Source: Alphaproteobacteria bacterium (lineage in GTDB: Bacteria; Pseudomonadota; Alphaproteobacteria; Micavibrionales; Micavibrionaceae). Taken from it: DNA of 64,000 nt. The stretch's first letter is position 1. Each line of letters opens with the position of its first letter. Positions 1 through 64,000 of the stretch are shown in pieces. Under the pieces are notes generated by a model. The model was not told the origin of the DNA. It searched no databases and worked only from the letters and a program-made list of their open reading frames with translations. The position numbers and the translations under genes are program-made. The DNA lies in the NCBI GenBank assembly GCA_020442475.1, contig JAGRKA010000006.1, forward strand, positions 1-64,000, written 5' to 3'.

Positions 1-62
1 TGCACTCTAACAGTGCTCAAAGAACCTTTGGAAAAGGCGTAAAAACTGGGCTTTCGGCCATA

Positions 63-89
63 GAAAAACCCGCCAAGCGGGGCGGGTTG
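63..89 (-). terminator. Intrinsic terminator of tRNA-Tyr
   Basis: On the minus strand a perfect 8-bp stem (AACCCGCC paired with GGCGGGTT, 6-nt loop) is followed directly by a run of five T. It lies just downstream of the tRNA-Tyr 3' end, as expected for a monocistronic tRNA transcript. Confidence 0.85.
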
Positions 90-98
90 TAAAATAAA

Positions 99-184
99 TG
101 GTGGAGGGAGCTGGATTCGAACCAGCGTAGACATAAGTCGGCAGATTTACAGTCTGCTGCCATTAACCACTCGGCCATCCCTCC
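99..184 (-). tRNA. tRNA-Tyr (anticodon GTA)
   Basis: Read on the minus strand, the segment begins GGAGGGATGGCCGAGTGG and ends with the matching acceptor strand CTCCCTCC followed by an encoded ACCA. The anticodon loop is ACTGTAAAT, giving anticodon GTA (tyrosine). The T loop is GGTTCGAATCC. The 86-nt length reflects a long (class II) variable arm, which is normal for bacterial tRNA-Tyr. It is divergent from rlmB and followed by an intrinsic terminator. Confidence 0.96.
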
Positions 185-254
185 ACAGGACTTTCGGCAG
201 AAAAGTTCGATATGAGAAGAAAAGAGATTTTGATTCCCATGTCAAGGGTGTAAT

Positions 255-1106
255 GTGCCTTTCATCATGAAAATAAACAAAAACAAACAAGATAATCCTT
301 CGCTATACGGATTTCACGCCGTCCGGGAGGCCTGGCTGAACCCGGAGCGAACCATCCACGCGCTCTATCTGACCGACCAGGCCAAAAGCGGTTTCGAACC
401 CGTCCTGCTTGAGGGAAAAAGGCGTGGCTTACGCCGCCAACCACCGATTATGCTCGATAAGCACAGGCTGGAAAAGATGCTTCCACAGGGCGCGGTCCAT
501 CAAGGCGTGGCCCTTGCCGCCTCACCGCCGGAAGAATACGCGCTACAGGACCTCATTATCCGAGCACATAGCCGCGAAGGGCGGACCGTCCTCCTGATGC
601 TTGATCAGGTTACGGACCCGCATAATGTCGGCGCAATTCTGCGGAGCGCCTGCGCTCTAGGAAGCGGCGGGGTGATCATGCAGCGTAAGCACGCGCCGCT
701 TTTAACGGGCGTACTGGCCAAGACGGCCTGTGGCGCGGTCGAGCATATCCCTGTTGCCTTTGAAACCAATCTCAGCCGCTCCATTGAAGCGCTAAAGGAT
801 GAAGGGTTCTTTATCTACGGTCTGGATGAGCGCGGCACCCGCACGATCGGAGAAATCACCTCTGGGCGCTCTGGTACCGGCGCCGCATCCGGCAGGCATA
901 AAGACAAAGACCTGCTGGCCGTACCGCCTAAAACACCCGTGCAGGAGAAAATACTCCTCGTTCTGGGCGCGGAGGGGGCCGGCATCCGTCATCTGGTACG
1001 GGAAAAATGCGACGAACTCGTGAGGCTGCCTACGGCTGAGCCGATCGCCAGCCTGAACGTCTCTAACGCCGCCGCCGTCGCGCTCTACGCATTGTTGCAG
1101 AAGTAG
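255..1106 (+). CDS. rlmB: 23S rRNA (guanosine-2'-O-)-methyltransferase RlmB-like (SpoU/TrmH family)
   Basis: This is a SpoU-family RNA 2'-O-methyltransferase, a cytoplasmic enzyme that transfers methyl from SAM to a ribose; RlmB acts on a guanosine of 23S rRNA. The three knot motifs are visible: LDQVTDPHNVGAILRSA near residue 117, VLGAEGAGIRHLV near 235 and SLNVSNAAAVALYALL at the C-terminus. The N-terminal part (LYGFHAVREAW) is the substrate-binding domain typical of RlmB rather than TrmL. The GTG at 255 has an AAGGG six bases upstream; the ATG at 267 is the alternative start. About 40 residues between motifs 1 and 2 (a Gly/Lys-rich stretch near residue 205) look longer than usual. The exact substrate is inferred from family resemblance. 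Confidence 0.9.
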   Translation: MPFIMKINKNKQDNPSLYGFHAVREAWLNPERTIHALYLTDQAKSGFEPVLLEGKRRGLRRQPPIMLDKHRLEKMLPQGAVHQGVALAASPPEEYALQDLIIRAHSREGRTVLLMLDQVTDPHNVGAILRSACALGSGGVIMQRKHAPLLTGVLAKTACGAVEHIPVAFETNLSRSIEALKDEGFFIYGLDERGTRTIGEITSGRSGTGAASGRHKDKDLLAVPPKTPVQEKILLVLGAEGAGIRHLVREKCDELVRLPTAEPIASLNVSNAAAVALYALLQK

Positions 1107-1113
1107 CTAACAG

Positions 1114-1662
1114 CTACCCTCTCAGGGCTAGAGCTATAAATACGGCAATGCTGTTAATGACGATAAAAACCGGGATCGAGAGCCAAGCGTACAGCTTACT
1201 CACGCCTTCACGCCGTTTCAAAAAACGTTCTTTTTTATCTTCATCCTGCATACGGTCCAATTTACGGGCTACGCTGACTAAGTGTAATAGATATAAGTCT
1301 TTACTTATAAAAGCAAAAACGATCCATATACCTGTCAACCCGGCTGACAAATTGGCATCGTAATAAGCTTCGGCAAAGCTCAGCGCCACCATCAAGACAA
1401 ATAATGCAAAAAAGGAAGAATAGAGCTTCCTGTATGCAGCCCAAACTAAGAAGGACAGCAAAGCAAGCCAGTTAAAAGCGCCTTTGACTTTCTTCTTTGG
1501 TTCGTTATTTACGATCCTGTCATACTGTGCAAGCCATAGCTCACGGTAGTGATCATAGTTTTCACCAATAATGCTCTTGATATCCTTACGGTTCAGAAAG
1601 TCCTCAAGATCTCCCCGTGTATTAAAACCTAAATTTTGATATTGTTTTTTATTCATAAACAT
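1114..1662 (-). CDS. DUF2628-like membrane protein
   Basis: A 182-residue protein with a soluble N-terminal part of about 60 residues (start NKKQYQNLGF) and about four hydrophobic segments near residues 63-79, 80-101, 109-130 and 157-180. The segment FNWLALLSFLVWAAYRKLY resembles the signature of DUF2628 proteins, small inner-membrane proteins of unknown function. A lysine-rich hydrophilic stretch (DEDKKERFLKRR) separates the last two segments. It ends 8 bp from the convergent rlmB. Two in-frame ATGs (1662 and 1656) could start it. No function can be given. Confidence 0.75.
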   Translation of the reverse strand: MFMNKKQYQNLGFNTRGDLEDFLNRKDIKSIIGENYDHYRELWLAQYDRIVNNEPKKKVKGAFNWLALLSFLVWAAYRKLYSSFFALFVLMVALSFAEAYYDANLSAGLTGIWIVFAFISKDLYLLHLVSVARKLDRMQDEDKKERFLKRREGVSKLYAWLSIPVFIVINSIAVFIALALRG

Positions 1663-1682
1663 ATAGCACTCTCCTGTTTACT

Positions 1683-4600
1683 CTACGCCGCAGCCTCATA
1701 CTGCTCTACAGCATCCGTACAGCGGTTGCACAGGCCTGAATCAACCTTCACTTCCGGCAGGACCTTCCAACAGCGCTGGCATTTATGGCCGGAAGCTTTA
1801 CGAATTTCGACAGAAAGAGGCGATCCGGCTTTCAACTCGACCTGTGAGGTGATGCATATATCAGACAATATCTCTTTCAGAGACTTCACCTGATCATCAT
1901 CCGTGGTGATCACGGGCAAAGCCTCAAGCGAGGAGCCAAGTTCCTTCGCGGCGCGGAGAGGCTCTATAGCTTCCATCACCGCCTTACGGACAACGTACAC
2001 AGCCTCCCATTTTGTAGCCAGAGCCTTATTCTCCCAACATGCGGGCACCTCCGGGAAGGTCCGCAGATGAACGCTTTCCACATCCTCGAACACGCCTTCG
2101 GGACGATGGGACCAGGCCTCTTCTGCCGTAAAGGACAGGATCGGCGCGAGCCACGCGCTCAGCCCGTTAAAGATCATAGCCATCACGGAGCGGGTGGCGC
2201 GGCGTTCGAAACTGTCCGGCGCATCGCAATAGAGACGATCCTTGCGGATATCGAAGTAAAAGGCCGAAAGATCCTGATTGCAGAACTCATGCAGAAGCTT
2301 GGCCATTTTGCCAAACTCATTCCTCTTGATACATTGTCGCAATTCTGCGTCTATTTCATAGAGACGGTGGAGAATAAGTTGCTCCAGCTCCGGCAATTGC
2401 GCGGGGTCGTCAAAAAACTCAACCATTTCCTCCTTTGTAAACCCATCAAGTGCGCCCAGCAAAAAGCGCAACGTATTCCGGATACGGCGGTAAAGATCAC
2501 CCGTGGATTTGAGTGTATCCTTGCCGATGCGGATATCCTCCGCATAATCGGTCGTCATGGTCCACAGGCGCAAAATGTCGGCCCCGTACTCCTCCATCAT
2601 CTTAAGTGGGTCCACAACATTGCCTAGAGATTTGGACATTTTATAGCCCTTCTCGTCCAGCACGAAACCATGGGTCAGCACGGTTTTATAAGGCGCCTGC
2701 CCCGCCTTCGTGCCACAGCTTTCCAGCAGCGAAGAGTGGAACCAGCCGCGATGCTGGTCGGAACCTTCGAGATACAGATCCGCCCTATCTACGCCCTCAT
2801 AACATGGCCACGTCTCAGAATCGCCCAGCACAAAAGCATGGGTCGAGCCGGATTCAAACCAGACATCCACAATGTCAAAAATTTGATCATAATCAGCAAC
2901 ATTGTAGCCACTGCCAAGGAAATCGGAGGCTGGACGCGACCACCAGCTATCAGACCCTTCCGCCTCGAAGAGATCGCCGATGCGGGTAAGAACCTCTGTA
3001 TCCCGTAAAATCTCGCCCGTTTCCTTATGAACAAACAGTGCGATCGGCACACCCCAAGCCCGCTGACGCGAAATACACCAGTCCGGACGGTTTTCGATCA
3101 TCGCCGTAATACGCGCTTGCCCCTTCGCGGGAAGCCATGTGGTTTCCTTGATAGCACTCAAGGCTTTTTTGCGAAGTTCCAGCGCATTATCCATCGCGAC
3201 AAACCATTGCGGGGTCGTGCGGAAAATCACCGGCGCCTTGGAGCGCCAGCTATGCGGGTAATCATGCTTCACGGAGCCTTTGGCGAGTAATTTCCCGACC
3301 TCGTTCAACGCCTTAATGACCGCAAAGTTCCCATCCCCGAGCTTCCCGTCCTGCGTATAGACTTCAAGACCTGCAAAAAGCGGAACCTTATCCCGGAATT
3401 TGCCGTCATCCGCGACATTGTCTGTGATTTCTATTTTTGGTTTATTCCAGTTTTGCTGGACCTTTGGATCTAGCCTCGGATCATCAGGATTATCAAGATG
3501 CTGGCCCCTAAAATAATTTTCATACACCACTAAATTAAAGTCGTCCTGCCCGTGGCCCGGCGCGATGTGGACAAAGCCCGTTCCGTCCTCATCCGTGACA
3601 AAATCTCCGGCCAGTAATGGCACATCGAAATCGTATATGCTTTCTCCTTCTGCCGTCATTCCGGCGGAAGCCGGAATCCATTTTGCCTCCGTCTCACCCT
3701 CTATGGATCCCGGCGTTTGCCGGGATGACGCTTTGAGGTACCCGCGCAAAGGGTGCGCGCAGACCGTCCCTGAAAGCTCAGCGCCGTTGATCGTTCCAAG
3801 CAACTCCCAGCTCTCAATTTTTGCCGTTTCCCTGACCTTATCCGCAAGAGAGGTCGCCAGAACAATCTTATCGCCGGGTTTTGCACTACTTCCCTCAGCG
3901 ACTTCACTTACTTCAAACACGCCGTACTCAATATCCTCGCCGAACGCAATCGCGCGGTTAGAGGGCAGCGTCCAGGGCGTTGTCGTCCAGATGAGAACAT
4001 CCGCGCCTTCCAGCAAAGGATTTGCCGTTTGTATGATCGGAAACTTCACCCAGACCGTCACCGATTTATGCTCCCGGTACTCGACTTCCGCCTCGGCCAG
4101 CGCGGTTTTTTCAACCGTGGACCACATGACGGGCTTCACGCCCTTATACAGGCCGCCATTTTCGACGAATTTATGGATTTCGCGCACGATCCGCCCTTCG
4201 GCCCTGTTCGTCATGGTCAGGTAAGGGTGCGTCCAGTCCCCGGTTACGCCGAGGCGCTGAAACTGCGCGCTTTGCGTCTCCACCCACCCGCGCGCAAAGG
4301 CGCGGCATTCTTCGCGAAACACAAGCGGATCAACATCGTCCTTGTCCTTGCCGACCTCGCGGTATTTCTCCTCGATCTTCCATTCAATCGGCAGACCATG
4401 ACAATCCCAGCCCGGCACGTACGGCGCGTCATAACCCGCCATTTGCCATGATTTCACCACGACGTCCTTGAGGATTTTATTCAGCGCATGCCCCATATGG
4501 ATATTACCATTGGCATAGGGCGGGCCGTCATGCAGGATTTTCTTGTCACGCCCCTTTGAGGCCTCCCGAATTTTGGCGTACAGATCCATCGCCTGCCATT

Positions 4601-4715
4601 TTTGGACGATTTCCGGCTCTTTCTGCGGCAAACCGCCCCGCATAGGAAAATCCGTTTTCGGCAGAAAAACCGTATCTTTGTACAAATCGGCTTTGTCGTT
4701 TTGATCGTTACTCAT
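1683..4715 (-). CDS. ileS: Isoleucyl-tRNA synthetase with an embedded palindromic repeat
   Basis: Class I aminoacyl-tRNA synthetase that charges tRNA-Ile in the cytoplasm. Seen in the sequence: the HIGH-type motif ([12 protein letters not shown]), the KMSKS loop ([10 protein letters not shown]), the editing-domain segments [12 protein letters not shown] and [13 protein letters not shown], and a C-terminal zinc-binding CQRCW...CNRC module. The ATG at 4715 (MSNDQNDK) has GAGCAGG upstream and gives 1010 residues; an ORF extension to 4757 is less likely. Residues about 326-360, between HPLRG and YDFDVPLL in the CP1 editing domain, are an extra block that coincides with a palindromic DNA repeat (3654-3730). 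The frame stays open through it, so the protein probably carries the insertion. It follows ribF and the AEC gene on the same strand. Confidence 0.96.
3654..3730. repeat. Palindromic dispersed repeat (CGTCAT...ATGACG family) inside ileS
   Basis: The 77-bp segment starts CGTCATTCCGGCGGAAGCC and ends GTTTGCCGGGATGACG. Each half forms its own hairpin (TTCCGGC...GCCGGAA and TCCCGGC...GCCGGGA) and the ends are inverted copies (CGTCAT/ATGACG). Translated on the ileS strand it gives the peptide WIPASAGMT and flanking residues, a peptide known from this kind of repeat in other genomes. Related ends occur at 52807-52834 and 54909-55012. Confidence 0.85.
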
Positions 4716-4793
4716 GGCCTGCTCTTCAATCATGGCTGTTATGCACAAACCCTGCAATCTATAGAAATAGATAAAAAGTACAAGCGCTTCCGT

Positions 4794-5717
4794 TTAAAAC
4801 AGGCCGCTCAGCACCAGAAAGGCCGGGATATAGACCAGTGCTAAAATTGTCCCAAGCAGGACAGTTGTTGCGGCTTTTTCGGGATTCAGATTGAGCTTCG
4901 CCGCATAGGCCGTCACATTGGCCGCAGGCGGGACGATCGCCATGAGCATGAGCATCTTGTGAATTTCCGGCTCGAAGGCCTGTGTAACAGACCGGTCGAA
5001 GAGCACGATCATGAAAGCTAAGAGCGGCCAGAGGATAAACTGCCCGGCAAAGACCAGCGCGATAAATCTTGGTACAATCACAAGCTTCGGCGCTTTGGAC
5101 AAAGACCCGCCGACAAGCATCATCCCGATGACAATATAGGCGCCTTTGAAATAGGCCCAGTACGGATCAAGCGCAGCGGGCAAAGGCAGTCTCATAAAAT
5201 TCACGGCCAGCCCCAGAAAGACAGCGTACAAGGTCGGAAAACGCAAAACCCTCAGCATGCTTTCCTTGGGGCTGAAATGGCTGCGGTTGGCGATATAATA
5301 TAAAATTGTGGCCTCATAAAATAATCCGCCAAGCAGCATAAAAATATAAACACCCGTCCATACAGGCGGCAGCAAGAGAATGACAAGCGGCAAACCGAAA
5401 TAGCCGGTATTGGACGCTCCGGCACACATCGCCAGCAAATTCGCCCGTTTATCGGGATAAACGCGCCGGCCAATTTTCAAGAAGAGCAGCGTCACGCTCG
5501 TATAGAGTATAAAAGCGACAAAGGGGAGCGCCGCATAAGCAGGTTTAAACTCCAGCGTCGCAACATAGTAAAAGGAAACAAACGGGACAATCACATAGAT
5601 CGCAAGACCAGCCAAAGACTCCCGCTCCACCCCGTAAAACCGCCCGGCGACCCAGCCCAGCGCGATGAGGCCGTACAGAGGCGCAATACTTGACAAAAGT
5701 GTCAGGAAAACATCCAC
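4794..5717 (-). CDS. AEC-family (auxin efflux carrier-like) permease
   Basis: A 307-residue polytopic inner-membrane protein with about ten hydrophobic segments, starting LTLLSSIAPLYGLIALGWVAG. The C-terminal part carries IVPPAANVTAYAAKLN, typical of the AEC family (PF03547), and the central GASNTGYFGLPL resembles the family's conserved Asn/Gly region. Family members export or import small organic anions, but the substrate here cannot be told. It lies between ribF (6 bp upstream) and ileS, so it is probably cotranscribed with them; most genomes have no permease at that point. Confidence 0.85.
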   Translation of the reverse strand: MDVFLTLLSSIAPLYGLIALGWVAGRFYGVERESLAGLAIYVIVPFVSFYYVATLEFKPAYAALPFVAFILYTSVTLLFLKIGRRVYPDKRANLLAMCAGASNTGYFGLPLVILLLPPVWTGVYIFMLLGGLFYEATILYYIANRSHFSPKESMLRVLRFPTLYAVFLGLAVNFMRLPLPAALDPYWAYFKGAYIVIGMMLVGGSLSKAPKLVIVPRFIALVFAGQFILWPLLAFMIVLFDRSVTQAFEPEIHKMLMLMAIVPPAANVTAYAAKLNLNPEKAATTVLLGTILALVYIPAFLVLSGLF

Positions 5718-5723
5718 GATGTA

Positions 5724-6647
5724 CTACACTCCCGCCAGCAGCGTACGCGCCTGCGCACAATCGCTTTCCATCTGGGCGATCAGGGCCTCCAGCGAATCGA
5801 ACTTGGCTTCACCCCGCAAATAATAGACGGGCTGTACGCGTAGAGTTTTGCCGTAAATATCTTCGTCAAAATCAAAGATATGCGTCTCAAGCTGCGCTGT
5901 TTCAACTTCAAACATCGGGCGGATACCGATATTCGCCGCACCTTGATACCAGCAGTCCTCACCCTGCACGCAGGCCCGAACGGCATACACGCCATAAGCC
6001 GGGTGGAGCGTATCGCCCAAAGCCGTGTTGGCGGTGGGAAAACCAAGTTCATGCCCGCGCCGGTCGCCTTTTATGACCTCACCCCTGATTTCCCAATCCC
6101 AGCCTAAAAGCGCGTTGGCCTCCTCTATTTTCCCATGGCGCAAAGCCTGCCGGATACGGCTGGACGATATCGCGGCGCCAGCCTCATCGGCGATCTCTTC
6201 AACGATTGTCACGGGCAAGCCCGCCGCTTCGATATCGGCAGGCACGCCCTTACGCAACTGCCCAAAACGGAAATCGTAACCAACAACGATATGAGAGGCG
6301 TCCAACCCCGCGATTAAAACATGCTGTATAAAATCAGCGGCACTCCGGCTTGCGAAATCCCAGTTAAAGGGTAGGGAAAACAAAATATCCGTCCCTGCTA
6401 GCTCAAGCCGCCAAGCCTTCACAGATTCCGGCGTAATGCGTGAAGGTGGCGTATCGGGCTGAAACAGGCGGTGAGGGTGCGGTTCGAATGTCAGGACACC
6501 AAGAGGTACACCCTTTTTTTCGGCTATGGCTTGCCCCTTTTCGAGCAGCGCCAGATGCCCCCGATGTACGCCGTCAAAATTTCCGATGACCAGAACTGCA
6601 CCGCGTCCCTTGGAAGGGATATCCGCGTATGTGTTAAAAACTTTCAT
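5724..6647 (-). CDS. ribF: Bifunctional riboflavin kinase / FAD synthetase
   Basis: Converts riboflavin to FMN and then FAD in the cytoplasm. The N-terminal nucleotidyltransferase domain shows GNFDGVHRGHLALL near residue 23 (with the HxGH-type motif), and SSSRIRQALRHGKIEEA near residue 165. The C-terminal riboflavin kinase domain carries GDRRGHELGFPTAN near residue 195 with the PTAN metal site, and ends in a helical LEALIAQMESDCAQAR stretch. The length of 307 is normal. First gene of a ribF-AEC-ileS minus-strand group, divergent from the bufferin operon across about 165 bp. Confidence 0.95.
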   Translation of the reverse strand: MKVFNTYADIPSKGRGAVLVIGNFDGVHRGHLALLEKGQAIAEKKGVPLGVLTFEPHPHRLFQPDTPPSRITPESVKAWRLELAGTDILFSLPFNWDFASRSAADFIQHVLIAGLDASHIVVGYDFRFGQLRKGVPADIEAAGLPVTIVEEIADEAGAAISSSRIRQALRHGKIEEANALLGWDWEIRGEVIKGDRRGHELGFPTANTALGDTLHPAYGVYAVRACVQGEDCWYQGAANIGIRPMFEVETAQLETHIFDFDEDIYGKTLRVQPVYYLRGEAKFDSLEALIAQMESDCAQARTLLAGV

Positions 6648-6716
6648 AACCCGCTCGGTAAAGCCTGATTTTAATTTCAGCCCCTATTGAGGGACTACTC
6701 TTTTATACAGAAATGT

Positions 6717-6742
6717 GTAACTATCCGCAGACTGCGTTCGAA
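6717..6742 (+). promoter_or_regulatory. Candidate ECF sigma-F-type promoter of the bufferin operon
   Basis: GTAACT at 6717-6722 is followed after exactly 16 bases by CGAA at 6739-6742. The Caulobacter sigma-F promoter pattern, as I recall it, is GTAACC-N16-CGAA, so this differs at one base. It sits in the only intergenic region before bufA, leaving a leader of roughly 65 nt. The assignment is inference from pattern and context; no sigma factor gene is in the window. Confidence 0.55.
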
Positions 6743-6813
6743 CTTACAATGACACAAGGGACACCCCCTTACAACCAGTACAACTCTTGAAACCCTATGG
6801 AGGAACAAAAATC

Positions 6814-7152
6814 ATGGTTTCTAAAAAGACTGTAAATACATTGCTCGCCGGTGCCATTGCTTTCACAATCGCTGGAGCTGCCGCATCCGCTCAGGCTTCC
6901 GGGGACATGGAAGGCAAGGAAAAGTGCTTTGGCGTTGTTAAAGCCGGGCATAATGATTGTGGTAATGCAGGGAAAACCCATTCCTGCGCAGGAATGGCCA
7001 GTGTTGACGGCGGCAGCGACGAATGGGTTGCCCTGCCCGAAGGCACCTGTGAAAAGCTTGTTGGCGGTTCACTCGAAGCTCACGCTGGAGACGGTGAAGA
7101 AGCACATGACGTGGTAGAGGGTCAAAACGCGGATCACGGCGCAAGCCACTAA
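6814..7152 (+). CDS. bufA: Bufferin precursor peptide (DUF2282, BufA1-like)
   Basis: A 112-residue precursor of a ribosomally made, post-translationally modified metallophore of the bufferin class. It has a signal peptide (hydrophobic residues 8-27, AQAS cleavage region) and then the DUF2282 core with four cysteines at residues 38, 49, 58 and 79 in the contexts EKCFG, NDCG, HSCAG and GTCEK. In characterised bufferins the cysteines are modified by the MNIO partner and the periplasmic product binds copper. The C-terminal tail after residue 85 is rich in His, Asp and Glu, an unusual addition. The ATG at 6814 has GGAGG about 10 bases upstream. First gene of bufA-B-C-D; bufB starts 7 bp later. Confidence 0.9.
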   Translation: MVSKKTVNTLLAGAIAFTIAGAAASAQASGDMEGKEKCFGVVKAGHNDCGNAGKTHSCAGMASVDGGSDEWVALPEGTCEKLVGGSLEAHAGDGEEAHDVVEGQNADHGASH

Positions 7153-7159
7153 GCCATCA

Positions 7160-8062
7160 ATGGGGCGCTCTCCATTACAAGGCGAAAACGCCTCTTCGTT
7201 CCCACCGGCTCAACCTCCTTCCGAGCCGGTGGGAATAGGCCTACGCTACCCTTATTACGAAGAAATCCTGACAACGGACCTTCCGCTTGGATGGCTTGAA
7301 GTCCATCCTGAGAATTATTTCGGCGGCGGCGTTCACCGGTATTTTCTTGGAAAGGTCCGAGAAAAACACCAGATCAGTCTGCATGGAATCGGCTTATCTT
7401 TAGGCTCGGATCAACCTGTACGTGAAGACCATCTTCGCCAGTTCAAAGAGTTGATTGAGCTGTACGCACCCTTTAACGTCTCCGACCATGCCTCTTGGAG
7501 TGCAAGCGGTAACGCCCATCTAAACGATCTTTTGCCCTTGCCCTACACGCAGGAAAGCCTTGACCGGCTTGCCCGGAATGTCGAACGGACGCAAAACTAT
7601 TTTGGTCGCCGCATTCTGGTTGAAAACCCCTCGACCTATCTCGCCTTTAGCGGCAATGAGATGCATGAAGATGCCTTTATGAATGCGCTGGCAGAGATGA
7701 CAGGCTGCAGAATTTTGCTGGATATCAATAATATATACGTACAGGCTCACAATCATGGCTACGATGCGTACGCTTATATCGATACAATCGAAACACGCTA
7801 TATTGGGGAATTCCATCTGGCCGGACATATAGAGCGTGAAGCTGGTAAACGTACGCTTTTAATCGATACGCACTCTCGCCCTGTCAAAGATGATGTATGG
7901 AATTTGTATGCTTATGCACTTCGCCGCCACGGCATTATCCCAACTTTGATAGAATGGGATCAGGATTTTCCAAGCCTCGATACACTTGTTGGAGAAGCAC
8001 AGAAGGCACGGGCGCTTATTCAAAGCGCAACCGAAACGGAGATTTCGGATGCGGCTGAATGA
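7160..8062 (+). CDS. bufB: MNIO-family peptide-modifying enzyme (DUF692, BufB)
   Basis: DUF692 proteins are multinuclear non-heme iron-dependent oxidases that modify cysteines of partner peptides, here presumably BufA. The TIM-barrel metal-site motifs are visible: LHGIGLSLGS near residue 74, SDHASWS near 111, VENPSTY near 153, LLDINNIYVQAHNHG near 185, FHLAGH near 217, DTHSRPV near 235 and IEWDQDFPS near 263. The length of 300 is normal apart from a proline-rich N-terminus of about 20 residues before GIGLRYPYY; no clear ribosome-binding site precedes the ATG at 7160, so a later start is possible. It overlaps bufC by 14 bp, which suggests coupled translation. Confidence 0.92.
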   Translation: MGRSPLQGENASSFPPAQPPSEPVGIGLRYPYYEEILTTDLPLGWLEVHPENYFGGGVHRYFLGKVREKHQISLHGIGLSLGSDQPVREDHLRQFKELIELYAPFNVSDHASWSASGNAHLNDLLPLPYTQESLDRLARNVERTQNYFGRRILVENPSTYLAFSGNEMHEDAFMNALAEMTGCRILLDINNIYVQAHNHGYDAYAYIDTIETRYIGEFHLAGHIEREAGKRTLLIDTHSRPVKDDVWNLYAYALRRHGIIPTLIEWDQDFPSLDTLVGEAQKARALIQSATETEISDAAE

Positions 8063-8840
8063 CGTACAGGCCCGTTTCAAGGAGATAATGCTGGACCACC
8101 CGGACGCACTTCGAACGCCCGGTGACGATTTCGCTGCCCTATTCACCGCCGGAGATATACCTTTGCCCGCCCGCCTGAGCGTTTACCGCAATAATATTGT
8201 CGGGTCCTTGACCGATGTTATGGTTGCGGGTTTCCCGCTGATTGATAATCTGGTCGGGCGGGCCTTCATGGAAAAAATGGCGCGGAGCTTTATCCTCGAA
8301 AACCCGCCGCAAAACGGATGTCTCAACCTGTACGGCGAAGGATTCGAACATTTCATAGAGCGCTTCGAACCGGCAAAAAGCCTGCCCTATCTGGCGGATG
8401 TCGCCCGGCTGGAGATCGCGCTGAACGCCGCTTATTATGCGCCGGATGACACACCGCTCCCCCCGGACGCTCTCGCACGGATTGCCGCGGACTCTCTGGC
8501 TGAAACAATTCTTCTCCCGCGCAAGGCCGTACGTCTTATCACCTCTCCCTATCCGCTTGAAAAAATACGTGATTTTTGCCTTTCCAGCAACAAAGACAGG
8601 GCGGAAACGCTTGATATTTCAACAGGCGGATGCCACCTCCTGATAGACCGCCCGGCACTGGATGTACGTGTATCGACCTTACAGAAGAGCGAATACACCT
8701 TCCTTTCAGACCTGCTTGCCGGGCAAACTCTGGGGGCGGCGCTTGAACATACGCTCACCCTTGATGAAACATTTGATGTTCACAACGCACTTCAAAGATT
8801 TTTCACGCTTGAGGCGTTTTCAGCCATAAACCCGAAATAA
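8049..8840 (+). CDS. bufC: BufC-like partner protein (DUF2063 / HvfC family)
   Basis: A 263-residue protein of the DUF2063 family, the usual partner of DUF692 enzymes; such partners are thought to recognise and present the precursor. The N-terminal domain shows RLSVYRNNIVGSLTDVM and GFPLIDNLVGRAFMEKMA near residues 38-75, the hallmark of the family. The C-terminal half is less conserved and ends in a predicted helix-rich stretch. I chose the ATG at 8049 because GGAG lies just upstream and because it overlaps bufB by only 14 bp; the frame is open further upstream from a TTG at 7986. Confidence 0.88.
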   Translation: MRLNDVQARFKEIMLDHPDALRTPGDDFAALFTAGDIPLPARLSVYRNNIVGSLTDVMVAGFPLIDNLVGRAFMEKMARSFILENPPQNGCLNLYGEGFEHFIERFEPAKSLPYLADVARLEIALNAAYYAPDDTPLPPDALARIAADSLAETILLPRKAVRLITSPYPLEKIRDFCLSSNKDRAETLDISTGGCHLLIDRPALDVRVSTLQKSEYTFLSDLLAGQTLGAALEHTLTLDETFDVHNALQRFFTLEAFSAINPK

Positions 8841-8879
8841 CCCTTTAGGAGCAAACAGCTATCAAGTCAGGAGTTTACC

Positions 8880-9368
8880 ATGCATAAATTTTTGCACCGC
8901 ATAGACAACGCCATCACCCCCTTGCGAACATTTGCGAATTTTGCAGGCGCGCCTCTTTTGGACCTCATTATTCGGCTATATTTGGCTAATGACTTCTTTA
9001 AATCAGGTATAACCCGTTTCAATGACTGGAAAAACGCTAGTTTCGACAATCAGATTTTTTTATTCTCGGCCGAGCACCCCGTCCCGTTCCTGCCGCCCGA
9101 AGCCGCAGCCTATGTCACAATGTCAGCAGAGCTTATCTTGCCGGCGCTTCTTGTTGTTGGGTTATTCGGACGGGCTGCCGCAGCCGGCCTCCTGATTATG
9201 ACAGCCGTCATTGAATTCACCTACGGCCATTTCGACGTACATATTCTCTGGGCCTTTCTTGCAGCTTCAATTCTTGTCCGTGGACCGGGTGCCCTTTCCC
9301 TTGATACGGTATTGTTGAAAATACTGCGCCGGGTCAATACGAAAAACCCTGCCGCCTCGACTTTATAA
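8880..9368 (+). CDS. bufD: DoxX-family membrane protein (BufD-like)
   Basis: A 162-residue inner-membrane protein of the DoxX family with four hydrophobic segments, including AYVTMSAELILPALLVVGLFG near residue 78 and HILWAFLAASILVRG near 121. The first segment contains RLYLANDFFKSGITRF, the typical DoxX start. DoxX proteins are a regular fourth member of bufferin operons; their role there is not settled. CAGGAG lies 7 bases before the ATG. The 39-bp gap after bufC has no terminator, so it probably shares the operon transcript. Confidence 0.88.
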   Translation: MHKFLHRIDNAITPLRTFANFAGAPLLDLIIRLYLANDFFKSGITRFNDWKNASFDNQIFLFSAEHPVPFLPPEAAAYVTMSAELILPALLVVGLFGRAAAAGLLIMTAVIEFTYGHFDVHILWAFLAASILVRGPGALSLDTVLLKILRRVNTKNPAASTL

Positions 9369-9430
9369 CTTGTCACGAATCTTAAACAGCAGGCTTGATT
9401 CAAAGAGGCGTTCACTGGATAGTGGCCCCC

Positions 9431-9991
9431 ATGACTCAAAATATGACTCAGAAGACGAAACGGATATTCGCTCTGTCGGCTGCGCTCGATATTGTGATCG
9501 CCGATCAGCTCAGTAAATGGGCTGTCACGGAATATATGATTCGTCCGTTGCATGGCGGTGCGCCGGTCGATCTTTGGGACTGGATCACAGCCGCTCCGCC
9601 TCGTCTAGCCTATGCACAAAACGAGCTTTTCCCCTTTTTCAATATCGTCATGGTCTGGAACAAAGGCGTCAGCTTCGGACTGTTTAATCATGATACGGAT
9701 TACGGGCCTCTACTCCTGACAGCTTTGTCACTTGTTATCAGCGCGATTTTTCTTGTCTGGCTGTTCAGGACGAATTCCGCTGTCCAACTCTCCGGAATCG
9801 CTCTGGTGATCGGTGGCGCAATCGGCAACGTCATCGACCGTCTGCGATTCGGTGCAGTTATAGACTTTCTGGACTTTCATGTAGCCGGCTGGCATTGGCC
9901 CGCTTTCAATCTCGCCGACAGCTCTATTGTCATCGGTATTTTTATTTTGATACTCTACGCCATATTTTTCGAGGAGCGCCGACATGCGTAA
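9431..9991 (+). CDS. lspA: Lipoprotein signal peptidase (signal peptidase II)
   Basis: An inner-membrane aspartyl protease that cleaves the signal peptide of prolipoproteins ahead of the lipidated cysteine. The catalytic aspartates are in GNVIDRLRFGAVIDFLDF and FNLADSSIVIG near residues 133-165, and the first membrane segment has DIVIADQLSKW. The protein has four membrane helices and 186 residues from the ATG at 9431, with a long periplasmic loop (YMIRPLHGGAP...) near 35-65. The frame is open from a TTG at 9395; the second ATG at 9443 is also possible. It overlaps the next gene, itself a lipoprotein substrate, by 8 bp. Confidence 0.94.
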   Translation: MTQNMTQKTKRIFALSAALDIVIADQLSKWAVTEYMIRPLHGGAPVDLWDWITAAPPRLAYAQNELFPFFNIVMVWNKGVSFGLFNHDTDYGPLLLTALSLVISAIFLVWLFRTNSAVQLSGIALVIGGAIGNVIDRLRFGAVIDFLDFHVAGWHWPAFNLADSSIVIGIFILILYAIFFEERRHA

Positions 9992-10520
9992 AGCGATTTT
10001 GTTCTCCCTTATGGGCCTGCCCCTGACCCTTGCGGCTTGCGGCGGCGGCAGCGTCAAGGAAGGGCTTGGATTGACCAAAACAACGCCGGACGAGTTCGCC
10101 GTCGTCAAACGCGCGCCTCTGGAAATGCCGCCAAGCTATACGCTGCGCCCACCACAGCCCGGCGCCCCAAGACCGCAGGAACAAGCTACCGCGCAGCAAG
10201 CCCGCCAGACCGTATTCGGCCCTGTCGCACCGGCTACGGAGCAAACCGCCTCCGAGTCTTCAAGCGGGGAAAGCGCCCTGCTGGGTCAGGCCGGCGGGCA
10301 ACATGCAGACCCGTCCATACGGCAAAAAGTCGATCAGGAGACAGCAGAGCTGCATGACCGTAACAAGCCAGTCGTCGAAAAACTGCTGGGTATAGGCGGC
10401 AACCGAAAAGAAACATCGGCCACTGTTGTAAACGCGGCGGAAGAAGCCAAGCGGCTGCAACAAAACGCCGAAGAGGGCAAAACGGTTATAGATGGCGAAA
10501 CGCCCTCTATTGAGGAATAA
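9984..10520 (+). CDS. DUF3035 lipoprotein, BamF-like
   Basis: A 178-residue outer-membrane lipoprotein precursor: the signal peptide ends in the lipobox LTLAAC with Cys19 as the lipidated residue. The segment TPDEFAVVKRAPLEMPPSYTL at about residues 35-55 is the DUF3035 signature; alphaproteobacterial members are annotated as BamF, a lipoprotein of the outer-membrane protein assembly complex. The rest is Pro/Gln/Ala/Glu-rich and probably unstructured. It lies between lspA and the M16 peptidases, an arrangement common in Alphaproteobacteria. The BamF role is by family resemblance only. Confidence 0.82.
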   Translation: MRKAILFSLMGLPLTLAACGGGSVKEGLGLTKTTPDEFAVVKRAPLEMPPSYTLRPPQPGAPRPQEQATAQQARQTVFGPVAPATEQTASESSSGESALLGQAGGQHADPSIRQKVDQETAELHDRNKPVVEKLLGIGGNRKETSATVVNAAEEAKRLQQNAEEGKTVIDGETPSIEE

Positions 10521-10545
10521 TAATCATAAGACAGGAAGTCGGACA

Positions 10546-12033
10546 ATGACGAGATTACAAATGCTCTCTTTTTTCTGCGTTTTGGCTCTGGGCGCCCTGA
10601 CCCTGAGTGCAGCTCCCTTGCCCGCTCCCGCACAGGCTCAATCAGCGGCACAAACGGCTGAACAGAGCACTCAAACCCCGGAAACAGGGGCGGAAGAGAA
10701 CTCAAAAGAGAGTGGTGAGAAAGTTTTCAACGCCCAGACAACTAAACTGGCCAACGGCCTTCAGATTGTTGTCGTCTCGAATCACCGCGCGCCGGTTGTC
10801 ACCCATATGGTCTGGTACAAGGTCGGCGCTGCGGACGAAATTCCCGGGAAATCAGGGATCGCACATTTTATGGAACATTTGATGTTCAAAGGCTCGGAGG
10901 TCATCGGCGGCGACGATCTTAAACCCGGTGAGTTTTCAGAGATTATCCGCGCGCTGGGCGGGCAAGATAACGCCTTCACCGCGCAGGATTATACGGCTTA
11001 TTTCCAGTCTATTTCTAAGGATCATCTGGAACGCGTCATGCGCATGGAAGCCGGGCGGATGCGCCATATGACTCTGCCCCCGGATGAAGTCCTGTCCGAA
11101 CGGCAAGTTATATTGGAAGAGCGCCGCCAGCGTACGGATAACGACCCGAGAGGCCGTTTTGCCGAGCAAATGGAGGCCGCAGCCTTCCCAAACAACCCTT
11201 ACGGCACACCTGTTATCGGCTGGCTACACGAAATGGAACAGCTCACGCGGGAAGACGCTGCCACGTTCCACAAGCGCTGGTACGCGCCCAATAACGCGAT
11301 CCTCGTCGTCTCCGGCGATGTCGAAGCACAGGACGTATTTACACTTGCCGACAAGATTTACGGCTCTATCCCCGCTCGTGACGTACCTGAACGGCACAGG
11401 CCGCGCTCTCCGGTTTTTAATTCCCTGACAAGCGTAACACTCGAAGATCCCTCAATCCGCGAACCGGTCGTTCAGACACTCTACCGCGCGCCGAGCCTGC
11501 GGCAAGACCCTGAGACATCCTATGCGCTCGAAGTGCTCGCTGAAATTATGGGCGGCGGCCCGACATCCCGCCTGTACAGAATGCTGGTCATCGAGAAAAA
11601 AATCGCGACCGGCGCAGGTATGACCTACAAAAATCCGGCCTGGGACGATTCTGAAATCTGGATATCCGCAACGCCCACGCCGGGACAGACGCTCGGCGTA
11701 CTGGAAACAGCCATCAAGGAAGAGCTGCGCAAGGTCGTAGAGCACGGCATTACACAGATCGAGCTGGATGATGCAAAAACCCGCATGCAGGACGAAGCCA
11801 TCTATGCGCGAGATAGCCTGACCGGCCCCGCCATGGTGATCGGCTCTTATCTGGCCTCCGGCGCCTCTTTGGACGATGTAGAACACTGGCCGGACCGCAT
11901 CCGGCAGGTGACGATCAAACAGGTCCGTGAAGCCGCCAAACGTTATCTCAACCCTGACGAGCCGGGGCCGCACCCGCCCGTGACAGGTTACCTTCTTCCG
12001 AAAATAGACCAGATGCAAGAGGACGGAAAATAA
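10546..12033 (+). CDS. M16 family zinc peptidase (catalytic subunit)
   Basis: A 495-residue secreted metallopeptidase of the pitrilysin/processing-peptidase family. The signal peptide occupies about residues 1-31 (ending PAQAQS). The inverted zinc motif HFMEH is at residues 107-111, with the third ligand probably in ILEERRQ (Glu191 or 192). The C-terminal half repeats the M16 fold with the R/Y-containing substrate strand. The ATG at 10546 has AGGAAG upstream; the frame extends to 10492 without a better start. Its stop overlaps the start of the next M16 gene by one base (TAATG), so the two are translationally coupled and probably form a heterodimer in the periplasm. Confidence 0.93.
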   Translation: MTRLQMLSFFCVLALGALTLSAAPLPAPAQAQSAAQTAEQSTQTPETGAEENSKESGEKVFNAQTTKLANGLQIVVVSNHRAPVVTHMVWYKVGAADEIPGKSGIAHFMEHLMFKGSEVIGGDDLKPGEFSEIIRALGGQDNAFTAQDYTAYFQSISKDHLERVMRMEAGRMRHMTLPPDEVLSERQVILEERRQRTDNDPRGRFAEQMEAAAFPNNPYGTPVIGWLHEMEQLTREDAATFHKRWYAPNNAILVVSGDVEAQDVFTLADKIYGSIPARDVPERHRPRSPVFNSLTSVTLEDPSIREPVVQTLYRAPSLRQDPETSYALEVLAEIMGGGPTSRLYRMLVIEKKIATGAGMTYKNPAWDDSEIWISATPTPGQTLGVLETAIKEELRKVVEHGITQIELDDAKTRMQDEAIYARDSLTGPAMVIGSYLASGASLDDVEHWPDRIRQVTIKQVREAAKRYLNPDEPGPHPPVTGYLLPKIDQMQEDGK

Positions 12034-13427
12034 TGACACACACTTTGACAGAAACCGCCTTGCGCTCTGTACGTCTTTTTACTCTGGCCATTTTGGCTCT
12101 GTGCGCAGCGCTTTTCGCGCCCGCCGCACAGGCAAAAGAACCCGTACTGGATATTCAGGTCATCACCAGCGACAAGGGTATCACGGCCTGGCTGGTGGAA
12201 GACCACTCCATTCCGGTTATCTCGTTCCAATTCGCCTTTCAGGGCGCAGGCGCGGCGCTGGACCCGGAGAACAAGCAGGGTCTTGCGCAGATGGCCTCCA
12301 ACACGATGGATGAAGGCGCAGGCGATTTAAAGGCACAGGACTTCCAGCGCGAATTGCGTAACCTTGTCATCTCGCTGGGTTTTACTGCCAGCCGCGATCA
12401 TTTCGCCGGCAGTTTGAAAACGCTCTCAAAAAACAAGGAACGCGCCTTTGAGCTTCTCAAACTGGCCGTAAACGAACCACGCTTTGACAAAGACCCGGTA
12501 GAGCGTATGAGCAAAGCCAACCAGAGCCGCATTCGCTCCTCTCTGTCCGACCCGGACTGGATCGCCGCGCGCCTGATGAACGATGTCGCTTTTGCAGGCC
12601 ACCCTTACGCACTGAACAGCGGCGGAACGCTCTCGACGCTGAACGCGATCACTCCCGCGGACCTTAAGGCTTTCCACAAAGCAAGGCTGGGCCGCAACAA
12701 CGTTATGGTCGCCGTCTCGGGTGATATCACGCCGGAAGAGGTAAGAATACGGCTGGACGAGCTGTTTGGAGATTTGCCGGAAGCCTCCCTGACTCCGCCA
12801 GCCGACCTGACCGTGCAAAACAGCGGAAAAACATTTGTTTACGAACGGGATATGCCCCAGACCCTGATCGAAATCATGCAACCCGGAATTGATACGCATG
12901 ATCCCGATTATCACGCCGCGCAGGTGATGAATTTCATCCTCGGCTCCTCCGGGTTCGGGTCACGGCTGACAACGGAAATCCGGGAAAAAAGAGGCCTGAC
13001 ATACGGCATTTATTCGACCTTTTATAATCTCGACCATCTGTTCGGCTTCACCGTTTCGACATCGACAAAGAATGAGAACGTGCCGGAAATGCTCTCCCTG
13101 ATCCAAAAAGAGTTTCAAACCATGCTCTCGGACAATGTGTCAAAGAAAGAGCTGGAGGACGCCAAATCTTACCTGATCGGCTCTTTGCCGCTGTCCCTGA
13201 CCTCGACGGATAAAATTGCGGGATTGCTGCTGTCCCTACAACTAAATGGCCGTCTTGCGAACTATCTCGAACTGCGTGAAAACGCGATCGAAAGCGTAAG
13301 CGTCAAAGATGTCCGGCGCGTAGCAGAGCGCATTCTCACCCCTGAGAATTTTACAACCGTTCTTGTTGGAAAACCGGAAGGGCTGGACAATGCAACCCCT
13401 ATTAAAAAAATTCCGAATGCCGAGTAA
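12033..13427 (+). CDS. M16 family peptidase homologue lacking the zinc motif
   Basis: A 464-residue secreted M16 protein with a signal peptide (hydrophobic residues 12-33, ending AAQAK). At the place of HxxEH it has GLAQMASNTMDEGAG, so it cannot bind zinc in the usual way. Conserved structural segments such as GSSGFGSRLTTEIREKRGLTYG near residue 307 are kept. Such inactive subunits pair with the catalytic subunit encoded just upstream. The 3' end overlaps pgi by 38 bp. Confidence 0.92.
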   Translation: MTHTLTETALRSVRLFTLAILALCAALFAPAAQAKEPVLDIQVITSDKGITAWLVEDHSIPVISFQFAFQGAGAALDPENKQGLAQMASNTMDEGAGDLKAQDFQRELRNLVISLGFTASRDHFAGSLKTLSKNKERAFELLKLAVNEPRFDKDPVERMSKANQSRIRSSLSDPDWIAARLMNDVAFAGHPYALNSGGTLSTLNAITPADLKAFHKARLGRNNVMVAVSGDITPEEVRIRLDELFGDLPEASLTPPADLTVQNSGKTFVYERDMPQTLIEIMQPGIDTHDPDYHAAQVMNFILGSSGFGSRLTTEIREKRGLTYGIYSTFYNLDHLFGFTVSTSTKNENVPEMLSLIQKEFQTMLSDNVSKKELEDAKSYLIGSLPLSLTSTDKIAGLLLSLQLNGRLANYLELRENAIESVSVKDVRRVAERILTPENFTTVLVGKPEGLDNATPIKKIPNAE

Positions 13428-15012
13428 CGGCCTGACAGACAGCCCTGAATGGAAAGCCCTGCAGAAGGATGCCTGCGGGGCTTCAGCTATCCGGACGCGC
13501 GCGCTTTTCGAACAGGACCCTGAACGTTTCAACAAATTTCATATCGCGCTGGACGGACTGCTCTTCGATTATTCTAAACATCCGGTGACGGCTGAAATAA
13601 TGACACACCTCATAGCGCTGGCGCGTGCGGCAGAGCTTGAAAGCTGGCGGGATAAAATGTTTGCCGGCGTGCAGATCAATACAACCGAAGACCGCGCCGT
13701 CCTGCATACGGCTCTGCGGCATTCAGCTCCGGAAGGCCTTGAGGTAGACGGAGAAAATGTCGCCGGTTTTATCAGTAACACGCATGAGCAAATGCGGCGT
13801 TACAGTGAATCCATCCGCCGGGAAGGCCTCATTCACGATGTTGTTGTCATCGGGATCGGCGGGCCAAATCTCGGTCCAACTCTGGTTTATGAGGCTTTGT
13901 CTGGCCCTGCCGGAGCACCACGCGTTCATTTCGTATCGAACATAGACGGCACACATATTACGCAGACATTGGAGCCGCTTTCTCCCGACCATACGCTCTT
14001 TATCATCTCCTCAAAAACCTTCAAAACACTGGAGACACTGGAGAACGCCCAGACAGCAAAAAGCTGGCTGGACGATTTCAAACCGGGCCTTTCCCGTGAG
14101 CACATGGCCGCCGTAACGGCAAACCGGGAAGATGCGGAAGCATTCGGCATCGCGCCTGCACAGATATTCCCCTTGCGCGAATGGATCGGCGGACGTTATT
14201 CCCTATGGTCAGCGGTCGGCCTCCCAATTGCGATTGCCCACGGCTTTGATCAGTTCGAGGCCTTATTAGAAGGCGCCCGTACAATTGACACGCATTTCCA
14301 AACTGCGCCGCTTGATCGAAATATCCCCGTCATTATGGCACTTTTAGGCCTATGGCACCGCAATTTTAGGGCATGCACGGCGCACGCCATCCTACCCTAC
14401 GCGCAAAAACTCTCCCGCCTTCCAGCCTATATCCAGCAGGTCGATATGGAATCGAACGGCAAAAACACGGACAGGGACGGCATACGGGTAGACTATGAAA
14501 CGGGCCCCGTCATTTTCGGCGGCCCCGGCACCGATGCCCAGCACGCCTTCTTCCAGCTGCTCCATCAAGGCACGGACATTATTCCATCGGATTTTATTCT
14601 GGTCGCTCGCCCGAATCATGGGCTGGATTCGCATCATCGACAACTCCTGGCCTCAGCACTCGCGCAAACGCAAGCCCTCATGGAGGGCCGTACGTCTGAA
14701 CCGGCAAACGATGCCCCGCACCGGCGTTTCGAAGGCAATAGGCCAGTCTCAACCCTGATTCTCGAGCAGCTTGACGCCTACCATCTTGGGATGTTGCTGG
14801 CTCTGTATGAGCATAAAATTTTTGTACAAGGTATTCTCTGGCGCCTGAACAGCTTCGATCAATGGGGCGTCGAACTGGGAAAAACACTAGCTCAGGACAT
14901 CCTGCACCAGCTCAATCCGGGAGTGGTGCCTACCAGAGAAAACCCACCCGCACCCGATCCTTCTACACAGAATCTTGCGACCTATCTGTTCAAATCGTTC
15001 ATAAATTCTTAG
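13390..15012 (+). CDS. pgi: Glucose-6-phosphate isomerase
   Basis: Interconverts glucose 6-phosphate and fructose 6-phosphate in glycolysis and gluconeogenesis (cytoplasm). Family signatures are visible: VVIGIGGPNLGP near residue 150, SSKTFKTLETL near 205, the first signature WIGGRYSLWSAVGLPIA near 265, the second QQVDMESNGKNTDRDG near 350 and the C-terminal FDQWGVELGK. The length of 540 is typical of the long form. The ATG at 13390 has GGAAGGGC upstream, inside the end of the M16 gene; the ATG at 13417 has no such site. Confidence 0.95.
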   Translation: MQPLLKKFRMPSNGLTDSPEWKALQKDACGASAIRTRALFEQDPERFNKFHIALDGLLFDYSKHPVTAEIMTHLIALARAAELESWRDKMFAGVQINTTEDRAVLHTALRHSAPEGLEVDGENVAGFISNTHEQMRRYSESIRREGLIHDVVVIGIGGPNLGPTLVYEALSGPAGAPRVHFVSNIDGTHITQTLEPLSPDHTLFIISSKTFKTLETLENAQTAKSWLDDFKPGLSREHMAAVTANREDAEAFGIAPAQIFPLREWIGGRYSLWSAVGLPIAIAHGFDQFEALLEGARTIDTHFQTAPLDRNIPVIMALLGLWHRNFRACTAHAILPYAQKLSRLPAYIQQVDMESNGKNTDRDGIRVDYETGPVIFGGPGTDAQHAFFQLLHQGTDIIPSDFILVARPNHGLDSHHRQLLASALAQTQALMEGRTSEPANDAPHRRFEGNRPVSTLILEQLDAYHLGMLLALYEHKIFVQGILWRLNSFDQWGVELGKTLAQDILHQLNPGVVPTRENPPAPDPSTQNLATYLFKSFINS

Positions 15013-15046
15013 GGTCTCTTCCGTTATACTTTCCGGGTGATGTAGT

Positions 15047-16408
15047 ATGGGAAGCGGTGTGAAAGAATTTTCACCCGAAACAGCGAAGAAAGCGCACGGG
15101 CGCATGAGCGAAGAAAGAATACCGGAACCGGAGAACCTTCCGACTCTCAGTCAGACGGATCTTGACGACGTTACCCGCAAACACGGCATGTATATGAAAG
15201 GGCGCCGCGGTGGCGCCCGCGCGGTCCTGCAATATAAAGACCTTTCCCGCCTTGATTTCAAACGGGCAGACCTGTCCCAAGCTGATTTCACCGGCTCTCT
15301 TCTTCTGGAGGCTGACCTGTCCGGTGGAACATTCTTCGGCACCTCTTTTTTCGCCTGTGATCTCCGCAACGCCGATATGCGGGGCGGCAACTTTTCCCGC
15401 GCAGATTTTCGAGGTGCCTATGTCGCAGGCGCGGATTTGACGGGCGCCAATATGAGCGGCGCAGACATGCGCGAAGGCAAAATCATGAAACGGGGCGACA
15501 AGGGCGCGCTCACGGATCGTAAACGTTCGGGTGGGCTAGGCGCTAAAACCGTTTTCACCGGTGCACGGCTTACGGATGTCAATATGAAAGACGTACAGGC
15601 CTTTGCCGCCGATTTTTCGGATGCCGACCTGACCGGCGCAGATATGGGCCGTACGGATATGGAAGGGGCTAATTTTGAGGGCGCCAACCTGACCGGTGTA
15701 AATCTCAAAAGCGCAAATCTCTCCCATGCCAGCATGCGGGCCTCTGTTATCACGGGCGCGATCCTCGAAGGCAGCGAAAGAGCCGGCTTGAATATGCAGG
15801 GCAGCATCACCGAAAAGGATATGGGTGACCGTCTTGAAAATCTGGGTAAAACTCTATCTGAGCTTCTGGAGGAGCATACGCTCTGGGTTGCCACAGCCGG
15901 GCGCGCCGGTCGGCAGCTTGACCTCAGCGGTTATGATTTGCATGATCTTGCTGATCTCAGACGTTTTCCGCTTACAGCTATCCGTGCAGTCGGGGCAAAT
16001 TTTCTGGGGCAGAATCTCAGCGCGGCAGAGCTGCAAAGCGGGGTATTTGATCGCTCGGATTTCCGTGATTGCCGGATGATAGAGGCGGATATGCGTGGCT
16101 CAGACTTTAAATACGCGAATTTCTCCCGGGCCAATCTGGACGGCGCACGGCTATGCCCCCTTGAATTTCGTAGCGATTACGGCGGTACGCGTCTTCAATG
16201 CGCTGATCTGACCGGCGCGAACTTACGTTATGTTTCCCTGCGTGGAGCAGATTTGCGCGACTGCAACCTCAAGGGTGTAGATCTAACGGGTGCGGCGCTG
16301 CACACCTGCGATCTACGGCGGGCCGATCTGACGGGCGCCATCCTTAAAGGTGCCATTTTAGAAAGCGTCCGTATGGATGAAACCATAATTGATAAAAAGG
16401 TCTTTTAA
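15047..16408 (+). CDS. Pentapeptide-repeat protein with an interrupted solenoid
   Basis: A 453-residue protein dominated by A(D/N)LxG-type pentapeptides, which fold as a right-handed quadrilateral beta-helix. A non-repeat N-terminus of about 60 residues precedes the first block (about 62-145). A basic insertion (KIMKRGDKGALTDRKRSGG, about 145-163) separates a second block (about 165-250), and a helical non-repeat linker (about 255-315) precedes a third block to the C-terminus. No signal peptide or membrane segment is seen, so it is probably cytoplasmic. The cargo or partner cannot be inferred. No clear ribosome-binding site precedes 15047; the ATG at 15104 is an alternative. Confidence 0.88.
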   Translation: MGSGVKEFSPETAKKAHGRMSEERIPEPENLPTLSQTDLDDVTRKHGMYMKGRRGGARAVLQYKDLSRLDFKRADLSQADFTGSLLLEADLSGGTFFGTSFFACDLRNADMRGGNFSRADFRGAYVAGADLTGANMSGADMREGKIMKRGDKGALTDRKRSGGLGAKTVFTGARLTDVNMKDVQAFAADFSDADLTGADMGRTDMEGANFEGANLTGVNLKSANLSHASMRASVITGAILEGSERAGLNMQGSITEKDMGDRLENLGKTLSELLEEHTLWVATAGRAGRQLDLSGYDLHDLADLRRFPLTAIRAVGANFLGQNLSAAELQSGVFDRSDFRDCRMIEADMRGSDFKYANFSRANLDGARLCPLEFRSDYGGTRLQCADLTGANLRYVSLRGADLRDCNLKGVDLTGAALHTCDLRRADLTGAILKGAILESVRMDETIIDKKVF

Positions 16409-16452
16409 CGTACCCTTTCTGAGCATGGGGAAATCCTTTATAGTGATTCTCC

Positions 16453-18306
16453 ATGCGTATCCGTTACTTGCCAGAAACACTGATCAACCGAATTGCCGCC
16501 GGGGAAGTGATCGAACGTCCTTTTGCCGCGGTCAAGGAATTAGTAGAAAATGCCGTCGATGCCGGGGCAACCCGGATCGAGGTCGATATCCGCGAAGGCG
16601 GAAAAAGCCTGATCTCCATACAGGATAACGGCAGCGGCATGAGCCGGGAAGAATTAATCGCTGCACCCGACCGTCATGCCACCTCCAAACTGCCTGATGA
16701 CGATCTTGTCCATATCACTCACCTTGGCTTTCGTGGCGAGGCGTTAGCCTCTATTGCCGCTGTCGCCAGACTTAGCATAGCCACACGCCAAAGCGGCACG
16801 CAAGAAAGCTGGGAGATCACGGTTGAGGGTGGTAAAAAGGGCGAAATTCGCCCCTCCGCTCATCCGGCAGGCACACGCATCGAGGTCCGCGACCTCTTCT
16901 ATGCGACACCGGCGCGACTGAAGTTCCTGAAATCAGACCGTGCGGAATATATGGCTGTTAAGGATACGCTCACCCGGCTGGCCATGGCTTTCCCGCAGAT
17001 CGCGTTTCGCCTGACCCATGATGGAAAGGAAGCCTTGAACCTGCCCGCATCCTCGGACCCGCAAACCCGCCTTGCAGCGATTTTGGGCCGAGACTTTGGC
17101 GAAAACGCGCTGAAAATCGATGCAGAGCGCGAAGGAATCGTACTGTCCGGTTATGCAGGCCTGCCCACGCTGCACCGGGGCACCAGCCAACACCAATATC
17201 TGTTCGTCAATGGCCGTCCCGTCCGCGATAAGCTGCTGCACGGCTGTATCCGTGGAGCTTACGCCGATGTCCTCCACCGCGACCGCTATCCGCTGGCCGC
17301 ACTGTTTCTGGAATTGCCGCCCTCAGAGGTCGATGTAAACGTACACCCGGCCAAGGCAGAGGTGCGCTTTCGTGACCCGGCCCTTGTCCGGGGCCTGATC
17401 GTCAGCGCCTTGAAACATGCCCTGTATGAAGGTGGGCAAACGGCCTCCTCCACCGTATCTGCGCAGGCGTTGGGCGCCATGCGCCCGGCCCATTACACCC
17501 CCTCCGCACCCAGCCTGCCGCTCCACCGGGGCGCTCAACGGGCTGTTCCCGCAAGCTATGCCTATGGCCGCCCATCCAGTGCGCAGGCAGCACACGCGCT
17601 TTTCGAACCGGTGCAATACGCCTATGCGCCCCAAAGCGCTCTAGCCGATATGGTGCCGGGCGCCCGGGCCGAAGACATACAGAACCAAGAAATCTCCGAC
17701 CCTTATCAAGGCAGCACTGAATCTTTTCCACTGGGCGCGGCGCGGGCGCAGCTTCATGAAAATTACATTATCGCCCAGACGACAGGCGGGCTGGTGATCG
17801 TCGACCAGCATGCGGCGCATGAGCGGCTGGTTTATGAGCGCTTCAAAACCCAAATTGCCGAGAGCGGTATAGAACGCCAAGGGCTTTTATCACCTGAAAT
17901 TATTGAAATGGAAGACACGGAAGCCGAACGCCTTCTGGCTCATGCGGAAGCGCTGGAAAAGCTCGGGCTGGAAATCGAGCCGTTCGGTGCAGGCGCCATC
18001 GCGGTGCAAACCGTTCCCGCTCTGCTGGGCGCAAAGCCAAACATTCAGGGGCTTATACGTGATCTGGCTGATGAAATTCTGGAGCATGGCAGTGCGCAAA
18101 CCCTTGAAGAGCGCATGAACGCTATTTTATCAACCATGGCCTGCCATGGCTCGATTCGCTCCGGACGCCGTATGAACGGTGAGGAAATGAACGCCTTGCT
18201 GCGGCAGATGGAAAAAACGCCGCTCTCCGGCCAGTGCAATCATGGCCGCCCGACCTATATCGAATTGTCCTTGAACGATATTGAAAAGCTTTTTGGACGG
18301 CGTTAA
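16453..18306 (+). CDS. mutL: DNA mismatch repair protein MutL (endonuclease type)
   Basis: Couples mismatch recognition by MutS to strand removal. The GHKL ATPase motifs are ENAVDAGATRIEV near residue 31, DNGSGMS near 57 and GFRGEALASI near 95. The C-terminal dimerisation domain carries DQHAAHERLVYE near residue 453, which fits the metal motif DQHA(x)2E(x)4E, plus ACHGSIRSGR and QCNHGRP near the end. These mark a MutL with its own nicking activity, as expected in bacteria without MutH. A Pro/Ala/Tyr-rich linker of about 80 residues joins the domains. It ends 19 bp from the convergent ATP12 gene. Confidence 0.96.
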   Translation: MRIRYLPETLINRIAAGEVIERPFAAVKELVENAVDAGATRIEVDIREGGKSLISIQDNGSGMSREELIAAPDRHATSKLPDDDLVHITHLGFRGEALASIAAVARLSIATRQSGTQESWEITVEGGKKGEIRPSAHPAGTRIEVRDLFYATPARLKFLKSDRAEYMAVKDTLTRLAMAFPQIAFRLTHDGKEALNLPASSDPQTRLAAILGRDFGENALKIDAEREGIVLSGYAGLPTLHRGTSQHQYLFVNGRPVRDKLLHGCIRGAYADVLHRDRYPLAALFLELPPSEVDVNVHPAKAEVRFRDPALVRGLIVSALKHALYEGGQTASSTVSAQALGAMRPAHYTPSAPSLPLHRGAQRAVPASYAYGRPSSAQAAHALFEPVQYAYAPQSALADMVPGARAEDIQNQEISDPYQGSTESFPLGAARAQLHENYIIAQTTGGLVIVDQHAAHERLVYERFKTQIAESGIERQGLLSPEIIEMEDTEAERLLAHAEALEKLGLEIEPFGAGAIAVQTVPALLGAKPNIQGLIRDLADEILEHGSAQTLEERMNAILSTMACHGSIRSGRRMNGEEMNALLRQMEKTPLSGQCNHGRPTYIELSLNDIEKLFGRR

Positions 18307-18325
18307 AGCAAAGAACACATCACGA

Positions 18326-19036
18326 TCAAGATTTCAGCGCCCTTAAATAGAGCTGTGCCGCCGCAAGATCAGTTTGCGCAGATTCGTCTTTACGGGCCTG
18401 CATCGGGTCCGGTCCGTAGCGCTCCTCATCATAGAGCGCAGCCTTCCAGCGCTCTTCAACGCGAATGGCCTCGAACAGCTCAGCGGGGGACAGCTCACCC
18501 TCCATAAAGGCCAATGCAAGCACGATTGAACCGCCCAGAGCCGTTACAAGCTGGAAAACCGTAAAGGCATCGTCATCCATAGCCTGCACGTGATCCCGAA
18601 TACGCTCTGCCAACGCCTCGTCCTGCCGGAGCGCGCGCAGCCCCGTGGTCGTTTCCAGCGCCCCGGAGAAGCGGCGCTCAAACCATCCCAGCCACGGGCT
18701 CCAAGCCTCGTCCTGCGCCTGCGCAAGGGCCGGCGGATGATCCGTCCGGTAACAGAGCAAATCCGTGTCCAGATATTTCAACAGCGCCGCGCTCATCGCT
18801 TCACGCTCATGCGATACGCGATCGATCCGAGTCGTCAGAATTTGTGTGAGCGGCATGGAATCGGGCACGATATCCGTCTCCTGCCCCGCCCATTCTTGCA
18901 TAATCGCCTGCGCCAAAGCCTCACACGGCGCGGCCAATATTTTTCCGGAAGGCGCCTTAACGGGTTGCCCGTCCAGCAGGATTGTATAGCCGGACGGATC
19001 ACTCCCGGTCGTCACCATTTTATAAAAGCGCTTCAT
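18326..19036 (-). CDS. ATP12-family F1-ATPase assembly chaperone
   Basis: A 236-residue soluble protein of the ATP12 family, which in mitochondria binds the F1 alpha subunit before assembly; alphaproteobacteria keep a homologue. Recognisable segments are LDGQPVKAPSGKILAAPC near residue 22, DLLCYRTDHPPALAQAQ near 91 and the C-terminal EERWKAALYDEERYG near 195. It overlaps the upstream AsmA gene by 4 bp (ATGA), so the two are probably cotranslated. In related genomes ATP12 follows crcB-rluC, as it does here with one extra gene between. Confidence 0.9.
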   Translation of the reverse strand: MKRFYKMVTTGSDPSGYTILLDGQPVKAPSGKILAAPCEALAQAIMQEWAGQETDIVPDSMPLTQILTTRIDRVSHEREAMSAALLKYLDTDLLCYRTDHPPALAQAQDEAWSPWLGWFERRFSGALETTTGLRALRQDEALAERIRDHVQAMDDDAFTVFQLVTALGGSIVLALAFMEGELSPAELFEAIRVEERWKAALYDEERYGPDPMQARKDESAQTDLAAAQLYLRALKS

Positions 19037-20928
19037 TCGTTGATACCTTCACCGGCCTGAGATGGAGGAGCGGCAGCCTCTTTCTCTTCCCCACCCTTCA
19101 CATTCTGCCCCTTCATCTCTTCATTTTTCTGCTCGATAAAGGTCGCGCAAGGATGGTTGTCGTTCAACCCCAGATCCGCGAGCGTAAATGCCCAGAAAGC
19201 CGGATTAACTGTCCCCAGAAGCAAACCGCCGATTTTTGTCCCGATGCTGAACGTATCAGGAGCAATTTTAGGATCGGCCAGAGAGCCGCTGATTTTGACT
19301 GCCGTGGCCACGTCACCGATTGAAATGCTCTTGGGTTTGGGTTTAAGCACAATATCCAGCCTGTCTTTCGGAATGTTGTACGTACCTTTCCCGGCAACGG
19401 TCACGCTGGCCCCGTCAACAAAGAGTGTCTGCGCATCCGCCAGACCCTCCTTAATTTGAAAATCCATGATCGCGCAATTCAGCTTCAGGCTTGCGTCCTT
19501 ATTCAAATCCGGCAAGAGCGCGTTCACAAGCCCGCCCCCCCAGATATTCAGCAGGTCAGACTTGAAGCGCCCCTCTCCAGCGATCAATATCGCCTCCCCC
19601 GAAAGCCCTTCGAGCAGAGCGTCAAAAGAACGGCCTTGCGTACTGAGGCGGAGCGCCACATCAGCCTTGCCATCAACAGGAGCCTCTTCACGAATCTGCT
19701 TTTGCAAGGCACCGTAATCCAGACCACGTAGCTTGAACGCACTCTCCAGCGCGAACATCCCCGGCGTTTCTGGAAGAGGGGTCAATTTAACGTGGCCTTC
19801 CAACGGCCCGCCGCCGAGCGCCCCGGTAATTTTGTCCATTTTTAGCCAATTATCACGAATCAATAGCGGTGCTTTTATATGGCCTAGCGTAAGCGTCCCC
19901 GTTCGAATCTCCTTTAGCTCCAGCAAGGCATCAACATTCGCCGTTCCAAAGCTAAGCCCTTTGTCATCCGGCTCTTCGCGGTCAGGTGTAAAAATCCGGC
20001 TTATATCTTCTGCCAACAGATCAAAAGGCCCGCCGCCCTTTATATCGTCCAGATAAAAAACCGGGCTTTCCAGCGTGCCTGATATTTGCTCTGCTTCGCC
20101 CAACTCAATTACCAGATCTGGTTCAAGGCGGGTCCCGGACGGTAAAAATTTCAACTGCCCTTGAAATTTAACCGTCCCGCCACGTCTTTTGATATGCAGA
20201 TCACCGCTTGTGAAGGGCGTGCCCGCGCGAACAAGTTCAAAATTCTCAAAGAGAAAATCGCCACTGCCGGGGCGTTTCAGGGTCGCCGTCGCAGATAACG
20301 GCCCAAGCGAGGCCTGAAAAGGCTCATCTTTGGCCAGCGCGTATTTCGGATTATAGACGGACCCGCTTTCTTGCGCGCCGATACGAAAATCGAACGCCGA
20401 TGCCCCGATCATGCCCTTACCGCCCAGAAACGGCTTGGCAGATTCGGCGCTGCCGTCCTTTAAAATCGAGAAATACTCGACGGAGACAGGCTGATCCATC
20501 AGAGCGCCGGGCGCAGCCGACACCCCCCTTATATCCAGAAGCCGGATTTTACCGGTGCTGAACGCCACATCGAAAAAGCCGAAAGAAATACGCGCCTTAT
20601 CGACGGATACAGCCAGGGAAGCCGTCTCAAGATTCCGCAACGTCACCTTTTCAACATCCACGCTGATATTGGGGAAAAAAGTCATGCGGTTGAGGGTTTC
20701 GATCTCGGCCTTATAGCCTGTCGCGTCCGAAAGAAAATCCTCGATCGCACCTTTGAGAACAGGGCTGTTCCCACCCATTTTCGAGATCACGGTAAAGATT
20801 ACGACCAGAAAAATTGCCGCAAACAGGACGAATTTCATCAGCCGCCACAGCCAGTGTTTCTTTCGGGGCCGTTCGTCTTGCAGTTGGCTCTCCTGCTGCT
20901 CGCCTTGCTCCGATATTTTCTCGGTCAT
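19033..20928 (-). CDS. AsmA-family inner-membrane protein
   Basis: A 631-residue protein with a single membrane segment at about residues 29-49 and a large periplasmic part rich in beta strands. The C-terminal region (AEQISGTLESPVFYLDD..., TYNIPKDRLDIVLKPKPK, GSLADPKIAPDTFSI) is typical of AsmA proteins, now thought to belong to bridge-like lipid transport proteins between inner and outer membrane. The N-terminus is short and charged, with EKISEQGEQQESQ. It overlaps ATP12 by 4 bp. Its lipid substrate is unknown. Confidence 0.87.
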   Translation of the reverse strand: MTEKISEQGEQQESQLQDERPRKKHWLWRLMKFVLFAAIFLVVIFTVISKMGGNSPVLKGAIEDFLSDATGYKAEIETLNRMTFFPNISVDVEKVTLRNLETASLAVSVDKARISFGFFDVAFSTGKIRLLDIRGVSAAPGALMDQPVSVEYFSILKDGSAESAKPFLGGKGMIGASAFDFRIGAQESGSVYNPKYALAKDEPFQASLGPLSATATLKRPGSGDFLFENFELVRAGTPFTSGDLHIKRRGGTVKFQGQLKFLPSGTRLEPDLVIELGEAEQISGTLESPVFYLDDIKGGGPFDLLAEDISRIFTPDREEPDDKGLSFGTANVDALLELKEIRTGTLTLGHIKAPLLIRDNWLKMDKITGALGGGPLEGHVKLTPLPETPGMFALESAFKLRGLDYGALQKQIREEAPVDGKADVALRLSTQGRSFDALLEGLSGEAILIAGEGRFKSDLLNIWGGGLVNALLPDLNKDASLKLNCAIMDFQIKEGLADAQTLFVDGASVTVAGKGTYNIPKDRLDIVLKPKPKSISIGDVATAVKISGSLADPKIAPDTFSIGTKIGGLLLGTVNPAFWAFTLADLGLNDNHPCATFIEQKNEEMKGQNVKGGEEKEAAAPPSQAGEGINE

Positions 20929-21006
20929 CTTGAAACCTTCCTACCCGTCTCGCCTTTATAACAAGCTGATTATAAGCGGTGTGCCGGAGCGATCAAGGTT
21001 TGTCCG

Positions 21007-22014
21007 TTAAGGCTTGGCATCCTCAAACGGGTCGGCCTTGTAAGATGGATCAAATCCGAGGGCCTTCCAGCCTGCCGCAAGCTCTGGCGGCAAGGGTGCT
21101 GTGATATCAAGCACATGCCCTTTACGAAGCGGATGGGGAAGAATCAGCCGCCGTGCATGCAAGTACAATCGTCTCGAAAGCCCCAGCGCCCCCAGATCAG
21201 CTTCCGGCTTTTTGGACTCCGGGTTTCTAACCGCCTTATATTTATGGTCGCCCAGAATAGACGCGCCCATAAGCTGCGCATGAACGCGAATCTGATGCGT
21301 ACGCCCCGTACGCGGCCAGAAGGCAACGAAGGCCGCGCTATCCATCGCACGTTCAAGGACGACAAAATCCGTCACGGCGATTTTCCCTTCCTCCTCATCA
21401 ACAACCATCTTCTCCTTATCCGGCCCGCCAGCCTTAACCAGCGGCGCCTTAATCGTGCCCTCAAGCTGCGCGGGTGCAGGCGAGCAAATCGCCCAGTATA
21501 TCTTTTTAATCTCCCGGCCCTTAAACAGATCCCCTAACTTTCGGGCAGTTTCAGCAGAGCGCGCCAGAAGCAAAACACCGCTCGTATCCTTGTCCAGCCT
21601 GTGCACGAGCCGGGGACGTACACCCTTCTTATTCACCAGCGCATCCAGCATCCCGTCAATGTGACGGCGCGTATTCGTACCCCCCTGTACGGCTAGCCCC
21701 GCGGGCTTGTTAAGGGCCAAAACCTCCCCATCATCATAGACAACCAGCGACCGAATAAAGGCCGTCTCTTCATGGCTCAGAGCAGGTTTTCCATCAGGCC
21801 GTCCGCGCTCTTTCACCGGCGGTATCCGGATATCCTGCCCGGCCTTAAGCCTCATTTCAGGCTTTGCACGCTTGCCGTCCACACGCATTTGCCCCTGCCG
21901 CAAAAGTTTCTGGAGCAAGATATACGGAATTTCCGGCACATGACGCTTGAGCCAGCGATCAAGCCTTTGGCCGTCGTCATCCTCGGATACAGTTAAATGA
22001 CGAACACCGCTCAT
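21007..22014 (-). CDS. rluC: RluA/RluC-type 23S rRNA pseudouridine synthase
   Basis: Isomerises uridines to pseudouridine in RNA. An S4 RNA-binding domain lies at the N-terminus (DGQRLDRWLKRHVPEIPYILLQKLLRQGQMRVDG region, residues 12-47 in part). The catalytic motif is RLVHRLDKDTSGVLLLAR near residue 135 with the essential aspartate in HRLDKDTSG. The segments LNKPAGLAVQGG and GRTHQIRVHAQLMGA complete the domain. Length 335. It overlaps crcB by 4 bp (ATGA). Whether the target is that of RluC or another RluA relative cannot be decided here. Confidence 0.92.
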   Translation of the reverse strand: MSGVRHLTVSEDDDGQRLDRWLKRHVPEIPYILLQKLLRQGQMRVDGKRAKPEMRLKAGQDIRIPPVKERGRPDGKPALSHEETAFIRSLVVYDDGEVLALNKPAGLAVQGGTNTRRHIDGMLDALVNKKGVRPRLVHRLDKDTSGVLLLARSAETARKLGDLFKGREIKKIYWAICSPAPAQLEGTIKAPLVKAGGPDKEKMVVDEEEGKIAVTDFVVLERAMDSAAFVAFWPRTGRTHQIRVHAQLMGASILGDHKYKAVRNPESKKPEADLGALGLSRRLYLHARRLILPHPLRKGHVLDITAPLPPELAAGWKALGFDPSYKADPFEDAKP

Positions 22015-22394
22015 GATGTAATCCCTCGTACAAGAAGCATCGCAGCCACCAAGGCCACGATTGATAAAATAACAGAAGCCAAAACATAAAGGCCTGAAAT
22101 CATTAATTCCCCGCGCTCATATAAAGCGACCGTATCCAGCGAAAAGGTGGAAAAAGTCGTAAAAGCACCAAGAAAACCGGTCACGAAGAACACACGTACG
22201 GCTTCCGGCGGTTGCCACAAATGCGCAAAGAGCGCAATCAAGGCCCCCATGACAAAAGACCCGGCCACATTCACCGCGAGCGTCCCCCAAGGAAAACCGT
22301 GTCCCATGATGCGGACCGCCAGCAGATTCACGCCATAGCGCGAAACCGCGCCAAGCGCCCCTCCCGCACCGATCATTCCTATTGTGCCGATCAT
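22011..22394 (-). CDS. crcB: Fluoride channel CrcB/Fluc
   Basis: A 127-residue inner-membrane protein with four helices that forms a dual-topology dimeric fluoride channel. Motifs seen: GGALGAVSRYG near residue 10, NVAGSFVMGAL near 43 and the phenylalanine-box region TGFLGAFTTFSTF near 72. First gene of a crcB-rluC pair. Only about 50 bp separate it from the divergent DMT gene, too short for a fluoride riboswitch. Confidence 0.95.
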   Translation of the reverse strand: MIGTIGMIGAGGALGAVSRYGVNLLAVRIMGHGFPWGTLAVNVAGSFVMGALIALFAHLWQPPEAVRVFFVTGFLGAFTTFSTFSLDTVALYERGELMISGLYVLASVILSIVALVAAMLLVRGITS

Positions 22395-22445
22395 ATTTTG
22401 CCCTTAGACTTGCCCGTTACATTCTATTCAGGTTGAATCATCTTA

Positions 22446-23315
22446 ATGTCTGCCCCTTCATGCAACAATTGTAAAGCCATTCTGCTGGCCATTATCGGCT
22501 TTGCTGCTTTTTCAGTCAGCGACGCCTGCACGAAATGGCTGACGGATTATTACTCCGTCTTTCAGATTATGGGGATTAAAGCGACTTTTGTCATGTGTAT
22601 GATGATCGCACTGTCTCCTTTTCTAGGCGGGCTGAAAAAAACACTCTCTACCCGGAAGAAGCGGACCCATGTCGCCAGAGGGCTCGTCAATACGGCTCTG
22701 GGTGTTGCGGTTACAGCCAGCTTTGCCCATCTGCCCATGGCGCAGGCCTATACGCTGTTTTTTATCGCACCGCTCCTGACTACGATTCTTGCGATCCCTG
22801 TTTTCAAAGAGCAGATTCACAAACAAGGCTGGATCGCGATTGCAGCCGGCTTCGCAGGGGTCCTCATCATTTTGCGGCCCGGTTTCGGGGAAACGAACCC
22901 TTGGCTGTTCGCAGCCCTGATCGCAGCCCTTTTCATCGCGCTTTTATTCCTGCTGGCCAAAGCGCTTGATGAACGGGAAACGCTCCTGTCTCTACCCTTT
23001 TTTCCTGTCCTGTCGGACTTGCTGCTTGTGCTGCCTTTCGTCTGGCCTATCCTGTTTCATCTGACACCGGACCATATCCCGCTTTTTGCCCTCTCTTCCA
23101 TCATGCTGATTATCGGTTTCGTTACCGTATCCTTTGCATTTAGGATCGCAAACTCGGCCATTGTTGGCCCTTTCCACTATACGCAAATTCTCTGGGCGGT
23201 CCTGTTCGGCTATTTCATCTTCGGCGACCTTCCCGACCGCTGGACAATCATCGGCGGTGCGCTGATTATCGCCAGCGGGATTTACCTCATTGAAACCGAA
23301 CGCAGAAAACGCTAA
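22446..23315 (+). CDS. DMT-superfamily permease (EamA type)
   Basis: A 289-residue inner-membrane protein with ten hydrophobic segments and the internal duplication of the EamA family: ILLAIIGFAAFSVSDACTKW near residue 12 matches the start of the first half, and LFALSSIMLIIGFVTVSFAF near 214 falls in the second. The loops DACTKWL and FGDLPDRWTIIGGALII are typical. Substrate unknown. It starts the plus-strand run DMT-terC-tilS; terC begins 9 bp after its stop. Confidence 0.9.
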   Translation: MSAPSCNNCKAILLAIIGFAAFSVSDACTKWLTDYYSVFQIMGIKATFVMCMMIALSPFLGGLKKTLSTRKKRTHVARGLVNTALGVAVTASFAHLPMAQAYTLFFIAPLLTTILAIPVFKEQIHKQGWIAIAAGFAGVLIILRPGFGETNPWLFAALIAALFIALLFLLAKALDERETLLSLPFFPVLSDLLLVLPFVWPILFHLTPDHIPLFALSSIMLIIGFVTVSFAFRIANSAIVGPFHYTQILWAVLFGYFIFGDLPDRWTIIGGALIIASGIYLIETERRKR

Positions 23316-23324
23316 GACTTTCCT

Positions 23325-24068
23325 ATGTTTGAATGGATTACAGACCCGAATATCTGGGCCAGCTTGCTCACTTTAACGATTCTCGAAATCGTTTTAGGGA
23401 TCGACAACGTTATCTTTCTTTCAATCGTTTCTTCAAGGCTTCCCAAAGCTCAGCAGCCAAAGGCCCGGATGATCGGTCTGACACTGGCCCTCGTACTACG
23501 CGTATTGATGCTGCTGTGTATTGCGTGGATTATCGGTCTGACGGCTCCGATTTTCGCCTTCGGTGAGCATGAAGTTTCATGGCGGGATATTATCCTTGGA
23601 CTCGGCGGGCTGTTCCTGATCGTCAAGGGCACAAGCGAAATCCACCACACGGTTGAAGGCGAGGAAGACGCGCAGGAACACGGCGCAAAAGCCTCCTCTT
23701 TTATCAATGTCGTTTCCATGATTATCCTTCTGGATCTTGTCTTTTCACTGGATTCCGTCATTACCGCCGTGGGAATGGCCAAGCATATCCCGGTCATGAT
23801 CGCCGCGATCGTCATCGCCATTATCATCATGCTGCTGGCCGCCGAAAGCGTCAGCGCCTTTATTCAAAAGCATCTCTCGATCAAGATGCTTGCGCTGAGC
23901 TTTCTCCTCCTGATCGGGGTCGCACTGGTCGCGGACGCGCTTCACTTCCACATTCCGCGCGGCTATCTCTATTTCGCGATTGCTTTCTCGCTGGGCGTTG
24001 AATTCCTGAATATTCTGGCTGAGAAAAATCACAAGCGTGTACAGGCTGTCAAAACTCGCCATGACTGA
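23325..24068 (+). CDS. TerC-family membrane protein
   Basis: A 247-residue inner-membrane protein with about seven helices. The family signatures LEIVLGIDNVIFLSIV near residue 20 and VSMIILLDLVFSLDSVITAVG near 130 are clear; the acidic residues in them are thought to bind metal ions. Several TerC proteins export manganese or supply metal to secreted enzymes, but the role here is not determined. It overlaps tilS by 8 bp. Confidence 0.93.
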   Translation: MFEWITDPNIWASLLTLTILEIVLGIDNVIFLSIVSSRLPKAQQPKARMIGLTLALVLRVLMLLCIAWIIGLTAPIFAFGEHEVSWRDIILGLGGLFLIVKGTSEIHHTVEGEEDAQEHGAKASSFINVVSMIILLDLVFSLDSVITAVGMAKHIPVMIAAIVIAIIIMLLAAESVSAFIQKHLSIKMLALSFLLLIGVALVADALHFHIPRGYLYFAIAFSLGVEFLNILAEKNHKRVQAVKTRHD

Positions 24069-25119
24069 CATTCTGGACACAGGCCGGTTTGCCGAACTCT
24101 TGAGCAACCCCGTTTTTGTACCTCATATACCGGCAGGCAAACCCTTGGGCGTTGCCGTCTCCGGCGGGCCGGACAGCATGGCCCTATGCGCCCTGCTGGC
24201 TGAATGGATGGAGCACGAAGGCGCTGGCCGTGCTATCTCCGCCCTGCATATTTTAAGCGTCGATCACGGGCTGCGCCCCGAAGCTGTGCAGGAGGTCGGC
24301 GCTGTCGGCGCATGGGCTCAAAGCCGCCCCGGCCTCATCCATGCCGCACTAGCCTGCCACCCTGAAACAGGCGGCCCGACAAAAGACGGCAACCGGATCA
24401 TGGAAAAAGCTCGCAGCGCCCGCTACACAGTCATGGCCGATTATTGCCACGCCCACAATATTCGCAGCCTCCTCCTAGCCCATCACCGCGACGATCAAGC
24501 CGAAACGCTTCTGTTCCGCCTTGCAAAAGGAAGCGGCCTCGACGGGCTGGCCGCCATGCGTCCGGTCCAGCCCTTTAATGATGACCTCACCCTTCTGCGC
24601 CCCTTACTGGATACGCCGAAAGCAACCCTGATTGATTTTTGCGAAACATATGCCATCCCCTTTATCACGGACCCTTCAAACGCCTCCCCGGATTTTGCGC
24701 GGCCCCGGCTGCGCAAGGCCCGTGCAGCTTTAGAGGCAGAGGGGCTGACCTCCAAGCGCCTGACCGTGACGGCTAGCAGGCTGGCCCGCGCCCGCGACGC
24801 GTTGGACAAGCTCGCCGGTGAGGCCTTTGAGGCCACCCTTACAGACCGCACGGAACATACGATCACTCTGGACTGGAATGCCCTTAAAACCCGGCCTGAA
24901 GAGATTGCTCTGCGGACGCTCCTCATAGCGATAGACGCCCTGCATCCGGAAAGCCGAACAGCTTACGGGCCACCGCTGGAAAAGATCGAACATCTCTTCG
25001 ACGAATTGTTGAATATGCCCCGTTTTCGTAAACGGACCCTGCACGGCACCATCTTCGAACGCGATGACAAAAGCGGTTCTCTCCACCTGAGCCGGGAGCA
25101 TATGCCAAAGTCCGGATAA
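24061..25119 (+). CDS. tilS: tRNA(Ile)-lysidine synthase
   Basis: Modifies the wobble cytidine of the tRNA-Ile CAU anticodon to lysidine, so it reads AUA; essential in most bacteria. The PP-loop motif SGGPDSMALCALL lies near residue 34, with LLAHHRDDQAETLLFRLAKGSG near 140 (in part) and the TDPSNASPDFARPRLR segment near 203. The ATG at 24061 overlaps terC by 8 bp. The 352-residue length is short compared with E. coli TilS, so the C-terminal domain is reduced. ftsH follows after 129 bp, the common alphaproteobacterial order. Confidence 0.94.
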   Translation: MTDILDTGRFAELLSNPVFVPHIPAGKPLGVAVSGGPDSMALCALLAEWMEHEGAGRAISALHILSVDHGLRPEAVQEVGAVGAWAQSRPGLIHAALACHPETGGPTKDGNRIMEKARSARYTVMADYCHAHNIRSLLLAHHRDDQAETLLFRLAKGSGLDGLAAMRPVQPFNDDLTLLRPLLDTPKATLIDFCETYAIPFITDPSNASPDFARPRLRKARAALEAEGLTSKRLTVTASRLARARDALDKLAGEAFEATLTDRTEHTITLDWNALKTRPEEIALRTLLIAIDALHPESRTAYGPPLEKIEHLFDELLNMPRFRKRTLHGTIFERDDKSGSLHLSREHMPKSG

Positions 25120-25248
25120 AAATACGGAAAATTTTAGCCTAAAACACCCCGCAAAGAAGCGCTCATGTTGTTTTTCTCTTGTTTGTCGCGCTAAAAAGTT
25201 TAGGTTCCTTAAGAGAAGATCGAGGATCTCCAAGGAAAGGCGAAAGAC

Positions 25249-27168
25249 GTGAACGGTTTGGGACGCAATATGATTTTTTGGCTCGGCATTGGCCTAGCCC
25301 TTATTTTCCTGTTTAACATCTTTCAAAACGCTCAGCATCAGGCCGACGCGCCTGCAGGACCGGTCGCGTATAGCGATTTCATGAAAGACGCCATGGATGG
25401 CCGGGTTTCAAACGTCAAGATCAAGGGCGATGTCCTGAGCGGAAATTACGCCAATTCCGGTGGGACGTTCAGCACGATGATCCCGCCCAATGAAAACGTC
25501 GTCGAGCGGCTGCAAGGCAGCGGCGTTCAGATCACAGCTGAAAAACCTGCCGCCGAGCAGATGAGTATGGGCAGTATTCTGATTTCGTTGCTCCCGGCCT
25601 TTTTGATTATCGGTGTCTGGATTTTTTTCATGCGGCAAATGCAAGGCAAGGGCGGCGGTGGCGCAATGGGTTTTGGCAAAAGCCGTGCACGAATGCTCAC
25701 GGAGCAGCATGGCCGCGTGACCTTCGACGATGTCGCCGGAATCGAGGAAGCCAAGCAGGAGCTTGAAGAAGTCGTCGAATTCCTGAAAGACCCGCATAAG
25801 TTTTCCCGCTTGGGCGGAAAAATTCCCAAGGGCGCACTGCTCGTAGGGTCTCCCGGAACCGGGAAAACGCTTGTAGCCCGTGCTGTAGCCGGTGAAGCCA
25901 ACGTGCCGTTTTTCACCATTTCCGGTTCTGATTTTGTGGAAATGTTCGTCGGGGTTGGGGCCAGCCGCGTTCGCGACATGTTCGAACAGGGCAAGAAAAA
26001 CGCCCCCTGCATCATCTTTATCGACGAGATCGATGCAGTTGGTCGTCACAGGGGTGCAGGCCTTGGCGGCGGAAACGACGAACGCGAACAGACCCTCAAC
26101 CAGCTCCTTGTCGAGATGGACGGGTTTGAATCCAATGAAGGCGTGATTATTCTGGCGGCAACCAACCGCCCCGACGTGCTGGACCCAGCGCTTTTGCGTC
26201 CTGGCCGTTTTGACCGGCAAATCGTCGTGCCTCTGCCCGATATCAAGGGAAGGGAGAAAATCCTTCAGGTCCATATGAAGAAAGTTCCGCTGGCTGGGAA
26301 TGTCGAGCCTCTGGTTCTGGCGCGTGGCACGCCCGGTTTCTCCGGCGCCGATCTGGCCAACCTCGTCAACGAAGCCGCGCTGCTGGCCGCCCGCAAAGGT
26401 AAACGCGTCGTCGGTATGGAAGAGTTCGAGCAGGCCAAGGACAAGGTCCTGATGGGTGCGGAACGCAAATCCATGGTCATGGACGAAAATGAGAAAAAGC
26501 TAACGGCCTATCATGAGGCCGGGCATGCGCTCGTTGCCCTCCACGAACCGGCATCCGACCCGGTTCACAAGGCCACCATCGTCCCTCGCGGGCGAGCGCT
26601 GGGCGTTGTCATGCGCCTACCCGAACGCGACCGACTATCTGTTTCCCGCGAAAAGCTGCATGCCGATCTGGCAGTGGCGATGGGCGGGCGCGTGGCTGAA
26701 GAAATTATTTTCGGCGAAGACAAGGTTACGACCGGCGCCTCCAGCGACATCTCAATGGCGACCGACACGGCGCGGCGTATGGTCACGGAATGGGGGCTGA
26801 GTGAAAAACTCGGACCGTTGCGCTATGCCTCCGATCAGGAAGAAGTTTTCCTCGGCCACTCCGTAACACAAAGCAAAAACATGTCTGACGATACGGCCGC
26901 TCTGGTTGATTCGGAAATCCGCCGGATCGTCGAGGAAGCCTATATTCGTGCACGGCAAATTTTGATGGATAATCTTGAGGATTTGCACGTTCTGGCCAAA
27001 GCCCTACTCGAATATGAGCTGCTCTCCGGCGATGAAATCAAGGATTTGCTGGCCGGTAAGCCGATTATCCGGGATGATGCGGACGAGCCGCCGACTGATA
27101 CACGGCCCAAACCCTCTGTTCCCTCCGGCGGCACGCTGGGCGGCGGGGAGCTCCCGCAGGGGGCATAA
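25249..27168 (+). CDS. ftsH: ATP-dependent zinc metalloprotease FtsH
   Basis: Membrane-anchored AAA+ protease that degrades misassembled membrane proteins and regulators. Two membrane segments (residues about 8-25 and 105-126) flank a small periplasmic domain. Walker A GSPGTGKT is at 201-208, Walker B IIFIDEID near 257, the second region of homology [18 protein letters not shown] near 306, and the zinc site HEAGH at 422-426. The C-terminal tail is Pro/Gly-rich. The start is GTG at 25249, with AAGGAAAGG about 10 bases upstream. The 129-bp upstream gap is AT-rich at its middle and is likely to hold its promoter. Confidence 0.97.
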
Positions 27169-27179
27169 GGTCTAATATC

Positions 27180-28391
27180 ATGGCCGTAAAAACCGAAAAG
27201 CTGCTCTATGATGCCATAATTATCGGGGGCGGGCCTTCGGGACTGACGCTGTCTTGCCTGCTTGGGCAGCAAGGTTTGCGCGTTATCTGCCTTGATCAGG
27301 CGGACCCAAAGAAAAGCAGTGAAAACGACCTTCGGACAACCGCAATTTCCTACGGCTCCCGTAAAATTCTGGACCAAGCAGGTATTTGGCCGCTTATCAC
27401 AGAAGCCTGTCCGATTGACGATATTCGCATTCTGGACGGACGCTCGCCGTTACTGCTCAACTTCCTGAGCGAAGAGGCCGGCGGAAAAAGCTTTGGCTGG
27501 ATCGTTGAAAACATGCATTTACGCGCCGCACTGACAGCACGCCTCAAGGCCCTTAAGACCACAGAAATCCAAGCGCCCATACGCGCCACGGATTTTCGGG
27601 TGGAAGACGATTATGCCGCCTGTATCCTTGAAGATGGCAGCGAGATTAAGGCTCGGCTCCTGATCGGGGCAGACGGGCGCGGCTCCTTCATGCGGCGCTG
27701 GATGGGTGTCGATACCCGCGCATGGAGTTACCGCCAGCAAGCGATCGTCTGCACGGTCGCGCACGAACATCCCCATAATCAAGCCGCCATCGAACATTTC
27801 TGGCCTTCCGGGCCGTTTGCGATTCTGCCCATGAGCGACGACGCAGACGGACAGCACCGCTCTTCTGTTGTTTTTACGGAGCACGGCTCTTCATCCCGCT
27901 CTCTCAGGGCCCGTTCTCTCATGGCCCTTAGCGACGAAGCCTTCGAAGCTGCACTGGCCGAACGCTTCCCCGAAAATTATGGCGATATCAAACTCATCAG
28001 CAAACGTGCGGCGTATCCGTTGGGCCTGATTCACGCGGCCCATTATACAGCCCCGCGCATGGCGCTGATTGCCGATGCCGCGCACGGCATTCACCCGATT
28101 GCCGGACAAGGGCTTAATCTAGGCTTCCGAGATATTGCAGCCCTTTCCACCCTGATTGAGCAAGCTCTTGAAGCCGGTGAAGATATAGGCGGGCTGGACA
28201 TTCTGCAGCGCTATGAACGCGCACGCCGGATCGATAATATGAGCATGATTGCTTTTACGGACGGGCTAAACAGGCTGTTCGGGAATAATATCCCGCCCGT
28301 ACGTTTCCTCCGTAGGGCAGGCTTGCGGGCCGTTGCCCATTTTCCACCTGCGAGACGTTTCTTCATGAAACGCGCGATGGGCGACATCTAG
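27180..28391 (+). CDS. FAD-dependent monooxygenase of the UbiH/UbiF/COQ6 family
   Basis: A 403-residue flavoprotein hydroxylase, probably acting on the ubiquinone ring. The dinucleotide-binding motif IIGGGPSGLTLSCLLG is near residue 14, the DG motif LIGADGRGSFMRR near 162 and the GD motif LIADAAHGIHPIAGQGLNLG near 297; together they define the family. The position hydroxylated (C5, C6 or C1) cannot be inferred. It starts 11 bp after ftsH and ends 7 bp from the convergent AsmA-like gene. Confidence 0.9.
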   Translation: MAVKTEKLLYDAIIIGGGPSGLTLSCLLGQQGLRVICLDQADPKKSSENDLRTTAISYGSRKILDQAGIWPLITEACPIDDIRILDGRSPLLLNFLSEEAGGKSFGWIVENMHLRAALTARLKALKTTEIQAPIRATDFRVEDDYAACILEDGSEIKARLLIGADGRGSFMRRWMGVDTRAWSYRQQAIVCTVAHEHPHNQAAIEHFWPSGPFAILPMSDDADGQHRSSVVFTEHGSSSRSLRARSLMALSDEAFEAALAERFPENYGDIKLISKRAAYPLGLIHAAHYTAPRMALIADAAHGIHPIAGQGLNLGFRDIAALSTLIEQALEAGEDIGGLDILQRYERARRIDNMSMIAFTDGLNRLFGNNIPPVRFLRRAGLRAVAHFPPARRFFMKRAMGDI

Positions 28392-28398
28392 AGCTTAT

Positions 28399-31300
28399 TT
28401 ATTCAAACAATATCCGGCGCAAAATACCGGGTGCAAGAACGGCCAAAGGGTTCACAGATATATCCGGATCTTTCGCATCGCCCTTCACCTTGTAAGTCGC
28501 AGCAAAAACCCCGCCGGAACCACCCGTGAGTATCTCTCCGACAAGCGGGATAGAGCCAATCACTGCGTTTAGGCCTGAAAGCGGTATCAGCGTTCCAGAA
28601 ACATTGAGCGTCCCGGCGGCGTTATCGAACGTCCCGTCAAACGTTAAACCCAGCGCATTACCGGACGTACGCCCGTCTTTCAGAACAAGGAGACTGCCCT
28701 GCCTGCGGTACATCCAGTCAAACTGTGCTTCCAGTTTTGCAAAAGTAATCCCCTCATCGCCCAGCAGGTCGATCAAACCGGGCAAGGACATGGCCCCCAG
28801 CAAGCGCGCAAGGCCGGGAGCCTTCACAACTTTAAAATCCCGGATTTCAGCAACGCCGCGTAAATTCCGGTCGAAAATACCGCGAATCGGCTCGCCATAA
28901 ATGACAAGCCGCCCGCCGATGATATTGTCATACACACCAAACGCCTTGAGCGTCGCGCCTGCATCGTCGGCCTCCAGCCGGAAGACTCGCTTACCTGAAC
29001 TGTCAGACTTGTAGCGGAGATAAACATCGCCCTTCCCGGCAATAGCGTCCATTTCAAGCTGGTTGAATTTCCCTTCCCGGTCAATATCAGCATAGATTTT
29101 GGCGTACTGTACGTTTTCCTCATCATCCGTACGCATCCTGTCTACCGCCACGGATAGCAGGAGCGGAGGCTCGTTATAAGGCTCACTCTTATCTTCACCC
29201 TCATCGCTGAGGAAAGGTCGCAAATCAAGAAAAGGCCCTTCCAGAACTGCCTTTACGCGCCCCGAGTTTTCAAACTCCAGATCCAGCCCGGCAACCGTCT
29301 CGCCAAGAACAAAACGGCTGACATCAACCTGTGATAAAACAGTCCGTTCGCCTTGCTCCCTAAAGCTTAAAACAGAAGGCTCCAACTTGAAATCAGGGGC
29401 ACTACCCTGAAGCCCAGTGATTTTCTGCAAAATCCCGTTTTTCAGATGAGCTGTCAAAGTTGTAGATGCCTTTAAACCCGGCTTTTTCTCATAGTCGAAC
29501 GGCTTGATAAATAAGCGCGTAGGCGTAAGGTCAACGCTGACATTCGCCTGCGCTTTTCCTGCGCCAAGCTGCGTATATACAAGACTCACCCCAGCCGAAC
29601 CATCCAGAAAATCGCTCAGATCCATACCCAGCTTCATCCGTAAATCAGCATCTGCCGCCAGAGAAGCCTTGATCCGGCTGGTGTAAGGCTGCCCCTTACT
29701 ACTCAGAAACTCCTGATATTCAAGGGTAAGAGGCCGCCCCTCAAGTGCGCCGGAGCCTTTTAACGTGAAATCATTCCCCTGCACGGACAGAGCAAACGGC
29801 CCACCGGTGACATCCATCGTCTGAACAACAGCAGGAAAACGTACATCTTCAAGTATTCCATCAATTGCTATCTTAACATCCTCGACTTTGAGATCCTTCA
29901 CCGTCGGAAAGCCGATATTCACGTTCAGAGCCGTACGCCCCTCAACCTTTTTGACGTCCATATCCGGTTGAACGTTGATCGGCTCGGCAGCAATATAGTC
30001 GAGCGCCGCTTTAAGAGGCCCCTCAAGCTGGACTTTTAAATCCGCGACACCGGCTCCGGCCTCAATAATATTGTTAAAGGCAAGATCCGCCCCCGTTACT
30101 TTCAAGCCGCTCAGCTCCGCGCCCGTAATGTTGATCTTGAGTTGTTCCTCATCCAGAGAAAACACACCTTTCCCGGAAGCATTTTTAACCGGCGCGAGCG
30201 GCGGACGGTAGTTCACATTCATCCCCTCAAAGGAAAAACCGGCCAGCACTTTATCAACGTCAAAAGACCATTCGCCCGTCTGCCCGTCTTTTTCAGCCCT
30301 GAAATCCCCTTGCGCGTACACATCATGGAAGACCCCGTCAGACAGCCTGTGGACAATCCATTCCTGCGCATTGTCCCCCTCAAGGACGGCAGGCCAGAGC
30401 GGTCCAATCTGCGCCTGCTTCATGGCCTGTATCTCGATGCGAACCGGCCCTGTAATTTTTTCCGTGTCCTCTTCCTGACGAAGCTCTGCCGTCGCTTCCA
30501 TCTGTACGCCTTTAAGTGTAGCACGCACCTCTTCGACGCGCAGGCGCTTTTCCAACCCGTCATAAAGCGCGCGAGCATGAAAATCCGTATACGGCACCGA
30601 TGCAGCAGACAGCTCCGGAGAACTTATGCTCCCAGATGCGGAACTCAGCTCGAAGGCGGCATCTTTGAGGCTCAAATCGGAACCGACAGAAACCTGCATA
30701 TTCCCATCAAAAATAAGATCGTGCACACCCAGCATCTTGAGTTCAGGTATTTTTTCAGCCAGCAGCCGTGTATCAAATCCGTGCATTTTCGCCCGTATAT
30801 CGGCATTATGCGTATCCCAATCAAACAGGATACGGCTTTCCAAAACCGGATTTGGAGCGTTTTCAGGTCTACCGGCAGCCTGCGGCAGCTCTATACGGGT
30901 TGATGCCGAAAATCCTTCCCGGAGAGACTCAAGCAAGAAATCGGCACGCGGCAAGGACCATGATACGCCAAGCGCCAGATCTTCAACGAGTACTTTAGCC
31001 TCATCAATTTCAAAGGCTTCAAGTCCCGCAAGCGGCGACGTACTCGCACTCTCCCGGCCAGGACGGGCGACATAGGATAAAACACGTTCGATTAAATCCG
31101 TCTGGTCCGCCTCCTGCCCCGCAAATGCGGCGGAGGCTTCGCCTGCGCCGGAACCAAGACCGATATCAAAACTATTATCTGCGCGGCGAATAACCTTCAG
31201 AGACGGCTTCCGAATAATCAAGGCCTCAGGTAAAACCCTCCCTGCAAACAAGCCCGTTTTGGAAAGCGCCAACGCAGCCTCATCAACGGATACGATCAAC

Positions 31301-31689
31301 TCGTTGTCCGCATTGTAGACCCGTCCGCCATAAAGGCGTAAAAGGAGTGGCCCCCTTATATCCGGCCAGTGCAAGACTGCCCTGTCCATGACCGTGTAGA
31401 TGCCGCGCTGTTCATCCCGCAAGGCTTCTTGTACGTAGTCCGCAGCGAAACCGATATCGACTGGACCGCGGGAAAGCCGCCAGACTAAAAAACCCGAGCC
31501 ACCGGCCAGCAAAAGAATTAAAACGGCCAGAAGCTCAAATAGAACGATACTCAGACGGCGAAGAAAAACCTTACCGTGACGTTGAGATGGCACTGCCGGT
31601 TTTTGCTTGGATTTCCGAACCGCTTGAGCCTTATCCAGCTTTGTCTTTTTGTCTGTTCCGGTCTGTTCCGAATTTTGGTCCTGTGCCAT
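28399..31689 (-). CDS. Large AsmA-like / DUF3971 protein (YhdP-TamB-like)
   Basis: A 1096-residue protein: a basic cytoplasmic N-terminus of about 45 residues, one membrane segment near 47-70 (LFELLAVLILLLAGGSGFLVW), then a very long beta-rich periplasmic region. The N-terminal periplasmic part resembles DUF3971 and the C-terminus (LGAMSLPGLIDLLGDEG, GTLIPLSGLNAVIGSIPLVG) the AsmA-like C-terminal domain found in YhdP. Such proteins form hydrophobic grooves that carry phospholipids to the outer membrane. It follows rodA after about 100 bp and may belong to the same cell-envelope block. Confidence 0.87.
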   Translation of the reverse strand: MAQDQNSEQTGTDKKTKLDKAQAVRKSKQKPAVPSQRHGKVFLRRLSIVLFELLAVLILLLAGGSGFLVWRLSRGPVDIGFAADYVQEALRDEQRGIYTVMDRAVLHWPDIRGPLLLRLYGGRVYNADNELIVSVDEAALALSKTGLFAGRVLPEALIIRKPSLKVIRRADNSFDIGLGSGAGEASAAFAGQEADQTDLIERVLSYVARPGRESASTSPLAGLEAFEIDEAKVLVEDLALGVSWSLPRADFLLESLREGFSASTRIELPQAAGRPENAPNPVLESRILFDWDTHNADIRAKMHGFDTRLLAEKIPELKMLGVHDLIFDGNMQVSVGSDLSLKDAAFELSSASGSISSPELSAASVPYTDFHARALYDGLEKRLRVEEVRATLKGVQMEATAELRQEEDTEKITGPVRIEIQAMKQAQIGPLWPAVLEGDNAQEWIVHRLSDGVFHDVYAQGDFRAEKDGQTGEWSFDVDKVLAGFSFEGMNVNYRPPLAPVKNASGKGVFSLDEEQLKINITGAELSGLKVTGADLAFNNIIEAGAGVADLKVQLEGPLKAALDYIAAEPINVQPDMDVKKVEGRTALNVNIGFPTVKDLKVEDVKIAIDGILEDVRFPAVVQTMDVTGGPFALSVQGNDFTLKGSGALEGRPLTLEYQEFLSSKGQPYTSRIKASLAADADLRMKLGMDLSDFLDGSAGVSLVYTQLGAGKAQANVSVDLTPTRLFIKPFDYEKKPGLKASTTLTAHLKNGILQKITGLQGSAPDFKLEPSVLSFREQGERTVLSQVDVSRFVLGETVAGLDLEFENSGRVKAVLEGPFLDLRPFLSDEGEDKSEPYNEPPLLLSVAVDRMRTDDEENVQYAKIYADIDREGKFNQLEMDAIAGKGDVYLRYKSDSSGKRVFRLEADDAGATLKAFGVYDNIIGGRLVIYGEPIRGIFDRNLRGVAEIRDFKVVKAPGLARLLGAMSLPGLIDLLGDEGITFAKLEAQFDWMYRRQGSLLVLKDGRTSGNALGLTFDGTFDNAAGTLNVSGTLIPLSGLNAVIGSIPLVGEILTGGSGGVFAATYKVKGDAKDPDISVNPLAVLAPGILRRILFE

Positions 31690-31788
31690 GAGTATCCGTT
31701 ATATGGGTATGGGCGCCTACGGAAAGGTGGCACCTTCATCTCTATATAATAGTTGTACGATCTTCATGGCCCGCAGGCGAGAGGATTT

Positions 31789-32919
31789 TCAAATTCGTGT
31801 GACCTTGCTATCCCGGTATATATGGCAGGACATGATCAGCCCGAACCCGATCAAGGCCGTCAGCATAGACGTACCTCCATAGGAAATCAGCGGCAAGGGC
31901 GCACCAACCACGGGGATCAACCCCATGACCATCGCAATATTGATAAACACGTACAGCGAAAAATTAACAGTGAGGCCCAGCGCAAGATAACGGCAAAAAT
32001 TCTGCCTTGCCCGCAGAGCAATCGAAAGACCGTAAAGAAAAATCAAGCCAAACAGAGCCAACAGAAAGCACCCTCCGAACAAACCCCATTCTTCGGCCCA
32101 GAGTGTAAAAATAAAATCAGTCTGTTTTTCAGGCAAAAAATTCAGACGGCTTTGCGTTCCTTGCAAAAATCCTTTTCCCTCGATACCTCCGGACCCCAAG
32201 GCGATCTTGGACTGCGTGATGTGATACCCGGCCCCAAGAGGATCGGACTCCGGATTGAGAAACGTCAAAACGCGCTGTTTCTGGTAGTCATGCATAAAAT
32301 GCCATGCGACCGGAACGGACAAGACAGCCAGCGTTCCCGCACTGATAAAAATCCACAGCGGTGCGCCAGCCATAAAGAGAACAGCAGCGCCAGCCATAAT
32401 AATCATAAGGGATGTTCCAAGGTCGGGCTGCAAAAGAACCAACGCAACCGGCGCCAATACAATAAGGGCGGGAACAACTAAAAAGCGTAGCCGCCTCATA
32501 TCTTCGAGAGAGGCCGTATGGAAGTAATGCGCCAGCGCCATAACAACGGCTATTTTCATCGTCTCCGAAGGCTGGAGCTGTATAAAGCCCAGATTGATCC
32601 AGCGCTGTGCGCCCATCCCGATATGCCCCATAAACTCGACGGCAACGAGTAAAAGAAGCCCCAGAAAATAGATTGGCCAAGAGAGCTTGTACCACCAGCG
32701 TATATCAATTAAGGCCAGTATAAACATCCCGACCAGCCCGACGGCAAAGCGCATCATCTGCCGGGACGCCCATGGTGTAAAGCTGCCGCCTGCGGCTGAA
32801 TAAAGTGCGGTAAAGCCGACCGCTGAAACACACAGAATCAGGAAGACAAGCCCCCAATTCAATTGCTGTATCTTTTGTAGAAAATTTTGTTCGGACTGTA
32901 TTGTCAGCGGACTTCCCAT
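31789..32919 (-). CDS. rodA: Rod-shape SEDS glycosyltransferase RodA
   Basis: A 376-residue polytopic membrane protein of the SEDS family that polymerises peptidoglycan glycan strands during elongation, in partnership with PBP2. Family segments are visible: GAQRWINLGFIQLQPSE near residue 101, LQPDLGTSLMII near 162 and the C-terminal GAPLPLISYGGTSML. It starts 18 bp after the mrdA stop, forming the mreD-mrdA-rodA group. Assignment to RodA rather than FtsW rests on the mrdA neighbour and on the short length. Confidence 0.95.
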   Translation of the reverse strand: MGSPLTIQSEQNFLQKIQQLNWGLVFLILCVSAVGFTALYSAAGGSFTPWASRQMMRFAVGLVGMFILALIDIRWWYKLSWPIYFLGLLLLVAVEFMGHIGMGAQRWINLGFIQLQPSETMKIAVVMALAHYFHTASLEDMRRLRFLVVPALIVLAPVALVLLQPDLGTSLMIIMAGAAVLFMAGAPLWIFISAGTLAVLSVPVAWHFMHDYQKQRVLTFLNPESDPLGAGYHITQSKIALGSGGIEGKGFLQGTQSRLNFLPEKQTDFIFTLWAEEWGLFGGCFLLALFGLIFLYGLSIALRARQNFCRYLALGLTVNFSLYVFINIAMVMGLIPVVGAPLPLISYGGTSMLTALIGFGLIMSCHIYRDSKVTRI

Positions 32920-32937
32920 GCTTCAAATCCTCTCGCG

Positions 32938-34833
32938 TTATTCGGCTGCTGAGGCAGCCAAAATTTTGGCTGCAGGGTTTCGCTTTTGTGTCTCCAACAA
33001 CAAATCATGCGCAACGGGCGCTGCACTAATGGATCCGCCGACGCCATGCTCTACAACAACAGCCGTGACATAACGAGGCTCTTTTAGAGGAGCATACCCT
33101 ACAAAAAGTCCATGATGGCGGCTTTTCCAGACAAGTTCCTCGTTTTTGATCCCGGCCATGCGCTGCGCCATCGTAATTTTCCGTACCTGCGCGGTTCCGG
33201 TCTTACCGCCCATCGCCATAGCAGGGTCCTCTATCCGAGAAGAATAGGCCGTTCCCTTCCTGTCGTTAACGACCCTGTCCATACCCTCTTTGACCAGTGC
33301 CAAGTGCCCTTTATGCATTTCAATCTTAGGCCAGTTTTCACGCTCTCTTTCCTGCTCACCAACCAGACCCGCGATCCAAGGCTTCACGGCATATCCCCCG
33401 TTCACCATCCGCGCGGTCATCACCGCAAGCTGTAGGGGTGTTGCAAGAAGCTGCCCCTGCCCGATACTATTAACAATCGTATCACCGGGCCGCCAGACCT
33501 CTCCCAAATGTCCCATTTTCCAGTTTTTGTCCGGGACAAGGCCCGGTTGCTCTTCACTCAATTCAAAACCAAACCGCTCTCCAAGCCCTAGCTCTCTGGC
33601 CATAGCGGCAATATTTTCAATACCGATCTCCGTTGAAAGCTCATAAAAATACGTATCACAGGATTCCATTAAGGCTTCAATCACGTTCATATAGCCGTGG
33701 CCTACAGCTTTCCAGCAATGAAAGCGGTCGTCACCATACTGGTAATGCCCCGAACAATATACCCGGCGATCCCGGGTAATTTTTCCTGCCTTCAGCCCCG
33801 CCAGCGCTGTAATCATCTTGAATGTTGAGGCTGGAGGATACTGCCCCGCTAAAGCTTTGTTTGTCAAAGGGTGGCCTGGATCGGCCAGCAATTCCTCCCA
33901 CATCGGGATGGACAAATTATGCGTAAAAACATTCGGATCAAAAGCCGGATAGGAGGCTAGCGCGTAGACCGCCCCCGTCTGCGCGTCCAGAACAACCGCC
34001 GATGCACTGCGCCGCTCTGCCAATTTTTCTTGCGTAAAGCGCTGCAGCTCCCCGTCAAGGGTCAACATAACTCTCTTCCCGGGTTTAGGTGCCGTACGCT
34101 TCAGTTCCCGGACTTCTCGTCCAACTACGTTCACCTCAACCTCGGACGCTCCGGCCTCACCGCGCATTTCACGGTCATACCGTTTTTCGATTCCTGTCTT
34201 ACCAATTTTAAAGCCGGGTAATGACAGTACCGGGTCTTCTCCCAGCTCTTCCTTACTGACCGCTCCCACATAACCGATTACATGGGCGGTTGCCACCCCG
34301 AACGGATAGCTCCTGATTTGGCCCGTATCGGTAAACAGGCCCGGTAAATCAGGCAAACGAACCTCTATCCGTGCGACCTCTTCCCATGTCAGCCCGTCCT
34401 TCACCTCTATCGGGGCAAATTTAGCTGTCTTTTTGGCACGGGCCAAAACATCCTCTATCCGTTCCTCATCAAGGTCTATAACCTTTTGCAAAGCCCGTAA
34501 GGAAATTTGTAAATCACCAGCCTGCTCCGGTATGACGAGAACCCTGAAACTTCTATTATTGACCGCTAAAGGTACACCGAAACGGTCCACAATTTCTCCG
34601 CGGACCGGCGCCAGCATTTTGACACTGATCCTGTTTTTATCCGACAATCTTTTATAACGCTGACCTTGTGCAACCTGAAGCCAGGCCAGCCGCCCGCCCA
34701 GAACTGCCAGTGCCGACATCTGCAAAGCCCCGATAAAAAGAGCTCTGCGCGAAAAAACCTTTGTATTGTCCGCCTCTTTCCTTACCCGCCGCTTTTCACG
34801 CGCTCTCATCCTCTTTCTGGTTGATTTAATCAT
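32938..34833 (-). CDS. mrdA: Penicillin-binding protein 2 (elongation transpeptidase)
   Basis: A class B PBP that cross-links peptidoglycan in the Rod complex. The membrane anchor lies near residues 30-48, after a very basic N-terminus (KSTRKRMRAREKRRVRKE). The dimerisation region includes RGEIVDRFGVPLAVN near 79. The active-site motif STFK has Ser336, the second motif is in SCDTYFYELS near 387, and KTGT begins at Lys544. The length of 631 is normal. It starts 3 bp after the mreD stop. Confidence 0.96.
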   Translation of the reverse strand: MIKSTRKRMRAREKRRVRKEADNTKVFSRRALFIGALQMSALAVLGGRLAWLQVAQGQRYKRLSDKNRISVKMLAPVRGEIVDRFGVPLAVNNRSFRVLVIPEQAGDLQISLRALQKVIDLDEERIEDVLARAKKTAKFAPIEVKDGLTWEEVARIEVRLPDLPGLFTDTGQIRSYPFGVATAHVIGYVGAVSKEELGEDPVLSLPGFKIGKTGIEKRYDREMRGEAGASEVEVNVVGREVRELKRTAPKPGKRVMLTLDGELQRFTQEKLAERRSASAVVLDAQTGAVYALASYPAFDPNVFTHNLSIPMWEELLADPGHPLTNKALAGQYPPASTFKMITALAGLKAGKITRDRRVYCSGHYQYGDDRFHCWKAVGHGYMNVIEALMESCDTYFYELSTEIGIENIAAMARELGLGERFGFELSEEQPGLVPDKNWKMGHLGEVWRPGDTIVNSIGQGQLLATPLQLAVMTARMVNGGYAVKPWIAGLVGEQERERENWPKIEMHKGHLALVKEGMDRVVNDRKGTAYSSRIEDPAMAMGGKTGTAQVRKITMAQRMAGIKNEELVWKSRHHGLFVGYAPLKEPRYVTAVVVEHGVGGSISAAPVAHDLLLETQKRNPAAKILAASAAE

Positions 34834-34836
34834 CGG

Positions 34837-35379
34837 CTAGTCCTTCCTGCCGAAAGCCCTGTCCTGCGCAGGCAGAGCTTTGTGGGTCAGACTCAGGAGT
34901 ATGCAAACAGCAGGAAAAAGGGCGAAGCCAAGGAAAACGGAAGGAAGAAAGCCCGCTATAGGCGGCCATGAAAGAGCCGTCAAACCGAATACACCCCACT
35001 GTACGATCTCGGCCAGCAGGTTAAGAACGGAAAAACCAAGCCAGATCACGATAAAGGGCTGTCCTGTCAAAAAGCGCCTCTGATCGGAGACAAACCAGCG
35101 TAACGCTATGAGTAAAGCCGCATTCAATCCTACGGGTAGGCCGCTTAAAAAATCCATAGCCAATCCGGCAAGAAAAACAAGCGCAGGCGGCAACAGGGAC
35201 GGTCTGTAAATCGACCAATAATACAAAGTCATGAGTATAAAAGGCGCCTTGATCGTCCCGCTCATCGGGTAGGGCAAAGCAACGATGTTCAGGGCGAATA
35301 AAACAGCCATTAGGGCATAAGGGACGGCCAGCCTGCCGCCCGCCGTAATTTTTTCTCCCAGATATGTCTGCGAATCCAT
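34837..35379 (-). CDS. mreD: Rod shape-determining protein MreD
   Basis: A 180-residue inner-membrane protein with five to six hydrophobic segments. The segments APFILMTLYYWSIYRP near residue 48 and AMDFLSGLPVGLNAALLIAL near 80 are typical of MreD, which scaffolds the elongation complex. The ATG at 35379 has AAAGGGGCAGGG upstream; the ORF is open to 35406. Unusually no mreB or mreC lies upstream: rnr ends 49 bp before it. Confidence 0.92.
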   Translation of the reverse strand: MDSQTYLGEKITAGGRLAVPYALMAVLFALNIVALPYPMSGTIKAPFILMTLYYWSIYRPSLLPPALVFLAGLAMDFLSGLPVGLNAALLIALRWFVSDQRRFLTGQPFIVIWLGFSVLNLLAEIVQWGVFGLTALSWPPIAGFLPSVFLGFALFPAVCILLSLTHKALPAQDRAFGRKD

Positions 35380-35427
35380 TGGCCCTGCCCCTTTGAAACC
35401 GGGCAAATCATATAAAATCCTCAGCGC

Positions 35428-37725
35428 TTATGAAAGTTTTCTCTTTCCCTTGCGCGGAACTCCTCCATAGCGGGTTTTCTTCCCGCCCTTACCGCTGCGC
35501 CCCGATGCCTGCCCACGCTGAGACCCACGCCGTCCAGAGAAGCCAGACTTCAAGGGCATACCCGGAATATCCGCCCCGTCTTCATGGCCGGCCAGTTCAA
35601 AAACCGTCGAACCTGTTAGCCTGTTCGCCTCCAAAAGCCGTACGTTTACATCCGCCCCCAGCCTGTAAACCCGACCGGAAGAACGGCCAACCAAGGCGTG
35701 CGCTTCCTCGTTGTGAATATAAAAATCCCGTGGCAAGGAGCGTACAGGGACAAGCCCGTCAGCACCGCTCTCGTCAAGCGTGACAAACAGCCCAAAGCGC
35801 GTAACGCCACTGATCCGGCCAGGAAACTCGGCTCCGATGCGCTCGCTCAGGAAAGAAGCCGTAAAGCGGTCAATTGCATTGCGTTCAGCCTCCATAGACG
35901 TACGCTCACATCCGGAAATCCGTTCGCAAATTTCTTCCAGTGCGGCTATTTCATCAGGCACCAGCCCGCCCTCCCCAAGGCCGAACGCGGCGATCAACGC
36001 CCTATGGACCAGTAAATCGGCATAACGGCGGATCGGAGAGGTAAAATGCGCATAGCTTTCGAGCGCCAACCCAAAATGCCCCTGATTTTTGGGGCTATAG
36101 CGCGCCTGCGACTGGGTTCGCAGAATAACCGTGCTGACCAGATGCGAAAAAGGCAGCTTCGCGGCCTTATGCAAAAGCCCGTTAATCTGGGCGGGCTTAA
36201 GCGTATGCCCTTTGGGTAACGACAGTGAAAAACTCTCCAGAAACGTACGGGCGGAATCCAGCTTATCCGCGGAAGGCGGCTCATGTACGCGGTAGACACA
36301 CGGAAAACGTTTCGGATCTTTTTTCGATTCCAGAGCCTTGGCTGCCGCAACATTGGCGAGAATCATAAACTCCTCAATCAGCTTATGCGAATCCAGCCTT
36401 ACCCTTTGCTTAACACCGCTCATCTGTCCCTGATCGTCAATAAGGATTTGCCGCTCCGGCAAATCAAGATCAAGCGCGCCGCGCTTTTGGCGGGCCGCCT
36501 CTAAAATCCTGAAGGCAGCATATAAAGGCTCAACGATATCATAATATTGGCCTTTTTTAGCCAAATTAAAAACACCCTGTACCTCTTCGTAAGTCAGCCG
36601 TGCGCGGGAACGCATCAAGCCCCGCACGAATTGATAGCGGTGCAAATGGCCTTCCGCATCAATCCACATATGGACGGCAAGGCAAGCCCGGTCTTCGTCA
36701 GGACGCAGGGAACACAGATCATTAGACAGAGCCTCCGGGAGCATCGGCACCACGCGGTCCGGGAAATAGGTCGAATTCCCGCGAAGCTGCGCTTCCTTAT
36801 CCAGTGCGCTGCCCGGACGGACGTAAGAGGCGACGTCGGCAATCGCAACAATCAGATGGAAACCCTCGCCATCCTCAAGCCGTTCGGCAAACACCGCATC
36901 GTCGAAATCGCGCGCATCGGCCCCATCAATCGTGACAAGAGGGAAAACTCGTAAATCCTCCCGCTTCTCAAGCGGCGGCACCTTCAAACCCTTGGTTTCA
37001 GCAAGCACCCGGTCTGGAAAATCTTTTCGCAAACCAGCCTCATGTAAACTAATCAGGCTGATCGCACCGGGATCGTCGCGGCGCCCCAGAATCTCAATAA
37101 TCCGTACCTTTTTATTACGAACGCCACGCGAATCGAGAATCTCACCCAGCGCCAGATCACCGTCTTTCGCCCCTTGCGAATCACTCTGTGCGATCTCAAA
37201 ATCATATTTCGCCTTCTTATCGGAAGGATGCAAAACCATCCCCCGCTCCCCGACACGGACGAGTCCCAGAACCTGCCCGCGGGCGCCCGCACGTCCGGAG
37301 ACCGGCAGCACCTTGATAATACGGGCTTCGTACGTACCGTCCGCTCCTCGCATGAGGCGCGCCAGCACCCGGTCACCAATCTCGAAAGAGGGGTGCCCTT
37401 TTTTACCCGGCATAATTTCGATGCGCGGCGGCTCGCCCTGCAGCGCATCATCCCAACCCAGCGGGCGTGCAAAAACATCGCCGTCAATATCAATATCGCT
37501 GATCAGCAAAACACCCACCGCCGGTAAGCCTTCCGGCACGGAATAAGCTCCACCGGGTTGCTTCGCCACAAGCCCGTCAGATTCAATCTGTTTAAGAATT
37601 TGCTTAAGCGCCACGCGCCCATCCCCGCCCTTTATCCCAAAAGCGCGGGCAATCTCGCGCTTTGTCACCGGTTTGGCGGCATCGCGAATAAAATCAAGAA
37701 TCTGCTGTTTTGACAATGAACCCAT
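35428..37725 (-). CDS. rnr: Ribonuclease R
   Basis: A processive 3'-5' exoribonuclease of the RNase II family that can unwind structured RNA. An N-terminal winged-helix domain (KQQILDFIRDAAKPVTKREIA in part) precedes cold-shock domains; the catalytic RNB motif TIDGADARDFDDAVF lies near residue 261. A C-terminal S1 domain (FPGRISGVTRFGLFVTLDE region) is followed by a basic Gly/Arg/Lys-rich tail that probably binds RNA. I chose the ATG at 37725 (MGSLSKQQ); an AGGG lies just before it. Length 765. Confidence 0.95.
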   Translation of the reverse strand: MGSLSKQQILDFIRDAAKPVTKREIARAFGIKGGDGRVALKQILKQIESDGLVAKQPGGAYSVPEGLPAVGVLLISDIDIDGDVFARPLGWDDALQGEPPRIEIMPGKKGHPSFEIGDRVLARLMRGADGTYEARIIKVLPVSGRAGARGQVLGLVRVGERGMVLHPSDKKAKYDFEIAQSDSQGAKDGDLALGEILDSRGVRNKKVRIIEILGRRDDPGAISLISLHEAGLRKDFPDRVLAETKGLKVPPLEKREDLRVFPLVTIDGADARDFDDAVFAERLEDGEGFHLIVAIADVASYVRPGSALDKEAQLRGNSTYFPDRVVPMLPEALSNDLCSLRPDEDRACLAVHMWIDAEGHLHRYQFVRGLMRSRARLTYEEVQGVFNLAKKGQYYDIVEPLYAAFRILEAARQKRGALDLDLPERQILIDDQGQMSGVKQRVRLDSHKLIEEFMILANVAAAKALESKKDPKRFPCVYRVHEPPSADKLDSARTFLESFSLSLPKGHTLKPAQINGLLHKAAKLPFSHLVSTVILRTQSQARYSPKNQGHFGLALESYAHFTSPIRRYADLLVHRALIAAFGLGEGGLVPDEIAALEEICERISGCERTSMEAERNAIDRFTASFLSERIGAEFPGRISGVTRFGLFVTLDESGADGLVPVRSLPRDFYIHNEEAHALVGRSSGRVYRLGADVNVRLLEANRLTGSTVFELAGHEDGADIPGMPLKSGFSGRRGSQRGQASGRSGKGGKKTRYGGVPRKGKRKLS

Positions 37726-37884
37726 CCCTCGTAGCTTTAACGCCTGCCCCGCCCGGAGTAAATCGAATTTTCCACAGAGTCTGCTCCCGCACACTACCCA
37801 TATAAAGGCTTTGTTAACCTTTCTTTACTATTATTAACGGCAAGGAATGCGGACAAACGCAGCAATAGCAGGGTGATTTCGGAT

Positions 37885-38229
37885 ATGAATCCCGATGAAA
37901 CAGACATAGAAAATGATGCAATGCCGACACGGGCGGATATGCTGGCAGCCATGACGTTGTGCAGCACGGATGCTATAAACAACGCATGGATTTATGGTCG
38001 TATGCCGCCGGACACCTGCTGTGGGATGCACCCCGCCGGATGCCGGGAAAACGGTACGGAAGGTGGTCTGTATCGTGAACTGATGACAGCTTTCACAAAA
38101 CATGGCCTTGACCAAACGTCCCCCATCAGCGATCCCAGAACACCTTTTGCGGAGGCTGCAAACCCGCATACGCCACAACAGACCCTTACTACCGATCTTA
38201 CTCTGACACCTGACCGGAGGCCCGGTTGA
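37885..38229 (+). CDS. Hypothetical protein, 114 aa
   Basis: I do not recognise this protein. It is acidic at the N-terminus (NPDETDIENDAM), has a Cys-rich middle (TPPDTCCGMHPAGC region, three Cys within ten residues) and a Thr/Pro-rich C-terminus (NPHTPQQTLTTDLTLTP). No signal peptide or membrane segment is seen. A GTG at 37873 could extend it by four residues. It is divergent from rnr and overlaps the next ORF by one base, so the two are probably one transcript. Its reality rests on that coupling and on the lack of a competing frame. Confidence 0.5.
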   Translation: MNPDETDIENDAMPTRADMLAAMTLCSTDAINNAWIYGRMPPDTCCGMHPAGCRENGTEGGLYRELMTAFTKHGLDQTSPISDPRTPFAEAANPHTPQQTLTTDLTLTPDRRPG

Positions 38230-38513
38230 TGCATATCGAGCTTGGCATATTGAATGACGGGGGTGTGATGCTGGTGAGCGACCGTCCTCTACCTTATATT
38301 GTGCGGCGCGTTGAATATTACCGAGAGCAGCGGCTCTTTATGCTGGTCTATAACAGCACTGATAATGACAGCGAGCTTATGCATTACGAGGTACCGGAAA
38401 CAATGACCTACCCGGTTGAAAAAAGCCCGAACGTTATCATCTATACGCTTTTTGAGAATGAAGAGCCTCTCGGCTATAAAGTTCCGCTGATCAAGGTCGG
38501 CGATTTGTATTAG
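38229..38513 (+). CDS. Hypothetical protein, 94 aa
   Basis: Unrecognised small protein. The first half (HIELGILNDGGVMLVSDRPL, then VRRVEYYREQRLFMLVY) reads like a small beta-rich cytoplasmic domain. The second half is acidic and ends in VPLIKVGDLY. The ATG at 38229 overlaps the stop of the preceding gene by one base, which suggests translational coupling. Its end is 6 bp from a convergent hypothetical gene. Confidence 0.6.
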   Translation: MHIELGILNDGGVMLVSDRPLPYIVRRVEYYREQRLFMLVYNSTDNDSELMHYEVPETMTYPVEKSPNVIIYTLFENEEPLGYKVPLIKVGDLY

Positions 38514-38519
38514 TCACCT

Positions 38520-38912
38520 TTAGCGCGCCAGAGTCTCGATGAGCGAGAGCGCCTGAGATTTTTCTTCAGACCCGTGTATCACAAAAATCCCGAGTTTTTC
38601 AGCATATGTTTTTAGATCAGTTGGGCAATTGACGGCAAAAACAGACTCTACACTTCTATTTCGAAGCTTTTCAGCAAACTCGTTAATCGTTCGTTCGATT
38701 TCGCTGGCATGAGCTTCCGCGCAATCAATGTAAACGACGTTTGGTATGGATTGAGCATTGGTATTGATGAAATGTTCAAAATAATTCTCAAAATCTGCGC
38801 ATAAAATCTGGGCTGATTCGGCCTGATCGTTAAATAAGTTCGTCAGTGCCACATAGGTCGCAACAGCATCCGGCCCGGTATTGCGTTCATCCGTAATATA
38901 TAGAACAGGCAT
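38520..38912 (-). CDS. Hypothetical protein, 130 aa
   Basis: Unrecognised soluble protein that begins MPVLYITDERN and alternates hydrophobic strands (IPNVVYIDC, SVESVFAVN, LGIFVIHG) with amphipathic helices, which suggests a small alpha/beta (Rossmann- or receiver-like) fold. The typical phosphoacceptor pattern of a receiver domain is not clear. The gene is visibly more AT-rich than its neighbours, and AT-rich non-coding DNA with a dispersed repeat lies just upstream, so it may be acquired. No function can be proposed. Confidence 0.65.
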   Translation of the reverse strand: MPVLYITDERNTGPDAVATYVALTNLFNDQAESAQILCADFENYFEHFINTNAQSIPNVVYIDCAEAHASEIERTINEFAEKLRNRSVESVFAVNCPTDLKTYAEKLGIFVIHGSEEKSQALSLIETLAR

Positions 38913-39250
38913 TGTTTTATATACTCCACTATAGAGCTATCTATATATTATACATAATTATAAATCAAGGTTTTTTGCTCTATGAGTGAAGAAGATTGAT
39001 TCAAAATTTACACCTTTTTGCTTTCCCCGCGTAAGCGGGGATCTTTTGAAATCATATACTTAAGGCCCCCGCTTTCGCGGGGGAGGCACAATCATTTTAA
39101 AATGGTTAGGCTATAGAAGCTCCATAACCTTTCTGGATTTAGAGGCCCCCCTTAGGCAGCAACCCCTTTGAATCGCAATAGACAGAATATTTTTAAATGA
39201 TATGAAAATATGTTATTATTCCATAAAAACTGAAAAGAGGGCGCCTGTAG
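38913..39250. other. AT-rich intergenic region with dispersed repeat
   Basis: This 338-bp gap holds the promoter side of two divergent hypothetical genes, copy 1 of a double-hairpin repeat (38995-39096) and its likely end AGGCTATA (39108-39115). The remaining stretch to 39250 is AT-rich and contains the ribosome-binding AGAGGG before 39251. I see no RNA gene. Confidence 0.7.
38995..39096 (+). repeat. 102-bp double-hairpin dispersed repeat, copy 1
   Basis: The copy matches the reverse complement of 55026-55127 with three mismatches in 102 bases. It carries two short perfect hairpins: CCCCGC-GTAA-GCGGGG and CCCCCGC-TTTC-GCGGGGG. Downstream, GGTTAGGCTATA (39104-39115) also matches the end of copy 2. 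The copies lie in intergenic DNA beside genes of lower GC. Confidence 0.92.
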
Positions 39251-40069
39251 ATGGCCGGATGCCACAAGGATTTTGCAGTTTCAAATATACCCGTTAACAC
39301 CAAAAGCCCTCAAGAGCAGGCTCATTTTTATGCGCGCTATTTTATGGAAGCCCGCGACAAGCTCTATGACCAAGACTCAAAGGGCATGTACAACGCCAGG
39401 TTTTTTCAAAACAGAACATGGGGCATCCCTAAGAATGTTCTACGGCATGCCTTAAACAATCCCACGGATTTTACACAGTGGGATGATCGTGACCGGGACT
39501 ATATCCCTGACATCCTTAAAGTCTTTGACGATAATTACGGCGTTTCGGCCCTATCACTGGTCGCGCAAGGATATGACGGCTGGAAAGCTTCTGTTTTCTA
39601 CGCCCAATTCTTCGACGATGTTGAACCGCACATTATCCGTGTGGGCGCCCAAGACTCTTTGCACCATTTCTCCATACCCTATATGCCTTTGAACCAGCAA
39701 CCCTACGCCCGAACTATTTTCAGCCGGGAACACGGGGAAACAGACAAAATATCTCAGCTCGTTGTCGAACGAGGCCCTGCCCCCTCAATGGTTGACTTCA
39801 TATGGCATAAGGGTGAGCCATACCCGCCTCCCGGTTTCGGAGAGTTTCTAAATAACCACATCCTGAAAAATACGCCTTACGAAGTCAAAATGCACAGAGA
39901 CCTGTGTGTTTTATGGGATGGTACGCCGGTCTATGGCGACCCTGACAGCCTGCGCTTTAAAGATCCGTCGATGGAATTTAAAGAGATGACACCTGAATCT
40001 TTACAAAATGTCATGACAACAATTGCTCAAAATTGTCGTGAAGTCGGCTGGCCCGAACATTTAAGCTAG
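39251..40069 (+). CDS. Hypothetical protein, 272 aa
   Basis: Unrecognised soluble protein rich in aromatic and charged residues. Features include a helical N-terminal third (SPQEQAHFYARYFMEARDKLY), a tryptophan-rich centre (WGIPKNVL, TQWDDRDRDYIP, GWKASVFYAQFFDD) and a proline-rich segment (WHKGEPYPPPGFGEFL). No signal peptide or membrane helix. The ATG at 39251 has AGAGGG upstream. It stands alone between a dispersed repeat and a terminator, with codon use and base composition unlike the neighbouring icd; this makes it an accessory-gene candidate. Confidence 0.7.
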   Translation: MAGCHKDFAVSNIPVNTKSPQEQAHFYARYFMEARDKLYDQDSKGMYNARFFQNRTWGIPKNVLRHALNNPTDFTQWDDRDRDYIPDILKVFDDNYGVSALSLVAQGYDGWKASVFYAQFFDDVEPHIIRVGAQDSLHHFSIPYMPLNQQPYARTIFSREHGETDKISQLVVERGPAPSMVDFIWHKGEPYPPPGFGEFLNNHILKNTPYEVKMHRDLCVLWDGTPVYGDPDSLRFKDPSMEFKEMTPESLQNVMTTIAQNCREVGWPEHLS

Positions 40070-40071
40070 GT

Positions 40072-40139
40072 TATAAAAAGCCCTGACGGGTCCTTTAAAT
40101 TTAAGCAGGATCTTATTTTACCGGACCCTTTTGGGCTTT
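40072..40139 (-). terminator. Bidirectional-looking terminator between 39251-40069 and icd
   Basis: AAAGCCC (40077-40083) pairs with GGGCTTT (40133-40139) and an inner GGGTCC pairs with GGACCC, forming a long interrupted hairpin. Read on the minus strand the stem is followed by TTTTT, so it should end icd transcripts; on the plus strand only a short T-run follows. About 105 bp between it and the icd stop hold nothing that I recognise. Confidence 0.65.
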
Positions 40140-40244
40140 CTGCGGACAAGCGCACTCTCTATGCCGGGCCTATTCAGGCGCCTATCGGGCGACCGGATAC
40201 CAGCGGTCCCGTATAAATTCGGCCCTTGGCCTTGCGAATATCTC

Positions 40245-41462
40245 TTATGCCGTTAACGCAACTCCCAGCCGCTCGACGATTTTATCCATGAAGGCTTCTG
40301 TTGTCAGATAAGCCTGACCGCCACCGACAAGAAGCGCGAGGTCCTTCGTCATATGGCCGGATTCCACCGTTTCGACGCAAACTTGCTCCAGCGTCTGCGC
40401 AAAATTGACCAGAGCGGCATTACCGTCGAACTCCCCGCGATATTTTAGCCCTTGCGTCCAGGCAAAGATCGAAGCGATTGGATTTGTAGAGGTCGGGTTA
40501 CCCTTTTGATGTTCGCGGTAATGGCGTGTGACGGTGCCATGCGCGGCCTCAGCCTCCACAGTCTTACCATCGGGCGTCAGCAGCACAGAAGTCATCAGCC
40601 CCAGCGAGCCGAACCCTTGCGCGACGATATCGGACTGTACGTCTCCATCATAATTTTTGCAGGCCCACACAAAACCGCCCTTGGATTTCACGGCCTGTGC
40701 GACCATATCGTCGATCAACCGATGCTCGTACCACAAATCGCGCTTGTCGAACTCCGCCTTGAATTCCGTGTCGAATACACTTTGGAATATCTCGATAAAC
40801 CGCCCGTCATACTGTTTCAGGATCGTGTTCTTGGTGGACATATAGAGCGGATAATTTTTGGCCAGAGCGTAATTAAAGCAGGACCGCGCGAATCCCTCAA
40901 TCGAGTCATCCAAATTATACATCCCCATCGCCACACCGGATGCAGGGAAATCGAAAACCTCATGCCGCTCAGGCGCGCCGCCATCCGCAGGCGTAAAGAC
41001 CAGTTCCAGCTTTCCGGGTTTTCCAATTTTAAAATCGGTTGCCTTGTACTGGTCGCCGAAAGCATGACGGCCAATGACAATAGGCTGCTGCCAGCCCTGT
41101 ACGTATTTAGGGATATTCGCCGTGACAATGGGTTCACGGAAGACCGTGCCGTTCAGGATATTCCGGATCGTTCCGTTGGGAGAGCGCCACATTTTCTTGA
41201 GGCCGAACTCTTCGACTCGCGCCTCATCAGGTGTGATGGTCGCACATTTGACGCCCACCCCATGCTCTTTGATGGCCTGCGCAGCATCAATCGTAATCTG
41301 GTCGTCCGTAGCGTCGCGGCTTTGAATCGAAAGATCGAAATATTTCAGGTCGATATCCAGATAAGGCAGAATCAGACGCTCGCGAATCCACGCCCAGATA
41401 ATGCGGGTCATTTCATCGCCATCAATTTCAACGACTGGATTTTCAACTTTGATTTTGGTCAT
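40245..41462 (-). CDS. icd: NADP-dependent isocitrate dehydrogenase (eukaryotic-type dimer)
   Basis: Oxidatively decarboxylates isocitrate to 2-oxoglutarate in the TCA cycle. The start [18 protein letters not shown] and the metal/isocitrate signature [20 protein letters not shown] (near residue 268) are those of the homodimeric IDH of alphaproteobacteria and eukaryotes rather than of E. coli Icd. [16 protein letters not shown] near 309 carries the NADP-binding residues. Length 405 is normal. AAAGG lies upstream of the ATG. Confidence 0.96.
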
Positions 41463-41567
41463 GGGGAAGCCTTTAAAAATTTAATATGAAGCGTACAGAG
41501 TCTGCACAGAAGAGTCTGAAGGATAAAATAAAAGCTTCGCAAGCAGCCTTCAAACTTTTTTTTCGTA

Positions 41568-41903
41568 TTAACACAAATCTTTGATTTCGCTTTGCAGCTT
41601 TTCAAAGGCCCGGTCGAACACACCGCTTTTGGCAATCCGGCCTTTTCCTTCCTTGTAAAGCTCATACATCATGGTTTGAGGGCCGACCTTGCGGATGACG
41701 AATTGCAGGATAGGCGGCTTGTGCTCGGAGATATGGTAGGTATAGCTTGCGACTTCTTCGTCGAAATCACATTCAACCGTACGGTAATTCAAGATTTTCA
41801 AGGAGGCTGCACGGCAATACAGATCGTCCAGCTTTCGGAACTGTCCCTTGGTAAATCCTGTTTTTGCTAAAAATTTCGGGTTGTTTATCACGCGCAGTGT
41901 CAT
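41568..41903 (-). CDS. Hypothetical protein, 111 aa
   Basis: Unrecognised small basic protein (NNPKFLAKTGFTKGQFRKLD at the start) with a mixed alpha/beta pattern: predicted strands YRTVECDFD, VASYTYHIS and ILQFVIRKV, then a C-terminal helix (FDRAFEKLQSEIKDL). No signal peptide or membrane segment. The codon use resembles the neighbours, so it is probably a resident gene. It is divergent from the thioredoxin-like gene by 44 bp. Confidence 0.65.
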   Translation of the reverse strand: MTLRVINNPKFLAKTGFTKGQFRKLDDLYCRAASLKILNYRTVECDFDEEVASYTYHISEHKPPILQFVIRKVGPQTMMYELYKEGKGRIAKSGVFDRAFEKLQSEIKDLC

Positions 41904-41947
41904 AGATTTAAGTATAGCATTTTCACCCTGACAGAGGAAGGTTCATC

Positions 41948-42502
41948 ATGGTTCTGCTGCACACCCCGGAAAAAGACGACACATTCTATGCCCCGGATTT
42001 CACCCTGAAAGGTACGGACGGAAAAACATATTCTCTGAACGATATTAAGGGCCAGAACGGCACGCTCATCATGTTTATCTGCAATCATTGCCCTTACGTG
42101 AAGGGTATAACAGACCGTCTGGCCGGTACGTGTAAAAAACTGCAGGATTCAGGGGTCGGCGTCGCCGCAATCATGGCCAACGACACAGAAGAATATCCGG
42201 AAGATTCTTTCGAGAATATGGAGATATTCGCGCAGGAAAACGGGTTTACCTTCCCCTATCTGATCGACGAAACGCAAGAAATCGCAAAAGCCTATGGCGC
42301 GGTGTGCACGCCTGATTTCTTTGGATTCAATACTGATGGCGCTCTTCAGTATCGTGGACGGCTTGACAGCGCCGGAAAAGACCGCGCAGACAGAAATACC
42401 ATGCCCGAATTGCTCGATGCTATGCGTATGATCGCCAAAACAGGAGATGGCCCTGTAGAGCAAACACCTTCGATGGGCTGCTCAATCAAATGGCGGGCAT
42501 AA
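41948..42502 (+). CDS. Thioredoxin-fold (AhpC/TSA-like) protein
   Basis: A 184-residue protein with a thioredoxin/peroxiredoxin fold. The redox motif CNHCPYVK has Cys45 and Cys48, a CxxC pair. The start FTLKGTDGKTYSLNDIKGQNG is the usual AhpC/TSA entry. TPDFFGFNTDGALQYRG near residue 120 contains the cis-proline region. No signal peptide is seen, so it is probably cytoplasmic. Substrate unknown. GAGGAAGG lies 7 bases before the ATG. Confidence 0.88.
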   Translation: MVLLHTPEKDDTFYAPDFTLKGTDGKTYSLNDIKGQNGTLIMFICNHCPYVKGITDRLAGTCKKLQDSGVGVAAIMANDTEEYPEDSFENMEIFAQENGFTFPYLIDETQEIAKAYGAVCTPDFFGFNTDGALQYRGRLDSAGKDRADRNTMPELLDAMRMIAKTGDGPVEQTPSMGCSIKWRA

Positions 42503-42575
42503 AAAGCGCTGGAATCGCTTCTAAATATCTTTATGATGGCCTTGCATTCAGCAATCTTAGAGGAGCTTAAGCGGC

Positions 42576-43301
42576 ATGGCTGATATTTTTGCGGAAGTCG
42601 ATGAGGCGATGCGCCAAGAGCGCGTTGAAAAATTCTGGAAAGAAAACGGAAGCCTGATCCTGACATTCGTCCTCCTGACCATTCTGGCCACAGCCGGTTT
42701 TTCAGGATACCGCACATGGGACGCTAAAGTCAGGGCAACCCAGACAGATGCGCTGATCGGCTTGCTTGACGATCCGGCTTTCCCGGAAAAAGCTCTGGAA
42801 GAGAGCGCACTGGATTTACGCCCGAATCTTGAAGGGCTGGCTCTTTTGAACGCAGCAGGGACGCTTGTTGAGCAAGGGAAAACGGACGAAGCTCTGGCAG
42901 CATACAGCCGCGCCTCGGAAAACGGAAAAATTGCACCGGAATTCCGTGATATCGCAACCTTGATGAGCGTACGCTTGCTATCAGCTCAGGAAGACTCGGA
43001 TCCTGACATGCTCATCGAGAAACTGCGTAAAATCACAAACAATGCCAAAAGCCCCTGGAAGTATCACGCCCACCTGGAAACGGCGCTCATTCTGGCCCAC
43101 AAGCGCGGAGATTACGAAACCGCCCGTACGCATCTGGCCGCGATTACAGATGCCGAGGGTCTCCCGGCCTCTTTGCTCAGTACGGCGCGCTCTTTAGATC
43201 ATGTTTATGCGCTAAGAGCTCAAGCCGAAACGAAAGCCGAGCTTGAAACAAAAGATGAGAGTAAAGCCGACAACACTCAAGAAGAGGAGATCAGCCAATG
43301 A
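42576..43301 (+). CDS. YfgM/TPR-like membrane protein (tetratricopeptide)
   Basis: A 241-residue inner-membrane protein with one N-terminal membrane helix (about residues 27-45), preceded by EVDEAMRQERVEKFWKENG, which is the start of the YfgM family, and followed by a periplasmic helical domain of TPR-like repeats. The C-terminus is Glu/Lys-rich. YfgM is a SecYEG-associated chaperone partner encoded beside bamB, as here, with a 4-bp overlap. It therefore belongs to a yfgM-bamB-der cluster. Confidence 0.88.
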   Translation: MADIFAEVDEAMRQERVEKFWKENGSLILTFVLLTILATAGFSGYRTWDAKVRATQTDALIGLLDDPAFPEKALEESALDLRPNLEGLALLNAAGTLVEQGKTDEALAAYSRASENGKIAPEFRDIATLMSVRLLSAQEDSDPDMLIEKLRKITNNAKSPWKYHAHLETALILAHKRGDYETARTHLAAITDAEGLPASLLSTARSLDHVYALRAQAETKAELETKDESKADNTQEEEISQ

Positions 43302-44635
43302 TATCCGGAAAGCGTTTCTCCCCTCTGCTCTTTGCCGTATGTCTGGGCGGTTTTGCCTTAACAGGCTGCTCTTCGGTTTCGGGCTGGTTCGACAATGACG
43401 AGCCGCCCCCGCTTGAGGGCGAGCGTATCTCCGTTCTCGCACTCCAGAAAGAGCTGGAACCTGACAACATGGCGCTAGACGTACAGGGTCTCGTCGCACC
43501 GCCTGAATGGCGCAACGAATTCTGGCCGCAAGCCGGAGGCTATCCCAACCATGCCATGCAAAATCTCGAACTGTCGCACGCACCCCTCAAAATGGTCTGG
43601 AAAGCCAGTATCGGTAAGGGTTCGACAAAAGAGCTGCCGCTCACGGCACAGCCGATTCTCGTAGACGGCACGATTTTTACGCTCGATTCGCAGGGCCGCC
43701 TGTCCGCATTCGATACAGAAACGGGCCGTCATTTATGGAGCGGGAATATCAGCGACCCGGACGAAGACGATCCGGTGATCGGCGGTGGGCTTGCTTTTTC
43801 CGCAGGCATTCTCTATGCCACAAACGGATTTGATGAGGTCCTCGCCATTAACCCGCTGCGGGGCGACATTATCTGGCGGAAAGACATTTCGGCGCCGGCC
43901 CGTGCAGCCCCTACGATCGTCGATAACCGTATCTTCGTCACAACGCTGGACAATAAAATGATTGCCCTCAGCGCACTGGACGGCACATTCCTCTGGGAGC
44001 ATCTGGGCCTGAGCGAAACAGCCGGCCTTATCGGCGCAGCCAGCCCGGCAGCCGGGCGGGATATCGTCGTCCCCGTCTTTTCCTCCGGAGAGATCACAGC
44101 GCTGCGGGTTGAAAACGGCTCCGTCGCATGGTCCGACAATTTATCCGGTATTCGTGGGCTGGGCGGTCTTTCCGATCTATCTGACATTCGCGCTATGCCG
44201 GTCATGGATAAGGAGCTGATCTTTGCGATCAGCTATAGTGGCCGCCTTGTGGCCATCGACAAACGTACAGGTACGCGCGTATGGCAAAGAGAAATTGGCG
44301 GCTCTCAAACACCTTGGCTGGCTGGAAACCACCTTTTCGTTCTCTCCTCCGACAATCAACTCATCGCTCTGGGGCGCGATACCGGTACAATCCGCTGGAT
44401 CACCGATTTACCGCGCCTTGATGACGATGACCCCGTCATCCTGACAGGCCCCGTGCTGGCTGGAGGGCGCCTGATCGTCATGGGAACTGATGGCCGCGTT
44501 TTTGATATCAACCCTGAGGATGGCGCTCTTTTGAAAGAATGGTCGATCGGCCGGGATGTGGCTATTTCCCCGATTATTGCCGCCGGTGTTCTGTACGTGC
44601 TGGCCGAAGACGGCACCTTGATGGCCTTTAAATAA
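43298..44635 (+). CDS. bamB: Outer-membrane assembly lipoprotein BamB
   Basis: A 445-residue lipoprotein of the BAM complex. The signal peptide ends in LTGC with Cys24 lipidated. The mature part consists of repeated PQQ/WD-like beta-propeller blades, seen as recurring (A/G)xDxxTGxxLW-type segments (DTETGRHLWSGN, NPLRGDIIWRKD, SALDGTFLWEH, DKRTGTRVWQRE, GRDTGTIRWITD). It follows yfgM with a 4-bp overlap and precedes der by 29 bp, the standard order. Confidence 0.93.
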   Translation: MISGKRFSPLLFAVCLGGFALTGCSSVSGWFDNDEPPPLEGERISVLALQKELEPDNMALDVQGLVAPPEWRNEFWPQAGGYPNHAMQNLELSHAPLKMVWKASIGKGSTKELPLTAQPILVDGTIFTLDSQGRLSAFDTETGRHLWSGNISDPDEDDPVIGGGLAFSAGILYATNGFDEVLAINPLRGDIIWRKDISAPARAAPTIVDNRIFVTTLDNKMIALSALDGTFLWEHLGLSETAGLIGAASPAAGRDIVVPVFSSGEITALRVENGSVAWSDNLSGIRGLGGLSDLSDIRAMPVMDKELIFAISYSGRLVAIDKRTGTRVWQREIGGSQTPWLAGNHLFVLSSDNQLIALGRDTGTIRWITDLPRLDDDDPVILTGPVLAGGRLIVMGTDGRVFDINPEDGALLKEWSIGRDVAISPIIAAGVLYVLAEDGTLMAFK

Positions 44636-44664
44636 TATAACCAGGATACGGAAAAAACCCGGTC

Positions 44665-46074
44665 ATGTTCACGCTCGCACTCGTAGGCCGACCCAATGTC
44701 GGCAAATCTACCCTGTTCAACAAGCTGGCCGGAAAAAAGCTGGCTATTGTGGATGATACGCCCGGTGTCACACGCGACTGGCGGGAATCGAGTGCCCATC
44801 TGTTCGACCGAACTTTTCGGATCATCGATACGGCAGGTCTGGAGGAGCGGTTTGACGATTCCATCGAAGGCCGTATGCGCCGCCAGACTGAAGCGGCCCT
44901 GAGCGAATCGGACGCCGTTTTGTTCATGATTGACGGACGAGCGGGCCTTACAGCACTGGACTCACATTTTGCGGGCTGGCTGCGTAAACAAAAAAAACCG
45001 GTAATCCTCGCCGTTAATAAATGCGAAAACGAGCGCGCAGCACAAAGCGGCATCGCGGAAGCGTACGCTCTGGGCCTTGGCGAGCCAATCGCAATCTCTG
45101 CTGAACACGGGCTGGGAATGGAGGACCTGTATCATCTGCTCGATCCGTACTTTGCTGAAAGCGAAGAAGAAGCGACAGCAGATGGTGAAGAGAACGAAAA
45201 TTTCGACGATCTTGACGATCTTGAGGGGCTTGAGGATTACATCTTCGCTCAGGAAGAGGACGATCCTGAAAAACCCCTAAAAATTGCGATTGTTGGGCGC
45301 CCCAATGTCGGAAAATCCACCCTGCTTAATGCCATTGTTGAAGATGAGCGCGTGATGACCGGCCCCGAAGCGGGCATTACACGCGACGCCATCAGCGTAG
45401 ATTGGCGTTATCAGGATCGCCCCTTCAGGCTGGTCGATACGGCCGGGATGCGCCGAAAATCAAAGGTCCAAAACGCCATTGAGAAAATGTCGGTTGAGGA
45501 TTCATTACGCGCGATCAGGCTGGCCCAGATCGTTATTCTGGTTATTGACGCGAATGCACCGCTCGAAAAGCAGGATTTACAAATCGCAGAACATATTATC
45601 GAGGAAGGCCGCGCGCTGATTATCGCCGTCAATAAATGGGACAGCCTGAAAAACCGGAATGAAGTGCTTGAGGACTTAAAATATAAAATGGAGACCTCGC
45701 TGGCGCAGATCAAGGAAATTCCGTTCCAGACAATTTCAGCCATCAACGGCAAAAATATCGACAAGCTGCTTGAGCGCGTACTGGAAACGTACGTTTTCTG
45801 GAACAAGCGAATTTCAACGGCCGGGCTCAATCGCTGGCTGGCCGGGATGGAGAGCCGTAACCCGGCACCCCTGATTTCAGGGCGCCGCAACCGGCTGAAA
45901 TATATCACGCAGATTAAAACCCGTCCGCCAACATTCGCCCTGTGGGTTTCAAGGCCGGATAAGCTCCCTGCGGGCTATAAACGCTTTATCATCAATGGCC
46001 TGCGAAGGGATTACGGCCTCCCCGGTATCCCCGTACGCTTGCTGGTCCGTAAAAGTAAGAACCCGTACGCTTAA
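44665..46074 (+). CDS. der: Ribosome biogenesis GTPase Der (EngA)
   Basis: A GTPase for 50S subunit assembly with two tandem G domains and a C-terminal KH-like domain. First domain: GRPNVGKSTLFNKL near residue 8, DTAGLEE, NKCE. Second domain: GRPNVGKSTLLNAI from residue 212, DTAGMRRKSK, NKWDSLK. The linker between them is strikingly acidic and longer than in E. coli (about residues 165-200, with EESEEEATADG and NFDDLDDLEGLED). Length 469. Confidence 0.96.
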   Translation: MFTLALVGRPNVGKSTLFNKLAGKKLAIVDDTPGVTRDWRESSAHLFDRTFRIIDTAGLEERFDDSIEGRMRRQTEAALSESDAVLFMIDGRAGLTALDSHFAGWLRKQKKPVILAVNKCENERAAQSGIAEAYALGLGEPIAISAEHGLGMEDLYHLLDPYFAESEEEATADGEENENFDDLDDLEGLEDYIFAQEEDDPEKPLKIAIVGRPNVGKSTLLNAIVEDERVMTGPEAGITRDAISVDWRYQDRPFRLVDTAGMRRKSKVQNAIEKMSVEDSLRAIRLAQIVILVIDANAPLEKQDLQIAEHIIEEGRALIIAVNKWDSLKNRNEVLEDLKYKMETSLAQIKEIPFQTISAINGKNIDKLLERVLETYVFWNKRISTAGLNRWLAGMESRNPAPLISGRRNRLKYITQIKTRPPTFALWVSRPDKLPAGYKRFIINGLRRDYGLPGIPVRLLVRKSKNPYA

Positions 46075-46138
46075 CCCTTGCGCATACGCTGTGAAAAACA
46101 CAGGGACAAGCGCACTGAAAACATATATTATGCGGGCC

Positions 46139-46549
46139 ATGGCTTACTGGCTTTTAAAATCCGAACCCTACAAATTTTCATGGGACGATCAGTGCGCAAA
46201 AGGCGAAGGGCGCTGGGAAAAGCGCGTACGCAACTATCAGGCCCGCAATAACCTTCAGGCAATGAAGCCGGGCGATAAGGGCTTTTTCTACCATTCGAAC
46301 GAAGGCAAAGCGATTGTCGGCATTTTAGAGGTCACAAGCGAAGCCTATCCGGACCCGGACGATGAAACCGGAAAATTCGTTACGGTCGATGTAAAACCTC
46401 TAAAACCTCTTAAAAACACGGTAACTCTGGCCGACCTTAAAGCGCACCCTGTCCTGTCTAATATGAAGGTCGTCCGGCAGGTCCGTCTGTCCGTTTCCCC
46501 TGTTACGGAAGAGGAATGGAGCCTCGTCTGCGCTATAGGCGGTGCCTAG
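46139..46549 (+). CDS. EVE-domain protein
   Basis: A 136-residue EVE-domain protein. The start [18 protein letters not shown] and the central [20 protein letters not shown], with [15 protein letters not shown], are the family signature. EVE domains are PUA-like modules that bind modified bases in DNA or RNA; the target of bacterial solo EVE proteins is not known. The ORF extends upstream within der, but homologues start at MAYW (46139) or MRAMAYW (46130). It overlaps nothing of der beyond its stop and lies before acs. Confidence 0.9.
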
Positions 46550-46574
46550 ATCATTAAAGAAGGAGAGTCTTGCC

Positions 46575-48509
46575 ATGAGTGAAATCTACAAACCTTCCCG
46601 TGACATTCTAGACCATGTGGGCATATCCGAAGATCAGTATGAGGCCATGTATAAAGGCTCTATTGAGCAACCCGATATTTTCTGGGCGGTGCAAAGCAAA
46701 CGCCTCGACTGGTTCAGAAAACCCTCCATCATCAAAAATACATCCTTTGAAGGGGATGTCTCGATTAAATGGTTTGAAGATGGCCTGCTCAACGCCTGTT
46801 ACAACTGCGTAGACCGGCATTTACCGGAAAAAGAAAAACATGTCGCCCTGATCTGGGAAGGCGATGATCCGGCGCTCGATAAAAAAATCACGTATGGTGA
46901 GCTTAAAGGCGAGGTTTGCCGCCTAGCCAATGCGCTCAAAACCAAAGGCGTTGAAAAAGGCGACCGTGTGATTATCTATATGCCGATGGTGCCCGAAGCC
47001 GTGTACGCGATGCTGGCCTGCGCGCGGATTGGGGCTGTCCATTCAGTTGTCTTTGGCGGTTTTTCCGCGCAATCCCTTCACGACCGGATCGTTGATTGCG
47101 GCGCAAAGCTTCTGATCACCGCCGATGAAGGCGTACGCGGCGGAAAAAAGGTCCCGCTTAAAGATAATGCGGATGAGGCCGTCAAGGGTACAGACATCCA
47201 GACCGTACTTGTGCTGGAGCATATGGACGGGGAGATCTCATGGGATGAGAACCGCGATGTCTGGTGGCATGAGCTTGTGGACGATCAGGACAGCGAGTGC
47301 CCGTGCGAGATCATGAACGCTGAAGATCCGCTCTTTATTCTGTACACATCCGGCTCGACCGGCAAACCCAAAGGTGTACTCCATACGACTGGCGGCTATA
47401 TGGTGTACGTGGCCCTGACGCATGAAGCGGCCTTCGATTACAAGCCGGGGGAAATTTACTGGTGTACTGCTGATATCGGCTGGGTCACAGGACACAGCTA
47501 TATCGTTTACGGCCCGCTGGCCAACGGTACGACTTCAGTAGTTTTCGAAGGCGTCCCGAACTATCCGGACTGGTCGCGTTTTTGGCAGGTTGTTGACAAG
47601 CACAAAGTCAATATTTTCTACACGGCCCCTACGGCGATCCGGGCGCTCCTGCGTGAAGGCGATGCCCCGGTGAAAAAGACGTCGCGGAGCTCTTTGCGGA
47701 TTCTCGGCACGGTTGGTGAGCCGATCAACCACGAAGCCTGGGTATGGTATTACGACGTAGTCGGTGAAAAGCGCTGCCCGGTCATTGATACGTGGTGGCA
47801 GACGGAAACGGGCGGACATATGATCACACCGCTGCCTTGCCATACGCTGAAGCCCGGCTCTGCTATGAAGCCGTTTTTCGGCGTACGCCCTGCGATTGTA
47901 GACGGGGAAGGCCATATCCTTGAAGGCGAGGCCGAGGGCAATTTCGTCATGCTCGATAGCTGGCCGGGGCAAATGCGTACGATTTATGGCGACCATGAGC
48001 GCTTTAAACAGACCTATTTTTCAACCTTTCCCGGCATGTACTTCACCGGTGACGGTGCAAAGCGTGATACGGATGGCGATTACCGAATCACAGGCCGTGT
48101 CGATGATGTAATTAACGTTTCCGGCCACAGGCTAGGTACCGCTGAAATTGAAAGCGCAATCAACGAGCATGCACTCGTTTCTGAATCGGCTGTAATTGGC
48201 TATCCACATGATATAAAAGGGCAAGGGATCTTCGCCTATGTCACGCTGTTAGACGGCGCCGATGATAGTGATGCTGTCCGTAAAGAGATTATCCGTATTG
48301 TTCGGGACATTATCGGCCCGATTGCCACACCGGATGTTATCCAGTTTACGCCGAGCCTGCCCAAAACCCGCTCCGGGAAGATTATGCGTAGAATTTTGCG
48401 TAAAATTGCCGCCGGAGAGGAAGACCAGATCGGAGATACGTCAACACTGGCCGATCCATCGGTCGTCAAATCTCTGATCGAAGGCCGAAAGCAAAGCGCA
48501 GCAGCTTAA
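46575..48509 (+). CDS. acs: Acetyl-CoA synthetase
   Basis: Activates acetate to acetyl-CoA through acetyl-AMP. Motifs: [18 protein letters not shown] near residue 258, the ATP-binding ...[10 protein letters not shown] near 407, and the C-terminal [15 protein letters not shown] near 596, whose lysine is the acetylation-controlled catalytic residue of the family. Length 644 is normal. The ATG at 46575 has AGGAGAG about 10 bases upstream; an in-frame extension from 46542 lacks that. Confidence 0.96.
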
Positions 48510-48550
48510 GGCTCCCCGCCGCGCTATCACTTCACTGTATCACAGGGATA

Positions 48551-49081
48551 TTAAGCTGCTTTATCTTCAAACCGGGCAATGGCCGTATTCTTAACGACTT
48601 TTTCGGGTTCAAACGTACGGCCATTCATACAGATATAAACACCGGGTGAAAGAGCGGAAAGCTGGCTGAGCGCATAGCCAAGATTAAACCCGGCATCGCT
48701 CAGCACCAACTCTTTGAGCGGAACCATCGCACCGGTTAAAATAACGGTCTTTTTAGAATGCTCCCCAAGCGTACGTTCTAAAAACAGAGCGGTTTCAACC
48801 ATCGTATCCGTACCGTGCGAGATCAAAACCTGCTCCGAATGTGTACGCATCACAGCCTCGGCGATCTTCTGGCGCGTTGCATCGCTCATATCCCCGCTAT
48901 CCATCATGCATACAGTTTCAAAACTGACTTCGGGATAAAGCTGGACCACGTTTTCAAGATAATAAGGCAGAATTGTTTCGCTGGCCGGGCGCATCTTTTG
49001 GAGCGGCGTATTATAGACAGAATCGATCGTTCCGCCTGTGACGATCACATGAATTGGACTCTTATGCTGATCTACCGTCAT
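48551..49081 (-). CDS. Short asparaginase/glutaminase-domain protein
   Basis: A 176-residue protein with only the N-terminal domain of the type I/II asparaginase family. Both catalytic regions are present: VTGGTIDSVYN near residue 14 (catalytic Thr) and LISHGTDTMVETALFLE near 87 (Thr-Asp). The usual C-terminal domain of about 130 residues is absent, and no frameshifted remainder lies downstream, so it appears to be a real single-domain protein rather than a truncation. Enzymatic activity is not certain. It starts 3 bp after pyk stops, so it shares an operon with it. Confidence 0.82.
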   Translation of the reverse strand: MTVDQHKSPIHVIVTGGTIDSVYNTPLQKMRPASETILPYYLENVVQLYPEVSFETVCMMDSGDMSDATRQKIAEAVMRTHSEQVLISHGTDTMVETALFLERTLGEHSKKTVILTGAMVPLKELVLSDAGFNLGYALSQLSALSPGVYICMNGRTFEPEKVVKNTAIARFEDKAA

Positions 49082-49084
49082 AGG

Positions 49085-50518
49085 TTATTCCACCTCTGCA
49101 ACGCGGAGAATATTCGTACTGCCGGGTGTCGCAAAAGGCATACCCGCCGTCATGATAAAGACGTCACCGTTTTGCGCAAGCCCCTGCGCCTTGAGGAAAT
49201 CCCCCGCATGCCGCGCCGGACCTGTGAAATCCTCCGTCGTTTCGGGCGCGTACACCGCACGTACGCCGTAGGACAGATTTAAGCGCCGTGCGACATCCTT
49301 ATCCGGCGTCAGACACAGAATCGGAACCTCCGGCCTCTGGCGGGCAATACGCAAAGCCGTTGAGCCGGACATTGTATAGGTCACGATCGCAACAGCCTCA
49401 ACATCATGAGCCACATAATAAGCCGCCGTGGTAATCGCATCGGATATATTCCCCACCGCATCGGGCCGCGCAGCATCCATAATCTGAATGTATGAATCGT
49501 CCTCTTCCGTTCGGCGGGCAATCTTGTCCATCATTTCAACGGCCTTGTCCGGGTAGCGCCCGCTTGCCGTTTCTGCGGACAACATCACGGCGTCTGCCCC
49601 GTCATAAACGGCTGTCGCCACATCCGAGGCCTCGGCGCGGGTTGGGCGGGCATTTTCAATCATTGATTCAAGCATCTGTGTTGCGACAACAACCGGTTTC
49701 CCGGCCTCACGCACGGCCCTGACAATGCGCTTTTGTACGGAAGGCACATTTTCCGGCGGAATCTCGACGCCGAGATCACCGCGTGCAAGCATCACCCCAT
49801 CCGCCAGCGCGATGATCTCATCAATGCGCTCCAGCGCAGAGGGCTTTTCAAGCTTCACCATCAAAGCTGCGCGCCCCTTGATCAGATTCCGTGCCATCTC
49901 AACATCTTCCGGGGTTTGGACAAAGCTCTGCGCAATCCAGTCCACCCCCATAGCGAGCGCAGCTTCAAGATCTCTCTTATCTTTGTCCGTCAACGCAGGA
50001 ATCGGAATCACGACACCGGGAACGTTCAGCCCCTTGCGATTCGACAGGTGCGATCCGGCCTTGATTTCCGCGTCAACATAATCGCCTGCGACCTCATCAT
50101 GCCCCTTCCCTATAATTCTGGCCCGTACTTTCCCGTCATCAAGAAAGATCAGGCTGCCCTCTTCTAAAACAGTCAGAATTTCAGGATGCGGCAAACAGAT
50201 CCGGGACTCCGTCCCCGGCGCAGGATTGGAATCGAACCGCAAAATTTGCCCGGCGGACAGCGTAATAGAACCGGCCTCAAACTCTCCGATTCGCAGCTTC
50301 GGGCCTTGCATATCCGCGATGATCGGGAAAAGTATGCCTGTCTCTTTCTCCAGTTCCCGAATGATCTTGACCAGTGCCCTGTGATCGTCATGGCTCCCGT
50401 GACTGAAATTAAGCCGGAATACGTTCGCACCTGCCTTAATCAGGGCACCGATTCCCTCACGCGTTCCGCTGGCCGGGCCGAGCGTTGCGACGATTTTTGT
50501 TTTCCGCACCGGGCTCAT
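49085..50518 (-). CDS. pyk: Pyruvate kinase
   Basis: Converts phosphoenolpyruvate and ADP to pyruvate and ATP. KTKIVATLGPAS is at the start, and the active-site signature VKLEKPSALERIDEII (near residue 211) with MLARGDLGVEIP follows. The C-terminal allosteric domain is present (AIVTYTMSGSTALRIARQRP). 477 residues from the ATG at 50518, which has AAAGGA upstream; the ORF is open to 50551. The N-terminal ATG choice agrees with homologues. Confidence 0.96.
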   Translation of the reverse strand: MSPVRKTKIVATLGPASGTREGIGALIKAGANVFRLNFSHGSHDDHRALVKIIRELEKETGILFPIIADMQGPKLRIGEFEAGSITLSAGQILRFDSNPAPGTESRICLPHPEILTVLEEGSLIFLDDGKVRARIIGKGHDEVAGDYVDAEIKAGSHLSNRKGLNVPGVVIPIPALTDKDKRDLEAALAMGVDWIAQSFVQTPEDVEMARNLIKGRAALMVKLEKPSALERIDEIIALADGVMLARGDLGVEIPPENVPSVQKRIVRAVREAGKPVVVATQMLESMIENARPTRAEASDVATAVYDGADAVMLSAETASGRYPDKAVEMMDKIARRTEEDDSYIQIMDAARPDAVGNISDAITTAAYYVAHDVEAVAIVTYTMSGSTALRIARQRPEVPILCLTPDKDVARRLNLSYGVRAVYAPETTEDFTGPARHAGDFLKAQGLAQNGDVFIMTAGMPFATPGSTNILRVAEVE

Positions 50519-50551
50519 TACGATTTTTCCTTTGAAATCCGTTACATACAA

Positions 50552-50894
50552 GCAGAATCATAGCATAGTCGCTCTGGAGAACAAGAGCACAAAAATATGT
50601 GATCTCCCCCTACAAAATAGGTTATAAAATAATAATAAAAGCACTTATTTTATAATATAATTTTAATTTTTATGGGGATAGTCTCCGGGATATTTTCTGT
50701 TTTTTATGCTGAAACATGGCCTTAACATGATGTGTATGAAATATGTAGGACTATATTCGTATTGTTAGAAAACACGACATATAGTATATTCAAAATCGAC
50801 AAGCACAAAGGATAGTGTGTTTCGGCACTTGTCCGCTTCCACCAAATCATCGTCCGTTACGGACATACATTACGGTTTTATAAGGAGTACGCTC
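50552..50894. other. AT-rich intergenic region upstream of nrdA
   Basis: This gap between divergent pyk and nrdA is very AT-rich around 50620-50680 and holds the nrdA promoter region with a pair of NrdR-type boxes at 50772-50818. The ORF of nrdA is open back to 50817 but the ribosome-binding site lies at 50882-50887. I see no RNA gene. Confidence 0.65.
50772..50818. promoter_or_regulatory. Pair of NrdR boxes upstream of nrdA
   Basis: Two 16-bp boxes, ACACGACATATAGTAT at 50772-50787 and GCACAAAGGATAGTGT at 50803-50818, resemble the NrdR consensus ACACWATATATWGTGT and are 31 bp apart start to start, the three-turn spacing of NrdR sites. Each box has several mismatches; the pairing and the target gene make it convincing. 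Confidence 0.7.
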
Positions 50895-52739
50895 ATGTTT
50901 GACGTTGCGCAAATGGAGAAGGGCAATCGTGTCCGCATCGATAGGTCCCGGGATAATAACCTGACGCGGTTTGGAAAAGCTACGCTGACGGACCGCTATC
51001 TATTGCCGGAAGAAGAGCCTCAGGATCTGTTTGCCCGCGTAAGCATGCATTTTGCTGATGACAGCGATCATGCACAGCGTCTTTATGATTATATTTCGAA
51101 TCTGTGGTTCATGCCTTCTACACCGATTCTCTCCAATGGCGGGACAACGCGCGGCCTGCCTATTTCCTGCTTTTTGAATGAAACGGGTGATTCCCTCGAA
51201 AATATCGTCAATTTATGGAACGAGAATGTCTGGCTGGCCTCCCTAGGCGGCGGGATCGGGTCGTACTGGGGGAACGTACGCTCCATCGGTGAAAAGGTCG
51301 GTCGTAACGGCAAGACATCCGGGATCGTACCGTTCATCCGCGTGATGGACTCCCTGACGCTCGCGATCTCCCAAGGCTCTTTGCGCCGGGGAAGCGCTGC
51401 AATTTACCTGCCGATCTGGCACCCTGAAATCGAAGAATTTATTGAGATTCGCAGGCCTACGGGTGGGGATCCGAACCGCAAGGCCCTCAACCTGCATCAC
51501 GGCGTTCTGGTGAATAACGCCTTCATGATGGCCGTCGAAAATAACGAGGAATTCGCGCTAAAATCGCCAAAAGACGGGGCTGTCGTCGATAAGGTTAATG
51601 CCCGCGATCTATGGATCAGATTGCTGACCGCGCGTGTGGAAACCGGCGAACCCTACATTGTTTATATTGATCATGTGAACGATCTTATCCCCGATCACCA
51701 CAAAATGGCCGGTTTGAACGTTAAGATGTCCAATCTGTGCTCCGAGATCACCCTGCCCACGGGTAAGGATCATTTGGGCAACGAGCGAACTGCCGTTTGC
51801 TGCCTATCCTCTCTCAATCTTGAGAAATACGACGAATGGAAAGATCATCCGACCTTCGTAGAGGACGTGATGCGCTTCCTCGACAACGTGCTAAGCGACT
51901 TTATCGCCAAAGCCCCCGATTCGATGAAACGGGCGAAATATGCGGCGATGCGGGAGCGCTCCGTCGGTCTGGGCGTCATGGGCTGGCATTCCTTCCTCCA
52001 GTCTAAAATGATCCCGATGGAGGGTGTGATGGCAAAAGTCTGGAATCGTAAGATTTTCCAACATATCCGCCGTCAGGCCGACGAAGCCTCTCTCAAACTG
52101 GCAAAAGAACGGGGCGCATGCCCGGATGCCGCCGATTACGGGATCATGGAGCGTTTTTCAAACAAAATGGCCATCGCGCCTACCGCTTCTATTTCCATCA
52201 TCTGCGGCGGCGCGTCTCCGGGCGTAGAACCCGCGGCTGCAAACGCCTATACGCATAAGACACTCTCCGGCTCTTTCCCGGTCCGCAACAAATATCTTGA
52301 GGCGCTGCTGGAAGAAAAAGGTATCAATAACGAAGACACCTGGTCGTCCATCTTTACGAATGAAGGCTCTGTTCAGCATCTGGATGAGCTTTCAGACGAG
52401 GAAAAAGACGTATTTAAAACGGCCTTTGAAATCGACCAACGCTGGATCGTCGAACATGCCGCAGACCGCACGCCTTTCGTCTGTCAGGCACAAAGCGTCA
52501 ATGTCTTCCTTCCGGCTAACGTCCATAAGGCGGATCTGCACCGCATTCACTGGGAAGCCTGGAAGAAGGGCGTTAAGAGCCTGTATTACTGCCGCTCCAA
52601 ATCCATTCAGCGGGCGGAAAGCCATGCCTCCTGGAAACGGACACAGGCCGATGACACCCGTAAAAAGGAAGAAGAGGCACAAAAACAGGGCAGCCTGAGT
52701 GAAACCGGCCAATATGAGGAATGTCTGGCCTGCCAATAG
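50895..52739 (+). CDS. nrdA: Class I ribonucleotide reductase, large subunit lacking the ATP-cone
   Basis: Reduces ribonucleoside diphosphates to deoxyribonucleotides together with NrdB. The chain begins almost directly with the catalytic barrel (RFGKATLTDRYLLPEEE) and has 614 residues, about 150 fewer than E. coli NrdA, because the N-terminal ATP-cone activity-control domain is missing. Catalytic cysteine contexts are LPISCFLNETGDS near residue 94 and NLCSEITLPT near 278, and the C-terminal redox pair is ECLACQ. The ATG at 50895 has AAGGAG 8 bases upstream. NrdR boxes precede it; msrB follows. Confidence 0.92.
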   Translation: MFDVAQMEKGNRVRIDRSRDNNLTRFGKATLTDRYLLPEEEPQDLFARVSMHFADDSDHAQRLYDYISNLWFMPSTPILSNGGTTRGLPISCFLNETGDSLENIVNLWNENVWLASLGGGIGSYWGNVRSIGEKVGRNGKTSGIVPFIRVMDSLTLAISQGSLRRGSAAIYLPIWHPEIEEFIEIRRPTGGDPNRKALNLHHGVLVNNAFMMAVENNEEFALKSPKDGAVVDKVNARDLWIRLLTARVETGEPYIVYIDHVNDLIPDHHKMAGLNVKMSNLCSEITLPTGKDHLGNERTAVCCLSSLNLEKYDEWKDHPTFVEDVMRFLDNVLSDFIAKAPDSMKRAKYAAMRERSVGLGVMGWHSFLQSKMIPMEGVMAKVWNRKIFQHIRRQADEASLKLAKERGACPDAADYGIMERFSNKMAIAPTASISIICGGASPGVEPAAANAYTHKTLSGSFPVRNKYLEALLEEKGINNEDTWSSIFTNEGSVQHLDELSDEEKDVFKTAFEIDQRWIVEHAADRTPFVCQAQSVNVFLPANVHKADLHRIHWEAWKKGVKSLYYCRSKSIQRAESHASWKRTQADDTRKKEEEAQKQGSLSETGQYEECLACQ

Positions 52740-52806
52740 AATTTTCTTGGCGGCTAACCCTCTCTTAAAAGCCCTGTATTTTCCTTTTCTGCCGCCTTTC
52801 CTCAAA

Positions 52807-52834
52807 CGTCATCTCAGCGAAAGCCGGGATGACG
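52807..52834. repeat. Short palindromic repeat (CGTCAT...ATGACG family)
   Basis: A 28-bp hairpin, CGTCATC...GATGACG, with a GAAA tetraloop and one mismatch in the inner stem. It is a solo half-size relative of the palindrome in ileS and lies 68 bp after the nrdA stop, where it could stabilise the 3' end of the transcript. Confidence 0.7.
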
Positions 52835-52946
52835 CTTTTGGTAAGCGTTTTAAGATAAAGGAAAAATGAGAATTTGTAACCTCGACCGGACCGGATACGA
52901 ATATGCTTTCATGATGTGAACAAGCCCGGAGAGAGGTCTTTACGTA

Positions 52947-53456
52947 ATGAAAAATCTGGCCATCATTTTTATTTTAGTTTTTAGCATAATATTTGGCATT
53001 ACTTACAATTCCAACGCCGGAGACGATACGATGAAGAAAGAACCTGTGAAACAACTCACAACTCTCCAAGAATACGTCACGCAGCATGATGGCACGGAAC
53101 CGGCCTTTGACAATGAATATTGGGATAATAAAGAGCCCGGTATCTATGTTGATGTTGCCTCAGGCGAACCGCTTTTTTCCTCTATTGATAAATATGATTC
53201 GGGGACAGGCTGGCCCAGCTTCACGAAACCGATCGATCAGGATGTTCTCCAAAGCAAAGCTGATTACAAAGTGCTGATCCCGCGTACGGAGGTTCGCTCA
53301 TCCAAAGCCGACTCCCATCTTGGCCATGTCTTTGATGACGGCCCCCAAGACAAGGGCGGGAAACGTTACTGCATTAATTCCGCTGCTTTACGCTTCATCC
53401 ATAAAGATGATCTGGAAAAAGAAGGCTATGGTGAATATCTCGCACTTTTTGAATAA
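52947..53456 (+). CDS. msrB: Peptide methionine sulfoxide reductase B, secreted
   Basis: Reduces methionine-R-sulfoxide in proteins. The first 25 residues ([22 protein letters not shown]) form a signal peptide or anchor, so it probably works in the periplasm. MsrB motifs are [11 protein letters not shown] near residue 90, [19 protein letters not shown] near 116 and the catalytic Cys in [12 protein letters not shown] near 143. The zinc-binding CxxC pairs of many MsrBs are absent. GGAGAGAGG lies upstream of the ATG. Its position between nrdA and nrdB is unusual. Confidence 0.93.
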
Positions 53457-53469
53457 ACTCCCTTGAAAA

Positions 53470-53517
53470 ACACAATATATAGTGTAATTTAACCATCAAG
53501 AGCGCAATATATGCTCT
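53470..53517. promoter_or_regulatory. Pair of NrdR boxes upstream of nrdB
   Basis: ACACAATATATAGTGT at 53470-53485 matches the NrdR consensus without a mismatch; GCGCAATATATGCTCT at 53502-53517 is a weaker second box 32 bp further on. The pair lies between msrB and nrdB, so nrdB has its own NrdR-controlled promoter. Confidence 0.85.
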
Positions 53518-53635
53518 CCCTCCTGTTTTCTCAGGTTGCCATATCCTCGTGAGCCCTATATCCAAAAAAGACTCGGATTTTGTGTCTCACGCACTACACT
53601 GAACGTCATACGAATCGGAAAAGGAGTAAAACGCT

Positions 53636-54721
53636 ATGTCTCAATATGAAGTTCTGGACGATGTCACCAATTCGAACTCACCGCTTTTGCAGGAGCGCCA
53701 TGTCTATAAGCCGTTCCTGTATCCATGGTGTTATGAGGCATGGCTGACGCAGCAGCGTCTGCACTGGCTGCCGGAAGAGGTTCCGATGGCCGAGGATGTC
53801 CGCGACTGGAAAAAGACGCTGACCCCGGCGGAACGGAACCTTCTGATGCAGATTTTCCGCTTTTTCACGCAAGCCGACGTAGAGGTGAATAACTGCTATA
53901 TGCGCCATTACTCCCGCGTATTTGGCCCTGTCGAGGTCCAGATGATGCTGGCAGCCTTCTCCAACATCGAAACGGTCCATGTCGCCGCCTATTCGCACCT
54001 TTTGGATACGCTCGGCATTCCGGAAGTCGAATATCAGGCCTTCATGAAATACAAGGAAATGAAGGACAAATACGACTACATGCAAACGGCGAACATGTCC
54101 TCACGCAAGGATATCGCGAAAACGATCGCGCTCTTCTCAGGCTTCACCGAAGGCTTGCAACTCTTCGCCTCCTTCGCAATCCTGATGAACTTCCCACGCT
54201 TCAATAAAATGAAGGGGATGGGGCAGATCATTTCATGGTCCGTACGTGACGAAACGCTGCACTGCCTGTCCATGATCAAGCTTTTCAACGCCTTTATCGC
54301 TGAAAACCCCGATATCTGGGATGATGAAATCAAGCAGGAAATCACAGATAGCTGCCGCCAGATCGTCAGCTACGAAGACGCCTTCATTGATCTGGCCTTT
54401 GAAATGGGCGGCGTTGAAGGACTGACAGCAAAAGAAGTAAAGGACTACATCCGCTATATTGGTGACCGCCGCCTGCAACAGCTTACACTTGAGCCGATCT
54501 TCGGGATTGAGAAGAACCCGCTGCCATGGATGGATGAGATGCTGAACGGTGCGGAGCACACGAACTTCTTTGAAAACCGCGCGACCGAATACTCCAGAGC
54601 CTCAACGCAAGGGTCATGGGAAGACGTGTTCGAAAGCGATATCTTCGCCGGGGAATACGGCAAGAAAATCGGCGGCACACAAGATGATGGTGTGAAGGAA
54701 ACAGAAAGCGCAGCAGCCTGA
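53636..54721 (+). CDS. nrdB: Class I ribonucleotide reductase, small (radical) subunit
   Basis: A 361-residue ferritin-like protein that holds the di-metal centre and generates the radical for NrdA. The metal ligands align: Asp in TQADVEV, ExxH in NIETVHVAAYSH, later DETLHCLSM. The radical tyrosine follows four residues after the His (ETVHVAAY), as in class Ia; it is not replaced by Phe or Leu. No ATP-cone is fused at either end. AAGGAG precedes the ATG. Two NrdR boxes lie in the upstream gap and tandem terminators follow. Confidence 0.94.
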   Translation: MSQYEVLDDVTNSNSPLLQERHVYKPFLYPWCYEAWLTQQRLHWLPEEVPMAEDVRDWKKTLTPAERNLLMQIFRFFTQADVEVNNCYMRHYSRVFGPVEVQMMLAAFSNIETVHVAAYSHLLDTLGIPEVEYQAFMKYKEMKDKYDYMQTANMSSRKDIAKTIALFSGFTEGLQLFASFAILMNFPRFNKMKGMGQIISWSVRDETLHCLSMIKLFNAFIAENPDIWDDEIKQEITDSCRQIVSYEDAFIDLAFEMGGVEGLTAKEVKDYIRYIGDRRLQQLTLEPIFGIEKNPLPWMDEMLNGAEHTNFFENRATEYSRASTQGSWEDVFESDIFAGEYGKKIGGTQDDGVKETESAAA

Positions 54722-54806
54722 TCTATTTCCTGCCTTAGAAATTCAGGCGTTTTTAAGCCGGCCGAGCGCACTCCTTTTATAAAGGACTGACCGGCCGGTT
54801 TTCTTT
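54717..54806 (+). terminator. Tandem terminators after nrdB
   Basis: GCCTGA (overlapping the stop, 54717-54722) pairs with TCAGGC and is followed by GTTTTT at 54749-54754. A second hairpin, CCGGCC at 54758 paired with GGCCGG at 54793 with an inner AGTCCTTT/AAAGGACT-type stem, is followed by TTTTCTTTT. Both fit intrinsic termination. Confidence 0.75.
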
Positions 54807-54908
54807 TGAAAGTGAGACAAGCAACCAACTGGGAAATTATAGCCTAACCTGTGATTTTCGATCGCGTTGATTTACAGTTCTTTGATCTCTGGCAATCATG
54901 GATTCCCT

Positions 54909-55012
54909 CGTCATTGCGAGGAGGCGCGTTAGCACCGACGCGGCAATCCATCTTTAAATCGTAAAGTCCTATAGCTGGATCGCCACGCTCCCGCTGGTCG
55001 CTCGCGATGACG
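54909..55012. repeat. 104-bp palindromic dispersed repeat (CGTCATTGCGAG...CTCGCGATGACG)
   Basis: The ends are inverted copies, CGTCATTGCGAG and CTCGCGATGACG, with inner arms GGCAATCCA and TGGATCGCC also inverted. Repeats with these ends are common in many bacterial genomes. It appears to have landed inside the 102-bp repeat element, since copy 1 of that element lacks it. Confidence 0.8.
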
Positions 55013-55025
55013 ATTTTTTGTAAAC

Positions 55026-55127
55026 AATGATTGTGCCTCCCCCGCGAAAGCGGGGGCCTTAAGTATGTGATTTCAAAAGATCCCCGCTTACGCGGGGAAA
55101 GCAAAAAATTGTAAATTTTGAATCAAT
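55026..55127 (-). repeat. 102-bp double-hairpin dispersed repeat, copy 2
   Basis: Reverse complement of 38995-39096 with three mismatches (two adjacent, one single). Both hairpins are perfectly conserved. It ends about 30 bp from the stop of ilvA, so its hairpins may also act on ilvA transcripts. Confidence 0.92.
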
Positions 55128-55155
55128 TTATTTTAGGCAGGCTATAGAATATAAC

Positions 55156-56367
55156 CTAAACCTTAGCCGTTGCTGTGACCTTGAAGCCTGATTCCCGGAG
55201 GGTTTTAACGATTTCACTGACATGGTTTTTATCGCGGGCCTCGATAACAACATCCAGCTCAGCACGTTTGAGAGATACGCTTTGCATCATACGCTGATGG
55301 ATGACCTCGATCACGTTTGCGCCTGCTTCCCCGATAATCCGCGAAATATCGGAAAGCTGGCCCGGCGTATCGTCGATCTCAAAGCGCAGGCGCGTAATCC
55401 GCCCGTCCCGGACAAGACCGCGCAGGATCAAGGTAGAGAGCAGACGCGAATCGATATTCCCGCCGCATACGACCAACCCGACTTTCTTACCCTTAAAGCG
55501 CTTCAAATTCTTTTTGATCACCGCTAGCCCGGCCCCGGCAGCCCCTTCGGCCACAAGTTTTTCATCGCTGAGCAGATCGAAAATTGCGCTTTCAATCTCG
55601 GATTCATCGGCGGTGTATATATGATCCACCAGACGGTCAATAACCTCCAGATTACGGGGTGCAGGCGCCTTGACGGCAATCCCTTCCGCGAGCGTTGCAC
55701 CCCCTTCCGGACAATCCCGACCTTCATTGCGAGCACTTACAGCATCATAAAGCGCAGCCTGGGCCCCGATGACCTCAATCTCAGGCTTCACGCCCTTAAC
55801 GGCCGTGGCTACACCTGCGATCAGCCCGCCGCCGCCGATCGGTACGACGATAACGTCCAGACCCGGCTGCTGCTCCAGCATCTCCAACCCCAGCGTACCC
55901 TGCCCGGCGATGACTGCCTCATCGTCAAAGGGATGGATAAAGGTTAGCCCCTTTTCCTTGGCCAGCCGCAACGTTTCCCCCACGGATTCATCGAATTGCT
56001 TTCCGTGCAACACGACTTTCGCGCCAAAATCTTCCGTTTTCTGGATTTTGTTAAAGGGTGTGCCATTAGGCATCACGATCGTTGCGGGAATGCCTAGACG
56101 CTGCGCATGAAAAGCGACCCCTTGCGCATGGTTCCCAGCGCTGCAGGCTATTACACCCCGTTTACGCTGCTCTTCATTCAGCGTCAAAAGCTTGTTCAGT
56201 GCGCCGCGTGCCTTGAAAGCATTTGTGTGCTGCAAATTTTCCAGCTTGAAATACAGGTCGATCCCCAAATGCACGGACAGGCGTGCCGCCTTGACGGTCG
56301 GCGTACGGATAATGGACTCTTTAATGGCTTCATGCGCCTTTTGTACGTCTTCAAAACTTACGGACAT
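55156..56367 (-). CDS. ilvA: Threonine ammonia-lyase with ACT domain
   Basis: Pyridoxal-phosphate enzyme that deaminates threonine to 2-oxobutanoate, the first step toward isoleucine. The PLP lysine lies in NAFKARGALNKL near residue 51; the phosphate-binding loop is GGGGLIAGVATA near 182. A C-terminal ACT domain (RLRFEIDDTPGQLSDISRII near residue 330) follows. At 403 residues it is the shorter form with one ACT domain, not the two-domain E. coli IlvA. Start at 56367. Confidence 0.93.
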   Translation of the reverse strand: MSVSFEDVQKAHEAIKESIIRTPTVKAARLSVHLGIDLYFKLENLQHTNAFKARGALNKLLTLNEEQRKRGVIACSAGNHAQGVAFHAQRLGIPATIVMPNGTPFNKIQKTEDFGAKVVLHGKQFDESVGETLRLAKEKGLTFIHPFDDEAVIAGQGTLGLEMLEQQPGLDVIVVPIGGGGLIAGVATAVKGVKPEIEVIGAQAALYDAVSARNEGRDCPEGGATLAEGIAVKAPAPRNLEVIDRLVDHIYTADESEIESAIFDLLSDEKLVAEGAAGAGLAVIKKNLKRFKGKKVGLVVCGGNIDSRLLSTLILRGLVRDGRITRLRFEIDDTPGQLSDISRIIGEAGANVIEVIHQRMMQSVSLKRAELDVVIEARDKNHVSEIVKTLRESGFKVTATAKV

Positions 56368-56702
56368 TTTTAAGCTCTCTTTCAGGCCAGCAAGCCCGAC
56401 ACCATAGGCTCTTTGTTCTGCAAAAGCAATCGGAGTAAAAAATTCTTAGATATTAAACGCCGCGAATCTGTGTTACGATTAGGACGTAGACACGCCAGAG
56501 CAAGGATTCTCCTTGAGATCAGACCGAAGAACAACGCGATATGACAGCCCGCCCGGCCTACACGCCGCAAGAGGTTTTGCCCGACGGCTCTCCCCTTTAA
56601 ACCGCCTCGTACCTTCCGTATTTTTTCATTTTTCCAACCCGCCCGCCGCAACATCCGTTTGCGGCGTTTTTGTTTCTCCACCCCTCATGAAAGGAGCCTC
56701 CC
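56368..56702. other. Divergent intergenic region between ilvA and phoH
   Basis: The gap holds the promoters of both genes, a short hairpin CAAGGA-TTC-TCCTTG near 56498, a possible 19-codon ORF (56541-56600, no good ribosome-binding site) and a perfect intrinsic terminator at 56644-56675 just before phoH. The presence of a terminator suggests a short leader or small RNA; I cannot identify its family. Confidence 0.5.
56644..56675 (+). terminator. Intrinsic terminator in the phoH leader
   Basis: CGCCGCAA pairs perfectly with TTGCGGCG (7-nt loop), followed by TTTTTGTTT. It lies only 27 bp before the phoH start codon on the same strand, so it either ends a small upstream RNA or attenuates phoH. 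Confidence 0.75.
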
Positions 56703-57458
56703 ATGTCCAGAAAAACTAAAAAATCAAAGCAGGACGCACATTTCCAGGTCCACAACAATCCATATTTTGATAATACAACGCGTAAGGATGGCTGGCACCC
56801 TCTGGATGCTGAAATTGACGGGCGGCGCGATACAAAATACGTCAAAAACATCAAGCCCCGCTCCGAAGGGCAAGCCGAGCTGATGCAGGCTATCGCGGCG
56901 TACAGCCTGACGCTTGCGATCGGCCCAGCCGGAACCGGTAAAACCTATCTGGCAATTGCCAGCGCTGTCGAAGCCCTTGAAAAAGGTAAAATCGAGCGGA
57001 TTATTCTCTCGCGCCCGGCTATGGAAGCCGGAGAAAATCTGGGTTATCTACCCGGCGATATGCATGAGAAAATGGCGCCCTATTTACGCCCGCTCTACGA
57101 CGCGCTCGGCGACCGGCTTGGTGGAAAACGGGTCCGGCAGTTTATCGAAGACGGCACGATTGAGATCGCACCCATCGGATTTATGCGGGGGCGTACCCTG
57201 AACAACGCCTTTGTCGTCATTGATGAGGCCCAAAACTGCACATATCAGCAGCTTAAAATGATCCTATCACGGCTGGGCTGGCATTCCACGATGGTCATCA
57301 CAGGTGATCCCGACCAGTCGGACCTTCTGGAAGGCATATCGGGCCTGTCGGAAATTGCAAGACGGTTGGAGGTGATTGAAAATATTGCAGTCTGCCGCCT
57401 GTCACAAACTGATATCGTCCGGCATCCCCTCGTTGCCGAAATGCTGGGTGCCTTGTAA
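56703..57458 (+). CDS. PhoH-family ATPase
   Basis: A 251-residue P-loop protein of the PhoH family, related to the helicase domain of RNA helicases. Walker A is GPAGTGKTYLAIA near residue 78, Walker B VVIDEAQNCTYQQL near 172, and GDPDQSDL near 205 is a further motif. The N-terminal domain of YbeZ-type PhoH proteins is absent; the chain begins with a basic tail (RKTKKSKQDAHF). No ybeY or other partner lies beside it, so it is not the usual phoH-ybeY cluster. AAAGGAG precedes the ATG. Confidence 0.9.
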   Translation: MSRKTKKSKQDAHFQVHNNPYFDNTTRKDGWHPLDAEIDGRRDTKYVKNIKPRSEGQAELMQAIAAYSLTLAIGPAGTGKTYLAIASAVEALEKGKIERIILSRPAMEAGENLGYLPGDMHEKMAPYLRPLYDALGDRLGGKRVRQFIEDGTIEIAPIGFMRGRTLNNAFVVIDEAQNCTYQQLKMILSRLGWHSTMVITGDPDQSDLLEGISGLSEIARRLEVIENIAVCRLSQTDIVRHPLVAEMLGAL

Positions 57459-57604
57459 AAGAAAAGCGCGCGAATCCGCCTCTTTGCGCTTGCCTTTTAT
57501 ACAAAACGGGCGCATCATGCCTGCCGCATAGGCGGATTTAACGATACGGCCTGTATCGCCGTTCCGCCTTGTTCAAGGACAAGACTGACGGAGAGACATA
57601 AGCC

Positions 57605-58207
57605 ATGAGTGAGGCTGCTTTAGACCAAAATTCCGCTGCCAGAAAAGGACGCCCGCGCAGTGAAAAATCCAGAAACGCGATCTTAAACGCGACAAACAAG
57701 CTGCTTTTGCATTCTTCGGTTCAGGAGCTTTCGATCGAAGCAATTGCAAAAAAAGCTAAAGTCGGCAAAACGACAATTTACCGCTGGTGGCCAAATAAAA
57801 CGGCAGTCGTCATGGACGCCCTGATCAGCCAGCCGGGCATGCAAACACCTCTGCCAACACCAAAGAACAACGCCGAAGCAGTATCTATGCAGCTTGAAAA
57901 ACTGATCCGGCTGCTGGACAGCAAAAACGGCGAGACGATCGCCCAGCTTTTCAGCGAAGCGCAGGCCAGCCAAGAATCCCAGAAAATCTTTGAAAACACT
58001 TTCCTGACCCCCCTGATCGACGCGATTGAATACAGCATCGAGCAAGGGAAGGAAGACCGCGAATTTCGCTCTTCTTTGGACACGAAAATGGCGGTTGATA
58101 TACTTTGCGGCCCTATCTTTTTCCGCCTGATGGCCCATCCGGGTGATCTGGACGATGATTTCCAGCAAAACTATCCCAAAGAGGCCGTTCGCCTGATCAG
58201 CGCTTAA
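57605..58207 (+). CDS. TetR/AcrR-family transcriptional regulator
   Basis: A 200-residue DNA-binding protein. The N-terminal helix-turn-helix is clear: [20 protein letters not shown] near residues 44-63, within the TetR signature. The C-terminal ligand domain (TetR_C_11-like) includes [15 protein letters not shown] near residue 161. Ligand and targets are unknown; no divergent transporter lies beside it. It stands alone with a terminator downstream. Confidence 0.92.
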
Positions 58208-58307
58208 AACTGAATAAACGCGCTCATATTAATCATTTTTTTATAATTTCCGTGCCATGATGGGGTTATATGGGGATTTCTACGCATATCGCGTATGAAA
58301 ATCAGAC

Positions 58308-58330
58308 AAAGCGGCCGGACCGCTTTTTTT
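58308..58330 (+). terminator. Intrinsic terminator after the TetR gene
   Basis: AGCGG pairs with CCGCT around a five-base loop, and TTTTTTT follows at once. It separates the regulator gene from the TadE/TadG cluster that starts 30 bp later. Confidence 0.75.
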
Positions 58331-58361
58331 ATGCCTGAAAACAGGAAAGTATTTTAAGAAA

Positions 58362-58898
58362 ATGCCGGGTAAATTTATAAAAAAATGGTTGGGAAAGGAA
58401 GACGGGACGACAAGCATTGAATTCAGCATGCTCTTTATCCCTTATCTTATGCTTTCACTGGGCATTATAGAGCTTTCTATCATGTATGCCTCCGCAAGCC
58501 TTCTTGAGGGCGCGACCGGCAGCGCCGCCCGCCTGATCAGAACGGGACAAATCCAGCAAGAAACCACGATCGCGCCCGAAGATATGTTTCGTAATGCGCT
58601 GTGCGATTACACGACCGCCCTGATTTCATGCGGAGATATCGTCGTCGAGGTCGTCCCCTTGAACAGCTTTAACGATTATGCAGCTGCACCGCCCGTATTT
58701 GATCAGGACGGTAATATGGTTCCCCAAGGCTTTGACGCCGGCGGTTCCAATGACCGTATTCTGGTCCGCGTAGCCTACAGATATACGATGATGACCCCCT
58801 TTATCGGGCACTTGCTCGCAGGACCGGATAATTCAAGGCTTTTCATGTCCACAATCGTTTTACAAACAGAACCTTATGAGTTTTCAGGAAATGTTTAA
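58362..58898 (+). CDS. TadE-family pseudopilin-like protein (first)
   Basis: A 178-residue membrane protein with the TadE signature: a short basic N-terminus (KFIKKWLGKEDGTTSIEFSM) followed by one hydrophobic helix (about residues 24-44). TadE proteins are pseudopilins of the tight-adherence (Flp pilus) system, processed after the G in G/S..E. The periplasmic remainder has two cysteines. First of three TadE/TadG genes; it overlaps the second by 23 bp. No Tad assembly ATPase or platform gene lies in the window. Confidence 0.87.
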   Translation: MPGKFIKKWLGKEDGTTSIEFSMLFIPYLMLSLGIIELSIMYASASLLEGATGSAARLIRTGQIQQETTIAPEDMFRNALCDYTTALISCGDIVVEVVPLNSFNDYAAAPPVFDQDGNMVPQGFDAGGSNDRILVRVAYRYTMMTPFIGHLLAGPDNSRLFMSTIVLQTEPYEFSGNV

Positions 58899-59439
58899 GT
58901 ATCCTCTTCATACCGCTTGCCGGAAGCTGCTTCGCCGCTGGGCCGGGTCCGAAGATGGCGTTGCTGCGGTGGAAGCCGCCATGATCTTCCCGATTTTGCT
59001 CATGATGCTGCTGGGTGTCTTCGATATGGGCAACGCAATTCTCGCAAACCAGAAAGCCATCCGCTCTTCACAGGTCGTTGCGGATCTCATAACCCGTGCG
59101 CGCGCCGTCGACAGCACGGACATAAACGAAGCGGTAGAGGCTGGAAGACTTGCTTTCGAACCGCTGAATTCAAGCACCTACGGTGTTGATATTATCAGTA
59201 TGCGCTTTGATGCCTCTGCAACGCCGCAGATTGTCTGGCGTGAAACACAGGGGATGATCCCGGTCGCAAATCCGCAAGCTCATGTAGATAGTCTGGCTGA
59301 GCCGGGTGGCGGCGTGGTGATGGTCGCGGTTGAATATCAGTTCACCCCGGTCTTTGTCAGCGTCTTATCCGACAGGATGCACATGCAGGAAATCGCTTTT
59401 GCGCGTGGCCGAAAAAGCGCCGTAGTTAATAGAAACTAA
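58876..59439 (+). CDS. TadE-family pseudopilin-like protein (second)
   Basis: A 187-residue protein with a basic N-terminus, the TadE motif SEDGVAAVEAAMIFPILL near residue 25 and one helix to about 55. The periplasmic part is predicted as mixed alpha/beta with VVMVAVEYQFTPVF near residue 145. The ATG at 58876 overlaps the first TadE gene by 23 bp, which suggests coupled translation. Role inferred from family only. Confidence 0.87.
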   Translation: MSFQEMFKYPLHTACRKLLRRWAGSEDGVAAVEAAMIFPILLMMLLGVFDMGNAILANQKAIRSSQVVADLITRARAVDSTDINEAVEAGRLAFEPLNSSTYGVDIISMRFDASATPQIVWRETQGMIPVANPQAHVDSLAEPGGGVVMVAVEYQFTPVFVSVLSDRMHMQEIAFARGRKSAVVNRN

Positions 59440-59521
59440 TTCGGCTTGAAAACCGTAAAGCGCCTTTTAGAACAATAAGAAAAGGCGGCTAAAAAACCAA
59501 AATGAATAGGGAGTGGGACCA

Positions 59522-60877
59522 ATGAAAATGCTGAACCTCTCAGGACTCTGGAGACGTTACCGGATACAGACCGCAGGTGCGATCGCCATCATTTTTGCGA
59601 TTATGGCGCCGGTTATGGTGGGGGCGGCAGGTATGGCCCTCGATTTTTCACGGGCCTACCTTGTGCAGCAACGACTTGCTCAAGCTATAGATGCCTCAGC
59701 GCTCGCAGGTGCCGCCTCCTCCACCGATGCAGCTGAAATCGAACGCAAAATCAAGGAGTTCTTCGAAGTCAACTATCCGCCGGAGAAACTCGGCCTGACA
59801 TTTGAGCCTCATGTAGAAGTCCTTGGAAACGAGGTTCGCGTCACAGGGACAGCACAATATGAGACGATGTTCCTGCGTGTTATCGGCATTAACGATATTG
59901 ATGTTGACGCCAAAACAATTGTGCAACGTGAAGTGCAAGGGATTGAAGTTGTTCTGGTCATGGACAACACAGGCTCTATGGCGACGAACAACAATATTTC
60001 CACGCTCCGAACCGCTGCGACAAATTTTGTCAATATCCTGTTCGACCGTACTTCAAACCCCAACTATATCCGGGTCGGCCTCGTGCCTTACAGCACATCG
60101 GTCAATGTCGGCCCTTACGGGCTGGGCCTGGATACGGAAGGCGGCTATTACGGTGCCCCCTTTGTAAACAATCCGCATAACCGGACTTATGATCCGGTTT
60201 ATAACAGCTCGAAATACGATCAGGACTGGATGGGCTGCGTTCTGGCGCAGGATTACCCGAACGACACGCTCGATCATGAGGGGCCGTGGGACATGTACCG
60301 CTACTGCCGCGATGATCAGGATAACCCGTACTGCGATCTGGATCGCTACAACAACGCCCGGCGCTCTCCAAACTATATCTGCCCGCGTACAGCCCTTGTT
60401 CCGCTGACGAATGACAGAGAGTTCCTGCTGAGCTCCATTTCAACCATGCAGGCCGATGGCTATACACTTGGAAATTTCGGTATGGTCTGGGGCTACAGGG
60501 TTCTGTCTCCGGAATATCCGTTCGAAGAGGCCTCGGCCTGGACAAATCAGGAATGGCGTAAAGCCATCGTTATGATGACGGACGGTGTGAATACAATGCA
60601 TAATTATTACAGCGCTTACGGCCCGACCCGTGATCATAATATTGACCCCTCAGACCTCAATGAGCGCTTTGCCGAAGTCTGCGAAAACCTGAAAGCGCAT
60701 GATGTGACAATCTACACGGTAACCTTTGCAGGCGGGGTGAATGAAAGTACAAAAGATTATTACAGACAATGTGCTTCTTCCGAAGACCAATATTATGATG
60801 CACCCAGTCAGGCCGATCTGATCAATGTCTTCGAAACGATCAGCCGTGAACTCAGCAACCTGCATATCAAAGGATAA
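59522..60877 (+). CDS. TadG-like protein with von Willebrand A domain
   Basis: A 451-residue TadG-type protein. N-terminal helix near residues 18-37 (GAIAIIFAIMAPVMVGAAGM) with the Flp-pilus-assembly TadG region (ALDFSRAYLVQQRLAQAIDA), then a vWA domain whose metal motif is DNTGSM with Asp148. Between the vWA core strands there is a Tyr/Asn/Asp-rich insertion (about 200-305). The ATG at 59522 has GGAG 8 bases upstream; the GTG at 59513 is less likely. A long hairpin without a T-run follows the stop near 60894-60929. Confidence 0.88.
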   Translation: MKMLNLSGLWRRYRIQTAGAIAIIFAIMAPVMVGAAGMALDFSRAYLVQQRLAQAIDASALAGAASSTDAAEIERKIKEFFEVNYPPEKLGLTFEPHVEVLGNEVRVTGTAQYETMFLRVIGINDIDVDAKTIVQREVQGIEVVLVMDNTGSMATNNNISTLRTAATNFVNILFDRTSNPNYIRVGLVPYSTSVNVGPYGLGLDTEGGYYGAPFVNNPHNRTYDPVYNSSKYDQDWMGCVLAQDYPNDTLDHEGPWDMYRYCRDDQDNPYCDLDRYNNARRSPNYICPRTALVPLTNDREFLLSSISTMQADGYTLGNFGMVWGYRVLSPEYPFEEASAWTNQEWRKAIVMMTDGVNTMHNYYSAYGPTRDHNIDPSDLNERFAEVCENLKAHDVTIYTVTFAGGVNESTKDYYRQCASSEDQYYDAPSQADLINVFETISRELSNLHIKG

Positions 60878-61042
60878 ACAGGTTCAGGTCGGAGGTTAGC
60901 CGGGAATATCTATCCTTTCCCGGCCTCCTCCGGCGGATGTTCTATACGATAGTATGCAGTCTATTCAGAGTGCTTCCCTTTGTCCTATATTGGTAGAAAT
61001 CTGTCTACGGCCTTTCACTTTTCTTAAATATAGGGCTTGTCC

Positions 61043-61924
61043 ATGTTCAAAGAGCACTTTATGCATGGCCTGCGTATTTTTACTTTTCTGTGTCTTATCA
61101 ATACCCCTGCAGCTTTCGCCGGAGCCGGCGATCCGTGTACGGTCACAGATAAGGTTTATGCTTTAGAATCCCCTTCCGGCCCCTCCCTCATCTGTAACGG
61201 TACCACTTTACAGATTTTAGAAAGCGCTAAAGGAAATCCCGTTGCCAAGGGTATCGGCACGAGTACGCCTGTCACGCTCCTGACTGTTGAACATACGACA
61301 AACCCGATCGTCACCATTGGCTCCACCAGTGATAACGGCACCCCATCTATACGGCTGCTTGAGGGCATGAGTCTGGGCGGAGCAGGCAATAAAGGTTTTG
61401 AACTCAAACTCGATGGCCCCGGCGACCAGATGCGGATCGACCGCTATGAAAACGCCTTTGTCAGCACTCTGGTAACTTTTGACAGGGTCAATGATTTTGT
61501 CCGCATTGATGGTGATTTAGGCATAGGGAAGGCTCCTGATACAGGACTTGCACTCGATATCGCAGGCAGCATCGAATATTCAGGCACCATTACGGATATT
61601 TCAGACAGACGTATGAAAACGGATATTCAACATTTGCCGAATGGACAGCTCGATAAAATTCTTACGCTTGAGGGGGTCTCTTTTAAAATGAAAGATAATC
61701 CAACCGGGCCAGAGGAAAGCGGCTTTATTGCGCAGGATGTCAGGCCCGTACTCCCATCCCTGATCCATGAAAACCCTGAAGGAATGCTAAGTATGAATTA
61801 TATGGGACTTTTTGCCCCGATGGTGGAGGCCATCAAGGAACAGAACGCGTTAATCGTAGAGCTAAAAGACGAAAATGCACAATTGCTAAAGCGAATAGAA
61901 GCCCTTGAGCATGAACGTTTTTGA
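61043..61924 (+). CDS. Secreted protein with C-terminal S74 intramolecular chaperone domain
   Basis: A 293-residue protein with a signal peptide (about residues 9-26, ending AFA). An N-terminal Cys pair (Cys32 and Cys51, the second in LICNG) is followed by a beta-rich region with Gly/Asp repeats and then a C-terminal S74 domain, which in phage tail spikes trimerises the fibre and cuts itself off. The dyad residues fit: Ser187 and Lys192 in SDRRMK. A coiled coil ends the chain (IKEQNALIVELKDENAQLLK in part). The ATG at 61043 is preferred to the TTG at 61037. It overlaps the next gene by 14 bp. Confidence 0.85.
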   Translation: MFKEHFMHGLRIFTFLCLINTPAAFAGAGDPCTVTDKVYALESPSGPSLICNGTTLQILESAKGNPVAKGIGTSTPVTLLTVEHTTNPIVTIGSTSDNGTPSIRLLEGMSLGGAGNKGFELKLDGPGDQMRIDRYENAFVSTLVTFDRVNDFVRIDGDLGIGKAPDTGLALDIAGSIEYSGTITDISDRRMKTDIQHLPNGQLDKILTLEGVSFKMKDNPTGPEESGFIAQDVRPVLPSLIHENPEGMLSMNYMGLFAPMVEAIKEQNALIVELKDENAQLLKRIEALEHERF

Positions 61925-62297
61925 ACAGAAGATGCCTAACGCACTCAAAGCCCTGCCCCTGCTCTTGACGATCATACTCCCATATCCCGCTCTGGCACAA
62001 AATACAGGGGAAATGCACTATAGCACGCCTGATACCCGCTATGAATTTTTTGACGGGTCAAACTGGTACGGCTTTGACCTCGGTATTCCGCTGGGGGTAT
62101 GCACAAAAGAAGCCGAAATAGAATTTGATACACTGCTTTCAACATATAAATACTGTAACGGCGCTTTTTGGATCCCGGTCGCGGGCACTGTAACCTTAAG
62201 CGGCTGCACGAAAAAAGGAGAAGTCGATTTTTTCAACAGTGCCTATCATTTTTGTAACGGATTGCTATGGGTTAGAATGAAAGGTAGTCTGCTTTAG
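61911..62297 (+). CDS. Small secreted protein with tandem Cys...CNG..W repeats
   Basis: A 128-residue protein with a signal peptide (hydrophobic residues 11-29, ending ALAQ). The mature part has three related units: residues 33-52 (ending FFDGSNW, no Cys), 64-87 (GVCTKEAEIEF...YCNGAFW) and 99-120 (SGCTKKGEVDF...FCNGLLW). Each of the last two has a Cys pair likely to form a disulphide. The first unit of the upstream S74 protein has the same Cys...CNG pattern. A later start at 61932 is possible. Function unknown. Confidence 0.75.
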   Translation: MNVFEQKMPNALKALPLLLTIILPYPALAQNTGEMHYSTPDTRYEFFDGSNWYGFDLGIPLGVCTKEAEIEFDTLLSTYKYCNGAFWIPVAGTVTLSGCTKKGEVDFFNSAYHFCNGLLWVRMKGSLL

Positions 62298-62330
62298 GAA
62301 ACGGCTTAGAAATCTGAACATAGAAACAGG

Positions 62331-63194
62331 CTATATCTGGTTCCGGAACCAGGTGACTTGGCGTTTGGCATAGCGGCGGGTTTCCCCTTGGGACAGCGTA
62401 ATCGCCTCTTCCTTGCTTTTCCGACCCTGTAGATAGTCATATAGATGCGTAAAACCCAGGGTTTTTGTCACCGGTGTACCTGCCCTGTACGTGCCTTCTT
62501 CGAGCGCCTGCCCAAAGGCTTCAACCTCTTCCAGTGCGCCACCTCCGAGCATCTGCAAAAAGCGCGTGTTACAGCGCTCATAAAGGACATCCCGTTCAGG
62601 CAAGATCACCTCCATCTCAAAACGCCAATCCGTAGGGGGGCCTTCCAGCGGCAAGGCCTGCCACTCCGACAAAGATTTTCCTGTCGCCTCCAGAACCTCC
62701 CACGCCCGAACCAACCGGGCGGTATTGTATGGATGAAGCCGCTCACCCATAACAGGATCACGGGCAGACAGCGCTTCGTGAAAAGCCGGATTTCCAAGCT
62801 CTTTCTGTCTGCTTGCTGCCCGCTCGCGGACTTCTTGAGGAATATCAGGAATAGGAGACAACCCTTCCATCAAGGTCTTGATATACAGGCCTGTTCCGCC
62901 GCATATAATCGGCGTACGCCCCTCTTTGAGTACGGATTCTATAACAGGAACAGCCATCTCGCGCCAATTACCTGCCGAGCAGGGTTCATCAGGGGACAGC
63001 GTACCGTAGAGACAGTGCAGAATCTCCTCTTTATCCGCCGCCGACGGTTGAGCACTGAGAATAGGCAGAGCAGCATAAATCTGGATAGAATCGCAGTTGA
63101 TAATCACCCCGTCCCGCTCCCGCGCAAGCGCCATAGAACGCGCAGATTTCCCGCTCGCGGTCGGTCCTGCGATAATGTGAACAGTTTTCGACAT
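62331..63194 (-). CDS. miaA: tRNA dimethylallyltransferase
   Basis: Adds a dimethylallyl group to A37 of tRNAs that read codons starting with U. The P-loop GPTASGKSARSMAL is near residue 9, with DSIQIYAALPILSAQP near 35 and GGTGLYIKTLMEGLSPIP near 99. The C-terminal RRYAKRQVTWFRNQ closes the family pattern. Length 287 is normal. It follows leuA on the minus strand after 35 bp. Confidence 0.95.
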   Translation of the reverse strand: MSKTVHIIAGPTASGKSARSMALARERDGVIINCDSIQIYAALPILSAQPSAADKEEILHCLYGTLSPDEPCSAGNWREMAVPVIESVLKEGRTPIICGGTGLYIKTLMEGLSPIPDIPQEVRERAASRQKELGNPAFHEALSARDPVMGERLHPYNTARLVRAWEVLEATGKSLSEWQALPLEGPPTDWRFEMEVILPERDVLYERCNTRFLQMLGGGALEEVEAFGQALEEGTYRAGTPVTKTLGFTHLYDYLQGRKSKEEAITLSQGETRRYAKRQVTWFRNQI

Positions 63195-63229
63195 ATCTGA
63201 ATACCGAACCCCGCACAGAGCTGGACCTC

Positions 63230-64000
63230 TTACGGTGCTACCGCTTCCGAGGCCGTCTGCGGGTTAAAACCCTCCCGTTTTCTAAGCAGCTTGTTCAGCG
63301 CATGAAGATAGGCCCGCGCAGAAGCCACAAGCGTATCAGCATCCGCCCCTTGCCCGTTGACGGTTTTGCCGTTTTCCTCCAGCCGGACCGTGACTTCGGC
63401 CTGCGCGTCCGTCCCGCCTGTAACCGCATGGACCTGATAAAGCTGAAGACGGGCGTCCGGATGCGGTACGATCGCGCGAACCGCCTTGAAAATTGCGTCC
63501 ACAGGCCCGTTACCCTCGACCTTGGCGGTCTCTTTCTCGCCGTTAACCCGTAGGGTCAACTCCGCCGTCTGCGGCCCTTCGGAGCCTGCAACAATATGCA
63601 GGGAGACGAACTGGATCGCCTCATTACCATGCGCAACCTCATCCTCGACAAGAGCGATCAGATCATCTTCAAAAATCTCTTTCTTGCTATCAGCCAATCT
63701 TTTGAAGCGCGCGAAAGCCTCCTGCAAAGCATTGTCACCCAGTTCAAAACCCAGCTCTTCCAGCTTTTTACGGAAGGCATGGCGCCCCGAATGCTTGCCC
63801 AGAACAAGACTGGACTCATTCAGCCCCACCGATTCCGGGGTCATAATCTCATAAGTCTGCTTATGCTTAAGCATTCCGTCCTGATGAATCCCGCTCTCAT
63901 GCGCAAAAGCGTTGGCCCCGACAATGGCCTTGTTGGGCTGAACCGCAAAGCCGGTAATGGTGGACAGCGTCCGCGAGGCCTTCGTGATCATCGTCGTATT
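63230..64000 (-). CDS. leuA: 2-isopropylmalate synthase, C-terminal part (runs off the window)
   Basis: The frame is open to the window end; only the C-terminal part, about 256 residues, is seen. It includes GANAFAHESGIHQDGMLKH, the metal-binding His region of the catalytic domain, KHSGRHAF, and the LeuA regulatory domain (RLQLYQVHAVTGGTDAQAEV near the C-terminus) that mediates leucine feedback. Condenses acetyl-CoA with 2-oxoisovalerate in leucine synthesis. The start lies beyond position 64000. Confidence 0.93.
   Translation of the reverse strand, partial: NTTMITKASRTLSTITGFAVQPNKAIVGANAFAHESGIHQDGMLKHKQTYEIMTPESVGLNESSLVLGKHSGRHAFRKKLEELGFELGDNALQEAFARFKRLADSKKEIFEDDLIALVEDEVAHGNEAIQFVSLHIVAGSEGPQTAELTLRVNGEKETAKVEGNGPVDAIFKAVRAIVPHPDARLQLYQVHAVTGGTDAQAEVTVRLEENGKTVNGQGADADTLVASARAYLHALNKLLRKREGFNPQTASEAVAP

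Follow-up and report, generated by a model that had tools for sequence, protein, structure and literature searches.

A Buf1 bufferin operon behind a conserved SigF-type promoter in Micavibrionaceae, with its sigF-nrsF block most likely lost to an assembly gap

Introduction

Control of bufferin operons by the ECF sigma factor SigF and its anti-sigma factor NrsF has been described in Caulobacter crescentus, for which the published SigF promoter motif is GTAACC-N16-CGAA (PMC3511200). NrsF (or OsrA) retains SigF at the membrane by a cysteine-dependent interaction, and metals or oxidants free the sigma factor for transcription from GTAAC-N16-CGAA promoters (PMC3511200, PMC3420878). An association of sigma/NrsF genes with Buf1 clusters has also been described (PMC12452194). 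A literature search on Micavibrio, ECF sigma factors, and copper returned no match.

Here we analyzed the first 64,000 bases (the window) of a 79,656 bp contig (C98) from a Micavibrionaceae assembly (G000) of 2.1 Mb in 131 contigs, rated 100% complete with 2.1% contamination. The window holds a bufABCD operon preceded by a SigF-type promoter, and a search of it found neither sigF nor nrsF, as the first-pass annotation of this DNA had stated. Comparison with relatives leads us to propose that bufABCD is very probably read from an ECF16 promoter by a SigF encoded in a distant block that was lost to an assembly gap.

Results

The bufABCD operon and its promoter

The coordinates of the operon, of its promoter, and of the further exact sites discussed below are collected in Table 1. 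Inspection by eye of the BufA translation revealed an N-terminal hydrophobic signal peptide and four Cys in the DUF2282 region, in agreement with the four conserved Cys expected of Buf1 precursors. BufB, accompanied by its DUF2063 partner, clears the equivalog cut-off of the NCBIfam model NF050167 (MNIO_BufB) with 351 vs 310 bits. By these sequence features bufABCD is a Buf1 bufferin operon, with copper binding predicted for its product, and Pfam and NCBIfam agree with the bufferin layout given in the first-pass annotation. Past the DUF2282 domain, BufA has a C-terminal tail (window 7075-7149) rich in His, Asp, and Glu, GDGEEAHDVVEGQNADHGASH. The gene order ribF-buf-lspA is common to many relatives, which marks the buf locus as vertically inherited. 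At two loci (L060 in G061 and L090 in G077) bufA occupies the ribF-lspA position behind a SigF-type promoter with no MNIO gene adjacent, that is, as a bufferin precursor without a local maturase.

Table 1. Features of the window and further exact motif sites in the assembly
Feature	Position	Strand	Basis or remark
ECF16/SigF-type promoter TGTAACT-N16-CGAA	6716..6742	+	Sequence match; family conservation
Ribosome-binding site GGAGG, 10 bases 5' of bufA ATG	6799..6803	+	Sequence inspection
bufA, Buf1 bufferin precursor (DUF2282)	6814..7152	+	PF10048, E 9.3e-23
bufB, MNIO (DUF692) bufferin maturase	7160..8062	+	PF05114, E 9.6e-99
bufC, DUF2063 partner protein, overlapping bufB end	8049..8840	+	PF09836, E 1.7e-17
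bufD, DoxX-family membrane protein	8880..9368	+	PF07681, E 2.5e-14
Second ECF16/SigF-type promoter TGTAACC-N16-CGAA (exact GTAACC-N16-CGAA 52876-52901)	52875..52901	+	71 bp before msrB start codon
msrB, secreted methionine sulfoxide reductase, 169 aa, N-terminal signal	52947..53456	+	PF01641, E 1.5e-46
Exact site before rpoH (L001)	G000:C33:30112-30137		117 bp upstream
Exact site before DsbD/ScsB-like gene (L003)	G000:C59		
Exact site before alpha/beta hydrolase-OsmC fusion gene (L005)	G000:C87		

The promoter upstream of bufA consists of a -35 element GTAACT (6717-6722) with a T just 5' of it, a spacer of 16 bases, and a -10 element CGAA (6739-6742), located 71 bp 5' of the bufA ATG; transcription is predicted to start at about 6748-6751. 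This sequence falls within the pattern GTAAC[C/T]-N15/16-CGAA of ECF16 regulon promoters and departs by one mismatch from the Caulobacter motif, as the first-pass annotation had correctly stated (PMC3511200). A scan for sigma-70-like promoters upstream of bufA returned two weak matches, where 2.5 would be expected, and one of the two overlaps the start codon of bufA.

Conservation of the promoter in the family

Sixty further DUF2282 loci were collected from relatives, and the 300 bp preceding the DUF2282 domain were scanned in the 41 MNIO-linked buf loci of the family, among them the locus in the window. GTAACN-N15/16-CGAA was found in 33 of the 41, for a frequency of about 0.2% per region predicted from shuffles, at 138-207 bp from the domain (173 bp in the window). 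Among the eight loci without it, five (G029, G069, G055, one G064 locus, and G028) keep TGTAAC[CT] with one- or two-base changes in the -10 element, that of G040 has CGTA, and in the second G064 locus the form is the weaker CGTAACT, so that G023 is the sole case among the 41 with nothing resembling the motif. Stand-alone DUF2282 genes mostly lack it, with two exceptions that are both in the ribF-lspA position.

The buf loci of one genus (g30; L043, L044, L045) carry CGCA instead of CGAA at -10. Two of its genomes (G029 and G069) contain NDUS4, a gene of the sigF-nrsF neighborhood described below, and searches of both found neither NrsF nor a SigF-grade match, while in a third (G055) the NrsF system is divergent and CGTA-type sites lie next to the sigma gene, the buf -10 again being CGCA. 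This contrast fits with SigF maintaining the CGAA element, which is suggestive but does not amount to proof.

Raw counts of the motif could be taken to mean that the bufA site arose by chance and that a housekeeping promoter transcribes bufABCD, as the exact motif occurs 8 times in the assembly vs 6 for the reversed pattern, and the counts per genome in relatives are likewise no higher than the control. Because raw counts were not enriched, position and conservation were used as criteria. By position, three of the eight exact sites are intragenic and five lie 70-117 bp upstream of start codons, a placement expected for 3.3% of random positions (P ~2e-6); in 14 relatives, 42 of 115 examined sites were promoter-like vs 5.6% expected. 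Two sites were found in the window itself, against 0.18 expected after shuffling. This positioning and the retention of the motif in 33 of 41 loci already refute a chance origin, and the unconvincing sigma-70-like scan speaks against a housekeeping promoter, leaving this explanation a negligible probability. The family-wide conservation is the decisive evidence: judged by sequence comparison, GTAACT-N16-CGAA upstream of bufA is a genuine promoter element of the SigF/ECF16 type, which bears out the earlier description of the site.

Genes behind the other exact sites

The five promoter-positioned sites of the assembly precede bufA, msrB, a DsbD_N/DsbD_TM (ScsB-like) gene, an alpha/beta hydrolase-OsmC fusion gene, and rpoH. 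The msrB site, at 52876-52901, is absent from the first-pass annotation. In the 14 relatives the recurrent site-bearing genes encode secreted MsrB, MsrA, ScsB-like, DsbA-like, and OsmC-hydrolase proteins and BufA, with rpoH appearing once; secreted MsrB-like genes are preceded by the same site in 5 of the 14. Genes of these classes are known from the ECF16 regulons of Caulobacter, Bradyrhizobium, and Brucella (PMC3511200, PMC3420878, PMC8315932). The proposal that the regulator might be shared among several buf loci did not hold, as the assembly has a single DUF2282 gene and its other promoter-positioned sites precede stress genes. The motif thus appears to be common to a predicted regulon of periplasmic thiol, oxidative, and copper stress, and not to several buf loci.

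The least expected member of this predicted regulon is rpoH, for which sites were seen in two genomes only, the second being G088 (L184), where an exact site lies 65 bp upstream. A cascade in which the SigF of Micavibrionaceae also drives rpoH is a tentative idea, to which we give rather less than even credence; if true, it would pass periplasmic metal/thiol stress to the cytoplasmic heat-shock response.

On the other hand, the exact motif is absent from the 350 bp upstream of sigF in most family relatives, so autoregulation of sigF is not supported in them. A GTAAC-N17-CGAA sequence at one fixed place inside sigF in four relatives was rejected as a promoter, being coding sequence (conserved Val-Thr ... 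Gly-Glu). In one relative (G018:C4:1-1799, L100) a gene for a TVP38/DedA-like membrane protein diverges from sigF and has its own GTAACT-N16-CGAA site; a TVP38/DedA-like gene of another (G046, L187) also has a site.

Sigma factors of the assembly

Searches of the whole assembly found no NrsF (DUF1109) and no SigF-grade match, the best score with the SigF profile being 60 bits vs 197-247 for intact SigF. The only sigma-70 family genes detected were rpoD, rpoH, and one PRK05602-like ECF gene; a LuxR-type regulator on contig C42 and RpoH on C33, both among the Sigma70_r4_2 matches, are not ECF factors. Taken literally, this is the outcome that the first-pass annotation had named as counting against its reading, and a contig break, described in the next section, is its best explanation.

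As the sole ECF factor detected in the assembly, the PRK05602-like protein (C43:76.9-77.5 kb) might itself read the buf promoter, and the EF-hand and Metal_resist neighbors of its gene suggest metal sensing. However, the 60 bits that it obtains with the SigF profile fall far short of intact SigF, there is no GTAAC element upstream of its own operon or of most of its orthologues, and the known readers of GTAAC-N16-CGAA are NrsF-linked sigma factors (PMC3511200, PMC3420878, PMC8315932). The candidate was rejected, and we regard its involvement as very improbable. Its operon (L009, G000:C43 at ~75.5-78.6 kb) encodes an EF-hand protein, the ECF sigma factor, a small protein of unknown type, and a Metal_resist protein; the small protein has one likely membrane segment and is a possible anti-sigma factor.

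The sigF-nrsF block of relatives and the contig break

NrsF was detected in 57 of the 89 genomes of the family, and nearly all loci examined have an ECF sigma gene adjoining it. In these relatives sigF-nrsF has its own conserved neighborhood, usually away from buf, in the order F9-HAD-patatin-ABC transporter-(hydrolase)-CBS-DUF192-sigF-nrsF-NDUS4. The families of the neighbors were assigned by eye; for DUF192 and NDUS4, Pfam searches followed. In 53 of the 57 NrsF-bearing genomes NDUS4 and NrsF are within 4 kb of each other, and a tRNA-Pro(TGG) gene before sigF and a tRNA-Arg(TCT) gene after NDUS4 were found in all six relatives scanned. Thus the earlier suggestion that the regulator acts from elsewhere agrees with the arrangement in relatives, and only its absence loses its character as a puzzle.

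Neither DUF192 nor NDUS4 was found by the Pfam searches of the source assembly, even though 97 of 105 good-quality relatives have NDUS4. Contig C73 carries the block's upstream half (F9, HAD, patatin, and ABC transporter), of which the last three share 69-80% identity with those of a relative (G062). C73 terminates at base 1 within the ABC transporter gene, pointing to the side where sigF is expected, so that the syntenic block of the undetected ECF16 sigma-NrsF pair is interrupted by a contig end; we propose that this is why sigF-nrsF is absent from the assembly. All 11 family genomes without NDUS4 also lack NrsF (Fisher P 3.5e-6), and of the five genomes that have an exact buf site and no NrsF, four lack NDUS4 as well (P ~0.001). 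In G018, sigF is truncated by the end of contig C4 (L100) and the buf promoter is intact. In the simplest reading, an assembly or binning gap has left these assemblies without the sigF-nrsF stretch, and neither loss nor an unknown regulator would have to be invoked.

True loss of sigF-nrsF together with DUF192 and NDUS4, the promoters being relics or weakly read by another sigma factor, would account for the failure to detect all four genes in a genome rated 100% complete, and genus g30, two genomes of which keep NDUS4 with no NrsF or SigF-grade match found, shows that SigF can go. Against this, C73 breaks off within the ABC transporter gene, just short of the expected place, and five coherent genes still have the exact motif before them, in contrast to the SigF-less genus g30, in which the buf -10 has shifted from CGAA to CGCA. 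Moreover, genes for tRNA-Pro(TGG) and tRNA-Arg(TCT) are normally indispensable. As in relatives both of them lie inside the stretch that is missing here or at its edge, a cell would probably not survive its clean deletion without copies elsewhere. We therefore consider true loss unlikely, and the absent sigma factor most likely reduces to a distant locus combined with an assembly gap.

Discussion

For the source genome we infer, by analogy with described systems, the steps beyond the presence and conservation of the motif, namely the reading of the bufA promoter by SigF, the nature of the signal, and the existence of the missing block in the organism. In the proposed mechanism, the six-helix anti-sigma factor NrsF would hold SigF at the membrane, both being encoded in the distant ABC transporter-CBS-DUF192-sigF-nrsF-NDUS4 neighborhood. 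Metal or thiol-oxidising stress would release SigF, which would then transcribe bufABCD from the ECF16 promoter at 6717-6742. The regulon would shield the periplasm through the bufferin (copper chelation), MsrB, the DsbD/ScsB-like reductase, the OsmC-type hydrolase, and possibly RpoH.

Control of bufferins by SigF/NrsF would in this way reach from Caulobacter to the Micavibrio-like order, the comparative evidence being a promoter retained throughout the family and a separate location of sigF-nrsF, and the bufferin would be tied to a broader regulon of periplasmic thiol and oxidative repair. The case also carries a caution, in that synteny can reveal an assembly gap behind the apparent absence of a regulator from a fragmented genome.

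Regulation of the SigF type is already known from ECF16 systems, of which bufABCD is a further case. The operon shares the DUF2282-MNIO-DUF2063-DoxX core of Buf1 clusters (Antoine et al. 2025, PMC12452194); unlike those that include sigma/NrsF genes, it has neither a sigma nor an anti-sigma gene in its cluster. The EcfF-OsrA system of Bradyrhizobium and the BcrS-AbcS system of Brucella (both ECF16) have a DUF1109 anti-sigma factor, a GTAAC-type promoter like that found here with a slightly different spacer, and methionine sulfoxide reductases among their targets, as predicted here; those of EcfF-OsrA include a putative cytochrome c biogenesis protein. A bufferin operon, present here, is not reported among the targets of either system in the parts of their descriptions consulted.

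The SigF-NrsF regulon of C. crescentus (CC3252-CC3257, CC2907-2905) shares with our locus both the bufABCD order and GTAAC[C/T]-N16-CGAA upstream of bufA (PMC3511200). No change was seen in msrA homologues of Caulobacter; the regulon predicted here contains, beyond that of Caulobacter, msrB, a dsbD/scsB-like gene, an OsmC-hydrolase gene, and rpoH. The first-pass annotation had placed the Caulobacter buf genes beside sigF-nrsF, which by gene number is right for CC3252-CC3257 and wrong for the distant CC2907-2905 (PMC3511200). The two organisms would thus differ in the place of the regulator, which adjoins one buf operon in Caulobacter and is expected here in the distant DUF192-NDUS4 block.
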